64,000 nt of DNA from Roseibium litorale (lineage in GTDB: Bacteria > Pseudomonadota > Alphaproteobacteria > Rhizobiales > Stappiaceae), in contig NZ_JACYXI010000002.1 of NCBI RefSeq assembly GCF_014842915.1, positions 1-64,000 on the forward strand, in the 5' to 3' direction. Shown here in pieces: positions 1 to 64,000 of the stretch. Every line of letters begins with the position of its first letter. Position 1 is the stretch's first letter. Under the pieces are notes generated by a model that ran no database searches, was not told the DNA's origin, and saw only the letters and a list, made by a program, of their open reading frames with translations. The position numbers and the translations under genes are program-made.

Positions 1-1
1 C

Positions 2-625
2 TATGGCCAGGAGCGCTGGAAGGTCCTGGCCCTCTTCACTCCAGCCGCCAAGGAGCTGGCCCATTTGACGGCACTGGCCGCCCGCAGGCAGGAATTGATC
101 AGCATGAAAGTGGCGGAAACCAACCGCCTGAAGGCTCCTGGGCCGCAAGCGCTCAAAAACACATGCAAGGCCTTGCTGCGCACCATCAAGGCTCAACTAG
201 AACTGCTGGATCAGCAGGTCGAAGACCTGATCGAGACCTGTCAGTCTCTCAAGCGCCGGGTAGCGGTGAGCCGATCGCTTCCCGGTGTCGGGCCGCGCAC
301 CGCCATCGGCCTGGCTGCCAGCATGCCGGAGCTGGGCACCTTGAGGCGGCGGCAAGCAGCCGCCCTCGCAGGCACGGCGCCTCATCCAAGAGACAGCGGC
401 ACCCTGCGAGGCTACAGGAAAATGCGCGGAGGACGGCCCCAGGTCCGGACCATCCTCTTCATGGCAGCATTGGCCGCGAGCCGGGCAAATGGTCCATTAA
501 AGGCGTTCTATCAACGGCTTATACAGAACGGCAAAAAGCCAATCGTTGCCATCTCGGCTCTCATGCGCAAGATCATCGTCATCCTCAATGCCAGAATCAG
601 AGAGGACATCGCAAAACAGAGTTGA
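2..625 (+). mobile_element. IS110-family transposase, C-terminal part (cut by window edge)
   Basis: The frame is open from base 2 to a TGA at 623-625, so the start lies outside the window and about 207 residues are visible. The C-terminal half has the IS116/IS110/IS902 type transposase domain: an LPGVGPRTA helix-hairpin-helix-like motif, then RRQAAALAG, a GGRPQVRTILFMAAL block, and a basic C-terminus. By family knowledge the DEDD catalytic residues are N-terminal and cannot be checked here. It borders an accessory region (TauE, WrbA, P450 genes), consistent with mobile-element activity nearby. No terminal inverted repeat was recognised, which is usual for IS110 elements. Confidence 0.85.
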
Positions 626-941
626 TGACGAACGGAGGGGCCGGCACACACATCTGGCATTGCGTGCGTGCGGAAAAGCCTTCGCGGACCAGGCAATTCC
701 TTGCCCCGCGGTCGTCGTTACCGGCCTGCCCAGAACATCGCTTTGGGGATCCTGCACAGACAGGTCTCGAAAAAAAAGGCGGTCTATGCCATTGCCAGAA
801 AGCGTCTCACTGCCTTGAAGACTATCCTGAGAGACCTGCGCAGTTTCGCCTAAACACAGTTGTCATGCCGGTTGTGCTGGAAGGAAATGCGCTAAGCCGC
901 TAACCCTTTGCAGAGCGCAACTCACGATAGGGAATCAGACT
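626..941. other. Gene-poor gap after the transposase
   Basis: About 316 bases separate the transposase stop from the TauE start. Short open frames occur on both strands, but none has a recognisable domain or ribosome-binding site. The stretch may be the non-coding 3' end of the insertion sequence plus the promoter of the next gene. I see no clear terminator or inverted repeat. Confidence 0.5.
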
Positions 942-1691
942 GTGGAACTCGACATCCTGACGCTTGCCGGAGCTCTTGTTGCCTGTGCGATGGGAGGCTT
1001 GCTGAAGGGGGCTACCGGGGCAGGGGCTCCGATCATCGGCGTACCCGTTCTTGCCGCTCTGGTAGACGTCCAGTTCGCTGTTTCCGTGTTCGTCGTGCCC
1101 AATCTTCTAACGAACTTCTGGCAGGGCTGGCAGACACGCAAGCACTTGCTGCCATGGCCTTTTGTTCTTCTGTTCTCGGCGGGCGGCGGCATCGGCGCGG
1201 TGATCGGCACTTATTTTCTGGCGGGGCTGCCGTCTGAGGCGCTGCTCGTCATCATGTCCGTTGTGGTGCTGGGATATGTGCTGTTCCGGCTGCTGAAGCC
1301 GGACTGGGTTCTGCCCTACCAGACCGGGGTCTGGCTGGCGGGTCCTGCCGGGCTGCTCGGTGGCACGCTGCAGGGGGCGATCGGCATTTCCGCCCCGGCA
1401 TCGCTCAGCTTTCTGAACGCATTGAAACTGCCGCGGCTCAGCTTCATCGGCACCATTTCGATCTTTTTCACCGTCATGTCGGCGTTTCAGTTCGAACGGC
1501 TGGTGGAAGTCGGTCTTCTGACGGGAGAGCGGTTTCTGGTCGGGCTTGGCGCGACAATGGCCATTCTGGCGGCCATGCCGCTGGGAGCCATGCTGGCCCG
1601 AAAAGTGGCCCGGGAAACCTTCGACCGGATCATTCTCGGTCTTCTGGTGCTGATCTCGGCCAAGATCCTCGCCGAGGTCTTTCTGCTCTGA
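942..1691 (+). CDS. TauE/SafE-family sulfite/anion exporter
   Basis: A 249-residue, very hydrophobic membrane protein with about seven to eight predicted transmembrane segments. Two internally similar halves each carry a Gly-rich loop (GGLLKGATGAGAP near residue 18 and GGTLQGAIGISAP near 140), the hallmark of TauE/SafE permeases. These proteins are thought to export sulfite, sulfoacetate or other organic anions. Substrate cannot be told from sequence. The start is GTG at 942. A perfect 11-bp hairpin overlaps the stop codon. The neighbours (WrbA, P450) do not obviously share a pathway with it. Confidence 0.85.
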   Translation: MELDILTLAGALVACAMGGLLKGATGAGAPIIGVPVLAALVDVQFAVSVFVVPNLLTNFWQGWQTRKHLLPWPFVLLFSAGGGIGAVIGTYFLAGLPSEALLVIMSVVVLGYVLFRLLKPDWVLPYQTGVWLAGPAGLLGGTLQGAIGISAPASLSFLNALKLPRLSFIGTISIFFTVMSAFQFERLVEVGLLTGERFLVGLGATMAILAAMPLGAMLARKVARETFDRIILGLLVLISAKILAEVFLL

Positions 1692-1717
1692 CGGGCGGGG
1701 TGGGACCGCCCGTCAGA
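1689..1717. terminator. Hairpin between convergent tauE and wrbA
   Basis: A perfect 11-bp stem (CTGACGGGCGG with CCGCCCGTCAG) closes a 7-base loop and begins within the tauE stop codon. There is no strong T tract on either side, so it is a probable bidirectional terminator or mRNA-end stabiliser. Confidence 0.6.
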
Positions 1718-1737
1718 ATCAATCTGCAAGAAGCAGA

Positions 1738-2337
1738 TCAGCCGTGCAGCTTCGCAGCTGTTTCGGCAATCAGTTGGCCCTGGTGGCGTGCGCCTTCCAG
1801 TTCGATTTCGCTCGGCTGACGCTCGCCCTTGCCGCCTGCAATGGTGGTTGCGCCATAAGGTGCGCCGCCAACGACTTCATCAATGGTCAACTGACCCTGG
1901 TGGCTGTAGGGCAGGCCGACGATGACCATGCCGAAGTGCAGCAGGTTGGTGAGGATCGAGAACAGGGTGGTTTCGTTGCCGCCATGCTGGGAAGCGGAAG
2001 AGGTGAAAGCACCTGCGACCTTGCCATGCAGGGCGCCAGTGGCCCACAGACCGCCAGCCTGTTCCCAGAAGTTTGCCATCTGCGACGGCATGCGGCCGAA
2101 ACGGGTCGGAGCGCCAACGATGATCGCGTCGTAGTTCTTCAGGTCTTCAACGGTCGCGACCGGAGCGTCCTGCTCCAGCTTGAAATAAGCACCCTTGGCG
2201 ATCTCTTCCGGCACGGTCTCGGCAACGCGCTTGATGTCGACAGTGGCGCCGGCGGAGCGTGCACCTTCTGCGATGGCGCCTGCCATGGTTTCGATGTGAC
2301 CGTAGCTGGAATAGTAGAGAACGAGAACCTTAGCCAT
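1738..2337 (-). CDS. wrbA: NAD(P)H:quinone oxidoreductase, WrbA family
   Basis: A 199-residue flavodoxin-fold protein, the normal WrbA length. It starts [19 protein letters not shown], which contains the FMN phosphate-binding loop, and has [13 protein letters not shown] and a [11 protein letters not shown] segment typical of the tetrameric WrbA family. The family performs two-electron reduction of quinones with NAD(P)H, limiting oxidative stress. An in-frame upstream extension exists, but the ATG at 2337 is preceded by a strong AGGAGG, which decides the start. It is transcribed alone, convergent with the TauE gene. Confidence 0.93.
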
Positions 2338-2520
2338 TGCGGCCTCCTGATCAGTGAAAGGAAACGGCGAGCCAGGAAAATGGCCTGCCTTGCCCCTACA
2401 CATGACCTTGGTTGCGCTGCAACGTAAGAGCAGCAATTCCGCACGCTGTGTTCAATATTCGTGAACAGATGTTAAGTCCGGACAATTAATTGCGTGCTGC
2501 CGGATGCGCGAAAATGAAAC

Positions 2521-2553
2521 CGCCCGGGCACAGCATTGAATCCGGCCCGGGCG
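2521..2553 (-). terminator. Probable terminator of the P450-reductase unit
   Basis: A perfect 9-bp stem (CGCCCGGGC with GCCCGGGCG) with a 15-base loop lies about 70 bases beyond the reductase stop. Read on the minus strand it is followed by a T-rich run, GGTTTCATTTT. Confidence 0.55.
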
Positions 2554-2621
2554 TTCAATGGTGAAAGCCAAGTTTTCAGGCGGGCGGGCGCAATAACGCG
2601 CGCCCTCTATCAGGCCGTCCG

Positions 2622-3866
2622 TCAGGCTGGTGTGTCGATCGTCGCGAGGGTCTTCAGGTCCTGAGCCGGGTCAGCAATCTGCGCAGGGTCTGGCGACTTG
2701 CCGCTCTCGATCATGCGCTTGCCGACCATATAGGCGCGCGGATCATTCATCGAATCGACCGCAATCAGCCGGTTGCCCTTGAAATACCAGAAGGAAACGC
2801 TCTTCCCATCCACCGGGCGCGTCACAACGCGGTCATAGCCGGTGTTGAGGCCCGCGATCTGCAGTTTGACATCATATTGGTCCGACCAGAACCAGGGCTT
2901 GGCGGCATAAGGGGCTTCCGACCCCATGACGGCTGTGGCGGCGGCTTCCGCCTGGGCAATCGCGTTTCCAACGCTTTCCAGCCGGATACGTCCCCCCTGA
3001 TAGGGGAAGGAGGCGCAGTCGCCGAAGGAATAGATCGACGGATCGCTGGTTTGACCGGAGGCGTTGACCGCGATTCCATTGTCGATTTCGAGGCCAGCGT
3101 CCCCCGCCAGCGTATCTGCGGGGTGAACACCGATGCCGGTGATGACGAACCCTGCCTCCACCATGCTGCCGTCCTCCAGCTCAACGCCGGTGACCTTGCC
3201 ATGCTCACCGGTCAGGCGGGCAAGCCGTGCGCCTTCGAGGATTCTGACGCCGTGGCTGTCGTGCAGCGCCCGGAAATAGCTGGAGGTCTCACTGGCCGCG
3301 ACCCGCTGAAGAATACGCTCAGCGGCTTCGATCAGGGTGACGCTCAACCCAAGTTTCGAGGCAACGGCTGCTGCTTCCAGGCCGATGTATCCGCCGCCGA
3401 TGATGGCGCAGGACTTGGCGGTCTTCAGAAGACTGGCGAACCGGTCCGCGTCTTCCAGATCACGGATGGTCAGCACCCCTTCCAGATTTCCGCCGATGGC
3501 GTCAGGCAACCGGCGGGGAATGGAACCGGTTGCAATGGCAAGAACGCCATAGGGCAGGCTGGAGCCATCGGACAGGGCAACGGTCTTGGCCGTGCGGTCG
3601 ATGGCCGTTGCCTTCACCCTCGTTTTCAGGGTGATGCCGTTCTTTTCATAAAATTCCAGCGGGCGCAGCAGCAAACGGTCCCGGTCCATCTCGCCAAGGG
3701 CATAGGCCTTGGACAGGGGCGGGCGCTGATAGGGGGCGGTTGCCTCCTCGCCGATCAGGGTGATCGGGCCCTCATGGCCAAGGCTGCGGAGCTTGGCGCA
3801 GAAGGACAGGCCTGCCTGTCCTGCGCCAATGACGACGACGGGGGAAGTGGTTTCGGTCATGAGCAC
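2622..3866 (-). CDS. FAD-dependent ferredoxin reductase (P450 partner)
   Basis: A 414-residue pyridine nucleotide-disulfide oxidoreductase-fold protein of the putidaredoxin reductase type. It has an N-terminal FAD-binding GAGQAG motif, a central NAD-binding GGGYIGLEAA motif near residue 157, and a C-terminal FAD motif (SIYSFGDCAS). Family enzymes pass electrons from NADH to a 2Fe-2S ferredoxin that reduces a P450. It follows the P450 gene by 92 bases on the same strand, and a ferredoxin gene lies 2.5 kb away. The first codon is GTG at 3866, with AGG seven bases upstream. ATG at 3860 is an equally possible start. Confidence 0.9.
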   Translation of the reverse strand: MLMTETTSPVVVIGAGQAGLSFCAKLRSLGHEGPITLIGEEATAPYQRPPLSKAYALGEMDRDRLLLRPLEFYEKNGITLKTRVKATAIDRTAKTVALSDGSSLPYGVLAIATGSIPRRLPDAIGGNLEGVLTIRDLEDADRFASLLKTAKSCAIIGGGYIGLEAAAVASKLGLSVTLIEAAERILQRVAASETSSYFRALHDSHGVRILEGARLARLTGEHGKVTGVELEDGSMVEAGFVITGIGVHPADTLAGDAGLEIDNGIAVNASGQTSDPSIYSFGDCASFPYQGGRIRLESVGNAIAQAEAAATAVMGSEAPYAAKPWFWSDQYDVKLQIAGLNTGYDRVVTRPVDGKSVSFWYFKGNRLIAVDSMNDPRAYMVGKRMIESGKSPDPAQIADPAQDLKTLATIDTPA

Positions 3867-3916
3867 TGCGGGACCTGTTTTGTCCTTGCCGTGGGCGGGG
3901 CGGGTGGCGGGTTGGC

Positions 3917-3935
3917 CCCGGGCAGGCGCCCGGGA
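3917..3935. other. Hairpin between P450 and reductase genes
   Basis: CCCGGGC and GCCCGGG flank a 4-base AGGC loop in the 92-base gap. It could modulate read-through from the P450 gene into the reductase gene or stabilise one transcript end. There is no T tract, so it is not a classical terminator. Confidence 0.4.
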
Positions 3936-3958
3936 CGAATCTTGAGATCAAGATGCCA

Positions 3959-5167
3959 CTAGTTGAGGATCACGGGCAAGTTCAACGGACCGCGGAAACC
4001 GAACCCGGAGAAAATCACTTCGTCCGGGTCGGTGAGTTTCATGTTCGGGAACCGGTCGAACAGCTTCGGCAGAAGGATCTGGCCGACCATGCGGCGGGCG
4101 ATATGGGTGCCCATGCAGAAATGCGGACCGTTGCCGAAAGCCTGGTGCGGCACCTTGGGCCGGAAGATGTTGAAGAGGTGCCCGTCCTCATAGATCTCCT
4201 CGTCGTGGTTGGAGGAGGCCTGAATGGTCATGACCACGTCACCCTTGGGGATATGGAACCCGCGGATTTCCGTATCGGCGGTCACCCGGCGGGAACTGGC
4301 CTGGATGGGCGCGACCCAGCGCACGGCCTCTTCGAAGACTGTGGTCCACAGTTTGTCATCCTGCTTGGCGGCCGCCAGCTGGTCCGGATTGGTAAGAAGG
4401 CCGAAAACCGCCGTGAGAGCGGCATCGCGCGGTTCGTTGATGCCGCCGCCGATGGCGATCTTGATGTTGGCAATCATCTGCTCATGTTCGATCGGGTCAT
4501 CTGCATTGATCATCGCCGCAACCGCCGACGGGTCGTCCGTGCCGCGCAGCTTATCGGCGGCCGCGTTGATGCAGGCATCCATGCGGACGTTTTCCCGGTC
4601 GCAGATTTCGAAGATCTCCGGCTTCCAGCCGAAATTGCCGGCGCCATTGATCAGGGTCTGTGACCAGAGTTCCATGTCGCTGTCGCTCGCCTCGGGAATA
4701 CCGAGCAGAATCGCAAGGCAACGGGCCGACACGGGACCTGCCAGAGCCGGAAAAAGGTCGACAACCTCGCCGCGGGGCAGGCGGGCGACATAGTCCTCGA
4801 CCACCTTCTCATAGGCCGGGATCCAGACATCCTTGATGTTTTTGGCGGAAAAGGACGAGGCCATGGCATTGCGCAGCCGCATGTGGTCCTCGCCGTCGCG
4901 CCGCATCAGGGTGTGGGCCCCGAAAGCGCGCTGCATCGGTGTGTTAGGATCGTCCGAGCTGAACAGAACCGGGTCATCCTTGACCATCTTCGTGTCCGCC
5001 GCCTTGGTCAGAAGCGTCCGCCCGACTGACTGGACCCTTAGGACGGGAGCCTCGGCCCGCAGCCGCTTGTAGATTGGATAGGGATCGCGCGTGAGCTGAT
5101 CGATGGTGATGGTGGTGTCCAGCGGTGCAAGCGGCGCTCTTGAGCGCGCATGGGCTGCGTCAGCCAT
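3959..5167 (-). CDS. Cytochrome P450 with atypical I-helix
   Basis: A 402-residue bacterial P450. It has the ExxR pair (E280, R283), the heme-thiolate loop FGNGPHFCMG with Cys351, and a full-length fold. No membrane anchor or reductase domain is fused, so it needs separate redox partners, which are next door. The oxygen-activation site in helix I reads GGGINEP (240-246). Aligned on GG with the usual (A/G)GxDT, the Asp-Thr pair becomes Asn244-Glu245. The substrate is unknown. ATG at 5167 has GGGAGGAGAGG upstream, so a 33-base upstream extension is rejected. It is transcribed divergently from a LysR gene, which probably regulates it. Confidence 0.92.
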   Translation of the reverse strand: MADAAHARSRAPLAPLDTTITIDQLTRDPYPIYKRLRAEAPVLRVQSVGRTLLTKAADTKMVKDDPVLFSSDDPNTPMQRAFGAHTLMRRDGEDHMRLRNAMASSFSAKNIKDVWIPAYEKVVEDYVARLPRGEVVDLFPALAGPVSARCLAILLGIPEASDSDMELWSQTLINGAGNFGWKPEIFEICDRENVRMDACINAAADKLRGTDDPSAVAAMINADDPIEHEQMIANIKIAIGGGINEPRDAALTAVFGLLTNPDQLAAAKQDDKLWTTVFEEAVRWVAPIQASSRRVTADTEIRGFHIPKGDVVMTIQASSNHDEEIYEDGHLFNIFRPKVPHQAFGNGPHFCMGTHIARRMVGQILLPKLFDRFPNMKLTDPDEVIFSGFGFRGPLNLPVILN

Positions 5168-5301
5168 AATGTCCTCTCCTCCCGGCAGGCCGTCCTCCAA
5201 CGGTGTCTGCCCATGGCGGACCTTCTCCGGCCAGCCGTTTCCAAGGTTTAAACTCTGGATCTTTTGATTGCATCGGGCAATTAGATCGGATTGATATACT
5301 T

Positions 5302-5326
5302 TATCGGAGAATTCAATTCACCGATA
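5302..5326. promoter_or_regulatory. Near-perfect inverted repeat, candidate LysR operator
   Basis: A 25-bp inverted repeat centred on 5314 lies in the 187-base divergent gap. The outer arms are TATCGG and CCGATA, the inner arms GAATT and AATTC. Eleven of twelve arm positions pair. Two more ATCGG half-sites occur at 5272 and 5285. Size, symmetry and position fit a LysR-type operator shared by the P450 and lysR promoters. Confidence 0.65.
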
Positions 5327-5354
5327 GGGCAGGAAGGGCCGCGGGGGAGGAGCC

Positions 5355-6320
5355 ATGAGCCGGGTAGACCCGTTTTCAATTGATTTCAATGCCTTGCGGA
5401 CACTCGTTCAGGTTTTCGACAGTGGCTCGTTTTCCGGTGCCGCAGAGCGGCTGGACGTGAATCAGTCGACCGTCAGCTATACGATTGAGCGGCTGCGCAA
5501 GGCCTTGCAGGACCCCCTGTTCGTGCGGCAGGGAAGCGGAATCGCGGCAACGGACCGCTGCTCGGACATTGTCGCCGGACTGCGGGACATGCTGGAGTCC
5601 TACCAGGCCATTGCAACACCGCGCGCCTTCGACCCTGCGGAAGCCGCCGGGCTGGTGTCCCTGTCCTGCAACTACTATGAGCGGCTGGTGATCCTGCCGG
5701 AACTTTTGAGGGTACTGCGCGCTCAGGCCCCTGGGCTATCGGTTGCCGTTCACCAGGCCTTCGGCTCGGGAGGCGCTCAGCTGAAGCGCGGAGACAGCGA
5801 TTTCCTGATGGGTCCGATCCGCTTCAATGACAGCGGGCTCTACAAGCGGAGGCTGCTCAACGATCACTACGTCTGTGTGATGGACCGGGGGAACCCGCTG
5901 GCCAGCCGCACACTGGACCTCGCCTCTTACGTCTCTGCTGCCCATGCCGTGGTGACCTATGGCGGCAACTGGAAGTCCAACTACCTGCTGGAGCTGGAAA
6001 AACAGGGCATTCTGCTCAACCAGGTTCTGGGTGTTCCAAGTCCCGCTGATCTCGGCACAATCCTGCGGGGAACGGACTTGATCGCCACTTTGCCGAGCCG
6101 GATGGCGGCTTCCATGGACAAGGGAGTGGTGATCCGCCCCTGTCCGTGCCCGGCGCCGTTCGACATCGATCTGGTCTGGACATCACGTACGCAGCATTCG
6201 CCGATGCACGCCTGGGTGCGGCAGGAAATTGCCCGCATCGCCAATTCGGTTCCTCCGGCCAGTGCGTTGGATGCCGAAACCCATCGCTATCAGGAAATTG
6301 GATCGGATGTATCGATGTGA
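5355..6320 (+). CDS. LysR-family regulator next to P450
   Basis: A 321-residue LysR-type protein. The N-terminal winged helix-turn-helix (residues about 6-65) includes LRTLVQVFDSGSFSGAAERL and the recognition helix NQSTVSYTIERLRKAL. A periplasmic-binding-like effector domain follows, with a LACNYYERLVILPELL-like NodD/SyrM-type beginning of the domain. It is divergent from the P450 gene, with a 25-bp inverted repeat about 30 bases before its own start, so autoregulation plus control of the P450 unit is the simplest reading. ATG at 5355 is preceded by GGGGAGGAG. The inducer cannot be predicted. Confidence 0.9.
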   Translation: MSRVDPFSIDFNALRTLVQVFDSGSFSGAAERLDVNQSTVSYTIERLRKALQDPLFVRQGSGIAATDRCSDIVAGLRDMLESYQAIATPRAFDPAEAAGLVSLSCNYYERLVILPELLRVLRAQAPGLSVAVHQAFGSGGAQLKRGDSDFLMGPIRFNDSGLYKRRLLNDHYVCVMDRGNPLASRTLDLASYVSAAHAVVTYGGNWKSNYLLELEKQGILLNQVLGVPSPADLGTILRGTDLIATLPSRMAASMDKGVVIRPCPCPAPFDIDLVWTSRTQHSPMHAWVRQEIARIANSVPPASALDAETHRYQEIGSDVSM

Positions 6321-6415
6321 CCGGATTGATCAATGAGGTATGAGGTCTTACCCGCTTAAAGCTGCCCGGAGGGACGCCCGGGGGAGGAAAGCTGCGCAAG
6401 GAGGAGGCGCAAACT

Positions 6416-6736
6416 ATGCCCAAGCTCATTTTCATCGAAGCCGATGGCACCCGCACGGAAGTGGATGCCCAGATAGGCAAATCGGTCATGGAAACCGCCC
6501 GGGACGGAAATGTCGCTGGCGTGGTGGCGGATTGCGGCGGCTCGCTCGCCTGCGCCACTTGCCATTGCTATTTCAGCGAGGATCAGATGGCGGCACTGCC
6601 GTCAAAGAGCGATACGGAAGCCGACATGCTGGACTTCGCCAATGCGGAGGTGAAGGACGGCAGCCGCCTGAGCTGCCAGATCATCGTCACCGAGGATATG
6701 GATGGCTGGGAAATCCGCGTTCCCGATACGCAATAA
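6416..6736 (+). CDS. 2Fe-2S ferredoxin, adrenodoxin/putidaredoxin type
   Basis: A 106-residue plant/vertebrate-fold ferredoxin. The cluster ligands are Cys40, Cys46, Cys49 and Cys87, spaced C-x5-C-x2-C-x37-C, as in adrenodoxin and putidaredoxin. An extra Cys51 lies beside the third ligand. It is the expected electron carrier between the FAD reductase at 2622-3866 and the P450 at 3959-5167, completing a class I system, though it sits on the opposite strand behind the lysR gene. A strong AAGGAGGAGG precedes the ATG. Its stop lies only 9 bases from the convergent moeA stop. Confidence 0.95.
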   Translation: MPKLIFIEADGTRTEVDAQIGKSVMETARDGNVAGVVADCGGSLACATCHCYFSEDQMAALPSKSDTEADMLDFANAEVKDGSRLSCQIIVTEDMDGWEIRVPDTQ

Positions 6737-6745
6737 GGCTGGCAG

Positions 6746-7963
6746 TCAGAGCCGGACAATCGGCACCCGGTCGCCGGATTTGGCGGCCGGGGCATGAGGC
6801 GGGCGGACAATCAGAGCGCCCGCGCGTGCCAGCAGGCTGAGCATGGAACTGTCCTGGGTCGGGAAGGGCGACACAGTCAGCCGGCCGTCAGCATCTTCCG
6901 AAAGCAGTGCCCGGATATAATCCTGCCGCCGGTCATTCTCGCGCAGATCAGCCGTTACCATGGCTTCCAGAAGCCTTTCGTTCTGCCCTGGCTGATTGAG
7001 CATTTTTGCGAGGAGCGGTTTCAGGAATAGGAGCGCACAGACAATGCTGGAGACCGGGTTGCCCGGCAGGCCAAGCACCTTGGTCCCGCCCAGATGACCT
7101 GCCATCAACGGTTTACCCGGACGCATGGCGATCTTCCAGAAGGCCAGTTCCATGCCTTCGCCGCCCAGCACATCCTGAACCAGGTCGTGGTCGCCGACAG
7201 AGGCTCCGCCAAGGGTGACCAGAACATCCGCCTTGGCCTCTACGGCCCGGCGCACATGGCTTGCCATGATCCCGACGTCATCAGGTGAAATTCCGAGATC
7301 CAGGACCGCGCCGCCGCAATCCTCGACCATGGCGGCGATGCCGGCGTGATTCGAGGCGATGATCTGATCCGGGCCGGGCTCTCCTCCCGGCGTCACCAGC
7401 TCGTCACCTGTGGCAAGCACGGCCACCAGCGGCTTGCGCTGAACCGGCAGCACCGCATGGTTCATGGCGGCGGCGAGCGAAAGAGACCGGTAATCGAGCC
7501 TAGTTCGGGCGCTCAGCAGCAGGTCACCTTCGGCAAAATCCAGTCCGGGGGCACGAATGTTGGCGCCGGGTTTGGGCGCTTCCAGAACGGTCACTTGGCT
7601 GCCTTCGCGGCCGGTGTTTTCCTGAATGACGACAGTGTCCGCGCCTTTGGGCACCGGTGCTCCGGTGAAAATCCGCACGGTCTCGCCCTTTTGCACCGTG
7701 CCGGTGAACCCATGGCCCGCAGGCGCCTCGCCGATAAGGGTGAGCGTTGCAGGCACCTCGATCACATCCGCATGGCGGACGGCATAACCGTCCATGGCGG
7801 AGGCTGCGAAGGGCGGCTGGGTGCGTTTGGAGGCAAGGTCCAGCGCCAGGATGCGGCCATTGGCTGCGGAAAGCGGCACATTCTCGCGCCCGAGCGGATG
7901 AACATCCTTCAACAGGCGCTCAAGGGCCTCGGAAACGGGAATCAGAGGCGCATTTCCAGCCAT
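6746..7963 (-). CDS. moeA: Molybdopterin molybdenumtransferase MoeA
   Basis: A 405-residue MoeA, normal length. It inserts molybdate into adenylylated molybdopterin in the last step of molybdenum cofactor synthesis. Visible motifs are PPFAASAMDGYAV (about 50-62), GGASVGDHD, MRPGKPL and GLPGNPVSS in the MogA-like domain, then the beta-barrel C-terminal domain. The ATG at 7963 follows the moaC stop by one base, so the two are translationally coupled. In many Rhizobiales lexA follows moeA. Here the ferredoxin gene converges on it instead. Confidence 0.96.
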   Translation of the reverse strand: MAGNAPLIPVSEALERLLKDVHPLGRENVPLSAANGRILALDLASKRTQPPFAASAMDGYAVRHADVIEVPATLTLIGEAPAGHGFTGTVQKGETVRIFTGAPVPKGADTVVIQENTGREGSQVTVLEAPKPGANIRAPGLDFAEGDLLLSARTRLDYRSLSLAAAMNHAVLPVQRKPLVAVLATGDELVTPGGEPGPDQIIASNHAGIAAMVEDCGGAVLDLGISPDDVGIMASHVRRAVEAKADVLVTLGGASVGDHDLVQDVLGGEGMELAFWKIAMRPGKPLMAGHLGGTKVLGLPGNPVSSIVCALLFLKPLLAKMLNQPGQNERLLEAMVTADLRENDRRQDYIRALLSEDADGRLTVSPFPTQDSSMLSLLARAGALIVRPPHAPAAKSGDRVPIVRL

Positions 7964-7964
7964 G

Positions 7965-8480
7965 TCAGGTTCCCCCGGTTCCGCCGTCTGCAATGGTCCA
8001 GTGACCGGATTTGCCGCCAGCCTTTTCCAGAAGCCGCACGCCGCCGATGACCATGCCCCGGTCCACCGCCTTCGCCATGTCATAAACGGTAAGGCAGGCG
8101 ACGGAGCAGGCCGTCAGGGCTTCCATCTCGACACCGGTCTGGCCGCTGACCTTCGTGGTTGCGGTCACCCGCAGGCCAGGTAAGGTGCTGTCCGGCTCGA
8201 TGTCGATGGTGACCTTGGAAAGCGCCAGCGGATGGCAGAGCGGGATCAACTCGTGGGTCTTCTTCGCCGCCATGATACCGGCAATCCGGGCGGTGGCGAT
8301 CACGTCGCCCTTCTTGGCGTTGCCCGACACAATCAGCTCAAGGGTTTCCGGACGCATGGTCACGGTCCCCTCAGCCACGGCGATGCGCGACGTGACGGCC
8401 TTTTCCGAAACGTCGACCATGTGGGCTGCGCCCGCCGCATCGATATGGGTCAGTTTCGGGCCTTCACCGCTTCCGCTCAT
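7965..8480 (-). CDS. moaC: Cyclic pyranopterin monophosphate synthase MoaC
   Basis: A 171-residue MoaC, normal length. Together with MoaA it converts GTP to cyclic pyranopterin monophosphate, the first part of molybdenum cofactor synthesis. The active-site blocks [18 protein letters not shown] and [17 protein letters not shown] and the conserved KAVDRGM lysine segment are all present. It lies 8 bases after trpC and one base before moeA in a single minus-strand operon (ppiD-trpD-trpC-moaC-moeA). Confidence 0.97.
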
Positions 8481-8488
8481 GAGCTGAC

Positions 8489-9301
8489 TTACTCCGCTGC
8501 GTCTGCGGTCTGGCGTGTCAGAAGGGCCCGTGTCGCAGAGGCAACGTCCGCCTGGCGCATCAGGCTTTCGCCGATGAGGAAGGTGTTGATGCCGCTCTTG
8601 CCCATGCGGGTCAGGTCGTCCGGGGTGAAGAGACCCGATTCGCCAACGATGATCCGGTCGGACGGTACCATCGGCGCCAGCCGCTCGCTGGTTTCCAGAG
8701 ACGTCTCGAAGGTCTTCAGATTGCGGTTGTTGATGCCGAGAAGCTTCGAGGAGAGCTTCAGCGCCCGCTCCATCTCTTCTTCGTCATGAACTTCCAGAAG
8801 CACGTCCATGCCCAGCTCGAAGGCGGTGTCTTCCAGTGCCTTGGCGATATCATCTTCCACGGCGGCCAGGATGATCAGGATGCAATCTGCTCCCCAGGCG
8901 CGGGCCTCGTGAACCTGATAGGTGTCATAGAGGAAGTCCTTGCGCAGGGCGGGCAGGCTGACGGCCTCGCGGGCGGCATTCAGATATTCCGGCTTACCCT
9001 GGAAGGATGGCGTGTCGGTCAGAACAGACAAACAGGCTGCTCCGCCGGTCTCGTAGGCCTTGGCCAGAAGCGGGGGATCGAAATCCTCGCGGATCAGGCC
9101 CTTGGAAGGGCTGGCCTTCTTGATCTCCGCGATCAGGGCATAGTCCCCGGCGGCAAGCTTGGTTTCGATGGCCTTCTGGAAACCGCGGGGCGGGGCGATC
9201 TCGCTTATGACGGAGGTAAGCTCACGAAGAGAGACCAGGCTCTTGGCTGCTGCGATTTCCGCGCGCTTGTACTCTTCGATTTTCTTCAGAATGTCAGCCA
9301 T
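8489..9301 (-). CDS. trpC: Indole-3-glycerol phosphate synthase
   Basis: A 270-residue monofunctional TrpC TIM barrel. It carries out ring closure of carboxyphenylamino-deoxyribulose phosphate in tryptophan synthesis. Motifs include [15 protein letters not shown] (catalytic Lys and phosphate site), [12 protein letters not shown] and [12 protein letters not shown]. It has no fused TrpF domain, unlike enterobacterial TrpC. It lies 5 bases after trpD. Confidence 0.97.
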
Positions 9302-9306
9302 CGTAC

Positions 9307-10320
9307 TTATCCGTTGGACACTGCGACCAGCCGTTCCAGCCGGTCGGCTGCTGCGCCGCTGTCGAGGGACTGTGCCGCAAGCGCGACGCCTTCGGGCAAG
9401 GTCTCACACCGTCCCGCAATGATGAGCGACGCGGCGGCATTGAACAAGACAACATCGCGGTAGGGATTGCGGGCACCCTGGAGCACTTCGCGCAGGGCCC
9501 GTGCGTTTTCCTCCGGCTCGCCGCCCTTGAGATCCTCTATCCGGGCGAGGGGAAGACCCGCGTCCGAGGGGTGGATCTCGAAGGAGCGCAGATTTCCGTC
9601 CTTGAGTTCCGTCACATAGCTGACGCCAGTGGTGGTGATCTCATCCATGCCATCGGAGCCGTGAACGACCCAGACATGTTTGGAGCCAAGATTGCGCAGA
9701 ACCTCCGCGATCGGCTCCACCCACTCGCGGGCAAAGACGCCGAGCATCTGGCGCTTGACCCCAGCCGGGCTGGAAAGGGGGCCAAGCAGGTTGAAGATCG
9801 TGCGTGTGCCAAGCTCCACCCGGGTCGGGCCGACATGTTTCATGGCCGAATGATGCAAGGGCGCGAACATGAACCCGATCCCGGCCTTGTCGATGCATTC
9901 GCTGATCTTGTCTGGGCCGATATCGATGTTCACGCCCAGCTGGGCCAGAGCCTCGGAGGAGCCGGACTTGGACGAAAGCGAGCGGTTGCCGTGCTTGGCC
10001 ACCGGAACGCCGCAGCCCGCCACCACAATCGAGGTGCAGGTGGAAATGTTGTAGCTGCCCGTGCTGTCGCCGCCGGTGCCGACGATGTCGACAGCATCCT
10101 GAGGCGCCTTCACGGTAAGCATCTTGGACCGCATGGTGTCGACCGCTGCGGTCACTTCATCGATGGTCTCGCCGCGCACGCGCAGGGCCATCAGGAAACC
10201 GCCAAGCTGGGAGGGTGTGGCTTCGCCGGAAAGGATGATCTCGAATGCCTTGCGGGCATCCTCGCGCGAAAGCGAGGCGCCGCCGGCAACCTTGGCGATA
10301 TAGTCCTTGAAATTACTCAT
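9307..10320 (-). CDS. trpD: Anthranilate phosphoribosyltransferase
   Basis: A 337-residue TrpD, normal length, with no fused glutamine amidotransferase. It transfers phosphoribose from PRPP to anthranilate. The PRPP loop [14 protein letters not shown] (about 80-94) and KHGNRSLSS are present. It is encoded 61 bases downstream of ppiD and directly before trpC. trpE and trpG are not in the window. Confidence 0.97.
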
Positions 10321-10381
10321 GGCCTTGTCCGTTCGGGATTGCCGGAGGCGCTGCTCAAATGAGCTGCTCCGATGCGGGGCG

Positions 10382-12274
10382 TCAGTTCGAAGGGGCGCCG
10401 ATCACGAGGCCGATGGCGGCCTGGTTGATCTCGACACCTGCTTCCGCTTCCACCTGAGAGATGTACTCGTTGAGAAGCGAATCCTGCAACTGCTGGGAAA
10501 GCTGATCACGGATCTGCTTCAGATCGTCGCTTTCCGCGAAGAATGCGGGGGTATTGGTGGCATCGACACGCAGAATCAGACGGCCATTGCCCTTTGCCTC
10601 GCCCGCATCCGTGATGGTCCCTGCCGGACCGGAGAAGATCACGGTTGCAGCTTCCTGACTGAGGTCGCCGGACGCTTCACCGCGCTTGACGTTCTCTGCG
10701 GTTTTCACGGTGAGGCCGTTCTCCGCCGCCAGATCTGCAAGGCTGGTTCCGGCCTTGGCCTTGTCCACCAGCTCCTTGACCCTTGCGTTGATGCGCTTGT
10801 CCGTCTCTTCGGCCTTCCAGGCCTTGATCACGCCGTCACGCACTTCGGAAAGCTCGCGGTCCCGGGCGGGGGTCACCTTGGTCACTTCGTACCAGAGGAA
10901 GCCGCGCTGGCCGATCGGCAGCGGGTCGTTCTCGATGCCGATGTCGCTGTCGAACGTGCCTGCCACAAGACCATCCACATCCGGAAGCAGAACTGCCTTG
11001 CCGTCTTCGCCCTTGCCGGTGTTGTCGAACGGGGCAGGGGTGATGGTCTTCAGCTGGAAGCGGTCGGCAACGGCCTGCAGGCTTTCGCCGCCGGCGCGCG
11101 CATCCTCAACATCATTCAGGAGGTCAAGGACTTCCCGCTCGGCAGTTTCTTTGGCCAGCGTCTTGCGGATGTCCGCGCTGACTTCCTCAAGCGGCTTGGT
11201 ATGTGCCGGCTGAACTTCTGTGACGTTGATGACGACGGAGGAGAACCGGCCATCGATAATGCCGCTGGTCTCTCCGGTTTCCATGGAGAAAGCCGCATCG
11301 CCGATTGCCGGGTCAAGGAAGTCGCTCTTGGTCATAAGGCCGAGAGAGACGTCCTTGTCGGCAAGATTGCGCTCGGCCATGAGGTCATCGAATGTCTTTC
11401 CGGCCTTCAGCTCTTCGGCGGCCTTGTCCGCGTCTTCCTTGTTCAGGAAGGCAATCTGACGGACCATGCGGCGCTCAGGCTGGGAATAGGCATCGGTGTT
11501 GTCGTCATATTCCTGCTTGATCGCCTCGTCAGTCACATCCCCGGGACGGGCAAGACTGTCGGGCGTCAGTTCAAGCAGAACGTCCTGACGGTATTCCGGA
11601 GCCCGGAACTTTTCCTTCTGAGCTTCATAATAGCTTTCCAGCGTTGCCTGATCCGGATCGGCGATCTCGCCGATGGACGAAGCATCGATGGTCAGATAGC
11701 TGACATTGCGGGTCTCGCCCTGAAAGCGGTTCACCGCTTCCAGATAGGCATCGGGAGCAACCATGCCGCCGGAGACGGCTTCAGCCAGCTGCTGACGTTC
11801 CGCCAGCTTGCGGCGGTCGGTGACATATTCGTCTTCGCTGACGCCTGCGTTCCGCAGCACCTGTGCCAGACGGTTGCGGTCGTATCCGCCGGCCGGGCTC
11901 TGGAAGGCCGGGTCGGCATGGATCAGGGAAATCAGCCGTTCGTCCGAGACACCAAGCCGCATGCTGGTTGCAGCCTCATCGAGAGCTGCCTGCGCGACAA
12001 GGCGGCCAAGCGTCTGCTGCGGCAGGCCGAACTGCGCCCCCTCGGTGGTGGAGAGCGTCCGTCCGATGCGGCTGGAGAAGTTTGCAAGATCACGGCGGTA
12101 TTCGCGGTCAAAAGTGATCAGCGGAATCTCGGTGTCCCCGACCGTGGCGACCACGTTCTGGCCAAAGCCCTTGAACATGTCTGCGACGCCCCACACGGCA
12201 AAGCTGAGCACAAGCAATGCGATAAACAGTTTGGCAACAATGGTGCCAGCGCCCTTGCGCAGCGCGTCGAGCAT
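10382..12274 (-). CDS. ppiD: Periplasmic folding factor, PpiD/SurA-type prolyl isomerase
   Basis: A 630-residue inner-membrane-anchored chaperone. One N-terminal transmembrane helix (about 15-35, [17 protein letters not shown]) is followed by a SurA-N-like helical domain and a parvulin-type region around residues 250-360. A long C-terminal region completes the PpiD layout. Such proteins assist folding of newly exported proteins at the Sec translocon. The parvulin domain is divergent, so catalytic activity is uncertain. ATG at 12274 has GGAG seven bases upstream. It is divergent from tpiA and first in the trp/mo operon, an order common in Rhizobiales. Confidence 0.88.
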
Positions 12275-12516
12275 GACGTCTCCAGTCTCTTGCAATCCGG
12301 GGTCCGGTTTCTCCGGACCTTATATGAACTCTCAAAGCTCCGCTTCGGAGCGGGCGGATAATAGAGACGGGAACCGGGGCGGGCAAGGCGGCGGGCGACT
12401 TTCTGCCACGAAGCTTTTCCGGAGGGCCTTCGAGCGCGAAAATTCACTGGCAGCGGCAGGCATTCGGCGCTAGACGAAAGGCCGCATTTCGAGATCTTTC
12501 AAAAGGACCGCTTGGC

Positions 12517-13275
12517 ATGACGCAGACCATCAAGCCGCTTGTTGCCGGAAACTGGAAAATGAATGGAACCCGCGCTTCGCTGGAGGAATTCAGCCGGATT
12601 GTGGCGGGTTTCAGTGCGGATCTTGCGGCCAGGGCCGATACGATGATCTGTGCTCCGGCAACTCTGACGGCACTGATGGCTGAGGCTGCAAAGGGCACAC
12701 CGGTGCAGGTTGGCGCGCAGGATTGCCACGCCAAGGCCAATGGGGCCCACACCGGCGATCTGTCTGCCGAAATGCTGGCCGATGCAGGTGCAAGTGCGAT
12801 TATCGTCGGCCATTCCGAGCGCCGTGCGGATCATGGTGAAAGTGATTCTGATGTGCGTGCCAAGGCGGAAGCTGCCTGGCGGGCAGGGGTTCCTGCCATC
12901 ATCTGTGTTGGCGAGACGGAAGCGCAGCGCAAGGCAGGTGAGGAAGTCGCCGTCGTGTCTGAGCAGCTTGCCGGTTCGGTTCCGGACGGTGCAACGGCGA
13001 AGAACTGTGTCATTGCCTATGAGCCGGTCTGGGCTATTGGCACCGGCCTGACGCCGACCGCAGCCGACGTGGAAGCCATGCATGGCGCCATGCGCGATGT
13101 GCTGGTGAAGCGCTTCGGTGCGGAAGGCGCATCCATGCGGCTGCTCTACGGCGGCTCTGTGAAGCCTGGCAATGCCGTTGAACTGATGGGCGTTGCCAAT
13201 GTGGACGGCGCGCTTGTTGGTGGGGCCAGCCTGAAGGCCGCCGATTTCCTCGGGATCCTGGCCGCTTACGCCTGA
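12517..13275 (+). CDS. tpiA: Triosephosphate isomerase
   Basis: A 252-residue TIM barrel that interconverts dihydroxyacetone phosphate and glyceraldehyde 3-phosphate in glycolysis and gluconeogenesis. The catalytic residues are visible: Lys in AGNWKMNG near residue 13, His in IVGHSERR, and Glu in [12 protein letters not shown]. The phosphate loop region ends in [11 protein letters not shown]. It is full length. A long hairpin separates it from secG, a conserved alphaproteobacterial neighbour. Confidence 0.98.
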
Positions 13276-13306
13276 TCCCGGCCTGAAACCTGTTCATTTG
13301 GCGGCT

Positions 13307-13348
13307 CACCCTTGAAAGGGGATAGGGCAAAGTTCCATTTCAAGGGTG
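13307..13348 (+). terminator. Hairpin after tpiA
   Basis: A perfect 11-bp stem (CACCCTTGAAA with TTTCAAGGGTG) closes a 20-base loop between tpiA and secG. There is no T tract after it, so it may be a terminator, a processing site or an mRNA stabiliser. Confidence 0.45.
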
Positions 13349-13408
13349 GAAAGCCTGGCGAAGGTGGTGTAGAACCCCGCCAATCTTGAACAAACAGAAT
13401 GGCAAACG

Positions 13409-13780
13409 ATGGAAACCGTAGTCATCGTCATACATTTGATGGTCGTGCTGGCACTGGTGCTGGTCGTCCTGCTTCAGCGTTCCGAAGGCGGAGCTCTTGG
13501 CATGGGCGGCGGTGGCGGCGGTGGCTTCATGTCCAGCCGCGGGACAGCAAACGTTCTGACCCGGGCGACTGCGATTCTTGCTGCAGCCTTTTTCGCAACC
13601 TCTGTTGCCCTCAGCCTCATCGCCAAGATGAATGAGAGCCCGTCCTCTATTCTTGATTCCGGTCCGTCTGCCACGCAGACCCTGCCGTCCGCTCCGGAAG
13701 GCAGCTCGGGCAATGGTATCCTGGATGCTCTCAAGAAGCCTGAAGAGCCCGCTGGTGCGCAGGTCCCGGCTGCTCAGTAA
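13409..13780 (+). CDS. secG: Preprotein translocase subunit SecG
   Basis: A 123-residue SecG. It has two transmembrane segments (residues about 3-22 and 53-72) separated by the typical LLQRSEGGALGMGGGGGGG loop. A low-complexity Ala/Pro/Ser tail follows, longer than in E. coli but normal for alphaproteobacteria. It is a small auxiliary subunit of the SecYEG channel. It lies downstream of tpiA and upstream of pyrG, a conserved order. Confidence 0.95.
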   Translation: METVVIVIHLMVVLALVLVVLLQRSEGGALGMGGGGGGGFMSSRGTANVLTRATAILAAAFFATSVALSLIAKMNESPSSILDSGPSATQTLPSAPEGSSGNGILDALKKPEEPAGAQVPAAQ

Positions 13781-13818
13781 GCCGTGAGGCCGCACAAGGC
13801 CGCGGTTCCGTGACATAA

Positions 13819-14083
13819 AGGGTTCGGACCCATAAATTTGATGTGAATGGTTTGAGCGAATATGCTTGGATACAAGGAGCAAGGCTGCAGGAAGCCTTAG
13901 GGCTTTCAAAGGCTTGCAACGCAGTGGCCGGGCATATTCGCCAAATCCCTCCGGGACGCTCAACTGGCTTTGAAATGCGGCGTTGAGCGTCTCAACCGGG
14001 CGAAAGCCCGCTTTTCGACGCTCGCCTTGCCTTTCTGTGCCAGTTGAAGCGCCATTCGCATCAGATTTATGCGTCCGAACCCT
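13819..14083 (+). repeat. 265-bp element closed by 32-bp inverted ends (MITE or structured RNA)
   Basis: The 32-base ends (13819-13850 and 14052-14083) are inverted repeats with 29 Watson-Crick pairs. Two of the three exceptions (13838/14064 and 13844/14058) would be U-G pairs in a plus-strand RNA. Inside lie three more hairpins: GCGAATATGC with GCATATTCGC (13856-13941), GACGCTCAAC with GTTGAGCGTC (13955-13991), and a GAAA-tetraloop stem CGGGC/GCCCG (13997-14010). A terminator starts two bases after the right end. No coding frame with a recognisable product fits. Either a miniature inverted-repeat element or a multibranched non-coding RNA would explain it. Confidence 0.6.
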
Positions 14084-14084
14084 A

Positions 14085-14114
14085 ATGCCCTGCGCCTCTA
14101 CGCAGGGCATTTTT
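14085..14114 (+). terminator. Rho-independent terminator before pyrG
   Basis: A perfect 10-bp stem (ATGCCCTGCG with CGCAGGGCAT) has a 6-base loop and a following TTTTT on the plus strand. It ends the secG transcript or an RNA made from the preceding structured element. The reverse orientation has no T tract. Confidence 0.85.
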
Positions 14115-14125
14115 ATTGTGTCTAA

Positions 14126-15805
<1,680 letters not shown>

Positions 15806-15841
15806 CGGATATTGCCGCAAGGGCAAAATGAGGGGGAAGCC

Positions 15842-16666
15842 ATGGTGCGTGGGCTCGATCACGTTGTCGCTGCCGTTCAGGATCTGGATGCAGCGGCCCG
15901 CGCCTGGGAAGCGCTTGGCTTCTCCGTCACACCGAAGGCCGTTCACCCATGGGGAACGGCCAACCGGCTGATCCAGCTCGACAGGTTCTTCGTTGAGCTT
16001 CTTGCCCTTGAAGACGCATCCCTCATTCAGGATGCAGGCGAGGGCGCCTTTTCCTTTGGCGCTTTCAACCGGGACTATCTGGCCTCCGGCAAGGAGGGCA
16101 TGTCCATGCTCGTGGCCGAAAGCCGGGACCCGGCAGCAGACCGCGCAGCCTTTGCAGAGCTGGGGCTGCGCACCTATGAGCCGTTTTCCTTCGGCCGCAA
16201 GGCGGTACAGCCTGATGGGTCTGTCCGCGAAGTCGGGTTCGACCTGACCTTTACGTCTGAGCCGCTTGCCCCTGAAATCGGGTTCTTCACCTGCTACAAC
16301 CGCTTCCCTGAAAACTTCTGGAAGCCGGCTTATCAGACTCATAAAAATGGTGCGCGCAGCCTGAGTGGCGTCACCATGGTCGCGGCCGACCCGTCCGATC
16401 ATCATGAGTTTCTCGGCGGCTTTACCGGCCAGCGCGAGATGCGCGCGACGAGCCTTGGCCTTGAGATGGATACGCCCCGCGGCACGATTTCTGTCCTGAC
16501 CCCGCGCGCCTACCGTTTCCGGGACGGCGATGCCGCAGCTGACTGCCTGCCTTCCAGCTTGCCGGTCCTCGCCGCCCTCGAAATTGCCTGCGAAGGCTTG
16601 TCCGGGCGCAAGGTGATCCCGGCCAGCGGTCTTTACGGCATTACTTTGGCTCTCGTGCCCGCCTGA
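15842..16666 (+). CDS. VOC/glyoxalase-like domain protein
   Basis: A 274-residue protein beginning MVRGLDHVVAAVQDLDAAARAWEALGF, the typical start of a vicinal-oxygen-chelate (glyoxalase/dioxygenase) fold, with a second, more divergent half. The family includes metal-dependent lyases, dioxygenases and resistance proteins. The substrate cannot be inferred. A GAGGGGGAAG ribosome site precedes ATG 15842. It lies 36 bases after pyrG and may be cotranscribed with it. Confidence 0.8.
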   Translation: MVRGLDHVVAAVQDLDAAARAWEALGFSVTPKAVHPWGTANRLIQLDRFFVELLALEDASLIQDAGEGAFSFGAFNRDYLASGKEGMSMLVAESRDPAADRAAFAELGLRTYEPFSFGRKAVQPDGSVREVGFDLTFTSEPLAPEIGFFTCYNRFPENFWKPAYQTHKNGARSLSGVTMVAADPSDHHEFLGGFTGQREMRATSLGLEMDTPRGTISVLTPRAYRFRDGDAAADCLPSSLPVLAALEIACEGLSGRKVIPASGLYGITLALVPA

Positions 16667-16811
16667 TTTATTTCCTTGATTGCATCAGCAGCTTGTCAGG
16701 TGACCCTGTTTTTCAGGTGTTGCCCAGCCACGCATTTGGCCTGTAGGGTTCTCAACCTGTACATGGGCGGGACGTATTTTCCCGTTTGTCGTGCCTTGGG
16801 GGGCCATGTTT

Positions 16812-17963
16812 ATGAAATTTTCCGACCGCGCATTTTCCGGCAGCGCGAAGATTTTCGCCTTGCTGACACTTTCCGCTTTGACTGCATGCGGAGACGAAGC
16901 GAAGACGCCTGCCGCCGCGCCGGTACCCTCGGTCACGGTTTCCGGCATTCAGACCAAGGATATCCGCCAGAGCGCGAGCTTTATTGGCCAGGTTGCTGCC
17001 ATCAACGAAGTGGAACTCGTGGCCCGTGTCAGCGGCTTTCTGGATGAGAAGTCCGTTCCGGACGGATCGCTGGTCAAGAAGGGGCAGATGCTCTTCGTCA
17101 TCGAGAAAAGCCAGTATGAAGCGAATGTTCAGAAGGCCCAGGCCGACCTGGACAGCGCCAAGGCGGATGCGGCGCTGAAGGCGGCAAACGAGGCCCGGGA
17201 CAAGGACCTGTTTGACAAGGGGCATATTTCCCAGGCGGCCTTCCAGGCAACGCAAGCCCAGACAGCTCAGGCCAAGGCGGCCGTGGAAGCAGCTGGGGCG
17301 GCCCTCGCCCAAGCCAATCTCGATCTCAGCTATACAGATGTTGCCGCGCCCTTTGATGGCCGGATTGGCAAGACACCTTATAGCGTTGGCGATGTGGTTG
17401 GACCGTCTTCCAGCGCGCTCGGCACCGTGATCCAGCTGGCTCCAGTCTATGTGAATTTCTCGGTCAGCCAGTCTCAGTATCTGAGCGCGTTGAACGCTCA
17501 CAAACTGAATCCGTCCGACATCAAGCCGGAAGAAACGCCGAATCTGACGCTGGGCCTTCCCAACGGGGACCAATATGGCGAGACCGGCAAGATCGTCTTT
17601 ATCGACAACAAGGTCGATACCCAGACCGGGACAATTGCGTTCCGGGGCGAGTTTGCCAATCAGGACGGCGTGCTGGTGGATGGCACCTATGTGTCGGTGA
17701 CAATCGAATCTCCGCAGGAAACCAGTGCCCTGATGGTGCCGCAGGCGGCTGTACAGCGGGACCAGCGCGGCAGTTTCGTGCTCGTGGTCAACAGCAGCAG
17801 CACGGTGGAGCAGCGCTATATTCAGCTTGGGGCTCAGGTGGGAACTGACTTCATCGTGAAGGATGGTTTGCAGGAAGGTGAGAGCGTGATCACGGAGGGG
17901 CTGCAGAAGGTCCGGCCCGGTGTCCCGGTCAAGGCGATCCAGTCAGTCAGCCAGGCGGGGTAG
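16812..17963 (+). CDS. RND efflux periplasmic adaptor (lipoprotein)
   Basis: A 383-residue membrane fusion protein of the AcrA/MexA type. The N-terminal signal ends in a lipobox (LTAC, Cys near residue 20), so the mature protein is probably lipid-anchored. It has biotinyl-lipoyl-like halves around residues 50-75 and 160-200, an alpha-helical hairpin between them (about 85-150), then beta-barrel and membrane-proximal domains. It links the inner-membrane pump encoded 5 bases downstream to an outer-membrane channel that is not in the window. ATG 16812 has a GGGGGG 8 bases upstream, favoured over ATG 16806. Confidence 0.93.
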
Positions 17964-17968
17964 GGCTC

Positions 17969-20900
17969 ATGTTCTCGGTCTTTTTCATCCGGCGTCCCAG
18001 ATTCGCCCTGGTGATTTCCCTCGTGATCACCATTGCTGGTGCCCTCGGCTATTTCTCTCTTCCTGTCGAACAGTTCCCCAACATCACCCCGCCGGTCGTC
18101 AATGTCTCGGCGAGTTATGTTGGTGCCAGCGCCGACGTTCTGGAAGATACCGTTGCCGCCCCTATTGAGGCGCAGGTCAACGGTGTGGACAACATGCTCT
18201 ACATGTCATCGAACAGCTCCGACAGCGGCAGCTATTCCTTGAATGTGACCTTCTCTGTCGGCACGGATCCGGATATTGCTGCGGTCAATGTCCAGAACCG
18301 CGTCAGTCAGGCCACCAGCCAGTTGCCTTCAGAAGTGACGGCCAATGGCGTGACCGTTCAAAAAGCCTCGACCAACATGCTTCTGGTGGTGGCGCTCTAT
18401 TCTCCCAACGGCACCTATGACGAGGTGTTCCTTTCGAACTATGCGTCCATCAATCTGAAGGATTCGCTCGCCCGCGTTCCGGGCGTTGGCAAGGCGGACG
18501 TGCTGACGGATTTCGCCTACGGCATGCGGATCTGGCTCGACCCGGACCGTCTGGCCAGCATGGGTATGACGCCCACTGACTTCATCACCGCAGTCCGGGA
18601 TCAGAACCTGCAGGTGGCGGCCGGTCAGATCGGGGCACCGCCGGTTCCCGCCGGACAGCAGTTCCAATACACGGTGAAGGCACAGGGACGTTTGTCCAGC
18701 GTCGAGCAGTTCGAAAACATCGTGCTGCGCACAGGCAAGGACGGTGCCATTGTGCGTGTCGGAGATGTGGCCCGTGTCGAAAGAGGCGCACAATCCTACG
18801 CGGCCAGCGGCGCGTTCAACGGCAAGGCCTCGACCATTCTGGCGGTCTATCAGGCACCTGGCGCCAATGCGATTGCCGTTGCCGAGGGTGTGCAGGCCCG
18901 TCTTGAGGAATTGTCCCGGGCCTTTCCCGACGACGTTGCCTATGAGGTGCCGTTTAACACGACGGATTTTGTCCAGGCCTCTCTCGACGATGTGATCGTC
19001 ACACTGTGCATCACCTTTGTTCTGGTGGTTTCGGTGGTGTTCATTTTCCTGGGCAACTGGCGGGCGACAATCATTCCGACTGTTGCCATTCCCGTTTCCC
19101 TGATCGGCACCTTCGCGGTTCTGCTTGCGTTGGGCATGTCGCTGAACACGATCTCGCTCTTCGCTTTGGTTCTGGCCATCGGGATCGTGGTGGACGATGC
19201 CATCGTGGTGGTGGAAAACGTCGAACGTATCCTGAGTGAAGAGGATATCAGTCCGCAGGACGCGACGGCCAAGGCCATGGGGCAGATTACCGGCCCGGTC
19301 ATCGCCACGACACTGGTTCTGCTCGCGGTTTTCGTGCCCACGATTTTCATGCCGGGCATCACCGGGGAACTCTACTCCCAGTTCGCGATCACCATTTCAG
19401 TCTCTGTGATCATTTCGTCGATCAACGCTCTGACCCTGTCTCCGGCGTTATGCGGATTGATTCTAAGGCGACGGGCCGGTCCGCCGCGCGGGATCATGGC
19501 GCTGTTCGACCGGGGCATCACCGGTGTGCGCAATGGCTATTCGGCTTTGGTGCGCAGATTTCTGCGCGCCGCCTTCCTAGGGCTTGCTGCCATTGCCGGT
19601 GTCGTCGCCTTGATTGTGGTGCTCGGCGGGCGGCTGCCACAGGGGTTCCTGCCGCTGGAGGATCAGGGCTATCTGATGGTTGACATCCAGCTGCCCGACG
19701 GGGCCTCCCTGGAACGCACCGAGATCATCACCAAGTCGCTGATTGATAAGGTGAAGCAGACCCCCGGCGTTGCCAATGTGGTGACGGTCAATGGATTTTC
19801 GATCCTCAATTCGGCCCTGTCCTCCAATTCGGCGATGATCATTGCCACGCTCGACAATTGGTCGAAGCGGCAGGAGGCCTCCCTGCGCGTCAACGCCATC
19901 CTGGGCAAGTTCTGGGCGGAGTTCTCAGCTGTTCCAGGAGCGCGGATCATTGCCTTCAATCCGCCGCCGATTCCCGGTCTTGGTACCACGGGCGGTGTGC
20001 AGATGATGGTTCAGCAAACCGGTGGCGGCACGCCGCAGGACCTTTCCTCTGCTGTTGGCTCCTTTGTCTATGGCGCGAACCAGTCGCCTGATATTGCCCA
20101 GGCCTATTCGACATTCCGGTCGGACGTGCCACAGCTCTTTGTCGATCTCGACCGGGAAAAGGCCAAAACCCTCGGCGTCAATGTCGCGGATGTGTTCACG
20201 ACACTCCAAACTTATCTCGGTTCTTATTATGTGAATGACTTCAATATCTTCGGGCGAACCTACAAGGTGATGCTTCAGGCTGACGGCCAGTATCGCAACA
20301 ATCCGGATGACATTGGACGGCTCTATGTCCGCGCGGCGGGCGGGGCCATGGTGCCGCTGAGCTCACTCGTGACGGTGAGCAACACGCTCGGGCCGCAAAC
20401 ACTGACGCGCTACAACATGTTCCGCTCCGCCACGCTGAACGCAGATCCGGCTCAGGGGGCGTCAACCGGCGCTGTCATGGCGGCGCTGCAGGGCGCGGCC
20501 ACTGAAGCGCTTCCTTCCGGCTATAGCTATGAATGGACGGGGACGGCACTCCAGCAGCAGGGATCGGGAGACATCGTGCTCTTCATCCTGTTCCTGTCGA
20601 TCCTGTTTGCCTATCTGTTCCTGGTGGCTCAGTACGAAAGCTGGAGCATGCCTCTGGCCATTCTGATGTCCGTGACGGTTGCCCTGCTGGGCGCTTTTGT
20701 TGCCGTCTTCCTGACGGGCGGGGACGTCAATCTCTACACGCAGATCGGTATGATCATGCTGGTCGGCATGGGGGCGAAGAACGCGATTCTGATCGTGGAA
20801 TTTGCGATCGAACAGCGGGAGAGCGGCAAGTCGATTGTCGCCGCAGCAGAAGAAGCAGCGCACATGCGCTTCCGTGCTGTGATGATGACTGCCTTGTCCT

Positions 20901-21121
20901 TCCTGCTCGGCGTGGTGCCGTTGATGACGGCCAGCAGTGCTGGCGCAGCCAGTCAGAAAGCGATCGGTTTCGCGGTCTTCGGCGGCATGTTCTTCGCGTC
21001 GTCCCTTGGTGTGCTGCTTATTCCTTCCCTCTATGTGGTCGTTCAATCCACTCGCGAGAAGGTGAAAAGCATGCTTGGCATGAAGGCGGAAGAACCGGAA
21101 TCCGCTCAAGCCGAAGGGTGA
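17969..21121 (+). CDS. RND multidrug efflux permease (HAE1 type)
   Basis: A 1050-residue AcrB/MexB-like trimeric proton/drug antiporter with twelve transmembrane helices and two large periplasmic loops. The proton-relay residues are visible: the Asp pair in [17 protein letters not shown] on TM4 and Lys in [14 protein letters not shown] on TM10. Full length. It exports hydrophobic or amphiphilic compounds. It forms a two-gene operon with the adaptor. No local repressor or TolC gene is present. Confidence 0.96.
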
Positions 21122-21143
21122 GTGCAAGCACATCTGAAACGGA

Positions 21144-21169
21144 AAAGAGCCGCTGAGATGCGGCTCTTT
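21144..21169. terminator. Bidirectional terminator between RND pump and alcohol dehydrogenase
   Basis: A perfect 10-bp stem AAAGAGCCGC / GCGGCTCTTT with a 6-base loop lies between two convergent genes. The A and T ends supply a short T run in both directions. Confidence 0.75.
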
Positions 21170-21197
21170 GAGTTGATGTGCAGGAAGGCTGAATGGG

Positions 21198-22310
21198 TCA
21201 GCGGGCGTCTTCCAGAATGGCAAGGTAGTCCTCTTCCGTTGCCAGGCGCGGGTTGGTGGCGTGGCAGTGGTCCTTGAGGGCAGCCTTGGCCACCTGGGCG
21301 CGGTGGTCAGCCGCGACACCGAGAGCGTCGAGGCCTGAGGGGATGCCGATGTCCTTGTTTAATTCTGCCATCACCTGATCCGGCTCACCGCCGAGAATGC
21401 GGCTCATCACATCCCATTTTGCCCCGATCACCGGTCTGTTGAAGCGCAGGACAGGCGGGGTGAGGATCGCGTTGAGCGTGCCGTGATGGAGGTTCAGCTC
21501 CTTGATGGCGCCCAGCGGATGGGTCAGCGAATGGATCGCCCCGAGCCCTTTCTGGAAGGCCATGGCGCCTTCGGTGGAGGCCATCATCATGTCCCAGCGG
21601 GCCTGTTTGTCCGATCCGTTCTTCACTGCCGTCCGGATCGCGCCGAAGCCACGGGTCAGACCATCCAGCGCGATGGCTTCCGCCGGCGGGTTGATGGACG
21701 GCGCCATATAGGTCTCAAGGCAATGGGAGATCGCGTCCATGCCGGTCGCGGCCGTCAGAAAGGGCGGCAGACCCAAGGTCAGCTCCGGGTCGCAGATGGC
21801 TATGGAGGGCAGCATGGCCGGGCTGATGACGCCAAGCTTGCGCCCGTCGTTCATGTTGATCACGGAGGCGCGCCCGACCTCGGAGCCAGTTCCTGCCGTG
21901 GTGGGCACGGCGATCATGGGGCAGACCTTGGGCGAGATCTTTGAGATGCCTCCCTCGATCGCGGCATATTGGGCGAGCGGTGCTGGATTGCCGGACAGAA
22001 GCCGCACGCCCTTGGCAAGATCGATGGAAGAGCCGCCGCCAAAACCGATCACGCCGTCGCAGCCGGTCTCCTGGTAGAGCGCATAAGCGTCCATAATGGC
22101 CGCTTCCGTGGGGTTCGATGGGGTGCCGTCGAAAGCGGCCGCATCCATGCCGAGTGGACCGGTCAATTTTTCAAGGAGACCAGCGGCAATCAGTCCCTTG
22201 TCCGTCACGATCAAGGGACGCGTCATGCCCAGGCTGGCGGCATGCTGGCCGCAGGTGGCAACAGCCCCGTGATCGAAAACGATGGTGGTCAGATAGGTAA
22301 TCAGAGCCAT
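21198..22310 (-). CDS. Iron-containing alcohol dehydrogenase
   Basis: A 370-residue group III (Fe-dependent) alcohol dehydrogenase. The NAD-binding GFGGGSSIDLAK motif (about residue 90-101) and PTTAGTGSEV are visible. The metal ligands are probably Asp and His in TGMDAISHCLE, His in IHSLTHPLGA and His in LHHGTLNA. It oxidises or reduces small alcohols, aldehydes or hydroxyacids. The substrate is unknown. It is a single gene with its promoter in the 494-base palindrome-rich gap. Confidence 0.92.
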   Translation of the reverse strand: MALITYLTTIVFDHGAVATCGQHAASLGMTRPLIVTDKGLIAAGLLEKLTGPLGMDAAAFDGTPSNPTEAAIMDAYALYQETGCDGVIGFGGGSSIDLAKGVRLLSGNPAPLAQYAAIEGGISKISPKVCPMIAVPTTAGTGSEVGRASVINMNDGRKLGVISPAMLPSIAICDPELTLGLPPFLTAATGMDAISHCLETYMAPSINPPAEAIALDGLTRGFGAIRTAVKNGSDKQARWDMMMASTEGAMAFQKGLGAIHSLTHPLGAIKELNLHHGTLNAILTPPVLRFNRPVIGAKWDVMSRILGGEPDQVMAELNKDIGIPSGLDALGVAADHRAQVAKAALKDHCHATNPRLATEEDYLAILEDAR

Positions 22311-22476
22311 GTGTGTGGAAGCCCTCCCGGTCTCTCTCTGTTATCCGCCGCACCTTTGCATATTCGCGAAGGGGTCGTCCTTCCCCAAAATTGGCGGTGT
22401 GCAGATTTTGGAAATGGGAAGAGAAAAAGCGCAATGAGGTCTAACTGGTCCTCAGCCTGCTAGCAAACCTCTCTGT

Positions 22477-22620
22477 TCGTCATCCCGGCCAAGCGTAGCG
22501 CGAGCCGGGACCGGAGAGCCAAAAGACTATCGGTTTCAGAGAGTCGACTACCGAAAGACCCGGGCTCACCGGTCCCGGATCTTCGCGTTGCTACGTCCGG
22601 GAGGACGAGTTGATAGGTTA
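22477..22620. repeat. Intergenic imperfect palindrome (type 1)
   Basis: Two arms of about 45 bases, each built around CCGGGACCGG and an AAGCGTAGC-like core, face each other across about 60 bases. The left arm begins CGTCATCCCGGCC and the right arm, read in reverse, CGTCCTCCCGG. This looks like one of the dispersed palindromic intergenic repeats common in Rhizobiales chromosomes. Confidence 0.65.
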
Positions 22621-22650
22621 TCGTCAAACCTAGACGAAAACTTGCCCCGC

Positions 22651-22716
22651 ACGCCGTCCCGGCCTTGAGCCGGGACCTATGCGATCCGGAGATTGGCCCC
22701 GGCTCAAGGCCGGGGC
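22651..22716. repeat. Second GC-rich palindrome in the same gap
   Basis: GTCCCGGCCTTGAGCCGGGAC is itself a hairpin, followed by GCCCCGGCTCAAGGCCGGGGC in inverted relation about 15 bases further on. It fills most of the rest of the 22311-22804 gap, in which I see no gene. Confidence 0.55.
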
Positions 22717-22804
22717 AGCGCGTGCTGGAGGCAACGCCAAAGCTATGAGGAGGCGTGGTTCCGCCTTGTGGGATGGACGTAGATCCGAGGCACCCGAACG
22801 CCTT

Positions 22805-23788
22805 TTATGCTGTTACAGCTTCCTCTGCCGCCAGGACGCAGGCTGCCTCGTGGCCGCCGCCCAGATCCACGCGGGGCGGTAGCGCCTTCCAGCACTCCGG
22901 CCGCGCCAGGCTGCAACGGGGCGCGAAGGAGCAGCTGGAAGGCGCATCCTCCAGCGGCGGCGGCGATCCGGGGATCGCGTCGAGACGGCTGCCTTTCACC
23001 GCTCCATGGAGATTGGCCGCCAGAAGCCCCTTGGTGTAGGGGTGGCGGGGATTCTTGATCACGTCGCGTGTCGTTCCGGTCTCGACGATATTGCCTGCAT
23101 ACATGACCGCGATCCGGTCGGAGACCTCGACAGCAACGCCAATGTCATGGGTCACGAAGATCACGCCCATGCCGAATTCCTTCTGCAGTTCACGCAGCAG
23201 CAGAAGGATCTGGATCTGGACGGTCGCATCCAGCGCGGTCGTCGGCTCATCGGCCAGGAGCAGCTTCGGGCGGCAGGCAAGGGCGAGGGCGATCATGGCG
23301 CGCTGGCGCATGCCGCCGGACATTTCATGCGGATAGTTCTTCAGCCGCCGTTCGGGCGAGGGGATGCGCACCCGCGTCAGCATATCGAGGGCCACATCCA
23401 TGGCGGCGAGCTTGCTGATGCCCTTGTGCCGCATGACTGTTTCGGCGATCTGGTCGCCGATGGTGTAGACTGGATCCAGCGCCAGCGCTGGCTCCTGAAA
23501 CACCATGGAGACATCACCACCCCGGTATTTGGCCAGTGCCCGGCCGGAAAGCGACATGACATCGGTGCCTAGAACCGTCACGGAGCCTTCCAGATCCGTG
23601 CGCTTGGGCGGCAGCAGGCGGAGAAGCGTCTTCAGCGTGACGCTCTTGCCCGAACCGGATTCGCCGAGCAGCCCCAGCATTTCGCCCGGCTTCAGGCTGA
23701 GGTTCAGGCCATTGATGGCATGGACCGTGCGCTCACCCTTGAAGCGGACGACAAGGTCCTTGAACTCGACAAGCGGTGTCTCGCTCAT
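22805..23788 (-). CDS. Peptide/nickel-type ABC transporter ATP-binding protein (DppD-like)
   Basis: A 327-residue ATPase. Walker [10 protein letters not shown] (about 41-49), the signature MSGGMRQR, and Walker [13 protein letters not shown] are followed by the oligopeptide/dipeptide C-terminal region with [12 protein letters not shown]. It is the first ATPase of a heterodimeric pair for uptake of peptides, opines, nickel or other amine compounds. It overlaps the preceding ATPase gene by 4 bases (ATGA) and is last in a five-gene importer operon running from 28752. Confidence 0.94.
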
Positions 23789-24816
23789 TCCGCGGCCTCC
23801 TTGAATGCCTGGCTGTGGCCGGAGGCCGGGTCCATCATGTGGCAGGCTGCCAGATGGGTCTCATCACCACCAATGACGCTGAGCTTCGGCTTGGCCGCGC
23901 TGCAGACGCTTTCGGCGAATTTGCAACGGGTGTGGAAGCGGCAGCCGGAGGGCGGGTTGATCGGATTGGGCGGATCGCCCGCCAGCGGCGGTTCTTCCGT
24001 CCGGTTGTCCGGATCCATGGAGGGCATGGCCGCGAACAGGGACGAGGTATAGGGGTGTGCCTGATTGTGATAGATTGCCTCGGCTGGCCCGACCTCGACC
24101 ACTTCACCCAGATACATCACCAGAACCCGGTCGGAGATGTAGCGCACGACATTGAGATCGTGGGAGATGAAGATATAGGTCAGGCCGAACTCTTCTCTCA
24201 GCTCATTGAGAAGATTGAGCACCTGGGCTTCGACCGATTTGTCGAGAGCGGAAACCGCCTCATCCAGGATCACCAGGCGGGGCTCCATGGCGAGAGCCCG
24301 GGCAATGTTGACGCGCTGGCGCTGACCACCAGAGAGTTCGTGCGGATAGCGGTGGGCGAACCGCTCCGGCTCCAGCCCGACGCGCTTCAACAGGTTCCTT
24401 GCCTTGCCCTCCGGGTCTTCCAGACCGTTGATCTTCGGGCCGAAGGCGATGGAGTCCAGAATGGTCAGGCGGGGATTGAGAGAGGCGTAGCTGTCCTGAA
24501 ACACCATCTGAACGCCCCGGCGCAACTCCTTGAGCGTAATATCCTCTCCCAGAACGTCACCATCGAAAATGATCTGGCCGTCATCCAGCTCGATCAGGCC
24601 GATCATCAGCCGGGCCGTGGTGGACTTGCCGCAGCCGCTCTCGCCGACGATGCCCAGCACTTCGCCCTTCTTCACATCGAAAGACACGCCGTCGACTGCA
24701 TGAACGGTGGCCGTCTGGCGGTTCAGGAGGCCGGAGCGGATCGGAAAGTGACGCTTCAGATCCTTGGCGATCAGGAGTGGCTGGCGCGGTCCGCCGCGGT
24801 CCTCTTGTCTGGTCAT
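23785..24816 (-). CDS. Peptide/nickel-type ABC transporter ATP-binding protein (DppF-like)
   Basis: A 343-residue ATPase. Walker A GESGCGKST, signature LSGGQRQR, and Walker B LVILDEAVSALD (Ala-Val where Pro-Thr is usual) precede an oligopeptide C-terminal motif with CRFHTRCKFAESVC. It forms the ATPase pair with the DppD-like protein. ATG at 24816 has AAGGA eight bases upstream and starts 4 bases after the permease stop. An alternative ATG at 24834 would overlap that gene by 14 bases. Confidence 0.94.
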   Translation of the reverse strand: MTRQEDRGGPRQPLLIAKDLKRHFPIRSGLLNRQTATVHAVDGVSFDVKKGEVLGIVGESGCGKSTTARLMIGLIELDDGQIIFDGDVLGEDITLKELRRGVQMVFQDSYASLNPRLTILDSIAFGPKINGLEDPEGKARNLLKRVGLEPERFAHRYPHELSGGQRQRVNIARALAMEPRLVILDEAVSALDKSVEAQVLNLLNELREEFGLTYIFISHDLNVVRYISDRVLVMYLGEVVEVGPAEAIYHNQAHPYTSSLFAAMPSMDPDNRTEEPPLAGDPPNPINPPSGCRFHTRCKFAESVCSAAKPKLSVIGGDETHLAACHMMDPASGHSQAFKEAAE

Positions 24817-24820
24817 GGGC

Positions 24821-25711
24821 TCAGTCCTTGACATTCATGGCACTCCGCAAACCGTCGCTCAGAAGATTGAGGCACAGGGACGTGATGAAGATCATCAGGC
24901 CGGGAAGGGCGGCGACCCAGGGATTGACGTAGATCGCCGTGCGCAGGGTGTTGAGCATCAGGCCCCATTCCGGCTCCGGCGGGCGCACACCGATGCCGAG
25001 GAAGGAGAGACCTGCAGCCAGGATCATGCAGACGCTGGTCAGGCTCGTGGCATAGACGAAGATCGGGCCGAGTACGTTGCCGAGCACATGCACCCGGATG
25101 ATGGTCAGGGCATTGCCGCCCGAGGCCCTTGCCGCGTCGATGTAATCAAGCGCCCTGACGCTTGCTGTCGCGCTTTCAGCAACGCGGGCAATCGGCGGAA
25201 TGAACACAATTGTGAGCGACACGATGGTGTTGAGAATGCCTGCCCCCAGAGCACCGGAAATGGCGATGGCCAGAAGCACGGAGGGGAAGGCGAAGAACAC
25301 GTCGACCGTGCGCATGATGACCGTGTTGACCCAGCCACCCGCATAGCCGGCGATCAGGCCCAAAGTGGAGCCCATGACGAAGGCGAGAACGACCGGCACC
25401 AGCCCGGTGAAGAGCGTCAGTCGCCCGCCGTAGATCAGCCGGGCCAGCATGTCGCGCCCCTGTTCGTCGGTGCCGAGCGGAAAGCCGGGATAGCCGATGG
25501 GCTTCAGGCGCTTGATCATGCTGGCCTTGTAGGGATCATTCAGTCCCAGATAGGGCGCGAAGATCGCTGCCAGGATCAGGAGCAGGATGATCACCGCACA
25601 GGTGACGGCGACCGGATCGCGGGAGAAGCGCTTGACCACGCCGCTCCAGTAGCCCTTCGTCTTGGCCACCTGTTCTGCCGGAGCATTTGTTTCGGTTGCT
25701 GCCATAATCAT
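24821..25711 (-). CDS. ABC transporter permease (DppC-like)
   Basis: A 296-residue inner-membrane permease with an N-terminal helix followed by a binding-protein-dependent transport domain. The ATPase-contact loop reads DAARASGGNALTIIRVHVL near residue 180-200. The usual DppC N-terminal extension (RDPVAVTCAVIILLLIL) is present. Start ATG 25711 lies one base after the DppB-like stop with AAAAGG upstream, indicating translational coupling. Confidence 0.94.
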   Translation of the reverse strand: MIMAATETNAPAEQVAKTKGYWSGVVKRFSRDPVAVTCAVIILLLILAAIFAPYLGLNDPYKASMIKRLKPIGYPGFPLGTDEQGRDMLARLIYGGRLTLFTGLVPVVLAFVMGSTLGLIAGYAGGWVNTVIMRTVDVFFAFPSVLLAIAISGALGAGILNTIVSLTIVFIPPIARVAESATASVRALDYIDAARASGGNALTIIRVHVLGNVLGPIFVYATSLTSVCMILAAGLSFLGIGVRPPEPEWGLMLNTLRTAIYVNPWVAALPGLMIFITSLCLNLLSDGLRSAMNVKD

Positions 25712-25712
25712 G

Positions 25713-26666
25713 TCAGGACCTTTTAATGCGCGGGTCGATGGCGGCCTGAAGGACATCAACGATCAGGTTCATGGTCACGAAGAACAGCGCCAGAACCAGA
25801 ATGGTGCCCTGCAGGAGCGGCAGGTCGCGCTGGAAGATGGCGTTGGACAGGAGAAAGCCGGAGCCGGGCCAGTTGAAAACGGTCTCAATCAGGATCGAGC
25901 CGCCGAGCAGGTAGCCGAGCTGAAGCCCCATGACCGAGAGGGCCGTCGGGGCGGCATTGCGGATCACGTGGCGCAGCACGTCCATGGGATAGAGGCCCTT
26001 GGCGAACAGCGCCTGGACAAAATCCATGGAGAAGATGTCGCCCACGAGTGCACGCACGGTACGGGCAACGATGCCGATCGGCACGACGGCCAGCGTCACG
26101 GCAGGCAGGATGAGAAAGCGGATATGCTCCAGATCCCAGCTCCATTCGCCCGAGCCGCCAGGGCCCGCGCCCATGGAGGGCAGCCAGCCGAGCTGGACGG
26201 AAAAGACGATGACCAGAACGATGCCGAGCCAGTAGTTGGGAACGGAGACACCGGTGATGGCGACGGCCGTGATCATCCTGTCGAAGATCGTGTCGCGGAA
26301 ATAGCCTGCGAGGAAGCCGAGAAACAGCCCGATGGGGAAGGCAATCACGCTAGCCGCGAAGGCCAGGAGCAGCGAGTTCTTGACCGCAAGGAAAACTTCG
26401 CCGGCCACAGGGCGTCCAGTAGCGATGGACTTGCCGAGATCGCCGGTCGCGGCCTTGCCGATCCAGATTGCGTATTGAACGGGCATAGGTTTGTCGAGGC
26501 CATAGGCCGAGCGCATGGCGGCTTGTTCTTCCGCAGTGGCATCCACCGGCATGATCGCGGTCAGCGGATCACCAGGCGCGATGTGGACGAGCAGAAAGCA
26601 GAACATGCTCACGCCGATGGCGACGGGGAGAACATAGATCAGGCGCCGAACGAGATAGGTAAACAT
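25713..26666 (-). CDS. ABC transporter permease (DppB-like)
   Basis: A 317-residue permease starting MFTYLVRRLIYVLPVAIGVS, the classic DppB/OppB N-terminus, with about six transmembrane helices and a contact loop around LFAKGLYPMDVLRHVIRNA. It pairs with the DppC-like permease to form the channel. It lies 475 bases downstream of the solute-binding protein gene on the same strand, and that gap carries a large palindrome. Confidence 0.94.
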   Translation of the reverse strand: MFTYLVRRLIYVLPVAIGVSMFCFLLVHIAPGDPLTAIMPVDATAEEQAAMRSAYGLDKPMPVQYAIWIGKAATGDLGKSIATGRPVAGEVFLAVKNSLLLAFAASVIAFPIGLFLGFLAGYFRDTIFDRMITAVAITGVSVPNYWLGIVLVIVFSVQLGWLPSMGAGPGGSGEWSWDLEHIRFLILPAVTLAVVPIGIVARTVRALVGDIFSMDFVQALFAKGLYPMDVLRHVIRNAAPTALSVMGLQLGYLLGGSILIETVFNWPGSGFLLSNAIFQRDLPLLQGTILVLALFFVTMNLIVDVLQAAIDPRIKRS

Positions 26667-26805
26667 TCCCTGGTCCGTTCCTTGAATAGCTGGCCAAAAC
26701 TGGCTGGAAAACGGGCGGATTGCTCCGTCCGTAAAGATGATTGCAAACTTTCTGCCGGTCTTTCCGGCAGGAGCTTGACCGGAGTTGAGGCCGTGGCGGC
26801 ATATG

Positions 26806-26955
26806 CCCTCTCCCCCCTTGCGGGGGAGATGTCAGCGGAAGCTGACAGAGGGGGGGAACGCATCTGCATAGCCGGTAAGAGCGGTTGTGCTCTGAGAGGT
26901 CTATACCCCCCTCTGCCCCCATTCGGGGGCATCTCCCCCGCAAGGGGGGAGACTG
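26806..26955. repeat. Intergenic palindromic repeat, copy A
   Basis: The arms CTCCCCCCTTGCGGGGGAGATG and its inverted counterpart (26926-26953) bracket about 105 bases. Internal blocks such as GTCAGCGGAAGCTGACAGAGGGGGG and CCCCCCTCTGCC pair again. The same architecture and arm sequence recur at 57716-57869. It lies between the binding-protein and DppB-like genes and could stabilise the upstream mRNA or attenuate the downstream one. Confidence 0.8.
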
Positions 26956-27042
26956 GAGCCTGCCGGGCTGTTTGCGATTTAAACAAAGGCATCTCCACCG
27001 GACAGAATCGGTTTGACCCATCGGCATTGAAGGAACGGCGTG

Positions 27043-27067
27043 GATGACCAGATCATGTCTGGTCATC
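27043..27067. other. Inverted repeat with TGGTC/GACCA half-sites in the importer operon
   Basis: GATGACCAGA and TCTGGTCATC (10-bp perfect arms) flank 5 bases. The half-site resembles that of the operator at 29071-29087 but in everted orientation. It may be an mRNA hairpin rather than a protein site. Confidence 0.4.
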
Positions 27068-27101
27068 ACGACCTCAAAGAGGCCGGTTCCTGCCACTTAA
27101 G

Positions 27102-27139
27102 CCATTCCGGCTGGCGGATTGCTCCGCCAGCCGGAATGG
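27102..27139 (-). terminator. Strong hairpin directly after the solute-binding protein gene
   Basis: A perfect 17-bp stem (27102-27118 with 27123-27139) has a 4-base loop and ends 3 bases beyond the gene's stop. There is no T tract on the minus strand, so partial termination or mRNA 3'-end protection is likelier than full termination. Confidence 0.65.
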
Positions 27140-27141
27140 CA

Positions 27142-28752
27142 TCAGTCCATCGTGATGGACGAGAAGTTCTGGTACCAGTTCTGGGCCTGCACGAAGCCCT
27201 TCACCTTCGGGCTGAGCGCCCGCGGTGCCACGTCATGGGTGACCATCAGGAAGAGGGCGTCATTGACGTATTTCTCGTGGGTCTTGCGCAGAACCTCGTT
27301 CTGGGCTTCCGGATCGAAGGTGGTCTTGATCTGCTTGAACAGGTCCTGCATCTCCGGATCGCAATAGTGGCCCCAGTTGGTGCCGTTCGGGGCGATCAGG
27401 TCACAGGAGAGGTGACGGATAAGGCCGGTGAACGGATCCTGGATGAAGTAGGTGAAGTTGATGGACTGGGAGCCTTCAACGCTCGGGTCTGCCGCGCCAG
27501 CGCGCCACAGATTGATCATCTGGTTCCATTCCACGACCATGAATTCCACTTCGATGCCGACTTCTGCCAGGCTCTGCTGGATGTATTCGTTCATCGGCAG
27601 CGGCAGCATCTGGCCGGACCCGGACGGGGAAATCAGGGCCTTCACCTTCAGCGGCTTGTCCGGGCCGTAGCCGGCTTCCGCCAGAAGCTTCTTGGCTTCT
27701 TCCGGGTCATATTTCACGTCGAAGGTCGGCTTGCCGAACCACTGGCTGGACGGCGGCAGGAAACCCTTGGCCGGAATCGCCAGACCGCCGAGGAGTTCAC
27801 TTAGGCCTTCGCGGTCAATCGCAAGGTTTGCCGCCTTGCGCACGCGGATGTCGTTCCAGGGCGAGCCATCCAGGCGGGACAGGTGCCAGGTCCAGTTGTG
27901 CGGATAGGCGTTGGAGACGATCTGGAATCCGTTGCCCTTCAGGGCCGGAATGGTATCCGGGGCCGGAGCTTCGATCCAGTCGACCTGACCGGACATGATC
28001 GCGGCGGTCCGGGCATTAGGCTCCGGCAACGGCATCAGGACCATCTTGTCCAGTTGCGGCACGCGGGTCTTGTCCCAATAGGCATCGTTCGGCACCATTT
28101 CGGCGCGCTCGCGCGGCACGAAGCTGGTCAGCTTCCACGGGCCTGTGCCGGAAGGGGCCTTGGCAACCTCTTCCCAGCTCTTGCCATGGGCTTCCCAGTT
28201 GGCCTTGGAGGACATCAGGATCCAGGCGAGCTGGTAGGGCAGGGTCGCGTCTGGCTCCTTGGTGGTGATTTCAAGGGTGAGGTCGTCGATAGCCTTGTAG
28301 GAAGCAACAGCCGGAATGCGCGACTTGCCCTGGGCAGACTGGCGCGGATCATACTGTTCCGCATCTGGGTTCAGCAGCTTTTCCAGGTTCCAGACCACGG
28401 TTTCGGCGGTAAACGGGCTGCCGTCGTGGAAGGTGACGCCTTCGCGCAGCTTGAAGGTCCACTTGGTGGTGTCGTTCGGGTCGACCGACCATTCTGTGGC
28501 AAGGCCGGGGATCAGGACAGACGGCTTGTCGGCGCTGGTCAGATCCCACTCGACCAGAGAGTCATAGACCGTGTAGCCCATGAAGCGCATGCCTTCGCCG
28601 CCCTGGTCCGTCTGACCGGTGGTCAGCGGAATATCCGCCGCCGTCATGCCGATACGCAATGTGCCGCCGGCCCATCCGTCAATTGAGGTGGAAGCCAGCA
28701 GGGCGAGCGACAAAGTCGCGAGCGCCGCTTTCTTGAACGTCTTGAGAGCCAT
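27142..28752 (-). CDS. Extracellular solute-binding protein, family 5
   Basis: A 536-residue periplasmic binding protein of the DppA/OppA cluster. A signal peptide (about residues 1-28) precedes mature sequence with PGLATEWSVD and LREGVTFHDGSPFTAETVVWNLEK, the family-5 signature region. It captures the ligand for the importer encoded downstream. Ligand unknown. The adjacent amidase suggests an amide or modified amino acid rather than a plain peptide. ATG 28752 is chosen because GAGG lies nine bases upstream. ATG 28761 would abut that site. Confidence 0.94.
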   Translation of the reverse strand: MALKTFKKAALATLSLALLASTSIDGWAGGTLRIGMTAADIPLTTGQTDQGGEGMRFMGYTVYDSLVEWDLTSADKPSVLIPGLATEWSVDPNDTTKWTFKLREGVTFHDGSPFTAETVVWNLEKLLNPDAEQYDPRQSAQGKSRIPAVASYKAIDDLTLEITTKEPDATLPYQLAWILMSSKANWEAHGKSWEEVAKAPSGTGPWKLTSFVPRERAEMVPNDAYWDKTRVPQLDKMVLMPLPEPNARTAAIMSGQVDWIEAPAPDTIPALKGNGFQIVSNAYPHNWTWHLSRLDGSPWNDIRVRKAANLAIDREGLSELLGGLAIPAKGFLPPSSQWFGKPTFDVKYDPEEAKKLLAEAGYGPDKPLKVKALISPSGSGQMLPLPMNEYIQQSLAEVGIEVEFMVVEWNQMINLWRAGAADPSVEGSQSINFTYFIQDPFTGLIRHLSCDLIAPNGTNWGHYCDPEMQDLFKQIKTTFDPEAQNEVLRKTHEKYVNDALFLMVTHDVAPRALSPKVKGFVQAQNWYQNFSSITMD

Positions 28753-29070
28753 TCCCGTCATCCTCTTTTCAACATGCCGCAGGCATGGCGCCTGCGTTGA
28801 TGTTTTGGTCGTGCCGTCTGCCTGCTGCGTTTCCCTGTGGCGCGATGCATTCCGCGCTGCCGTGTCTCCCGTCGGCCTTGCTGGCCGCTGCTGTTCTTGA
28901 CCGGATCTCCAAGAGCGTGTCCTCTGTGAACTCGTTCTGCAGGTGTGCCGGATCGTATCTCCGGCGCCTAGGCGCGCTCAACCCCTTCTCGTTGGAGAAA
29001 GGATAAGAAAAACAATATTTTGCCAGTTGATTTTCGTGCTTGTTTTCAAGTTTGAAGTCGGGTTACGACT

Positions 29071-29087
29071 ATCTGGTCTGACCAGAT
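29071..29087. promoter_or_regulatory. Perfect FadR-type palindrome in divergent promoter
   Basis: ATCTGGTCTGACCAGAT is a perfect 17-bp palindrome around one central base, matching the TGGTC-N-GACCA pattern known for FadR-subfamily GntR regulators. It lies 66 bases before the gntR start, just upstream of its probable -35 box, and between it and the divergent importer operon, so it can control both. Confidence 0.8.
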
Positions 29088-29098
29088 GACGGTAGGTT

Positions 29099-29126
29099 TT
29101 GGTCAAAATTCATGCAAGATTATAGT
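29099..29126 (+). promoter_or_regulatory. Probable promoter of the gntR operon
   Basis: TTGGTC (-35, 29099-29104) and TATAGT (-10, 29121-29126) have 16-bp spacing. Transcription would begin near 29133, only a few bases before the start codon, implying a leaderless or nearly leaderless mRNA. The -35 box contains another TGGTC half-site. Confidence 0.5.
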
Positions 29127-29136
29127 TTGGGCATAG

Positions 29137-29910
29137 ATGATGAGAAATGCAGCAGGCAGGGTGCCGGCAGACCCTTTTCAAGGCTCGGATGAACCTCAGG
29201 AAGAAGCATCCTCCTCAGTGCCATCCCGGGTTGCGCGTGCCATCCAGGACATGATCGCGGAGCGCAGCCTGCAGGCTGGCGACATGCTGCCATCTCAGCG
29301 GGATATGACGGTGCTGCTGGGCGCCTCGCGCCCGTCCGTCCGTGAAGCGGTCTCCATGCTGGAAACGCTTGGGCTGGTGAGGGTGGAAAAGCGCAAGGGT
29401 GTGTTCGTTGCAGCTCCCGGCGGCAGAAGCCCTGCCGATATGTGGCCGCTGGAGGCTGGCTATGCTCTCAAGGAGGTGTTCCAGTTCCGGGTGAGCTTTG
29501 AGCCTGCAGCCCTGCGTCTGGCCTTTCCGAACCTCAAGGGCGCTGCGCTGCAAAGGCTGCGCGCCTACGCCGATGCCCTGAAGGTGGCTGCCTCGAATGG
29601 CAATTCCGTTCTGGCTGCCGAGCAGGACACGCTCTTTCACGATGTGATTTTCGAGCACTGCGGCAACCATCTTTACGACGATATCCGCAGACACCTTTCG
29701 CGGGTCATGCAGAACAGCCAATGGGTTCCAATGGTCATGCTGGAGCAGGTCCGTGATACCGCAGAGGAGCACATGTCCATTCTCGCGGCCATCGAGGCGG
29801 GCGATTGCGATGCTGCTTGCGCGGCGCTGGAAAATCACATCATCGCAGCCGCAAGGCGTTGCGACCTCGACATTAACATCAATCTGTCCCCCAGGGAGCA
29901 AACTCAATGA
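29137..29910 (+). CDS. GntR-family regulator, FadR subfamily
   Basis: A 257-residue regulator. The N-terminal winged helix (about 30-95) includes LPSQRDMTVLLGASRPSVREAVSMLETLGLV. The C-terminal FCD helical domain has the usual His/Asp metal or ligand residues (LFHDVIFEHCGNH and a C-terminal ENHI). FadR-type regulators are usually repressors released by a pathway metabolite. It overlaps the amidase by 4 bases (ATGA), and a FadR-type palindrome lies upstream. No ribosome-binding site precedes ATG 29137. ATG 29140 is also possible. Confidence 0.92.
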   Translation: MMRNAAGRVPADPFQGSDEPQEEASSSVPSRVARAIQDMIAERSLQAGDMLPSQRDMTVLLGASRPSVREAVSMLETLGLVRVEKRKGVFVAAPGGRSPADMWPLEAGYALKEVFQFRVSFEPAALRLAFPNLKGAALQRLRAYADALKVAASNGNSVLAAEQDTLFHDVIFEHCGNHLYDDIRRHLSRVMQNSQWVPMVMLEQVRDTAEEHMSILAAIEAGDCDAACAALENHIIAAARRCDLDININLSPREQTQ

Positions 29911-31085
29911 GCGTCATTCATGCGGTCACGGACACTGCCGGTGCATATGCCGAGTATTTTCAGCATCCCGTTTCCGGCGGCGCGGGGCCTCTCAGCGGTC
30001 TGAGTTTCGCCGTCAAGGACAACTACGCCTATGAGGGGCGGGTGGCCGGCAACGGCAATCCTCTCTGGAAGGCAACCCATGCCGCCAGCCAGGAGACTGC
30101 TCCTGCGGTGCGGCTGATGCTGGATGCGGGCGCAAACCTGAACGGTTTCACCTTGATGGAAGAGCTGGCCTTTTCAATCACCGGGATCAATGCTCATTAC
30201 GGGACACCGCTCAACTCTGCCGCGCCAGACCGGGTGCCGGGTGGTTCGTCGTCTGGCTCTGCTTCAGCCGTCGCAGCCGGTCTGGCCGATTTCGCCCTCG
30301 GCAGCGACACGGGCGGCTCCGTGCGTGTTCCGGCGTCCTTCTGCGGTCTGTTTGGTCTGCGCCCGACTCATGGGCGCATTGATGGCACCGGCTTGCTGCC
30401 GCTTGCGGCGAGTTTCGACGTGCCCGGCTGGTTTACCCGTGATCTCGGCACCATGCTCAAGGTGTCCGCCTCCTTCGGCATCAAGGCCGGAGCAGGCCGG
30501 GTGCCGGACAGGCTCTGGATTCCGGATGAGATTTGGGCGCGGCTGACACCTCAGGTCCGGGCTTCTTTTGCGGCAGTTTTAGGCAGACTGGAGGCCCTTG
30601 GCCTTGAGATCGAGCGCTCCGCACTGCCGGGCCTGCCGCTGGAAGACTGGCTGCAGACCTTCCGCACCCTGCAGAGCTATGAGGCCTGGCAGGCAAATGG
30701 CGATTGGATCACCCGCGAGAAACCGGAATTCGGGCCGGGTGTTGGTGCAAGGTTCGAGTTCGGCTCGAAGATTTCGGAAAAGGCCTTCCAGGATGCCTGC
30801 GCCCATCGCGAGGCGATCCGGGCCGAGATGGATACGGTTTTTGCGGCAGGCACTGTTTTGGTGATCCCGTCTGCGCCGGGGCCTGCGCCCAAGATCGACA
30901 CACTTGAGCCGGAGCTGGATGCCTACCGTGGCCAGACCATGTGCCTGACGTGCATCTCGGGGCTGAACGGCTATCCGGAGCTCTCTGTGCCCGGTGTTTT
31001 GCACGAAGGTGCGCCAGTCGGGCTGTCGCTCATTGCGCCAAGGTGCCGGGATCAGGATCTTCTGGCACTGGCAGCCGCATTGTGA
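29907..31085 (+). CDS. Amidase signature enzyme, AMI1-like
   Basis: A 392-residue amidase with the Ser-cisSer-Lys triad: Lys in FAVKDNYAYEG, the middle Ser in GGSSSGSASA and the nucleophile Ser in GSDTGGSVRVPASFCG. The Gly/Ser-rich block and following RPTHGRIDGTG resemble the short plant-AMI1-like amidase branch that hydrolyses simple amides such as indole-3-acetamide. Actual substrate unknown. It lies between the FadR-type regulator and the racemase-like gene with 4-base overlaps on both sides, so the three are cotranslated. It probably removes ammonia from, or opens, the imported compound. Confidence 0.9.
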   Translation: MSVIHAVTDTAGAYAEYFQHPVSGGAGPLSGLSFAVKDNYAYEGRVAGNGNPLWKATHAASQETAPAVRLMLDAGANLNGFTLMEELAFSITGINAHYGTPLNSAAPDRVPGGSSSGSASAVAAGLADFALGSDTGGSVRVPASFCGLFGLRPTHGRIDGTGLLPLAASFDVPGWFTRDLGTMLKVSASFGIKAGAGRVPDRLWIPDEIWARLTPQVRASFAAVLGRLEALGLEIERSALPGLPLEDWLQTFRTLQSYEAWQANGDWITREKPEFGPGVGARFEFGSKISEKAFQDACAHREAIRAEMDTVFAAGTVLVIPSAPGPAPKIDTLEPELDAYRGQTMCLTCISGLNGYPELSVPGVLHEGAPVGLSLIAPRCRDQDLLALAAAL

Positions 31086-31825
31086 CCGGGGCGGGACCGG
31101 GCAGACAGGCTGAAAAGCAGGCCGCAGGAGAGGGGCAACGCTCTTCTCCGCGCATTGTTCTCATCAATCCCAATACCAATTGCGGCACCACAAGCCGGAT
31201 GGTGGAGATTGCCCGCGATGCGGCCTTGCAGCTGGCGGTCAGCGAAGGGCAGGGCGAGGGGCTTTCGATCGAAGGCATGACAGTGGCGTCCGGCGTGCCG
31301 CTGATCACAAACGAACCGGCTCTGTCCGCGGCAGCGCAGGCCGTTGTGGATCTCGGCCTTTCCCTGCCGCTGGAAACCGCGGGCGTGATTGTCTCTGCCT
31401 TCGGCGATCCGGGACTGGACACGCTGCGCCGCCGGTTGAGCGTTCCTGTCGCGGGCATTGCCGAATCGTCCTTCCATGAGGCTGCCGGAGGAGGCCGGCG
31501 TTTCGCGGTTGTGACAACCACGCCGGACCTGAAGGCGGCGATCACCGCAAGGGCGGTAGGCGAAGGATTTGGAGCCCTGTTTGCCGGCGTCTGGCTGACA
31601 CCGGGCGATCCTGCCCACCTGATGGCAAATGAAGAGGCGCTGCTTGAGGAGCTGCTTCGCGCGATCGGGGCCGCTGCCCGTCAGGATGCCGTAGAGGCAG
31701 TCATCATTGGCGGAGGTCCGCTCGCCAGCGCCGCCCGCGCGCTTGCATCCGTCAGCCCAGTTCCGCTGATCGAGCCGATCCCGGCAGCTGTCCGGCATAT
31801 GGCGAAGCTCGTTGCAGCCGCATGA
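31082..31825 (+). CDS. Asp/Glu-racemase-superfamily protein lacking catalytic cysteines
   Basis: A 247-residue protein from a GTG that overlaps the amidase stop (GTGA). It has the INPNTN phosphate-loop-like start and an FGDPGLD motif typical of hydantoin/Asp/Glu racemases. In the active family the two catalytic Cys lie in (A)CFGDPG and (L)GCAG. Here these read SAFGDPG and IGGGPL, so both are gone, and the only Cys in the protein is in the N-terminal NTNCGT. It may be a lyase, isomerase or decarboxylase with another mechanism, or non-catalytic. It is the last gene of the gntR operon. Confidence 0.8.
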   Translation: MTGAGPGRQAEKQAAGEGQRSSPRIVLINPNTNCGTTSRMVEIARDAALQLAVSEGQGEGLSIEGMTVASGVPLITNEPALSAAAQAVVDLGLSLPLETAGVIVSAFGDPGLDTLRRRLSVPVAGIAESSFHEAAGGGRRFAVVTTTPDLKAAITARAVGEGFGALFAGVWLTPGDPAHLMANEEALLEELLRAIGAAARQDAVEAVIIGGGPLASAARALASVSPVPLIEPIPAAVRHMAKLVAAA

Positions 31826-31870
31826 CTGCGGAAAAAGATCAGTGCGATCAATGCTTTGAAGGAGAGGGAG

Positions 31871-31946
31871 TGGTGAGCGCGCAGGGGTTCGAACCCTGGA
31901 CCTACTGATTAAAAGTCAGTTGCTCTACCAGCTGAGCTACGCGCTC
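31871..31946 (-). tRNA. tRNA-Lys (anticodon TTT)
   Basis: A 76-base cloverleaf on the minus strand. The acceptor stem is GAGCGCG/CGCGCTC, the D arm GCTCAGCTGGTAGAGC, the anticodon arm CTGACTTTTAATCAG with TTT, and the T arm CAGGGTTCGAACCCTG. The 3' CCA is encoded. Sequence and folds are those of a standard bacterial tRNA-Lys. Confidence 0.97.
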
Positions 31947-31967
31947 CCAACAAGGGATTCACAAGGA

Positions 31968-31995
31968 ATTATAAGGCTCTGGTCAGCCGCGCCAA
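31968..31995 (-). promoter_or_regulatory. Promoter of tRNA-Lys
   Basis: On the minus strand, TTGGCG (31995-31990) and TATAAT (31973-31968) are spaced by 16 bases, placing the start about 15 bases before the tRNA 5' end. The exact TATAAT makes this a strong sigma-70 type candidate. Confidence 0.7.
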
Positions 31996-32306
31996 GGCGC
32001 TTCCGATGCGGATGTGGCGTTGTGTATGCTGACAGGCTCCGGGTTTCAAGCCTGTTTGGACAAAAAATCGTGTGTAAGGTGGAGAACCATCCGGCAAGCG
32101 CGGGATCCTGGTGGAATTAACCTAACCATCAAGTCCATCCGGTCAGTTCCGGAAAAAGCCTCCGGTTTAGGTGGTATTGACGATTCCGGTAGCGGGAAAA
32201 TTGTTGTAAGTTACATTCATCATTATTAGCAAAACTTGCAGCAGCATCGAAGCAAGGCTTTGGCGCCGGCCTTCAAGTGAGCCCAGCACACCAAGAGCGA
32301 GGCTAA

Positions 32307-32597
32307 ATGCCAGACCATTATGCCGATCCGGTTGCGGAACCTGTCGAACTTGAGTTCGTCAGAGGTCATATCGCCGCGACAATGACACTTGTTCTGGGGC
32401 TGATTGATCAGGGTGTGATCGACCGGCTGAGGCTTGATACGTTTTTTGCGGGCTTTATTTCGGAGCTGCCGCACACACGCGACACGCTTGGTCTGCGTCT
32501 GGTGCTTGACCAGTGGCGCGACGGGCTTCGTTCGGGCCGCGACGAAGGACAGCTCCGGCAGGCCGTTTTTGAAGTGATTGAGGGTGGGCGCGAATAA
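32307..32597 (+). CDS. Small hypothetical protein
   Basis: A 96-residue acidic, soluble, mostly helical protein that I do not recognise. There is no signal peptide, no membrane segment and no cysteine. The middle reads LEFVRGHIAATMTLVLGLIDQGVIDRL and the C-terminal third QLRQAVFEVIEGGRE. GAGG lies a few bases before the ATG, and a good terminator follows 40 bases after the stop, both supporting a real gene. Neighbours (tRNA-Lys, ccdA) give no functional hint. Confidence 0.65.
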   Translation: MPDHYADPVAEPVELEFVRGHIAATMTLVLGLIDQGVIDRLRLDTFFAGFISELPHTRDTLGLRLVLDQWRDGLRSGRDEGQLRQAVFEVIEGGRE

Positions 32598-32636
32598 AAC
32601 CTGCTCCTTGCTGCTGCAAGTGTGATGTGAAGATTG

Positions 32637-32666
32637 AAAGCGCTGACAGACCTGTTGGCGCTTTTT
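32637..32666 (+). terminator. Rho-independent terminator after the hypothetical gene
   Basis: AAAGCGC and GCGCTTTTT enclose further pairing (TGACAG with CTGTTG). A five-T run follows on the plus strand. Confidence 0.75.
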
Positions 32667-32881
32667 CGATTCTGAGGCCTTGTCCGGTACCTGATCGGGG
32701 CGGAGCCAATTCCGGGACCCGCGACGGTGAATTGCCGTGCGTCGATCTGCCTCTCGAAATGGTGAGCCATTTGTGGCTTCCTGTCAGCCCGCTCCGTGGA
32801 CTATAGATCGCAGATATCTCAGGGTGGTCCGGGAGCGGAAGAAAGCTGGCAGATGTCCGGCCACGAACAGGAAGACGCGCA

Positions 32882-33619
32882 ATGCTGGGGAATGTGACAA
32901 TCTGGGGAGCCTTTTTGGCGGGGCTGCTGTCTTTTGTGTCGCCATGCGTCCTGCCTCTTGTGCCGCCCTATCTGGGCTTCATTGCCGGAGTGTCTCTTGA
33001 AGAACTCACGGGCAAGGATGATCATAAATCCGCGTCCCGCCGGGTTTTTCTGGCGTCACTGGCCTTCGTCGCAGGCTTTACGACGGTGTTTGTCGCGCTT
33101 GGCGCCAGCGCCAGTTTCCTTGGCCAGTTCGTCACCCAGCATATCCAGTTCCTGGGCTATATCGCCGGTGCGGCGATCATCGTGATGGGGCTTCACTTTC
33201 TGGGCGTCTTCCGGATCGCGTTTCTCTACCGCGAGGCACGCGTGCATGTTGAGCGCAAGCCAACCGGCTTGCTTGGTGCTTATGTCATCGGTCTGGCTTT
33301 TGCGTTCGGCTGGACGCCCTGTGTCGGGCCGATCCTGGCGGCGATTCTTTTCGTCGCCGGATCTGAGGAGACAGTGACTCAAGGCGCGCTGCTTCTGACG
33401 TCTTACGCGCTCGGCCTTGGCATTCCCTTTCTTCTGGCAGCGCTCTTTGCCGGACCATTCCTGGGATTTATGAAGAAGTTCCGCCGTCACATGGGGATGG
33501 TGGAAAAGGCCATGGGCGTGGTCCTTGTTCTGACCGGGCTGCTTTTCATCACCGGACAGATGGCCACGTTCTCCTATTGGCTCCTTGAAACCTTCCCGGC
33601 TTTCTCTGCGATTGGGTAA
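32882..33619 (+). CDS. ccdA: Cytochrome c biogenesis protein CcdA
   Basis: A 245-residue membrane protein with six predicted transmembrane segments. It has the two characteristic cysteines in FVSPCVLPLVPPYLG (TM1) and FGWTPCVGPIL (TM4). CcdA/DsbD-type proteins move electrons from cytoplasmic thioredoxin to periplasmic thiol proteins for cytochrome c maturation or other reduction tasks. It stands alone here. No CcmG, ResA or thioredoxin partner is adjacent. Confidence 0.93.
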   Translation: MLGNVTIWGAFLAGLLSFVSPCVLPLVPPYLGFIAGVSLEELTGKDDHKSASRRVFLASLAFVAGFTTVFVALGASASFLGQFVTQHIQFLGYIAGAAIIVMGLHFLGVFRIAFLYREARVHVERKPTGLLGAYVIGLAFAFGWTPCVGPILAAILFVAGSEETVTQGALLLTSYALGLGIPFLLAALFAGPFLGFMKKFRRHMGMVEKAMGVVLVLTGLLFITGQMATFSYWLLETFPAFSAIG

Positions 33620-33663
33620 GGACGTGAGGGCAGGCTTCTCGTCTGCTGACCTTGAGAAGTGGC

Positions 33664-34833
33664 TCAGAAGCGCATGCTGGCTTCGAGCTGAACCTGATCG
33701 GAGGGGAGTTCGTTTCCTGCGAAAAAGGCTGGACGGCAGGCGCCTGAAATATCCAGAAGCTTCAGGCAGGCCACAGCTGCGTCAGCTGCATTGGCGAAGG
33801 GGCCAAGGAGCAGATCCAGTTCACCGGGGTTCAGTTCCGAGGGCATGAGCCGGGCCTGCATACCGCGCATGCGGTCTGCGTTCTGGTGCTCGAAGTTCCG
33901 CCAGGCTGTTTTGGCAGCAGACTCGTCCTTGAAGTGGCCGACAATCACCGCGAAATCCGTGCGCCGGACTGACGTTCCTTCAGAACCCGAAACTCTCCCC
34001 GAGGCTTGCCCTGGAACAACCAGAGACGGTTTGGCTTCCGGATCTGGGACATCCTGCTGCGGAATGGACCCTGTTTCGGACGGAGTTCCGTCTACCGGTG
34101 GAAGAAGCGCATTGTTGACGGCAAACCGGACCGGGTCCGGTTTGGAGGCTTCTGCATGCTTCGGAGCCAGTGTGCCGGAAACGTCCGCCAGCGGTGCTGT
34201 CTGCTCCGGATTGCCGCGTCTGAAGGCCTGTCCGGTGAGTGTTTCTGGCGCAGGCAGGGTTTCCACTTTCCGGTGAGGCAGCGTCTCGGAGGCGCTCTTT
34301 GGTTCCGTGCGCGCAGGCTCGGGCCCAGTCTTCGCCTGCATGGGCGTTTTGACCGCAGCAGGCTTCTGATTGTCTCCAGCACCGCCATCCGGCGATTTGG
34401 CAAGGCCCGGGCCCTGGGGGAGGCTGGCCTGGCTTTCCAGTTTCGCAATCCGTGCGGAGTAGCGCTCGTTTTGCTGGGCCAGCGTCGTCAGCCGCATGCG
34501 CAGCGTTGCCAGTTCGCTCTGAAGCGCATTGATATGGCTGGTGTTCTGGGGAAACTGACTGCGCTGAGATGGGTAGACCTGAATGTCGTCCCGGCCGATC
34601 GAGGCCGTCGTGCTGACGTCTCCGGGAGGGGGAAGGCGCACCCCCGCATAGGTATTGAGGTCCAGCCGCCCGGTTCCGAAATTATAAGCGGCCAGGCCCA
34701 TGCTGCCGGCAAAGATGGCACCAAGCGCCCAGCAGCTGACAAAGACACGCTGCGTAGTCAACGCCTGCGTGACGAGGTCTCTGGTTCTGCCTTTTGCCGG
34801 TCCCTTGGGCACGCGTTCTGTTGTCCTGCGCAA
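33664..34833 (-). CDS. Membrane-anchored SPOR-like protein
   Basis: A 389-residue protein with the layout of alphaproteobacterial SPOR envelope proteins: a short cytoplasmic tail, one transmembrane helix (about 33-51, SCWALGAIFAGSMGLAAY), a coiled-coil region (about 100-135), a long Pro/Thr/Lys-rich linker, and a C-terminal domain (about 310-385). That domain has DFAVIVGHFKDESAAKTAW and LDLLLGPFANAADA, resembling SPOR peptidoglycan-binding repeats. The role would be in envelope or division. No ribosome site precedes the TTG at 34833. GTG at 34812 is an alternative start. Confidence 0.65.
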   Translation of the reverse strand: MRRTTERVPKGPAKGRTRDLVTQALTTQRVFVSCWALGAIFAGSMGLAAYNFGTGRLDLNTYAGVRLPPPGDVSTTASIGRDDIQVYPSQRSQFPQNTSHINALQSELATLRMRLTTLAQQNERYSARIAKLESQASLPQGPGLAKSPDGGAGDNQKPAAVKTPMQAKTGPEPARTEPKSASETLPHRKVETLPAPETLTGQAFRRGNPEQTAPLADVSGTLAPKHAEASKPDPVRFAVNNALLPPVDGTPSETGSIPQQDVPDPEAKPSLVVPGQASGRVSGSEGTSVRRTDFAVIVGHFKDESAAKTAWRNFEHQNADRMRGMQARLMPSELNPGELDLLLGPFANAADAAVACLKLLDISGACRPAFFAGNELPSDQVQLEASMRF

Positions 34834-35113
34834 CGTGAAAAATACGGATCAGACGAATCTGTCCGCAAATCTCTCCTATCTGACCGAAAATATAGTTAAC
34901 GGGCAATCGTCCGGTCCAGCCGTTTCCAAGGATGATTGAGTTAAACGCAGATAAAGCTTCGGCTTTCCCGGTTGATCTGTGAAGAACAGTGCATGCGCTT
35001 TCATTGTTTTCACGGAAAAGGCATATAGACGCCATGAAACGGCGTCACGCTGGCCCGGTCTCGGGGCTGGTTTTTTGACCTGCGCCGCATGGTGATGTTA
35101 CGGGAGTGCCTTG
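34834..35113. promoter_or_regulatory. Divergent promoter region of the SPOR-like gene and glmU
   Basis: 280 bases, AT-richer than its surroundings, with no gene seen. It must carry promoters for both divergent genes. I could not assign -35 and -10 boxes with confidence. Confidence 0.4.
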
Positions 35114-36478
35114 ATGACCACCCGAAGTTTTCTGGCAATCGTGCTGGCCGCAGGCCTTGGGACGCGCATGCGGTCCGCCTTGCCAAAAGTGATGCATCCT
35201 GTGGGGTATATGCCCTTGGTCGGCCATGTGCTCTCTGCGGTGAAAGCTGCCGGAGCGAGCCGGTCCGCGGTGGTCGTGGGACCGGAGATGCCGGAACTGG
35301 AAGATCTGGTTGCCAAACTTGCGCCTGAGGCCGCCTGTTATGTTCAGCTGGAACGCCTGGGAACGGCCCATGCGGTTCTGGCAGCCCGTTCTGCGCTTGA
35401 AGAACGGGCGGATGATATTCTTGTGCTCTTCGGAGACACGCCGCTGGTCACCCCGGAGACGATCGCCCTGGTCCGCGGGGAACTTGCGGGGGGTGCTGAT
35501 GTAGCTGTGCTGGGGTTCCGGACGGACAAGCCTTTCGGCTATGGCCGTTTGCTGATCGATGGCGGGCGGGTGACGGCGATCCGGGAAGAAAAGGATGCCA
35601 GCGAGGAAGAACGGAAGGTCACTTTCTGCAACTCCGGCATCATGGGCTTCCGCGGAGCGCATGCGCTGTCCCTGCTGGAAGCCATCGGCAACAGCAATGC
35701 CAAGGGTGAGTTCTACCTGACGGATGCAGTTGAGATTGCCAGCGCGCGCGGTCTCAACGTGACCGCCGTGGAAGGTGACGAGAGCGAAGTGCAGGGGGTT
35801 AACACCCGCGAGCAGCTCAGCCAGTGCGAGGCGGTTTTTCAGGACCGGATGCGCAAGGACGCGATGGAGCGGGGCGTGACGCTTCTGGCACCCGATACTG
35901 TTTTTTTCGCCCACGATACCCGCATTGCTCCGGATGTAACCCTTGAACAGAACATCGTGTTCGGGCCAGGTGTCTCGGTCGAGAGCGGATCTGTCATCCG
36001 GGCGTTCAGCCATCTTGAAGGCGCGCAGGTCGGTGCGGGGTCGACCGTCGGCCCCTTTGCCCGGCTGCGCCCCGGTGCGAACCTCTCCGAGGGGGCGCAT
36101 ATAGGCAACTTTGTCGAGATCAAGAACGCGAAGGTGGGCGAGGGCGCCAAGGTCAATCATCTGACCTATATTGGCGATGCAACCGTTGGCGCGGCAAGCA
36201 ACATCGGCGCCGGCACCATCACCTGCAATTATGACGGGTTCGGCAAGCATCACACCGACATCGGGCCGGGAAGTTTCATCGGCTCCAATTCGACGCTCGT
36301 GGCTCCTGTCACGCTTGGCAAGGGCGCTTATGTGGCGGCTGGCAGTGTGGTGACCGAACCGGTTGAAGCGGATGCGCTTGTGATCGGCCGCGCCCGCCAG
36401 ATCATCAAGCGCCACAGGGCGGAAGAACTCCGTGCCAAGTTCAAGGCTGCTAAGGACGCAAAGTCCAAGGGCGAGTGA
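35114..36478 (+). CDS. glmU: Bifunctional GlmU (uridyltransferase/acetyltransferase)
   Basis: A 454-residue enzyme making UDP-N-acetylglucosamine for peptidoglycan and LPS. The N-terminal nucleotidyltransferase domain has LAAGLGTRMRSALPKVMHP. The C-terminal left-handed beta-helix (from about residue 250) has repeated hexapeptides and the acetyltransferase GAGTITCNYDG loop. ATG 35114 has GGAG seven bases upstream and is preferred to TTG 35111. glmS follows after a terminator, so the two sequential genes may be only partly coupled. Confidence 0.97.
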   Translation: MTTRSFLAIVLAAGLGTRMRSALPKVMHPVGYMPLVGHVLSAVKAAGASRSAVVVGPEMPELEDLVAKLAPEAACYVQLERLGTAHAVLAARSALEERADDILVLFGDTPLVTPETIALVRGELAGGADVAVLGFRTDKPFGYGRLLIDGGRVTAIREEKDASEEERKVTFCNSGIMGFRGAHALSLLEAIGNSNAKGEFYLTDAVEIASARGLNVTAVEGDESEVQGVNTREQLSQCEAVFQDRMRKDAMERGVTLLAPDTVFFAHDTRIAPDVTLEQNIVFGPGVSVESGSVIRAFSHLEGAQVGAGSTVGPFARLRPGANLSEGAHIGNFVEIKNAKVGEGAKVNHLTYIGDATVGAASNIGAGTITCNYDGFGKHHTDIGPGSFIGSNSTLVAPVTLGKGAYVAAGSVVTEPVEADALVIGRARQIIKRHRAEELRAKFKAAKDAKSKGE

Positions 36479-36544
36479 CCGCGCAACCTGTTACCAGCGT
36501 TTCTGCCGGTGAAACGAAGTGAAACAGGGTTTGATTTTAAATTC

Positions 36545-36578
36545 AAAGGCCGCCTCCGGTAAAGCTTGGCGGCCTTTT
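36545..36578 (+). terminator. Rho-independent terminator between glmU and glmS
   Basis: The 10-bp stem AAAGGCCGCC / GGCGGCCTTT has a 13-base loop and ends in TTTT, 23 bases before the glmS ATG. It separates glmU from glmS or acts as an attenuator upstream of glmS. Confidence 0.85.
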
Positions 36579-36600
36579 CATTTTCAAGGAAGCATCCTTT

Positions 36601-38427
36601 ATGTGCGGTATTGTCGGTATTCTCGGATCTTTGGATGTGGCGCCCCGGCTTGTGGATGCGCTGAAGCGCCTGGAATACCGGGGCTACGACTCAGCCGGTA
36701 TTGCCGCGCTCGAGAACGGCAAGCTTGTGCGCAGCCGCGCCGAAGGCAAGCTGCGCAATCTGGAAGCCCGGCTCGCCAGCCAACCGGTCGGCGGCTCTGT
36801 TGGTATCGGCCACACCCGCTGGGCAACCCATGGCGGCCCGAGTGTGATCAATGCCCATCCGCATATGGTTGGCCGGGTTGCCGTCGTTCACAATGGCATC
36901 ATCGAGAATTATCTGGAGCTGCGCGCCGAGGTCTCCGCCAACGGCGCGGTCATCACCTCCGAGACCGACACAGAAGTGGTGGCCCATCTGGTCAATGCCC
37001 AGCTGGAAAAAGGGCTCTCGCCGGTGGATGCCGTGGAAGTGGTTCTGCCCCGCCTTCATGGCGCCTTTGCGCTTGCCTTCCTGTTCGAGGGCGAAGAGGA
37101 CCTGCTCATTGGCGCCCGTAAGGGCTCCCCGCTGGCTGTCGGTCACGGCGAAGGCGAAATGTTCCTCGGCTCCGACGCCATCGCCCTGTCGCCCTTCACC
37201 GACCGGGTCACCTATCTGGAAGAGGGCGACTGGGCCGTTCTGACAAGGTCAGGCGTCACCATTCGCGATAGCAGCAATGCGGTCGTCAGCCGCCCGGAGG
37301 CAAAGTCCTCCGTGACGGCTGCGCTGATGGACAAGGGCAATTACCGGCACTTCATGGCCAAGGAAATCCACGAGCAGCCGGAAGTTCTGGGCCATACCCT
37401 CTCGCGCTACATCGACCTCGGCAACAGCCGGGTGAAGGTGCCGGGCGCCGAAGCCGTCGACTTTTCCAAGCTGAACCGCATCCTCATTTCCGCTTGTGGA
37501 ACGGCGTATCTGGCGGGCCTCGTTGCCAAATACTGGTTTGAGAAATACGCCCGCCTGCCGGTCGATATCGATATTGCCTCCGAGTTCCGCTACCGGGAAA
37601 CGCCGGTCGCCAAGGGCGAGTTCGCGCTTTTCATTTCCCAGTCCGGCGAGACCGCGGATACGCTCGCCTCTCTGCGCTATTGCAAGGAAAACGGCGCCAC
37701 CATCGGCGCCGTGGTCAATGTGCCGGAAAGCACCATTGCCCGGGAATCCGATGTCGTCTTCCAGACCATTGCCGGACCGGAAATCGGTGTTGCCTCCACA
37801 AAGGCTTTCACCTGTCAGCTCGCGGTACTAGCTGCTCTTGCGCTCCATGCAGGCCGTCAGCGCGGCACGGTAAGCGAGGCACAGGAAAAGGATCTGGTGG
37901 CAGCCCTCGGCTCCATTCCCGGTCTCGCGGTTCAGGCTCTCAAGTGCGAGACCAGCATCGAGGCGCTGGCCCTGCCGCTGTCGCGCGTCAGCAACGCGCT
38001 TTACCTTGGCCGGGGCACCAATTTCCCGCTGGCGCTGGAAGGGGCGCTCAAGCTCAAGGAACTGTCCTACATTCACGCCGAAGGCTATGCCGCCGGTGAG
38101 CTCAAGCATGGTCCGATCGCCTTGATCGACGAGAACATGCCTGTCTTCGTTATCGCTCCCCACGACAGCATCTATGAGAAGACCGTCTCCAACATGCAGG
38201 AAGTGGCCGCCCGTGGTGGACGCATTGTGCTGATCACCGATCAGAAGGGGGCGGACGCCAGCGGCAATGCGGCTCAAAACACTGTGATTCTGCCGGATGT
38301 TCCGGAAATCGCGGCACCGATCATCTATGCCCTGCCTGTGCAGATGATCGCCTATCACACGGCGGTTTTCATGGGCACGGATGTGGACCAGCCACGCAAC
38401 CTCGCCAAGTCTGTGACGGTGGAGTAA
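36601..38427 (+). CDS. glmS: Glutamine-fructose-6-phosphate aminotransferase
   Basis: A 608-residue GlmS catalysing the first step of hexosamine synthesis. Mature Cys1 in MCGIVGILG is the glutaminase nucleophile. The N-terminal half is a class II amidotransferase with GHTRWATHG. The C-terminal half has two SIS sugar-isomerase domains (SQSGETADTLASLR; EGALKLKELSYIHAEGY) and ends in KSVTVE, the usual C-terminus. The leader is short (122 bases) and I see no glmS ribozyme. Confidence 0.98.
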   Translation: MCGIVGILGSLDVAPRLVDALKRLEYRGYDSAGIAALENGKLVRSRAEGKLRNLEARLASQPVGGSVGIGHTRWATHGGPSVINAHPHMVGRVAVVHNGIIENYLELRAEVSANGAVITSETDTEVVAHLVNAQLEKGLSPVDAVEVVLPRLHGAFALAFLFEGEEDLLIGARKGSPLAVGHGEGEMFLGSDAIALSPFTDRVTYLEEGDWAVLTRSGVTIRDSSNAVVSRPEAKSSVTAALMDKGNYRHFMAKEIHEQPEVLGHTLSRYIDLGNSRVKVPGAEAVDFSKLNRILISACGTAYLAGLVAKYWFEKYARLPVDIDIASEFRYRETPVAKGEFALFISQSGETADTLASLRYCKENGATIGAVVNVPESTIARESDVVFQTIAGPEIGVASTKAFTCQLAVLAALALHAGRQRGTVSEAQEKDLVAALGSIPGLAVQALKCETSIEALALPLSRVSNALYLGRGTNFPLALEGALKLKELSYIHAEGYAAGELKHGPIALIDENMPVFVIAPHDSIYEKTVSNMQEVAARGGRIVLITDQKGADASGNAAQNTVILPDVPEIAAPIIYALPVQMIAYHTAVFMGTDVDQPRNLAKSVTVE

Positions 38428-38433
38428 GGGCAG

Positions 38434-38874
38434 ATGAAAGGCTACAGGATTGCGCCTTTCGCGGAGCGGCACCGCTGCGCCGTGATCGATTTATGGGCAG
38501 CCTGTGGTCTCATCCGCCCCTGGAACGATCCTGACAAGGACATTGACCGGAAGCTCACCGATCCGGTGGGCCAGTTCCTGCTGGTGCTGACCGGTGAGGG
38601 GGAGAGTGAAGCAGTCGTCGGGTCGGTGATGGTTGGCTACGACGGCCATCGCGGATCGATCTACTATCTGGCGGTTCATCCGGACCATCAGTCTGCCGGT
38701 CTTGGCCGCTGGCTGATGGAGCATTGCGAACAGTTTCTTCTGGCCCTCGGCTGCCCCAAGATCGGCCTGGCCGTCCGCCGCAGCAACACGGCGGTACTGG
38801 CGTTCTATGACCGGTTGGGGTTCGCGGAGGACGATGCGGTTCTGCTGGGCAAGCGGCTCATTCCGGATATCTGA
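38434..38874 (+). CDS. GNAT-family acetyltransferase (YpeA-like)
   Basis: A 146-residue single-domain acetyltransferase. The acetyl-CoA loop motif A reads VHPDHQSAGLGRWLMEHCE, and RRSNTAVLAFYDRLGF is motif B. The N-terminal DLWAACGLIRPWNDP segment is typical of the YpeA branch. The acceptor is unknown. It starts 6 bases after glmS and is probably in the same transcript. Confidence 0.88.
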   Translation: MKGYRIAPFAERHRCAVIDLWAACGLIRPWNDPDKDIDRKLTDPVGQFLLVLTGEGESEAVVGSVMVGYDGHRGSIYYLAVHPDHQSAGLGRWLMEHCEQFLLALGCPKIGLAVRRSNTAVLAFYDRLGFAEDDAVLLGKRLIPDI

Positions 38875-38952
38875 CTCAGCGTCACCAACCGCCTGATCCT
38901 ATTTGATGATTCAAAATGAAAGGGCGCTCAACTGATGTGTGAGCCGATCCGT

Positions 38953-39327
38953 TCAGGACATTTCTCCGGGAGGCGCGGGGCGGGTGGCGACGAAGACCGC
39001 ACAGCTGATCATGACGGCTGCGACAAGGGCTGCCAGCCAGGCTTGAGGCCGGGCGCTGAGATAAAAGACCCCGTAGCCGAAGGTCATTCCGGCCAGCGCC
39101 AGGCATTTGGCCCTGAACGGAATAGCGCCATGGTCGCGCCAGGCTTGTACCGGAGGGCCGAAGGTCGGATGCGAAAGAATGCGGGCCTCCAGCTCCGGCG
39201 AGGAACGGGCGAAACAGCCAGCCGCCAGAATGAAGAAGATCGTTGTCGGCAGAAGCGGCAGGAAAGCGCCGATCACACCGAGGACGACAAAACCGGCTCC
39301 GAGGGCCTTGAAGGTGGTGCGCCGCAA
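38953..39327 (-). CDS. DUF454/YbaN-family membrane protein
   Basis: A 124-residue inner-membrane protein with three to four hydrophobic segments. It carries the family core LGVIGAFLPLLPTTIFFILAAG, then CFARSSPELE and HPTFGPPVQAW. Function unknown in the family. No ATG lies near the family N-terminus. A TTG at 39327 preceded by GGAGG with a 6-base gap gives MRRTTFKALGAGF and fits best. A longer in-frame extension to 39663 crosses non-conserved sequence and is rejected. Divergent from the DUF502 gene. Confidence 0.8.
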   Translation of the reverse strand: MRRTTFKALGAGFVVLGVIGAFLPLLPTTIFFILAAGCFARSSPELEARILSHPTFGPPVQAWRDHGAIPFRAKCLALAGMTFGYGVFYLSARPQAWLAALVAAVMISCAVFVATRPAPPGEMS

Positions 39328-39507
39328 GGGCTGCCTCCAATTGGTGCAGGTGAAGCGGCTGATCGCACAAAAAATCTCAGCCGGGAAGGATACCGCAGTG
39401 CATCCTGACGCATTATGTAGACAAGCGGAAGTGTGAAAGCGAGTGGCCGCCGGCGTCAGAATGTCTGCAGGCGCGGGCACATGACATCGAAGGGGAAGGT
39501 GCAGTGA

Positions 39508-40239
39508 ATGAGCAGTGATGACATGTCCCCCGAGATTCCGCCGGTTATCGAGCCGAAGCGCCGGCACCGGTTCGCAACGCGGTTGCGGAACTATTTTCTC
39601 ACGGGACTGGTCATCGCGGGGCCGATCGGCATCACCCTTTGGCTGACATGGACTTTCATCCATTGGGTCGATAGCTGGGTAAAGCCCGTTCTTCCCACGG
39701 CCTACAGCCCTGAAACCTATCTGCCGTTTTCCGTGCCCGGCCTTGGCCTGATTGTGGCTGTGATGGTTCTGACCCTGCTGGGGTTTCTGGCAGCCAATTT
39801 CCTTGGCCGGAGCCTGCTGTCCTTCGGCGAGTCTCTCGTCAATCGCATGCCGCTGGTGCGCAATCTCTACAGCGGGCTGAAGCAGATCTTCGAGACGGTT
39901 CTGGATGAGCGCGGCAATTCCTTCAAAAAGGCGGCCCTGATCGAATATCCCCGCAAGGGTCTTTGGGCCGTCGTGTTCATCTCGACCGAAACGCGAGGGG
40001 AAATCGCCCGCAAGCTTGAAGGCACGGCGGAGACGGTTGCCGTGTTTCTTCCAACGACGCCCAACCCGACCTCGGGCTTCCTTCTGTTCGTGCCCAAGGA
40101 CGAGATCATCGAGCTCAACATGAGCGTCGAGGATGCCGCCAAGCTGATCATCTCCGCCGGTCTGGTCAATCCGGAGCTTCCCGAGATCGCCGCCGCCCAG
40201 CAGACGGGCAAGAAGGTGCTGGAAAGCGCCGCTGTGTAG
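39508..40239 (+). CDS. DUF502 membrane protein
   Basis: A 243-residue protein with two N-terminal transmembrane helices (about 32-54 and 77-98) and a soluble C-terminal domain containing NRMPLVRNLYSGLKQIFETVL and PTTPNPTSGFLLFVPKDEI, the DUF502 signature. Molecular role unknown. In Rhizobiales it is a constant neighbour of recG, as here (convergent, 296 bases apart). Confidence 0.9.
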   Translation: MSSDDMSPEIPPVIEPKRRHRFATRLRNYFLTGLVIAGPIGITLWLTWTFIHWVDSWVKPVLPTAYSPETYLPFSVPGLGLIVAVMVLTLLGFLAANFLGRSLLSFGESLVNRMPLVRNLYSGLKQIFETVLDERGNSFKKAALIEYPRKGLWAVVFISTETRGEIARKLEGTAETVAVFLPTTPNPTSGFLLFVPKDEIIELNMSVEDAAKLIISAGLVNPELPEIAAAQQTGKKVLESAAV

Positions 40240-40355
40240 GGCCGGTTTTTCGCTTGGCTGTCCAGTTCAAGTCCTGTTGGGCTCCGAAAAAAAAACGGCG
40301 TCTTTCCTTGGCGAAATTCGGACAACGAAGGCCGAGACGGTCTGCACACCTCTCC

Positions 40356-40476
40356 TCCGTCATGCCATGGCTTGACCATGGCATCCATGCCGCAACCTAG
40401 AGGCAACAGCACCGCTTTGGTTTGAAGAGCCGAAACGGCATGGATCCTCGGGTCACGCCCGAGGATGACGGCCGGG
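40356..40476. repeat. Intergenic palindrome between DUF502 gene and recG
   Basis: The outer arms CCGTCATGCCATGG and the inverted CCGAGGATGACGG, with an inner CATCCATGCCG paired to CGGCATGGATCC, enclose about 45 bases. It resembles the CCGTCATcC-type palindromic repeats seen in many alphaproteobacteria and may serve as a bidirectional transcription end. Confidence 0.6.
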
Positions 40477-40535
40477 AGGTAAGGCTTGCCCTTTGACTGG
40501 CTGTCGAAAGCCGTTCACGCGAAAAAAAACAGACT

Positions 40536-42638
40536 TCAGCCCGCCCGGAGCAGGCGGATTGCCTCGTCGCGGGAGAAGAGATAGAGCAGGCTCCTGAGCG
40601 CATCGCCGCGCGGGGTTTTCAGGTCCGGATCGGTTTCCAGGATCAGCCGGGCGTCATCTCTGGCCACTTCCATCAGATCCGCATGCTCTTCCGGGCGGGC
40701 AATACGGAAGCCGGGCGTGCCGGACTGGCGGGTGCCGAGAATTTCGCCGCCGCCGCGCAGTTTCAGGTCTTCCTCGGCAATCAGGAAGCCGTCGTTGGTT
40801 TGGCGCATGATGTTAAGCCGGGCGCCGGCCGTCTCGCCGAGCGGACCCTTGTAGAGCAGCACGCAGGACGAGGGCTTGTCGCCGCGCCCCACACGGCCCC
40901 GGAGCTGATGCAGCTGGGCCAGGCCAAAGCGTTCCGCATGTTCAATCACGATGATCGTGGCATCCGGCACATCCACCCCCACTTCGATGACGGTGGTCGC
41001 CACAAGAACCCGCGTCTCGCCGGATTTGAAGGCCTGCATGGCCGCGTCCTTCTCTTCTGCGGACATGCGCCCGTGGACCAGCGACACCTTCTGGCGCAGG
41101 GCCTGTTCCAGAACCCGGTGGCGGTCTTCAACGGCAGCCAGGTCGATTTTTTCGGACTCCTCCACCAGCGGGCAGACCCAATAGACCTTCTGCCCTTCGG
41201 CAATGGCCGAACGGATGCGGCCGATAATTTCGTCCAGCCGGTCGAGCGAAACCGAGACAGTTGTGATCGGCTTGCGGCCAACCGGCTTGTCGGTCAGGCG
41301 TGAGACGTCCATGTCGCCAAAGCATGTCAGCACCAGGGTGCGCGGAATGGGCGTTGCGGTCATGACCAGGACATCGACGCCCTTGCCCTTGGCGGAGAGC
41401 GCCAGGCGCTGGTGAACACCGAAGCGGTGCTGCTCGTCCACGACAACAAGGCCGAGGTCCTTGAATGTGACGGAGCCCTGAAAAAGGGCATGCGTGCCGA
41501 CCACCAGGTCGATCTCGCCCGCATCCAGCTTTTCCTGTGTGAGGCGGCGTTCGCGGGCCGTGTCCTTGCCGGTCAAAAGCGCGAGCCGGATGCCAACCTT
41601 TTCGCACAGCGGTGCCATGGAGGCGAAATGCTGACGGGCGAGAATTTCCGTTGGCGCCATCAGCGCACCTTGCGCGCCTGCCTCGATCACCTGGGCGAGG
41701 GCGGCCAGTGCCACCACGGTCTTGCCCGCGCCCACATCGCCCTGAAGCAGGCGGAGCATGCGGGTCGGTTCGGCAAGGTCCTTGTTGATGTCCTCGATTG
41801 CGGAGACCTGACCGGGCGTCAGTGCGAAGGGCAGGGCTGAGATGACCTGCTTCTGCAGCTTGCCTGAAGGCTTGCGGACAATGCCGCCGAGCTGCCGCAT
41901 GTTGGCCCGCACCAGGGCAAGCGCAAGCTGGCTCGCGAGCAACTCGTCATAGGCAAGCCGCTGCAGGAAGGGCGATTCCGGATCAATGTCCTGCTGCTCT
42001 TCCGGCTGGTGCAGACGGCGAAGCGCCTCGTCAAAATCGGGCCAGTGGTTCTGGTCCTTGTGCGGGCCATTCAGCCATTCGGGCAGGGCAGGCAGCTTTG
42101 TCAGAGCCGCCCCAACGGCCTTTTGCAATGTCTTGGGTGAAAGGCCTGCAGTCAGCGGATAGACCGGCTCCAGCGGCGGCATGGCGTCGGCTTCTTCCGG
42201 TGCCAGCACATAATCCGGATGGACCATCTGCGGCCTCTCGCTGAACCATTCCACCTTGCCCGAGACGATCCGCCGCTCGCCAACGGGGAACTGCTTTTCC
42301 AGCCAGTCCCGGCGCGGGTGGAAAAACACGAAGGCAATTGAGCCCGTGTCGTCAAAGGCGAGCACCCGGTAAGGCGCCTTGCCGCCGCGCGGACCGGGCA
42401 TGTGCCGGTCGATGGTCACGTCCAGCGTAACGATCTGGCCGCTTTCGCAATAGGCGATGCCCGGCCTGTGGCGACGGTCAATGACCCCATGAGGCGCATG
42501 AAACAGAAGATCGGAGACGGTCGCCTCGCGCCCTGGCTGGGTGGACAGGAACGCCGTCAGCAACTGCGCAATCTTCGGGCCGATCCCCGGCAGGGTCGAT
42601 ACGGAGGCAAACAGCGGATCGAGAACCGAGGGGCGCAT
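40536..42638 (-). CDS. recG: ATP-dependent DNA helicase RecG
   Basis: A 700-residue RecG that remodels stalled replication forks and Holliday junctions. It has an N-terminal wedge/OB domain, helicase Walker A LLQGDVGAGKTVVA, a DEQHRFG box II, TATPIPRT, and C-terminal helicase motifs (TTVIEVGVDVPDAT, QLRGRVGRG). ATG 42638 gives MRPSVLDPLFA, the common alphaproteobacterial RecG N-terminus, so the 28-codon upstream extension is rejected. The ribosome site is weak. Divergent from sdhE. Confidence 0.97.
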   Translation of the reverse strand: MRPSVLDPLFASVSTLPGIGPKIAQLLTAFLSTQPGREATVSDLLFHAPHGVIDRRHRPGIAYCESGQIVTLDVTIDRHMPGPRGGKAPYRVLAFDDTGSIAFVFFHPRRDWLEKQFPVGERRIVSGKVEWFSERPQMVHPDYVLAPEEADAMPPLEPVYPLTAGLSPKTLQKAVGAALTKLPALPEWLNGPHKDQNHWPDFDEALRRLHQPEEQQDIDPESPFLQRLAYDELLASQLALALVRANMRQLGGIVRKPSGKLQKQVISALPFALTPGQVSAIEDINKDLAEPTRMLRLLQGDVGAGKTVVALAALAQVIEAGAQGALMAPTEILARQHFASMAPLCEKVGIRLALLTGKDTARERRLTQEKLDAGEIDLVVGTHALFQGSVTFKDLGLVVVDEQHRFGVHQRLALSAKGKGVDVLVMTATPIPRTLVLTCFGDMDVSRLTDKPVGRKPITTVSVSLDRLDEIIGRIRSAIAEGQKVYWVCPLVEESEKIDLAAVEDRHRVLEQALRQKVSLVHGRMSAEEKDAAMQAFKSGETRVLVATTVIEVGVDVPDATIIVIEHAERFGLAQLHQLRGRVGRGDKPSSCVLLYKGPLGETAGARLNIMRQTNDGFLIAEEDLKLRGGGEILGTRQSGTPGFRIARPEEHADLMEVARDDARLILETDPDLKTPRGDALRSLLYLFSRDEAIRLLRAG

Positions 42639-42878
42639 GGCAGGAGCGGACTTTCCGTTCGGTGCGGGGCGATAGACTGCGGAGCGGACCGCAGGGTGAA
42701 GCGAACGGTCTCCTTGTGCCACGAAGAAACGGATGTACGCAATATGTTCTCATTTTTCATTGGAAGACGCTGACATAGGCGCGTGACGGGGCTATATAGC
42801 GCCGATGCCTCCCGCATTGCGCAGCCGCGTTTTGCCCGGAGACCAGATATTCCGCCGAGCCAAGGACACCGGACCCGG

Positions 42879-43196
42879 ATGACACAGCCTCTCGACCAAA
42901 AGCCAGAACGCGACAACCGCCGCAAGCGCATCCTGTTCCGCTGCTGGCACCGGGGCATGAAGGAAATGGATCTGCTGCTGGGCGGTTTCGTCGAGGTGCA
43001 TATCGATTCCCTGAATGAGGCCGAGCTGGACGAGCTGGAGCATATCGTGACAGCCCACGATCAGGATCTTTATGCCTGGATGACCGGACGCAAGCCTCTG
43101 CCGGAAGAGTGGGACGGCCCGCTTTACCGCCGCATCGTCACCTGGCATCAGGACGAGATCGCCGCCGGACGGATCATCACCGCCCGCGATCTTTAA
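42879..43196 (+). CDS. sdhE: FAD assembly factor SdhE
   Basis: A 105-residue SdhE/CptB/Sdh5-family protein that assists covalent FAD attachment to succinate dehydrogenase. The central family core is KRILFRCWHRGMKEMDLLLG, including the RGxxE motif, followed by DQDLYAWMTGRKPLP. Start ATG 42879 matches the family, so an upstream extension through the recG promoter is rejected. Between divergent recG and mfd, as in other Rhizobiales. Confidence 0.94.
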   Translation: MTQPLDQKPERDNRRKRILFRCWHRGMKEMDLLLGGFVEVHIDSLNEAELDELEHIVTAHDQDLYAWMTGRKPLPEEWDGPLYRRIVTWHQDEIAAGRIITARDL

Positions 43197-43258
43197 GCTG
43201 CTCCTGCGGCTTCCCCATATTTCTGCGACCCAAGATCCAAGCGACAAGGAAGAGCGCC

Positions 43259-46200
43259 GTGTTTGAAAGCCTGCTGAAGGACCAGGCCAATATCACCCTT
43301 GCCAGCGTGCCGGACGGCGCAGAGGCGCATGCCCTGGCGCGCATTCTCGCGGAAAGTGGCACCAAGGGCTTGTCGCTGGTCTTTGTCGCCCGTGATGCGA
43401 CGCGCATGCAGATGATCACCGAGGCGCTGTCCTTCTTCGCGCCGGATGTCGAGGTGATGCAACTGCCCGCCTGGGACTGTCTGCCCTATGACCGGGTATC
43501 CCCGAACCCCGGCATCAGCGCCCGCCGCCTGATGGCCCTTGGCGCGCTGGCCCATGGACTGCCGGAGACAAAGCAGACCCTTCTCCTGACCACGGTCAAT
43601 GCAGCCGTGCAGCGGGTGCCAAACCGGGAGTGGATGCGCCAGCAGACCCTGGCCATGGCGCCGGGCAACCGGCTCGACATGGGCGGCATTGCCTCATGGC
43701 TGGACATGAACGGCTTCTCCCGCACCTCGACCGTGCGGGAAACCGGTGAATTCGCCGTGCGCGGCGGCATCATCGATCTCTTCACGCCGGGCTCTGAAGA
43801 ACCTGTCCGTCTGGATTTCTTTGGCGACACGCTGGAATCGATCCGTTCTTTTGATCCGGAAACCCAACGCACCTTGAAGCAGCTCAAACGCCTTGATCTA
43901 GTGCCCATGAGCGAAGTGGTGCTGTCGGAAGAATCAATTTCCCGCTTCCGCCGGTCCTATCTGGCCCAGTTCGGCGCGGCGAGCCGTGACGATGTGCTCT
44001 ACCAGTCTGTCAGCGATGGCCGCCGCTATGCGGGCATGGAGCATTGGTTGCCGTTGTTCCATGAGCGGCTGGAAACCCTCTTTGACTATCTGGGCGCGGC
44101 GCCGGTGGTTCTGGATGCGCGGGCAGGCGACGCGGTGCGCGAGCGTCTCGATCAGGTGGGCGAGCATTATGCCGCCCGCCAGGAGGCCCGTGAGAGCGGC
44201 CGCAGCGCAGGCTCCGTGCCTTATATGCCGGTCGAGCCGTCCGCCCTGTACCTCGGTGACAACGAGTGGACGGCTGTGCTTGCTGACCGGGCCAGCGCAG
44301 CGCTTGATCCTTTCACCCCGCCGCCGGGTTCCGGCAAGCTGGTGGTGGATCTGGCTGGCCGTCAGGGCCGGACTTTTGCAGCCGAGCGTGCTGCCGGTGA
44401 CATCAACATCTTCGATGCGTTGACCGCTCATGTGAAGACCTTGCAGAAGGCTGGCAAGCGCACGGTGATCGCCTGCTGGTCTGAAGGTTCGCGCGACCGT
44501 CTCGGACAGATCCTCTCCGACCACGGCCTGACCGCCGCCAAGGAAGTGGAAACCCTGGCTGCTGTCGACGCGCTGCCGAAGGCTGTGACCGCGCTCTGCG
44601 TTCTGGGCATCGAGCATGGCTTCGAGCTGGAAGACATCTCCTTCATCGGCGAGCAGGACATTCTGGGCGACCGCCTTGTCCGCAAGAGCCGCAAGAAGGG
44701 CAAGGGCGCCAATGTCATCACCGAGGCAACGGGTCTTTCGGAAGGCGATCTGGTCGTCCATGTGGACCACGGAATCGGGCGTTTTATCGGCCTGAAGACC
44801 GTTGAGGCGCTTGGAGCGCCCCATGATTGCCTCGAGCTGCAATATGCCGGAGGCGACAAGCTCTATCTGCCGGTCGAAAACATCGAGCTTCTGTCGCGCT
44901 ACGGCTCGGAAGACACGGAAGCGCAGCTCGACAAACTGGGCGGGGGGGCCTGGCAGGCCCGCAAGGCCAAGCTGAAGAAGCGCATTCTTGAAATCGCTGA
45001 TGGCCTGATCAAGACGGCTGCTGCCCGCGCTCTCAAGACCGCACCGGTGGTCGAGGTGCCGGACGGGGTTTACGACGAATTTGCCACCCGTTTTCCCTAT
45101 GACGAAACGGAAGACCAGCTCAACGCCATCGACGCGGTCTTTGGCGATTTGGCGTCGGGCCGCCCGATGGACCGGCTGGTTTGCGGCGATGTGGGTTTCG
45201 GCAAGACGGAAGTGGCCCTGCGCGCGGCCTTTCTGGCAGCCATGTCCGGGCGTCAGGTCGCGGTGGTGGTGCCGACAACGCTTCTGTCGCGCCAGCATTT
45301 CCGTACCTTCTCAGAGCGCTTCCACGGTCTGCCGATCAACGTGGCCCATGCCTCGCGTCTGGTGCCGGCAAAACAGCTCAACGAGAACAAGAAGGGCCTG
45401 GCTGATGGCTCCGTTGACATCGTCGTCGGCACCCATGCGCTGCTCGGCAAGGGAGTGACCTTCCGCGACCTTGGCCTCTTGATCATCGATGAAGAGCAGC
45501 ATTTCGGCGTCAAGCACAAGGAACGGCTGAAAGAGCTGAAGTCCGATGTACATGTGCTGACGCTCTCCGCAACGCCGATCCCGCGCACCTTGCAGCTGGC
45601 CCTGACCGGCGTTCGCGAGCTCTCCCTGATCGCAACGCCGCCGGTGGACCGACTGGCGGTGCGCACCTTTGTGTCGCCCTTCGACCCGCTGGTGGTGCGC
45701 GAAGCCCTGCTGCGCGAGCATTACCGCGGCGGCCAAAGCTTCTATGTTTGCCCGCGCCTGGCGGATCTGGCCGAGCAGAAGCAGTTTCTGGAAGAAAGCG
45801 TGCCGGAGTTGAAAGTGGCTGTCGCCCACGGCCAGATGCCGCCGGGCGAGCTGGAAGACGTCATGAATGCCTTCTACGAGGGCAAGTACAACGTGCTTCT
45901 GTCCACCACCATCGTGGAATCCGGTCTCGACATTCCGACCGCAAACACCCTGATCGTGCACAGGGCGGACATGTTTGGTCTGGCCCAGCTCTATCAGCTG
46001 CGCGGCCGCGTTGGGCGGTCCAAGACCCGCGCCTATGCGCTCTTCACCGTTCCGGCCAAGAAGACCTTGACCACAACGGCGGAACGCCGCCTGAAGGTGT
46101 TGCAGTCGCTGGAAACCCTAGGTGCGGGCTTCCAGCTTGCCAGCCACGATCTGGACATTCGCGGTGCGGGCAACCTGCTTGGCGAAGAACAGTCCGGACA

Positions 46201-46744
46201 CGTCAAGGAAGTTGGCTTCGAGCTCTATCAGCAGATGCTGGAAGAGGCGGTGGCAAGCCTGAAGGACGGCGGCGAGGACATGGGCGAAGAGCAGTGGTCG
46301 CCGCAGATCAACATCGGCACGCCCGTGCTCATCCCGGAAAGCTACGTGCCGGATCTTCAGCTGCGCCTGTCGCTCTACCGCCGTCTCGGCGATCTGACAG
46401 AGGCCGGGGAAATCGACGCCTTCGGCGCGGAAATGATCGACCGCTTCGGACCGATGCCGGAAGAAGTGCAGCACCTCCTGAAGATTGTCTTCATCAAGGG
46501 GCTGTGCCGGAAAGCTAATGTGGAGAAGGTGGACGCGGGGCCCAAAGGCATCGTCATCACCTTCCGCAACAGCGAGTTCCCGAACCCGGCAGCCCTCGTT
46601 GGCTATATCGCCGAGCAGGGCGTGCTGGCCAAGATCCGGCCGGACCAGAAAGTCGTGCTCACCCGCGACTGGGAAAAGACCGACACACGGCTCAAGGGCG
46701 CAGCAACGATTCTGGCCAAGCTCGCCAAGCTGGCGGCGGGGTAG
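43259..46744 (+). CDS. mfd: Transcription-repair coupling factor
   Basis: A 1161-residue Mfd that removes stalled RNA polymerase and recruits UvrA to lesions. An N-terminal UvrB-homology region is followed by an RNA polymerase-interacting domain (about 480-560, VHVDHGIGRFIGLKTV). The RecG-like translocase has Walker A CGDVGFGKTEVAL and DEEQHFG. It is full length. The start is the GTG at 43259 (VFESLLKDQ), as AAGGA lies upstream and the family N-terminus fits. It follows sdhE by 62 bases. Confidence 0.97.
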   Translation: MFESLLKDQANITLASVPDGAEAHALARILAESGTKGLSLVFVARDATRMQMITEALSFFAPDVEVMQLPAWDCLPYDRVSPNPGISARRLMALGALAHGLPETKQTLLLTTVNAAVQRVPNREWMRQQTLAMAPGNRLDMGGIASWLDMNGFSRTSTVRETGEFAVRGGIIDLFTPGSEEPVRLDFFGDTLESIRSFDPETQRTLKQLKRLDLVPMSEVVLSEESISRFRRSYLAQFGAASRDDVLYQSVSDGRRYAGMEHWLPLFHERLETLFDYLGAAPVVLDARAGDAVRERLDQVGEHYAARQEARESGRSAGSVPYMPVEPSALYLGDNEWTAVLADRASAALDPFTPPPGSGKLVVDLAGRQGRTFAAERAAGDINIFDALTAHVKTLQKAGKRTVIACWSEGSRDRLGQILSDHGLTAAKEVETLAAVDALPKAVTALCVLGIEHGFELEDISFIGEQDILGDRLVRKSRKKGKGANVITEATGLSEGDLVVHVDHGIGRFIGLKTVEALGAPHDCLELQYAGGDKLYLPVENIELLSRYGSEDTEAQLDKLGGGAWQARKAKLKKRILEIADGLIKTAAARALKTAPVVEVPDGVYDEFATRFPYDETEDQLNAIDAVFGDLASGRPMDRLVCGDVGFGKTEVALRAAFLAAMSGRQVAVVVPTTLLSRQHFRTFSERFHGLPINVAHASRLVPAKQLNENKKGLADGSVDIVVGTHALLGKGVTFRDLGLLIIDEEQHFGVKHKERLKELKSDVHVLTLSATPIPRTLQLALTGVRELSLIATPPVDRLAVRTFVSPFDPLVVREALLREHYRGGQSFYVCPRLADLAEQKQFLEESVPELKVAVAHGQMPPGELEDVMNAFYEGKYNVLLSTTIVESGLDIPTANTLIVHRADMFGLAQLYQLRGRVGRSKTRAYALFTVPAKKTLTTTAERRLKVLQSLETLGAGFQLASHDLDIRGAGNLLGEEQSGHVKEVGFELYQQMLEEAVASLKDGGEDMGEEQWSPQINIGTPVLIPESYVPDLQLRLSLYRRLGDLTEAGEIDAFGAEMIDRFGPMPEEVQHLLKIVFIKGLCRKANVEKVDAGPKGIVITFRNSEFPNPAALVGYIAEQGVLAKIRPDQKVVLTRDWEKTDTRLKGAATILAKLAKLAAG

Positions 46745-47070
46745 ACGTGGCGTTTCTGCCGGGATTCTTGTCCGCTTCGCCCGCTGTCACTTTCTGCCGC
46801 CGGTATGTCACCTCTGGCGCAGTATGGCTCTGGACAAACGCTGCAACAGGCCTTTCAGACCGCTCCACTCACAACCGGCATTTTCCTGGTAGAATTTTTC
46901 CTCAGCCCTGAGGCGGCTGATCCTGCCCTGTGGATGTTCGCCATCCCGGCGATGGAACGCAATGCAGAAAAACGGGATCATGATGGAACCTCTCCGGTAA
47001 ACTCCATCTCTCTTATTGTCCTTCTATTTTGTGGTGACATAGATCCAATTCTGCGCGATGTATTTCAATT
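46745..47070. other. Gap between mfd and a LysR gene
   Basis: 326 bases with no supportable gene. The last 100 bases are AT-rich and probably hold the LysR gene's promoter. No ribosome site precedes that gene's ATG. I see no repeat or clear terminator. Confidence 0.45.
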
Positions 47071-47946
47071 ATGAAAAACGTCGCCTGGGATCTGTACCAA
47101 CTCTTCCTCGTTGTCGCCCGCAAAGGCGGCTTAAGCGCTGCCGCCACAGCCTCCGGCATGAGCGCCCCCACGCTTGGGCGTAGAATGCTGGAATTGGAAC
47201 AGGGTCTTGGGCGCGAGTTGTTTCTACGCAGCCAGACGGGCTACGAGTTGACAGCCGATGGCCAGGCATTGCTCGAGCAGTTGAAGGATATGGAATCCGC
47301 GGTCCGGAAGCTTGATGCCTGGCAAGGCTCTGCCAAGGGAGACGTGCTGGTCCGGATCGCCGCCGGAACCTGGATCGGTCTGCTGATATCCGAGAATTTT
47401 TCAACACTCTGGCAGCCGCACGACGGGTTTCGGGTCGAACTGACGATTGGCGAGCAGCGGGCCAATCTTGCTTATCGCGAGAATGACATTGGAATCCGGG
47501 CCTTTGCACCTGAGGAGCCCAACCTGGCTTCACGTTCAGCTGGCGAGGTCGCATATGCGCCCTTTCGTGCCCGCAACAGCACCGCAACAGGATCTGAGGT
47601 CTGGCTGGCGGTCGACCGGGACAATGCCCATTCAGCTTACCTGCGGTGGCCTCACGAGCAGGTTGCCGGCAAGATTATGACGACCGTCAACCGGCCGCGG
47701 TCCCTCAGGGATCTTGCGCTTTCCGGGGCAGGCATTGCGGTTCTGCCCTGCGTCGCCGGGGATTTGGAACCCGGTTTGGAGCGGGCAGGAGAGGAGATAG
47801 GAAGTCTCAGACACCGCCAGTGGATCGTGATGAACGACGACGACCGGCACCGTCCGGAAATTCGCACGGTGCTTGACAGATTGTCCGGCCTGCTTGGCCG
47901 TTACCGGGACGTTTTGGCTGGGCGAAGGCCGGGGCAGATCGTGTGA
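47071..47946 (+). CDS. LysR-family transcriptional regulator
   Basis: A 291-residue LysR-type protein. The N-terminal helix-turn-helix has LYQLFLVVARKGGLSAAATASGMSAPTLGRRMLELE, and the effector domain follows from about residue 90. The target is unknown. It is convergent with the Na/Pi cotransporter, so no divergent partner marks its regulon. It could act on itself or a distant locus. Confidence 0.88.
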   Translation: MKNVAWDLYQLFLVVARKGGLSAAATASGMSAPTLGRRMLELEQGLGRELFLRSQTGYELTADGQALLEQLKDMESAVRKLDAWQGSAKGDVLVRIAAGTWIGLLISENFSTLWQPHDGFRVELTIGEQRANLAYRENDIGIRAFAPEEPNLASRSAGEVAYAPFRARNSTATGSEVWLAVDRDNAHSAYLRWPHEQVAGKIMTTVNRPRSLRDLALSGAGIAVLPCVAGDLEPGLERAGEEIGSLRHRQWIVMNDDDRHRPEIRTVLDRLSGLLGRYRDVLAGRRPGQIV

Positions 47947-47966
47947 AGTCTTGAGATCATGAAGGG

Positions 47967-49544
47967 CTACGGCGTTCTGTTCTCCAGCAAGGTACGGGCT
48001 TCTGCCTGATAGGCGGTGATCCGTGCCGCATGATGGAGCGAACGTTGCAGCCAGCGCAGGGCGTCCGTATGGGCAAAGACTTCGGGCAGGGAATAGATCC
48101 CCGCATGTTCGCCCAGGAGCAATGCCCGCCGGTGCTGCATCGTCCGGTGGTTGACCCATTGTTCCAGCCGGGCAAGGCGCTGAGGAATGGTTCTGTCTCC
48201 GTCCTGCGCCGCGCGGTTTAGCAGGCCGCCAAGGACAAGCGCTGCCCGCCGGAGCTTTCTGTCGGATAGAAGAACCGGCACGAATTCATGGGCTTGCGAA
48301 CGTCTCAAGAGCCGCCGCAGGTGATCGGTTTCATGCAGGAGCGCTGAAAAAAGACTGGTCTCACGGGCCTGATCAGGATCGGCCTTGATCGCGGACAGGA
48401 AGGTTTCAAGCTCTCCAAGGGCAACGCTCACCTCCGCATCTGACGAGACATCCGGGGCCGCATGCGCAGTGCCGCTAAGCCTGCCGCCCATGGCCCCAAA
48501 GATCCGCCGGGCGATCCGCGTTTCCGTGGTCTGCACGGCTGTGAGTGCCGCAAGCGTGTCTGGAAGCAGTCTGCGGTCCAGGGCGTCCGTCAAGGCATCG
48601 TTCTCGCTTGGGATCAGCGCAATGATCAGCCTGGCGAAGGGGCCGCTGACCGGAAGCATCAGAACGGCGCCCAGGATGTTGAACAGGCTGTGGAAGGTGA
48701 CGAGCGCCGCCGGATCGTTCGCGGCGAACACGCTCCCGAGCGCCTTTGTGATCGCCCCCAGGAACAGGAAGGCTGCCAGGCCGGTGATGATGTTGTAGAC
48801 CACATGAGCAACGGCTGTCCGGCGCATGTTCCGTGATCCGCCAAATGTTGCAAGAAGCGCTGTGGCGGTGGTGCCTACATCCATCCCCACAATCAGGGAG
48901 GCGCCTTGCGCCAGCGTGACGCTTCCGGCGCTGTAGAGGACCAGTGCCATGGCGACACCTGCGCTGGATGACTGGATGATCAGCGTGATCACAGCCCCCA
49001 GAAGCAGCAGATAGAACCGCCCGAGCCAGGTGTCTGCGGGCAGGCTCTGCGGCGTCAGCCAGTCGCGGAACACGGCGGCGCCGTTCTGCATCATGCCGAG
49101 GCCGATGAAGATCAGGCAGAAGCCCGCAAGAACAAGCCCGATGCGTGCGACCCTGGCGTTGCCCGCCGTCCGCATCAGGCTGGCCACAAGCAAAAGAGGC
49201 AGGGCAGCCGTCTCCAGACTGAGCTTCAGACCAAGAAGGGCAACAATCCAGCCCGTTATCGTTGTTCCGATGTTTGCGCCGTAAATGACGCCCAATGCCT
49301 GAGGGAAGGTGATCAGACCTGCCCCGACAAAGCTGATCACGGTGACCATCGTCGCGCTGGAAGACTGGATGATGGCCGTGGTGAACATGCCGGCCACCGC
49401 CCCGCTGAACGGGGACCTGGTGAAGCGGGTTAGCACGGCCCTCATTCTTGCGTTTGCAAGTTGCCGGAGGGCATCTGTCAGGACGAACATCCCGAACAGG
49501 AAGATGCCGGTCCCGCCAAGCAGCGCAAGGAAATGTGTGTTCAT
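47967..49544 (-). CDS. Na+/phosphate cotransporter family protein
   Basis: A 525-residue SLC34/NptA-type protein. Two inverted hydrophobic repeats each carry the QSSSA motif (IIQSSSATMV and IIQSSSAGVA), with GANIGTT and GMDVGTTATA loops. A C-terminal cytoplasmic PhoU-like helical region follows (about 350-520). It imports phosphate with sodium, or may serve regulation via the PhoU-like part. ATG 49544 is chosen over an upstream extension because the hydrophobic N-terminus begins there. Divergent from the RES-Xre module. Confidence 0.92.
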   Translation of the reverse strand: MNTHFLALLGGTGIFLFGMFVLTDALRQLANARMRAVLTRFTRSPFSGAVAGMFTTAIIQSSSATMVTVISFVGAGLITFPQALGVIYGANIGTTITGWIVALLGLKLSLETAALPLLLVASLMRTAGNARVARIGLVLAGFCLIFIGLGMMQNGAAVFRDWLTPQSLPADTWLGRFYLLLLGAVITLIIQSSSAGVAMALVLYSAGSVTLAQGASLIVGMDVGTTATALLATFGGSRNMRRTAVAHVVYNIITGLAAFLFLGAITKALGSVFAANDPAALVTFHSLFNILGAVLMLPVSGPFARLIIALIPSENDALTDALDRRLLPDTLAALTAVQTTETRIARRIFGAMGGRLSGTAHAAPDVSSDAEVSVALGELETFLSAIKADPDQARETSLFSALLHETDHLRRLLRRSQAHEFVPVLLSDRKLRRAALVLGGLLNRAAQDGDRTIPQRLARLEQWVNHRTMQHRRALLLGEHAGIYSLPEVFAHTDALRWLQRSLHHAARITAYQAEARTLLENRTP

Positions 49545-49753
49545 AAAGGTCTCGTTTGGTGGATGCGCTGCGCAAACCGGTTCATGTCCCTCTGAGCGTA
49601 GCCCCAAGCTGCAGGCGGGCGGAACCGGTAATCCGCCGCATCCGTGTCTTTCCTGATCCTGCTAGCTTGCTCTGAGCCTTTTAGATTTGCCCTTGCAATA
49701 AAATGAAAACAGACCAATCATATGAGTAGACATTTCACATCATATGGAGCCTT

Positions 49754-50179
49754 GTGGCCATGATACCGGTAATTGCAGCTCCAGAAGCACCCGTCGTCCG
49801 GCCGCTTGGCGAGCCTGACCGGGACAAAATCGGGACGCTCTTGAAGGCTGTTACCAGACTGGTTGAGGCCTGGAATCTGACCAATGAGGAGGCCGCCGCG
49901 CTTTTGGACGTGTCTCCGGCGACGTGGGGGCGCATGAAGTCGGGCAAGTACAAGGGCGAGATCGACCGGGACAAGATCACCCGCATCAGTTTGCTTGTCG
50001 GCATCTTCAAGGGGTTGCGGCTGCTCTTCAATGGTCCTTTGACCTACGGCTGGGTCAAGTTGCCGAACCGGGGCGGCCTCTTCCGGGGCAAGACGCCCTG
50101 CGAGGTGATGATCAATGGCGGCATCGTCGCCATGTACCGGGTGCGCCAGCATATTGATGCGCTGCGCGGCGGGGTGTGA
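49754..50179 (+). CDS. Xre/MbcA/ParS-type antitoxin
   Basis: A 141-residue protein with an Xre-like helix-turn-helix (about 35-85: TNEEAAALLDVSPATWGRMKSG) and a C-terminal DUF2384-type toxin-binding part (GPLTYGWVKLPN...GGIVAMYRVRQHIDALRGG). It neutralises the RES toxin encoded by the next gene and probably represses the pair. Genes overlap by 4 bases (GTGA). The start is GTG 49754 or ATG 49760. GGAG lies between 4 and 10 bases away. Confidence 0.9.
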   Translation: MAMIPVIAAPEAPVVRPLGEPDRDKIGTLLKAVTRLVEAWNLTNEEAAALLDVSPATWGRMKSGKYKGEIDRDKITRISLLVGIFKGLRLLFNGPLTYGWVKLPNRGGLFRGKTPCEVMINGGIVAMYRVRQHIDALRGGV

Positions 50180-50880
50180 GCATGCTGCAAGACCTGCCGG
50201 TCCGGGACTTCACCGACGCAGCAACAATCCGCCTGATCTCCACCGCCTATGTTGATGAACCGGCGATGGCGCCGCTGGCGGACACCGCCGGGGAGCTGGA
50301 CTTTCTGGCTGAGATCGAAGCGCTGACGTCCGCACGCCAGACCGGTGAACTGCCCGTGCCCGATGGCATTCATCCGCTGGAACTGCAGAACGAGCGTCAT
50401 GGTTATGGCTGGACCTATGTCAACGCCGCCTTCTGCTACACCCGAGCTGACGGAGGCCGGTTCAACGGCCCGGAGCGCGGCGCCTGGTATGCGGCCTATG
50501 GCGAAGATGCAGCCGCAACCACGCGGGCCGAGGTCACGTTTCATCTCACGCGCGAGCTGGAGGCAACCGGCTGCTTTGAGAACATCACCTTCTACCGGGA
50601 GCTTTTGGCTGGCTTCACCACGCGGTTTCACGATCTGAGCGGGTGCAAGGAAGAGGCTTTCCTCGCCGCCGATCCGCATCAGGCCTACCCTGCGGGCCAG
50701 GCGCTGGCGCGGGAGGTTCTGGCGGCGGATGGTAACGGGGTTCTTTATCCCTCTGCCCGCAGGCCGGGTGGCAAATGCCTTGCCGCCTTCCGGCCCAATC
50801 TGGTGCAGAACATCCGCCAGGGACGGACGTGGGTCTTCGAATGGCAGGGCGTGCCGGTGCCTTTGATTTCAGAGCGTTGA
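50176..50880 (+). CDS. RES-domain NAD+-degrading toxin
   Basis: A 234-residue RES-family toxin. The family's Arg, Glu and Ser are visible in GGRFNGPERGAWYAAY, TTRAEVTFH and NGVLYPSARRPGGKCLAAFRP. RES toxins degrade NAD+ (as phosphorylase or hydrolase) and halt growth. It is encoded directly after, and overlapping, its Xre/MbcA antitoxin. It lies between the phosphate transporter and the ftsB-pdh block, consistent with acquisition as a cassette. Confidence 0.92.
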   Translation: MSMLQDLPVRDFTDAATIRLISTAYVDEPAMAPLADTAGELDFLAEIEALTSARQTGELPVPDGIHPLELQNERHGYGWTYVNAAFCYTRADGGRFNGPERGAWYAAYGEDAAATTRAEVTFHLTRELEATGCFENITFYRELLAGFTTRFHDLSGCKEEAFLAADPHQAYPAGQALAREVLAADGNGVLYPSARRPGGKCLAAFRPNLVQNIRQGRTWVFEWQGVPVPLISER

Positions 50881-51007
50881 CCAGTGGCGCTTAGCGGCAC
50901 TTTGCCCTGTGGATCAACAGCCTTGCCACATTCCTTCAACTCTCCCTTAACCAGCTTGCCCGCATGATGGCGTCAGACCATCCTAGTGTTTTGTTGGGTC
51001 CATCATC

Positions 51008-51349
51008 GTGCCAGTCACCACCACTCGTCAGCGCAAGAAATCGTTTCTTCGCCGTCTGATTATTCCCTCAGTTGCGACCGCTGTTCTTGCCTATTTCGGC
51101 TTTCACGCGCTGAATGGGGAGTTCGGTCTGGTCGGGCGCGCCCGGATCGAACGGGAGGTTGCGGATCTGCAATCGCAGCTGGATAAGCTGGTTGCAGAGC
51201 GTCAGGAACTGACCGCAAGGGTCAGCCTGCTGCGTCCGGAAAGCCTTGATCCGGACATGATCGACGAGCGCGCGCGCCTGAACCTCAACTTGAGCCAGGC
51301 TAACGAACTCACAATTCTGCGTCCTCGCCCGCTGCAACAGCAGCATTAA
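51008..51349 (+). CDS. ftsB: Cell division protein FtsB/DivIC
   Basis: A 113-residue bitopic protein. A short basic N-terminus, one transmembrane helix (about 18-36), and a periplasmic leucine-zipper coiled coil (about 45-85, REVADLQSQLDKLVAERQEL) precede a conserved ERARLNLNLS segment. FtsB bridges FtsQ and FtsL in the division complex. The start is GTG 51008 with no clear ribosome site. It precedes pdhA, a common alphaproteobacterial order, but the usual kdsA-eno upstream are absent from this window. Confidence 0.88.
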   Translation: MPVTTTRQRKKSFLRRLIIPSVATAVLAYFGFHALNGEFGLVGRARIEREVADLQSQLDKLVAERQELTARVSLLRPESLDPDMIDERARLNLNLSQANELTILRPRPLQQQH

Positions 51350-51526
51350 CAGGTTTCCTGTTAAAACATCCAAATAAACCAGAATTCAGTTAAACACAGA
51401 TTGTTGCGGAAAATCAGTCGATTACCGCACTGCATCTGGGAAGTTGCGGCTGCTTGGATTGACAAGTGGACCGGGTTATTTTCCGTTGGTCTTTCCATGG
51501 GGAAACGTCAGCTTGAGATGAGGGAA

Positions 51527-52579
51527 ATGGCAGCTACAAAAAGAACATCTTCCGGCACTGGCGCAAAAGCCGCAAGCCGGTCCCGCGGCGCCGGCGATAA
51601 CTCGGCTCCCGCCATCGCGGAGTTCAGCAAGGAGCAGGAGCTCCATGCCTACCGTGAAATGCTTCTCATCCGCCGGTTTGAGGAAAAGGCTGGCCAGCTC
51701 TATGGCATGGGCCTGATCGGCGGGTTCTGTCACCTTTACATCGGTCAGGAAGCTGTCGTCGTCGGCATGCAGATGGCCAAGAAGGACGGTGATCAGATGA
51801 TCACCGGCTATCGTGACCACGGCCACATGCTGGCCATGGACCTGGACCCGAACGGCGTCATGGCCGAGTTGACGGGACGCCGCGGCGGCCTGTCCAAGGG
51901 CAAGGGCGGGTCCATGCACATGTTCTCCAAGGAAAAGCACTTCTACGGCGGCCACGGCATCGTCGGCGCCCAGGTGGCGCTTGGCACCGGTCTCGGCTTT
52001 GCCAACAAGTACCGGGACAATGGCAACGTCGCCATGGCCTTCTTCGGCGATGGCGCGTCTAACCAGGGTCAGGTCTACGAAAGCTTCAACATGGCCCAGC
52101 TGTGGAAGCTGCCGGTCGTGTATGTGATTGAAAACAACAAATACGGCATGGGCACCTCCGTCGAGCGCTCCTCCGCCACCACAGACCTTTCCCAGCGCGG
52201 GGCCTCCTTTGGCATTCCGGGCGAGCAGGTTGATGGCATGGACGTGCGCGCCGTTCTGGCTGCCTCCGAACGCGCTCTGGAATACTGCCGGACCGGCAAG
52301 GGGCCGTACATCCTGGAAATGGTGACCTACCGTTACCGTGGCCACTCCATGTCCGACCCGGCCAAGTACCGGTCCAAGGACGAAGTGCAGAAGATGCGCA
52401 CCGAGCACGATCCGATCGAGCAGGTCCGCAAGCGCGTGCTGGATGCCAACTGGGCAACAGAGGACGATCTGAAGGCAATCGACAAGGATGTCCGCGCCCG
52501 TGTGGCCGAGGCAGCCGAATTTGCCCAGAACGATCCGGAGCCGGATGTGTCCGAGCTCTACACCGACATTCTGCTCTAA
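51527..52579 (+). CDS. pdhA: Pyruvate dehydrogenase E1 alpha subunit
   Basis: A 350-residue thiamin-diphosphate-binding E1 alpha. The motif GDGASNQGQVYESFNMA...ENN binds Mg-ThDP. GGHGIVGAQ and YRYRGHSMSDPAKYR carry the phosphorylation-loop-like region. It decarboxylates pyruvate with PdhB. It has an Ala/Ser/Lys-rich N-terminal tail before the catalytic start at about residue 30. ATG 51527 gives MAATKRTSS, in line with rhizobial PdhA. It leads the pdhABC operon. Confidence 0.97.
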   Translation: MAATKRTSSGTGAKAASRSRGAGDNSAPAIAEFSKEQELHAYREMLLIRRFEEKAGQLYGMGLIGGFCHLYIGQEAVVVGMQMAKKDGDQMITGYRDHGHMLAMDLDPNGVMAELTGRRGGLSKGKGGSMHMFSKEKHFYGGHGIVGAQVALGTGLGFANKYRDNGNVAMAFFGDGASNQGQVYESFNMAQLWKLPVVYVIENNKYGMGTSVERSSATTDLSQRGASFGIPGEQVDGMDVRAVLAASERALEYCRTGKGPYILEMVTYRYRGHSMSDPAKYRSKDEVQKMRTEHDPIEQVRKRVLDANWATEDDLKAIDKDVRARVAEAAEFAQNDPEPDVSELYTDILL

Positions 52580-52594
52580 GGCCGGGGAGTTACC

Positions 52595-53977
<1,383 letters not shown>

Positions 53978-53995
53978 GGCGAGAGGGAGGCTTCA

Positions 53996-55363
53996 ATGCC
54001 AATCAATATCACGATGCCGGCTCTCTCTCCGACCATGGAAGAGGGCAACCTGGCCAAGTGGCTGGTGAAGGAAGGCGACACGGTTTCTGCCGGTGATGTC
54101 ATCGCCGAAATCGAGACCGACAAGGCGACCATGGAAGTGGAAGCCGTGGACGAGGGAACCGTTGGCAAGATCGTCGTTCCTGCCGGAACGGCGGGCGTCA
54201 AGGTCAACGAGCTGATCGCCATTCTGCTGGCAGAAGGCGAAGACGCGAGTGCTATCGGCTCTGCTCCGGCGGCTGCGCCCGCTGCTGCAGCACCGGCTTC
54301 TGTAGCTCGTCCGCCCCATAGCACGGATGGTCCGGGAACACCGACTCCAGAGCCGACCCCGACACCAACCCCAACTCCGTCTCCAACCACTCTCGTTGGA
54401 GCAGACGGCGGCCGGATCTTCTCTTCGCCTTTGGCCCGCCGTCTGGCGCAGCTGAACGGTCTGGATCTCAAGGCTTTGACCGGCTCCGGCCCTCATGGCC
54501 GTATCGTCAAGAAGGACGTCGAGGCAGCAGTTGCTTCCGGAACCGGCAAGGCAGCTCCTGCGGCTGCCGCAGAGGCTCCGAAAGCCGCCGCAGCGGCCCC
54601 TGCCGCCGCCATGCCGACTGGCCCGTCCAAGGATCAAGTGCTCAAGCTGTTCGAGGAAGGCTCTTACGAGCTGGTTCCCCACGACGGCATGCGCAAGACC
54701 ATCGCCAAGCGCCTGCAGGAATCCAAGCAGACCATCCCGCATTTCTACGTCTCCGTGGATTGCGAACTGGACGCTCTGCTGGCCCTCCGGGTTCAGCTCA
54801 ACGATGCTGCTCCCAAGGACAAGGACGGCAAGCCGGCCTACAAGCTGTCAGTCAATGACATGACCATCAAGGCTTTGGCGCTCGCCCTGCGTGATGTGCC
54901 GGACGCCAATGTGTCGTGGACCGATGATGCCATGGTCAAGCACAAGCACGCCGATGTCGGCGTTGCCGTTTCGATCCCGGGCGGTCTGATTACCCCGATC
55001 ATCCGCAAGGCGGAAGAAAAGGCTCTGTCGGTCATCTCCAACGAGATGAAGGACATGGGCAAGCGGGCCAAGGAGCGCAAGCTCAAGCCGGAAGAGTATC
55101 AGGGCGGCACCACCGCCGTGTCCAACATGGGCATGATGGGCGTCAAGAACTTCGCCGCGGTCGTCAACCCGCCGCATGCCACGATCCTTGCGGTCGGGGC
55201 AGGGGAGAAGCGCCCGGTGGTCAAGAACGACGCTCTGGCTGTTGCCACCGTCATGACCGTCACGCTCTCCACCGACCACCGCTGCGTGGACGGTGCGCTT
55301 GGCGCGGAACTGCTGGCGGCCTTCAAGGGCTACATCGAAAACCCGATGTCCATGCTCGTCTGA
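53996..55363 (+). CDS. pdhC: Pyruvate dehydrogenase E2 (dihydrolipoyl acetyltransferase)
   Basis: A 455-residue E2: one lipoyl domain (1-77, Lys43), an unusual Thr-Pro repeat linker (residues 115-131) flanked by Ala-rich segments, a peripheral-subunit-binding domain (FSSPLARRLAQLNGLDLKAL, about 142-176), and the acyltransferase with the active-site HRCVDG near residue 427. Its lipoyl domain is nearly identical to that of PdhB. Acetyl groups pass to CoA here. Confidence 0.97.
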   Translation: MPINITMPALSPTMEEGNLAKWLVKEGDTVSAGDVIAEIETDKATMEVEAVDEGTVGKIVVPAGTAGVKVNELIAILLAEGEDASAIGSAPAAAPAAAAPASVARPPHSTDGPGTPTPEPTPTPTPTPSPTTLVGADGGRIFSSPLARRLAQLNGLDLKALTGSGPHGRIVKKDVEAAVASGTGKAAPAAAAEAPKAAAAAPAAAMPTGPSKDQVLKLFEEGSYELVPHDGMRKTIAKRLQESKQTIPHFYVSVDCELDALLALRVQLNDAAPKDKDGKPAYKLSVNDMTIKALALALRDVPDANVSWTDDAMVKHKHADVGVAVSIPGGLITPIIRKAEEKALSVISNEMKDMGKRAKERKLKPEEYQGGTTAVSNMGMMGVKNFAAVVNPPHATILAVGAGEKRPVVKNDALAVATVMTVTLSTDHRCVDGALGAELLAAFKGYIENPMSMLV

Positions 55364-55383
55364 GCAAGGCTTGAAAGGCAACA

Positions 55384-56028
55384 ATGGTGATGAAGTCCGT
55401 CCTGTGTTTCGGGGATTCGCTGACCTGGGGCCATGACCCCGAAACCGGCGCCCGGCATGCCTATGAAGACCGCTGGACCTCTGTGCTGCAGAAGTCCCTC
55501 GGTCATGGCGTACGGGTCATTCCGGAAGCACTGGGCGGGCGCACCACCGTGTTTGACGATCACACCAGCGCTGCGGACCGCAACGGGGCGAAAATCCTGC
55601 CGACCCTGCTGCAGTCCCATGCGCCGCTGGATCTGGTCATCCTGATGCTCGGCACCAACGACCTGAAGGAATATCTGGGCCAGACCGCCATTGCCGCCGA
55701 GCGCGGCATGCGGCGGCTGGTTCAGATCATCCAGACCCATGACTTCGGCGTGGCGGGCCAGACCCCGTCAATCCTGATCCTGTCCCCGCCGCATATTTGC
55801 AAGACGGGCGACAAGGAGATGGACGAGTTCATGTCCCTGAAGCGGAAGGAAGTGAAGAAGCTTGCCGCCCGCTATGAGCTTCTTGCCGACGAGACCGGCT
55901 GCGGCTTCCTGGATGTGTCCAAGGTTGCCAAGCCGAGCCCGGTCGATGGTGTGCATCTGGATGTGGCTGAGACCCGTGCGATTGGTGCGGCTGTCGCGCC
56001 CATCGTGGCGGCAATGCTGCTGATCTGA
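55384..56028 (+). CDS. SGNH/GDSL hydrolase in the pdh operon
   Basis: A 214-residue SGNH-family esterase without a signal peptide. Block I is CFGDSLTWG with the catalytic Ser, block III has GTND, and block V reads DGVHLD. Related genes labelled arylesterase sit in the same place in rhizobial pdh operons, but their role with pyruvate dehydrogenase is not established. AAAGG lies 5 bases before ATG 55384. Confidence 0.88.
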   Translation: MVMKSVLCFGDSLTWGHDPETGARHAYEDRWTSVLQKSLGHGVRVIPEALGGRTTVFDDHTSAADRNGAKILPTLLQSHAPLDLVILMLGTNDLKEYLGQTAIAAERGMRRLVQIIQTHDFGVAGQTPSILILSPPHICKTGDKEMDEFMSLKRKEVKKLAARYELLADETGCGFLDVSKVAKPSPVDGVHLDVAETRAIGAAVAPIVAAMLLI

Positions 56029-56172
56029 CGTTTCTGCCTGCTGGCTGGCAGGCCTTTTAGAGCCGGTTCCGGCTCCAAGAACACACATTCACGGGACGGG
56101 TGGCCTCTGGCCCTGTCCCGCACAAGTGGACCAGGGCGAATGCCCGGTTCCAGTCCAAGGAGATGGTGTCCC

Positions 56173-57618
56173 GTGTCGAACAATTATGACGTCCTTATCA
56201 TCGGTTCCGGCCCCGGCGGCTATGTCACCGCCATCCGCGCAGCGCAGCTTGGCCTGAAGACCGCCATTGTCGAGCGCGAGCATCTGGGCGGCATTTGCCT
56301 CAACTGGGGCTGCATCCCCACCAAGGCGCTGCTGCGCTCCGCCGAGATCATGGACCACGCCAATCACGCCAAGTCCTATGGCTTGACGCTGGAAGGCAAG
56401 ATGACCGCCGACGTCAAGGACGTGGTGGCCCGCTCGCGCGGCGTCTCCGCCCGCCTTAACGGCGGTGTCGGTTATCTGATGAAGAAGAACAAGATCGACG
56501 TGATCTGGGGCGAAGCCAAACTCACCAAGCCGGGTGAGATCGTCGTCGGCGCCTCCTCCAAGCCAGCTGTCCAGCCGCAGAACCCGGTGCCCAAGGGCGT
56601 CAAGGGTGAGGGCACTTATACGGCCAAGCACATCATCGTCGCCACCGGCGCCCGTCCGCGCGCCCTGCCGGGCATCGAGCCGGACGGCAAGCTGATCTGG
56701 ACGTACTTTGAAGCCATGAAGCCGGACTTCATGCCGAAGTCTCTGGTCGTCATGGGCTCCGGTGCCATCGGCATCGAATTCGCCTCCTTCTACCGCTCCA
56801 TGGGCGTGGATGTGACGGTCGTGGAAGTCATGTCGCAGGTGATGCCGGTGGAAGATGCGGAAATCTCCGCAATCGCCCGCAAGGCACTGGAAAAGCGCGG
56901 GCTGAAGATCCTGACCGAAGCCAAGGTTGCCAAGGTTGAGAAGGGTTCGAACTCCATCACGGCTCATGTGGAAACCAAGGACGGCAAGGTTCAGCAAATC
57001 ACCGCCGACCGTCTGATCTCCGCCGTCGGCGTTGTCGGCAACATCGAAAACCTGGGTCTGGAAGCGCTTGGCGTGAAGACCGACCGCGGTTGCATCGTCA
57101 TCGACGGTTACGGCAAGACCAACGTGCCGGGCCTTTATGCCATCGGCGATGTGGCAGGCCCGCCGATGCTGGCGCACAAGGCCGAGCATGAAGGCGTTGT
57201 CTGCATCGAGAAGATCGCAGGCCTGCCGAATGTCCATGCCATGGACAAGGGAAAGATCCCGGGCTGCACCTATTGCAATCCGCAGGTCGCCTCTGTCGGT
57301 CTCACGGAAGCCAAGGCCAAGGCTGAGGGCCGCGACATCCGCGTCGGCCGCTTCTCCTTCGGCGCCAACGGCAAGGCCATCGCACTGGGTGAGGACAACG
57401 GTCTGATCAAGACCATCTTCGACAAGAAGACCGGCGAGCTGATCGGTGCCCATATGGTGGGGGCTGAAGTGACCGAGTTGATCCAGGGCTTCGTTGTGGC
57501 CATGAACCTGGAGACGACCGAGGAAGACCTGATGCACACGATCTTCCCGCATCCGACCCTGTCGGAAATGATGAAGGAAAGCGTGCTCGACGCCTACGGC
57601 CGGGTGCTGAACGCCTGA
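56173..57618 (+). CDS. lpd: Dihydrolipoamide dehydrogenase (E3)
   Basis: A 481-residue flavoprotein that reoxidises lipoyl groups for the pyruvate dehydrogenase complex. The FAD motif GSGPGGY is at the N-terminus. The redox disulfide is in GICLNWGCIPTKALLRS. An NAD-binding Gly motif lies near residue 195, and the catalytic His is in FPHPTLSEMM. The start is GTG 56173 with AAGGAG about ten bases upstream. Compared with typical E3, an insert (KPAVQPQNPVPKGVKG, about 132-147) is visible. A terminator follows. Confidence 0.96.
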   Translation: MSNNYDVLIIGSGPGGYVTAIRAAQLGLKTAIVEREHLGGICLNWGCIPTKALLRSAEIMDHANHAKSYGLTLEGKMTADVKDVVARSRGVSARLNGGVGYLMKKNKIDVIWGEAKLTKPGEIVVGASSKPAVQPQNPVPKGVKGEGTYTAKHIIVATGARPRALPGIEPDGKLIWTYFEAMKPDFMPKSLVVMGSGAIGIEFASFYRSMGVDVTVVEVMSQVMPVEDAEISAIARKALEKRGLKILTEAKVAKVEKGSNSITAHVETKDGKVQQITADRLISAVGVVGNIENLGLEALGVKTDRGCIVIDGYGKTNVPGLYAIGDVAGPPMLAHKAEHEGVVCIEKIAGLPNVHAMDKGKIPGCTYCNPQVASVGLTEAKAKAEGRDIRVGRFSFGANGKAIALGEDNGLIKTIFDKKTGELIGAHMVGAEVTELIQGFVVAMNLETTEEDLMHTIFPHPTLSEMMKESVLDAYGRVLNA

Positions 57619-57630
57619 TTTGGCAGTCTG

Positions 57631-57661
57631 AAGACCGGCGGGCTCCTGCCGGTCTTTGTTT
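57631..57661 (+). terminator. Rho-independent terminator after lpd
   Basis: AAGACCGGC and GCCGGTCTT form a perfect 9-bp stem around an 8-base loop, followed by a TTGTTT run. It marks the end of the pdh operon 12 bases past the lpd stop. Confidence 0.85.
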
Positions 57662-57715
57662 ATGGTGGTAATGGTTTGAAACGGCGTTCAATCTGAGAGA
57701 AAGCGGGGCGGCATT

Positions 57716-57869
57716 CTCCCGTCTCCCCCTTGCGGGGGAGATGTCAGCGATAGCTGACAGAGGGGGGTGATGCTTCCGCATGTTGAGCACAGCCACGATG
57801 CTCGGAAGGGCTTATACCCCCCTCTGTCTCCTTACGGATACATCTCCCCCGCAAGGGGGGAGACGGGAG
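57716..57869. repeat. Intergenic palindromic repeat, copy B
   Basis: The outer arms (CTCCCGTCTCCCCC TTGCGG and its complement) match over 28-29 bases with one indel. An inner pair (GACAGAGGGGGG with CCCCCCTCTGTC) adds a second stem. Both arms and inner blocks match copy A at 26806-26955, while the central 60 bases differ. It sits between lpd and glsB. Confidence 0.82.
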
Positions 57870-57907
57870 CAAGTCCAACCGCCACAAGCCTTAAAGGAAA
57901 CACGTTA

Positions 57908-58144
57908 ATGGGCATCATTCTCTGGATCATCATCGGCCTGATTGCAGGTGCGGTTGCGCACCGGGTGCTGAACAGCCGGGGCGGGTTTCTGGGCAGCCTG
58001 ATTGTCGGTCTGGTCGGCGCATTGGTCGGCGGCGAGTTGGCGCATATGCTGCGGCTCAATGTCACCGGCGGTTTCCTCGACCAATTGGTTGTTGCCACGC
58101 TTGGTGCGATCCTGTTCCTCTTCATCTGGAGAAAGGTGTTCTGA
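57908..58144 (+). CDS. GlsB/YeaQ/YmgE-family stress membrane protein
   Basis: A 78-residue, almost entirely hydrophobic protein with three short transmembrane helices (MGIILWIIIGLIAGAVA; LIVGLVGALVGGEL; VVATLGAILFLFIW), the transglycosylase-associated (YeaQ/YmgE) family. Often stress-induced. Function not established. AAAGGAA lies 10 bases upstream of ATG 57908. A 47-codon upstream extension crosses the palindromic repeat and is rejected. Confidence 0.85.
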   Translation: MGIILWIIIGLIAGAVAHRVLNSRGGFLGSLIVGLVGALVGGELAHMLRLNVTGGFLDQLVVATLGAILFLFIWRKVF

Positions 58145-58201
58145 GAACACCTTGGATCAGCCAGTCCCAAATGGGTCCAGTGACGTCCGGAAGGCCGCGA
58201 T

Positions 58202-58639
58202 TTGAACAAACTTCCCGAAAGCCTTGAGGCCTATCCCTACAAGGCCGAAGACAAGATCCGCTATGGCGATTGCGACGCGATGGGCCATGTGAACAATGCC
58301 GTGTTCTCCACCTTCCTGGAAACCGGGCGCGTGGAAGTGCTCATGGGCGACCGGGAGGAGGTACTCTCCGAGGATTGCGGCTTTGTGATCGTCCGGCTGG
58401 AGCTGGATTATCTGGGCGAAATCCGCTGGCCGGGAATGGTGCAGATCGGCACCACCGTCCTGAGCGTCAACACAAGTTCGGTGGCTTTCGGCCAGATGGT
58501 CTTTCAGGACGGAAAGCCGGTGGCGCGGGCCAAGACCGTTATCGTCCAGATGAACAAGACGACGCGCAAATCCCAGCGCCTGTCCGATTTGGCCCGCGAG
58601 CGGTTTTCCGCGTGCCTGATTGACGGCGTGGACGCATAG
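58202..58639 (+). CDS. Acyl-CoA thioesterase (hotdog fold)
   Basis: A 145-residue 4HBT-type thioesterase. The conserved start of the hotdog helix reads RYGDCDAMGHVNNAVFSTFLE, with the catalytic Asp candidate in GDCD. It hydrolyses acyl-CoA or acyl-ACP. Substrate unclear. The start is TTG 58202 with AAGG seven bases upstream, and the family N-terminus is near, so TTG is likely. Upstream of lipA by 45 bases. Confidence 0.85.
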   Translation: MNKLPESLEAYPYKAEDKIRYGDCDAMGHVNNAVFSTFLETGRVEVLMGDREEVLSEDCGFVIVRLELDYLGEIRWPGMVQIGTTVLSVNTSSVAFGQMVFQDGKPVARAKTVIVQMNKTTRKSQRLSDLARERFSACLIDGVDA

Positions 58640-58684
58640 CAGGAATGCGAAAGAAGCCTTGACCTTTTTTCAGAAGAGCGACAT

Positions 58685-59668
58685 GTGAAGCCCATGGTTA
58701 CGATCGTCGACACGCTTTCGCGCGGCACAGATGCGCGCAATGAACGGCCCCGCCACCCGGAAAAGGCCCACCGGCCCGACAATCCGGTTCAGCGCAAGCC
58801 GCAGTGGATCCGCGTCAAGGCGCCGACATCGCCCGTCTACCGGGAAACCCATGACATTGTGAAGAAGAACGGCCTTGTGACCGTTTGCGAGGAGGCCGGC
58901 TGCCCGAACATCGGGGAATGCTGGTCGAAAAAGCACGCCAGCTTCATGATCCTTGGTGACACCTGCACCCGCGCCTGTGCCTTCTGCAACGTGCGCACCG
59001 GCATGCCGGGCGCAGTCGACGAGAGCGAGCCGGCCTCCATCGGCGAGGCTGTCGCCCGCATGGGGCTGGAGCACGTGGTGATCACCTCGGTTGACCGGGA
59101 TGATCTGGACGACGGCGGCGCGACCCATTTTGCCAATGTGATCAAGGCCATCCGCGAGCAGTCGCCTTCGACCACCGTCGAAGTGCTGACGCCGGATTTC
59201 CTGCGCAAGGACGGCGCCCTTGAAATCGTCATCGAAGCCAAGCCGGACGTCTTCAACCACAACATGGAAACCGTGCCCTCCAAGTACCTCAAGGTCCGCC
59301 CGGGCGCGCGCTACTTCCATTCCATCCGTCTGTTGCAGCGCGCGAAGGAGCTGGATCCTGGCATGTTCACCAAGTCCGGCATCATGGTCGGCCTCGGCGA
59401 AGAGCGCAACGAAGTGCTTCAGCTTATGGACGACCTGCGCGTCGCGGATGTGGATTTCCTGACCGTCGGCCAATATCTGCAGCCGTCGAAGAAGCACCAT
59501 CCGGTGATGTCCTTCGTGACGCCGGAAGAATTCAAGGCTTACGAAAAGATCGCTTACGCAAAGGGCTTCCTGAAGGTCTCCGCCAGCCCTCTGACCCGCT
59601 CGTCCCACCATGCCGGTGAAGACTTTGCCGAGCTGAAGGCAGCCCGTCAGGCCCGCCAGGGTTTCTAA
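58685..59668 (+). CDS. lipA: Lipoyl synthase
   Basis: A 327-residue radical SAM enzyme inserting sulfur into octanoyl groups to make lipoyl cofactors. The auxiliary cluster cysteines are in [13 protein letters not shown], the radical SAM cluster in [10 protein letters not shown] (CxxxCxxC). It ends in the conserved SSHHAGEDF region. It serves PdhB, PdhC and other 2-oxoacid complexes, explaining its place downstream of the pdh operon. The start is GTG 58685 or ATG 58694. Confidence 0.97.
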
Positions 59669-59686
59669 GGCGGATCGCGGTCAGTT

Positions 59687-60148
59687 ATGCCATCTTTCAG
59701 CAACATCCAGCGGGTCAATCATACGGCCCGCGACATGTTCACCCTTGTTGCGGACGTCGAGAAATACCCGCAATTCGTGCCCCTGTGCCAGGCGCTGCAT
59801 GTGCGCGGGCGCAAGGAGCTGGAGAACGGCAGCTCCGTTCTCGTGGCGGACATGACGGTTGCCTACAAGATGTTCAAGGAAACCTTCACCAGCCGCGTGG
59901 AGCTGGTTCCGGCCGAGAACAAGATCCTGGTCCAGTATCTCGACGGCCCGTTCCGTCATCTGGACAACCAGTGGACCTTTACCGATCAGGGTGAAGGCCA
60001 GTGCGACGTCGGTTTTTTCATTGATTATGAATTCAAGAGCCGCACACTCGGCACGCTGATGGGCGCGATGTTCGACAAGGCGTTCAGGAAGTTTTCCAAG
60101 GCCTTCGAGGAACGTGCCGATGCGGTCTATGGCACACGTCAGATCTGA
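59687..60148 (+). CDS. COQ10/RatA-type START-domain protein
   Basis: A 153-residue polyketide-cyclase/START-fold protein with FTLVADVEKYPQFVPLC near the N-terminus, the signature of COQ10-like ubiquinone-binding proteins, also annotated RatA. In alphaproteobacteria this gene regularly follows lipA. The probable role is ubiquinone handling in respiration. The toxin label from E. coli is unlikely to apply. It starts 18 bases after lipA. Confidence 0.9.
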   Translation: MPSFSNIQRVNHTARDMFTLVADVEKYPQFVPLCQALHVRGRKELENGSSVLVADMTVAYKMFKETFTSRVELVPAENKILVQYLDGPFRHLDNQWTFTDQGEGQCDVGFFIDYEFKSRTLGTLMGAMFDKAFRKFSKAFEERADAVYGTRQI

Positions 60149-60175
60149 TTTCTGATAGGTTCAGAAGCAAGCAGC

Positions 60176-60295
60176 CCATCCTTCGAGACGCAGCTTCGCT
60201 GCTCCTCAGGATGAGGGTCTCCGTATTGAAAGAAATCAAGAAAGTGCGCCACTCCCTCATCCTGAGGAGGGCTGAAAGCCCGTCTCGAAGGATGG
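60176..60295. repeat. Intergenic palindromic repeat (CATCCTTCGAGACG type)
   Basis: The arms CCATCCTTCGAGACG and CGTCTCGAAGGATGG, and inner CTCCTCAGGATGAGGG with CCCTCATCCTGAGGAG, form a long cruciform around about 37 bases. Small side hairpins (GCAGC/GCTGC and GGCTGAAAGCC) interrupt each arm. This sequence type is a widespread dispersed repeat in alphaproteobacteria. Confidence 0.8.
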
Positions 60296-60364
60296 ACTCC
60301 AGGCGGACTGTCCGCCGCGTCCTGCGGGCTGGCAGGAGGCCTGTGGCCGAGGAGTTTAACGAGG

Positions 60365-60856
60365 CTACTTGAACCCCTTGAAAGCCTCGCCGATGATCTT
60401 CAGGCGGTTGCCGCCAACGCCATCCTTTTCCTGACGCAGACGTGCCAGTTCGAGATCATTCAGCCCCAAATCCTCCAGGGTGACCTGTGTCTGGGGATTC
60501 TCGCACAGAACGCGGCGTTCATTCATGTCATTGGACTCAACGACCAGCTTTCGTCCCGCTTCCGCCTCGAACTGCGTCCAGATCACCGTGTCTTTCTGCA
60601 CCCAGAAAGAACGGTTGCAATAGGTCGCCTTGATGAAGCCCTTATGTGGCTGTGCCAGGATTTGATGGTAGGCGTGAAACTGCCCCGAGCGGCTCGTCGA
60701 GCGGATGTAAAAATCGTCAGGAGGACCGTTGCCGGGGTCAGCCATAGAAGCTTGGGGGGAAAGAAGCAGCCAAGGGAGAAGGGTAAATGCCGCAGCCAGC
60801 ATCAGCCAGACTTTGCCTGGAGCGGCAGTGTCTGATTCTGACCGGTTGCGCCACAT
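60365..60856 (-). CDS. Secreted paralogous protein 1 of three
   Basis: A 163-residue protein I do not recognise. A basic N-terminus and hydrophobic stretch (about 17-38) act as a signal peptide, followed by SMADPGN. The mature part shares with the next two genes the order FYIRSTSRSGQF, FIKATYCNRSFW, VLCEN and TQVTLEDLGL, including two conserved Cys. It is the most divergent copy: YWIRP is FWVQK and GRGWRPIC is MNERRVLC. ATG 60856 has AGGAG seven bases upstream and is preferred to ATG 60880. Confidence 0.75.
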   Translation of the reverse strand: MWRNRSESDTAAPGKVWLMLAAAFTLLPWLLLSPQASMADPGNGPPDDFYIRSTSRSGQFHAYHQILAQPHKGFIKATYCNRSFWVQKDTVIWTQFEAEAGRKLVVESNDMNERRVLCENPQTQVTLEDLGLNDLELARLRQEKDGVGGNRLKIIGEAFKGFK

Positions 60857-60959
60857 CCTTGCGCTCCTCATTTGCTTCATGCGGTCTGTGCCGGGCTTGA
60901 GCGGGCGCCGTCTTCGCGGCAGTCCTTTTGCTTATGCCCTTAAAACCTGTTCGCGCCTG

Positions 60960-61433
60960 TCAGTCATGATAGGTCGCTTTAGACCTCGACTTTCCATCGG
61001 GCGCCTCGAAGGCTTTCCGGATCGCGGTGAAACGGTGCTTCTGGGTGTCATCCAGATCCGAGCCGTTGCTGTAAAGAACGTAGCGGGCGTCCTTTTCGAT
61101 CCCCAGATCCCGGAGGGTGACTTGTTTCTCCGGTTCACTGCAAATTGGCCGCCAGCCGCGCCCGAAATTATATTCGACGCGGACAATGTTGTTGTTCTCG
61201 ACTTCAACTTCTGTCCAGGCAACTGTAACCGGTCTTATCCAATAACTGCGGCCACAATAGGACACCTGCCGCATTCCCTCGGCATGCTTGTCAAAAATTT
61301 TGTGGCTACCCAGGAACTGGCCGTTGTAGTCGCGGGAAATCAGGTAAAAGTCGCCATTTCCAACCTGCGGAGCTGCTTGCGCCGCCACGCCGTAAAGGCA
61401 AGTCCCTAAGGCGGCCCAGACAAGGGTTCGCAT
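60960..61433 (-). CDS. Secreted paralogous protein 2 of three
   Basis: A 157-residue protein with a signal peptide (residues 1 to about 20, cleavage after AQA). The mature domain reads FYLISRDYNGQFLGSHKIF, then VSYCGRSYWIRPVTVAWTE, then GRGWRPICSEPEKQVTLRDLGI. Two Cys flank the core and may form a disulfide in the periplasm. A basic low-complexity tail ends the protein. Very similar to the third copy. Function unknown. ATG 61433 is chosen for the signal peptide. A 22-codon upstream extension is rejected. Confidence 0.78.
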   Translation of the reverse strand: MRTLVWAALGTCLYGVAAQAAPQVGNGDFYLISRDYNGQFLGSHKIFDKHAEGMRQVSYCGRSYWIRPVTVAWTEVEVENNNIVRVEYNFGRGWRPICSEPEKQVTLRDLGIEKDARYVLYSNGSDLDDTQKHRFTAIRKAFEAPDGKSRSKATYHD

Positions 61434-61601
61434 GGATGCTCTATCCTTCGCAGTTGAGACACAGGCCCGACGAACGGTGTCCTGATTACTCTTATTCAAC
61501 CTTCACGATAGCACATGCGTTTCGCGGAATGATTTCGCGGAAACCTAAAGTTTTATGAATTGTGCAAAAATTACAAGGGGAAGACTAGCCAGGCAAGGAG
61601 G

Positions 61602-62078
61602 TCACTTGGCGTGATAGGAGCCCGTGGCTTTTTCATCCGCCTTGGGCGGGGCAAAGCTGCGTTTCATCGCGCCGAAAATAGTTTCGCCCTGAGTGGGCAC
61701 CCGGATGCCGCCGAAATAGATGACCTCTGAAGCATCCTGATTGATGCCAAAGTCCGCAAGAGTGACTTGTGTCTGCGGATTGGCACAAATCGGTCTCCAG
61801 CCCCGTCCGACGCTGTATTCAACCCGGACGATCCTCTTGTTCTCGACCTCTGTTTGTGCCCAAGCCACCGTGTAGGGCCTGATCCAGTATTCCTGCTGGC
61901 AGTAGGACACTTTCTTCAGGCCTTTGGAGGGACGCTTGAAGATCTTGTGGCTGCCAAGGAAGGTGCCTTGCCGGTCCCGGGAGATCATCGAGAACTCGTC
62001 CGCATCGAAGGCGTTCTGAGCAAAGGCCTCTGCGAAGAGAAGCACGCTGCAAACCGAAAACGCCAAGACTTGTCTCAT
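61602..62078 (-). CDS. Secreted paralogous protein 3 of three
   Basis: A 158-residue protein with a signal peptide ending near residue 20 (EAFAQ). The mature domain reads FSMISRDRQGTFLGSHKIF, VSYCQQEYWIRPYTVAWAQ and GRGWRPICANPQTQVTLADFGI, nearly matching copy 2. ATG 62078 has CAGGAAG five bases upstream, favoured over ATG 62105. The copies are tandem on the minus strand, 103 and 168 bases apart, in an interval between coq10 and cinA where other Rhizobiales have no such genes as far as I know. Confidence 0.78.
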   Translation of the reverse strand: MRQVLAFSVCSVLLFAEAFAQNAFDADEFSMISRDRQGTFLGSHKIFKRPSKGLKKVSYCQQEYWIRPYTVAWAQTEVENKRIVRVEYSVGRGWRPICANPQTQVTLADFGINQDASEVIYFGGIRVPTQGETIFGAMKRSFAPPKADEKATGSYHAK

Positions 62079-62175
62079 GGTCTTCCTGCATGATTTCAGA
62101 CGCATGCCGTCACGCAAGCGCGGAAGGTTAGGATCGCTCATTAAGCAGTCTACAAGTCAAATGTAAGCGAAACGT

Positions 62176-62673
62176 TCAGGAGTGTATCGAATTTGAAAGA
62201 AGTTCGAATGCTTGCGCGATCGTCGCCAGGCGGATCCCGTCACGGCCAGAAGCTGGAAAGAGCGCACGCATGTGCCGGGTGTCCCTGTTCTTGCGGGCAA
62301 GCGCCAGATGAACTGTTCCGACCGGTTTCTCATCCGTCCCTCCGCCAGGGCCGGCGATGCCGGTGACGGCCACCGCCAGATCGGCCGCTGAGCGCGCCAG
62401 AGCCCCCTCGGCCATTTCGATTGCGGTTTGCCTGCTGACCGCACCGAAACGTTTCAAGGTCTCTTCACGCACGCCAAGCATGTCCATCTTGGCTTTGTTT
62501 GAATAGGTAACGAAGCCCCGGTCGACAACATCGGACGAACCGGCCACTTCCGTAAGCGTGCCGATGATCAAGCCGCCGGTGCAAGATTCCGCCGTTGCGA
62601 TCATCAGGCCGCGCGCCCTTGCCGCATCGAGAATGCTGGCTGCTTCTGCTGTCAGCGATGTCCAGTCCGTCAT
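62176..62673 (-). CDS. pncC: CinA-family nicotinamide-nucleotide amidohydrolase
   Basis: A 165-residue stand-alone CinA C-terminal (PncC) domain. It deamidates nicotinamide mononucleotide to nicotinate mononucleotide in pyridine nucleotide recycling. The signature TAESCTGGLI is near residue 28, followed by SNKAKMDMLGV and GIAGPGGGTDEKPVG. It has no N-terminal MoCF domain. 16 bases after ispDF on the same strand, the usual alphaproteobacterial pairing. Confidence 0.95.
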   Translation of the reverse strand: MTDWTSLTAEAASILDAARARGLMIATAESCTGGLIIGTLTEVAGSSDVVDRGFVTYSNKAKMDMLGVREETLKRFGAVSRQTAIEMAEGALARSAADLAVAVTGIAGPGGGTDEKPVGTVHLALARKNRDTRHMRALFPASGRDGIRLATIAQAFELLSNSIHS

Positions 62674-62689
62674 GATTGCGTTTCCCGTG

Positions 62690-63937
62690 TCAGTCGCCGG
62701 TGAAGGGCAGGCGGACCGTGGCGCTTGCCATGGCTGCGATGCCCTCGCGCCGCCCGGTGAAGCCGAGGCGTTCCGACGTCGTTGCCTTGACGGAGACGCG
62801 CGTCACGGGCAGGGCGCAGATTTCTGCAATCTTCGCCCGGATCACGTCGCGGTGCGGGCCGATCTTCGGCGCCTCGCAAATGATGGTGACATCCAGATGG
62901 GCGATGCGTCCACCCAGTTCGTTCACCCTGCGGATGGCATCTTGAAGGAACTGGTCCGAGGCAGCGCCCTTCCATTTCGGATCAGACGGCGGGAAATGCG
63001 CGCCGATGTCCCCATCTGCGATCGCGCCGAGAATGGCATCGGTCAGGGCGTGAAGCGCCACATCCGCATCGGAATGGCCCTTGAGTTTCCGGTCATGGGG
63101 AATGGCAACGCCGCCCAGAATGACCGCATCGCCCGGCTCAAAAGCATGCACGTCATAGCCCGTGCCGTGACGGATGTCGCCAAGACTGGAAAGCGGGGGC
63201 AGGGCACTGGAAGTCATGGTGATCCTCTGTTCGGCACGGACAAGGTCCGCCTGTGTCGTAATCTTGAAATTGTCCGGATGACCTTCGGCGAGGCTGGTCG
63301 TCAGACCATCCCATTCGCCGACCGCCGTGTCATCCGTGAAATCATTGCGCCCGGCCGCCACTGCCCTCAGATGGGCGGCGTGAATTGCCGGAAAGGCAAA
63401 GCCCTGAGGCGTCTGGGCAGCCCAGAGATGGCTCCGGTCCACGGTTTCGAGCCGGCCGTCTTCGGGGCAAAGGCGCTTGAGCGTGTCGAACACGGGGACC
63501 GCGGCAAGGACTGCGGACTTGCCCTCGTCAAGCTGGCCGAGAACCCTAGTGATGACATCTGCCGGAATGAAGGGGCGGGCCGCATCGTGGATGAGAACCT
63601 GATCAGGCGCTGTTTCGGAATTGGATTCAGCAAGTGCCATCAATCCCTTGCGGACCGAGATCTGTCTCGTTTTGCCGCCGGTGACCGGAGGCAGGAGGCC
63701 GGTGCGCAAGCTCGCGGGAAGAGCAGAGATGGCTGTCTCATAGAGGTCCAGGTCGTCCTCGTGAATGACAACAAGCGTTTTGCTGATCCCCGGATGAGAC
63801 AAAAACGCCCCTAGCGTATGTGACAGGATAGGCATTCCGCCCAGAAGCCGGTATTGCTTCGGCCGGTCGCCGTCGCCGCCAGAAAGGCGCGAGCCGCGTC
63901 CTGCCGCAACGATGAGAGCTGCCGCTTGCTTGGTCAT
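62690..63937 (-). CDS. ispDF: Bifunctional IspD/IspF of the MEP isoprenoid pathway
   Basis: A 415-residue fusion. The N-terminal IspD cytidylyltransferase (about 1-235) starts with [19 protein letters not shown]. The C-terminal IspF cyclodiphosphate synthase (about 245-415) has [13 protein letters not shown], the metal-binding Asp-x-His, and [17 protein letters not shown]. It catalyses two non-consecutive steps to isopentenyl diphosphate. The fusion is typical of alphaproteobacteria. ATG 63937 has GGAG eight bases upstream. Confidence 0.97.
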
Positions 63938-64000
63938 TCCGGATCTCCACGTCACGTGTGCCGGGGTTGTTCTAAACGGGTTTCATCCGGCGCGGTACCG

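Follow-up and report, generated by a model that had tools for sequence, protein, structure and literature searches.

Three adjacent genes in the 64,000-nucleotide stretch of DNA analysed here (the window), which comes from a Roseibium-like alphaproteobacterium, encode members of an unnamed protein family which is confined, in the samples searched, to one alphaproteobacterial family, by inference the Stappiaceae since the named loci are mostly Roseibium and Labrenzia. With middling confidence, we read these proteins as a lineage-restricted, disulfide-locked domain of the cell envelope, probably non-catalytic and acting by binding or as an inhibitor, which has been split into differently regulated paralogues.

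The three genes lie on the minus strand. The gene adjoining coq10 (copy 1, slot 1, 60365..60856) encodes a protein of 163 residues, the middle gene (copy 2, slot 2, 60960..61433) one of 157 residues and the gene adjoining cinA (copy 3, slot 3, 61602..62078) one of 158 residues, each with an export-signal-like start. These lengths follow from the starts which best fit a signal peptide, and alternative starts are present upstream in all three copies (ATG at 60880 for copy 1, TTG at 61499 for copy 2, ATG at 62141 for copy 3). The initial annotation had described three adjacent homologous minus-strand genes of 157–163 residues sharing the same ordered motif blocks, with copies 2 and 3 the closest pair, and all of this was borne out. 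Open reading frames were found at these coordinates, the motif blocks are present in every copy, and in single BLASTP comparisons copies 2 and 3 share 45% identity (E 2e-52), versus 40% for copies 1 and 2 (E 5e-22) and 38% for copies 1 and 3 (E 6e-24). Copy 1 is a diverged paralogue without the WIRP and GRGWRP blocks, as had also been noted.

The family genes are co-directional with the upstream cinA-like gene, which has a PncC domain (62176..62673, minus strand; TIGR00199, 154.4 bits versus a cut-off of 68.9), and point towards a convergent coq10/RatA-family gene downstream (59687..60148, plus strand; NF007999, E 3.4e-23, 82.5 bits, below the curated cut-off of 258). In NCBIfam, the PncC/CinA C-terminal-type flank protein passes the subfamily-domain cut-off, and full-length CinA equivalogs score below cut-off on the same protein. 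The other flanks are an ispDF fusion and lipA. The proposed lipA-coq10-cinA-ispDF setting therefore stands for lipA, ispDF and the PncC/CinA-type gene, all above their NCBIfam cut-offs, but only at a score below its cut-off for the RatA/Coq10 protein.

Several other features were seen in and around the three genes. A 226-codon frame antisense to copies 1 and 2 (60729–61409, plus strand) looks like a mechanical open reading frame. Between copy 1 and coq10 lies a large imperfect inverted repeat (60173–60298) with 45-nt arms that are 80% complementary, containing CCTCATCCTGAGGAG. Across the genome this 15-mer was counted 12 times, with no match for the reversed control, and three close pairs on opposite strands are among these; the repeat is a REP-like interspersed element. 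An Rfam scan of 59600–62700 gave nothing at the gathering threshold, and tandem repeats were absent from 58000–64000. Scans of 60100–62300 gave one promoter-like site, on the opposite strand (0.7 in shuffles), and four terminator-like sites (2.4 in shuffles).

The initial annotation had recognised no named domain, and the library searches agree with this. Ninety family members searched against Pfam at E up to 1 gave a best E of 0.022 and nothing significant, the chance-level matches being spread among 33 unrelated families, none of them hit by more than three members. For the three window copies, neither Pfam-A nor NCBIfam gave a match above the curated cut-off, and PHROGs gave nothing beyond chance (best E 0.032). 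A search of PDB sequences returned nothing at E ≤ 10. AlphaFold2 modelled copy 2, from a 90-row alignment, with a mean pLDDT of 86.8 and a pTM of 0.71 (residues 31–120 at 95–98 per block), and mature copy 1, from an 86-row alignment, with a mean pLDDT of 81.1 and a pTM of 0.68 (residues 11–80 at a mean of 90–96 per block, the C-terminus below 50). The copy 2 model has strands at 28–34, 40–47, 55–59 and 62–66, a helix at 68–79 and strands at 83–89 and 94–98, followed by helices; strand order and main helix are alike in the two models. In the copy 2 model, Cys60 sits at the end of the third strand and Cys98 at the end of the sixth. Foldseek found no match to either model in the PDB at E ≤ 0.001 (best E 0.31 and 0.33). 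The best VIA-align results were Z 3.1 (59 residues, rmsd 3.8) and Z 4.8 (65 residues, rmsd 3.6), in a range (Z < 8) where, according to the tool's own warning, a match may reflect no more than a common arrangement; these results do not amount to proof of a new fold. Many of the structural matches listed are immunoglobulin-like chains or beta arrangements of other kinds, which were not read as kinship. Among the literature matches listed for Roseibium, Labrenzia and Stappiaceae (titles and starts of abstracts), nothing concerned these genes.

A match to the family at E ≤ 0.01 was detected in 86 of 87 genomes of the taxonomic family, covering all seven of its genera. Seven loci carry names, namely four Roseibium species, two Labrenzia records and one Alphaproteobacteria bacterium. 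Exactly three matches were found in 40 of 45 Roseibium genomes, the exceptions having two (G005, G014, G484), one (G487) or four (G023, with one match partial and on another contig). In one genome counted as having three (G010), slot 3 is a short remnant with an internal stop (L030:1028-1279). Two copies are present in genera g236 (5/5 genomes) and g237 (1/1), and a single copy in g26 (3/3) and g239 (14/14). Genus g235 (three genomes) includes two genomes with one copy and one with two. The 16 genomes of genus g238 comprise 14 with one copy, one with two overlapping matches that look like a single gene split over two frames (G470, L085:1429-1991) and one, G469, with none.

Outside the taxonomic family only weak partial matches were seen. 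None of 24 genomes from other families of the order had a match at E 0.1. Wider samples, which overlap with one another, were searched as well. The phylum sample (398 genomes, A1 query) yielded, besides the window's own genome, a second member of the family and three weak partial matches; the order sample (397 genomes, A2 query) yielded 20 genomes of the family and four such weak matches; and the class sample (385 genomes, A2 query) yielded the window's own genome only. Since no more than nine first-look candidates per genome went into the scoring of these searches, very distant relatives could be missed. The weak outside matches were attributed to chance, with E values of 0.002–0.009 (three genomes) and 0.003–0.07 (four genomes) over only 26–62 residues. 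Two of these seven genomes were checked (G524, G687), and their cinA and coq10 genes lie only 42 and 2 bp apart with nothing between. No plasmid relatives were found at E 0.01 for copy 2, the sole copy tried, and no viral-contig relatives for A1, a three-row alignment suited to close relatives only.

The family also has a fixed chromosomal place. In 65 of the 74 genomes read, cinA and coq10 directly flank the family genes; in eight of the other nine, one flank only falls within the stretch read, and in G502, the ninth, a long overlapping frame disturbed the sorting. Neither flank is seen at the second copy of G456 (L091), and no cinA was found within about 4 kb at L039, the R. limicola locus, whose sequence is that of G015. 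We compared this junction with that of 27 genomes lacking the family, 26 from other taxonomic families plus G469. The cinA gene was found in 25 of them, and the two without it are the least complete (84% and 88%). Coq10 was also visible at 16 of the 27 cinA loci, the other 11, two of which are extra copies in G055, being uninformative. At 13 of these 16 readable junctions, 50 bp or less separate the ORF ends, which agrees with the compact neighbourhood described in the initial annotation; minus G469, the junction is closed in 12 of 15 relatives outside the family. In G469 (L147:1483-2498), no copy was found at E 0.01 and the ORF ends of cinA and coq10 are 2 bp apart, which looks like a clean secondary loss. 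The simplest history is a single insertion of a new gene at the cinA-coq10 junction in the family ancestor, with later loss in G469.

The three open junctions outside the family measure 190, 648 and 1088 bp, the latter two with unrelated ORFs. One is a 319-residue protein with a signal-like N-terminus in another taxonomic family (L126:2007-2966); this ORF, in the 1088-bp gap, was considered and is not a relative of the family. The other, again in another taxonomic family, is a 203-residue protein (L143:874-1485), which looks GNAT-like. With unrelated ORFs at this place in two further families, the convergent junction seems to have taken up insertions more than once.

The multiplication of the gene appears to be old. 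The initial annotation had proposed a local duplication; as a recent event this is not supported, as copy 2 shares 86% identity with the gene at the same position in a related species versus 45% with copy 3, and most Roseibium genomes (40/45) hold exactly three copies. Each window copy is nearest to the gene in the same slot of G022 (copy 1 at 75%, copy 2 at 86% and copy 3 at 62% identity), and the three ORFs of G022 are the same as those at R. suaedae locus L033, hence the duplications predate the split of these species. In a maximum-likelihood tree of 146 rows, for which the program warned of long branches, copy 1 falls inside a clade of 37 slot 1 proteins (support 100/99), which adjoins the coq10-side copies of g236 and g237 (98/85), and copies 2 and 3 fall in a group of 66 rows (91/77, not starred). 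A triplication within Roseibium only was disfavoured by the tree, but is not rejected by the AU test (p 0.18). Slot 3 does not form one clade in the tree, yet a single origin for it is not rejected either (p 0.38).

In the consensus of the 37 slot 1 proteins, as in copy 1 itself, the VRP/IRP and GxGWRP blocks are missing; both are retained in slots 2 and 3 and partly (GxGW) in the single-copy genera. The loss of these blocks in copy 1 is therefore old and common to its orthologues, and copy 1, which has orthologues throughout the genus, is a long-established paralogue instead of a variant that is decaying or peculiar to the window. Purifying selection acts in all slots, with median pairwise dN/dS values of 0.27, 0.30 and 0.28 for slots 1–3 (72, 55 and 46 pairs; Nei-Gojobori, pairs with dS 0.15–1.5), although single pairs reach 0.73 and many pairs have high dS. 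Between the window and G022, dN/dS is 0.18, 0.08 and 0.13 for copies 1, 2 and 3 (dS 1.2–2.1), so that in this comparison copy 1 is under the weakest constraint. The suggestion that copy 1 is under different constraint thereby receives only mild support: its dN/dS exceeds that of the other two copies, but stays under the median for slot 1.

Slots 1 and 2 each have their own conserved upstream element in many species, although the counts are not independent events since related species inherit the elements together. Within 150 nt upstream of the gene, 18 of 37 slot 1 genes have a GTAA-N7-GTAA direct repeat (0 at 11 other spacings), which was found before only one of 34 slot 2 and none of 32 slot 3 genes. 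All five exact matches to GTAAGGCTCNNGTAAG in ten Roseibium genomes are upstream of slot 1. Ten further matches have one mismatch, three of them upstream of slot 1 and seven elsewhere. The signal lies in the position and not in the genome-wide number, as the reversed control gave 21 matches versus these 15 in the ten genomes. No GTAA-type direct repeat precedes copy 1 in the window genome. A spacing of 11 bp between direct repeats fits regulators of the OmpR family. The CenR motif is a TGA-N8-TGA direct repeat (PMC9275681), and it resembles the slot 1 repeat in having two half-sites 11 bp apart, start to start, and in lying upstream of a gene for an exported protein (predicted to be exported for slot 1). 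However, the slot 1 half-site is GTAA with N7, so that the likeness is one of spacing only, and a CenR site was considered for slot 1 but not confirmed. Passages of a second CenR paper mention no repeat like GTAA-N7-GTAA.

Many slot 2 genes are preceded by an inverted repeat instead. Of 34 slot 2 genes, 15 have a perfect stem scoring at least 15 no more than 50 nt before the start (that of L017 having another sequence), as do none of the 37 slot 1 or 32 slot 3 genes; 1.8% of mononucleotide shuffles reach this score. With at most one mismatch, the repeat is upstream of slot 2 in eight of ten genomes, including that of the window. In other species of Roseibium a similar repeat sits just before the Shine-Dalgarno sequence, and the window's repeat (61523..61539, minus strand, at most one mismatch to the pattern) is displaced to about 90 nt before copy 2. 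A pair test on 23 of the 34 rows, all from one clade and with starts hand-adjusted for six, found 81.5% of cells paired versus at most 53.1% when slid, with 6 of 500 shuffles reaching the value. Only three cells showed two-sided changes, which 36 of 500 shuffles reach, the covariation score was reached by 108 of 500 shuffles, and RNAalifold predicted no pairs. We rejected this as proof of an RNA hairpin, and a DNA operator explains the repeat equally well. Upstream of slot 3, a CTGG-TTCC block followed by TATAG at promoter-like distance was noticed by eye in one Roseibium group (e.g. L013, L046).

Conservation across the 146 homologues centres on a few residues. Cys60, Trp73 and Cys98 (copy 2 numbering) are invariant in all 146, which extends the two conserved cysteines first noted in the window to the whole family. 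Near-invariant positions are F40 (145/146), H44 (142/146), E87 (141/146), S33 (136/146) and F142 (139/145), with S33 replaced by Ala in nine rows and Thr in one, H44 by Gln in four, and E87 by Ile in four and Gln in one. An export heuristic combining hydrophobicity and cleavage site is passed by 143 of 146 homologues, and leans towards export because start codons were chosen upstream of the hydrophobic peak. The three failures are window copies 1 and 2 (1.56 and 1.68 versus a threshold of 1.8) and one other row. The export signal initially assigned to each copy is thus predicted by this measure for copy 3, with copies 1 and 2 just under the threshold; a hydrophobic core and S-M-A or A-Q-A are visible by eye in these two. 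A lipobox-like string occurs in just three of 146 homologues and in none of the window copies, which does not point to lipoproteins.

On the envelope-domain reading, the proteins would pass via the Sec system into the periplasm (or beyond) and lose their signal peptide, and the mature part would fold as one small domain of four strands, a helix, two strands and short helices, locked by a disulfide between Cys60 and Cys98, the predicted pair. The ligand of the domain, which would most likely have no catalysis of its own, would be a component of the cell envelope, a small molecule, or an enzyme which it inhibits or escorts. Copy 1, lacking the GxGWRP block, would have another binding partner or another mode of binding, and the separate upstream element that precedes slot 1 in many species would let it be made under different conditions. 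Against this reading stand the missing slot 1 element and the displaced slot 2 repeat in the window's own genome, together with the genome-wide number of matches to the slot 1 pattern, which is no higher than that of the reversed control. Export, fold and disulfide are thus predicted, and we infer a binding, non-catalytic envelope function divided among the paralogues.

Binding appears more likely than catalysis because only Cys-Trp-Cys is strictly invariant, with no other polar residue. This argument is a weak one, since in most members H44, E87 and S33 could together make an active site. A small enzyme, periplasmic or secreted, in which His44, Glu87 and Ser33 make up a catalytic or metal site and the disulfide is a mere stabiliser, would draw on the near-invariance of these residues and on their identity in all three window copies; we nevertheless regard it as unlikely, as each is substituted in some rows and the family has no relative in Pfam, NCBIfam or the PDB sequences. 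The constant cysteines could also carry electrons back and forth in an exported redox protein instead of forming a structural disulfide. However, they lie 38 residues apart with no CxxC motif as in thioredoxin-like proteins, and a thioredoxin-like fold is absent among the structural matches listed, which leaves little probability for this account.

A different role, as a secreted factor for contact with a eukaryotic host or a competitor (an adhesin, an inhibitor of host lysozyme or similar) diversified by duplication, would be in keeping with the predicted export signals, with the fast divergence of the three copies from the nearest genome, and with amplification in one genus of a gene that was not seen outside one family in the samples searched. 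Near-universal presence at one chromosomal place is more like a house-keeping envelope gene and there is no Pfam match, hence we judge host or competitor contact improbable, on a par with the enzyme. The genome without a match at E 0.01 (G469), the slot 3 remnant of G010 and the split gene of G470 might be taken to indicate chance ORFs or decaying copies with no functional family behind them, but purifying selection in all slots and residues invariant family-wide make this explanation scarcely credible. The binding or inhibitor domain of the envelope is the reading we retain. A bolder form of it, which we put forward tentatively and consider doubtful as a whole, is that of a new fold with a new envelope function: the domain would have been invented in the family ancestor, fixed near-universally at cinA/coq10, and later divided into separately controlled paralogues, one under a direct repeat of the response-regulator type and a second one downstream of a 5′ hairpin or an operator.

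Lineage-restricted exported protein families are a general concept in bacteria, and the genes described here are like them in their predicted export signal, conserved cysteines, restriction to one taxonomic family and lack of any characterised member found. They differ in being near-universal in their lineage, and in having one chromosomal place, ordered paralogues and slot-specific upstream elements. As the Pfam and NCBIfam libraries searched do not see it, the family deserves a name and an HMM. It looks like a gene born once at a defined place, near-universal in one family, and then multiplied to two or three copies. The closed junction in relatives, the loss in G469 and the existence of one-, two- and three-copy genera make both its origin and the division of labour among its paralogues directly testable.
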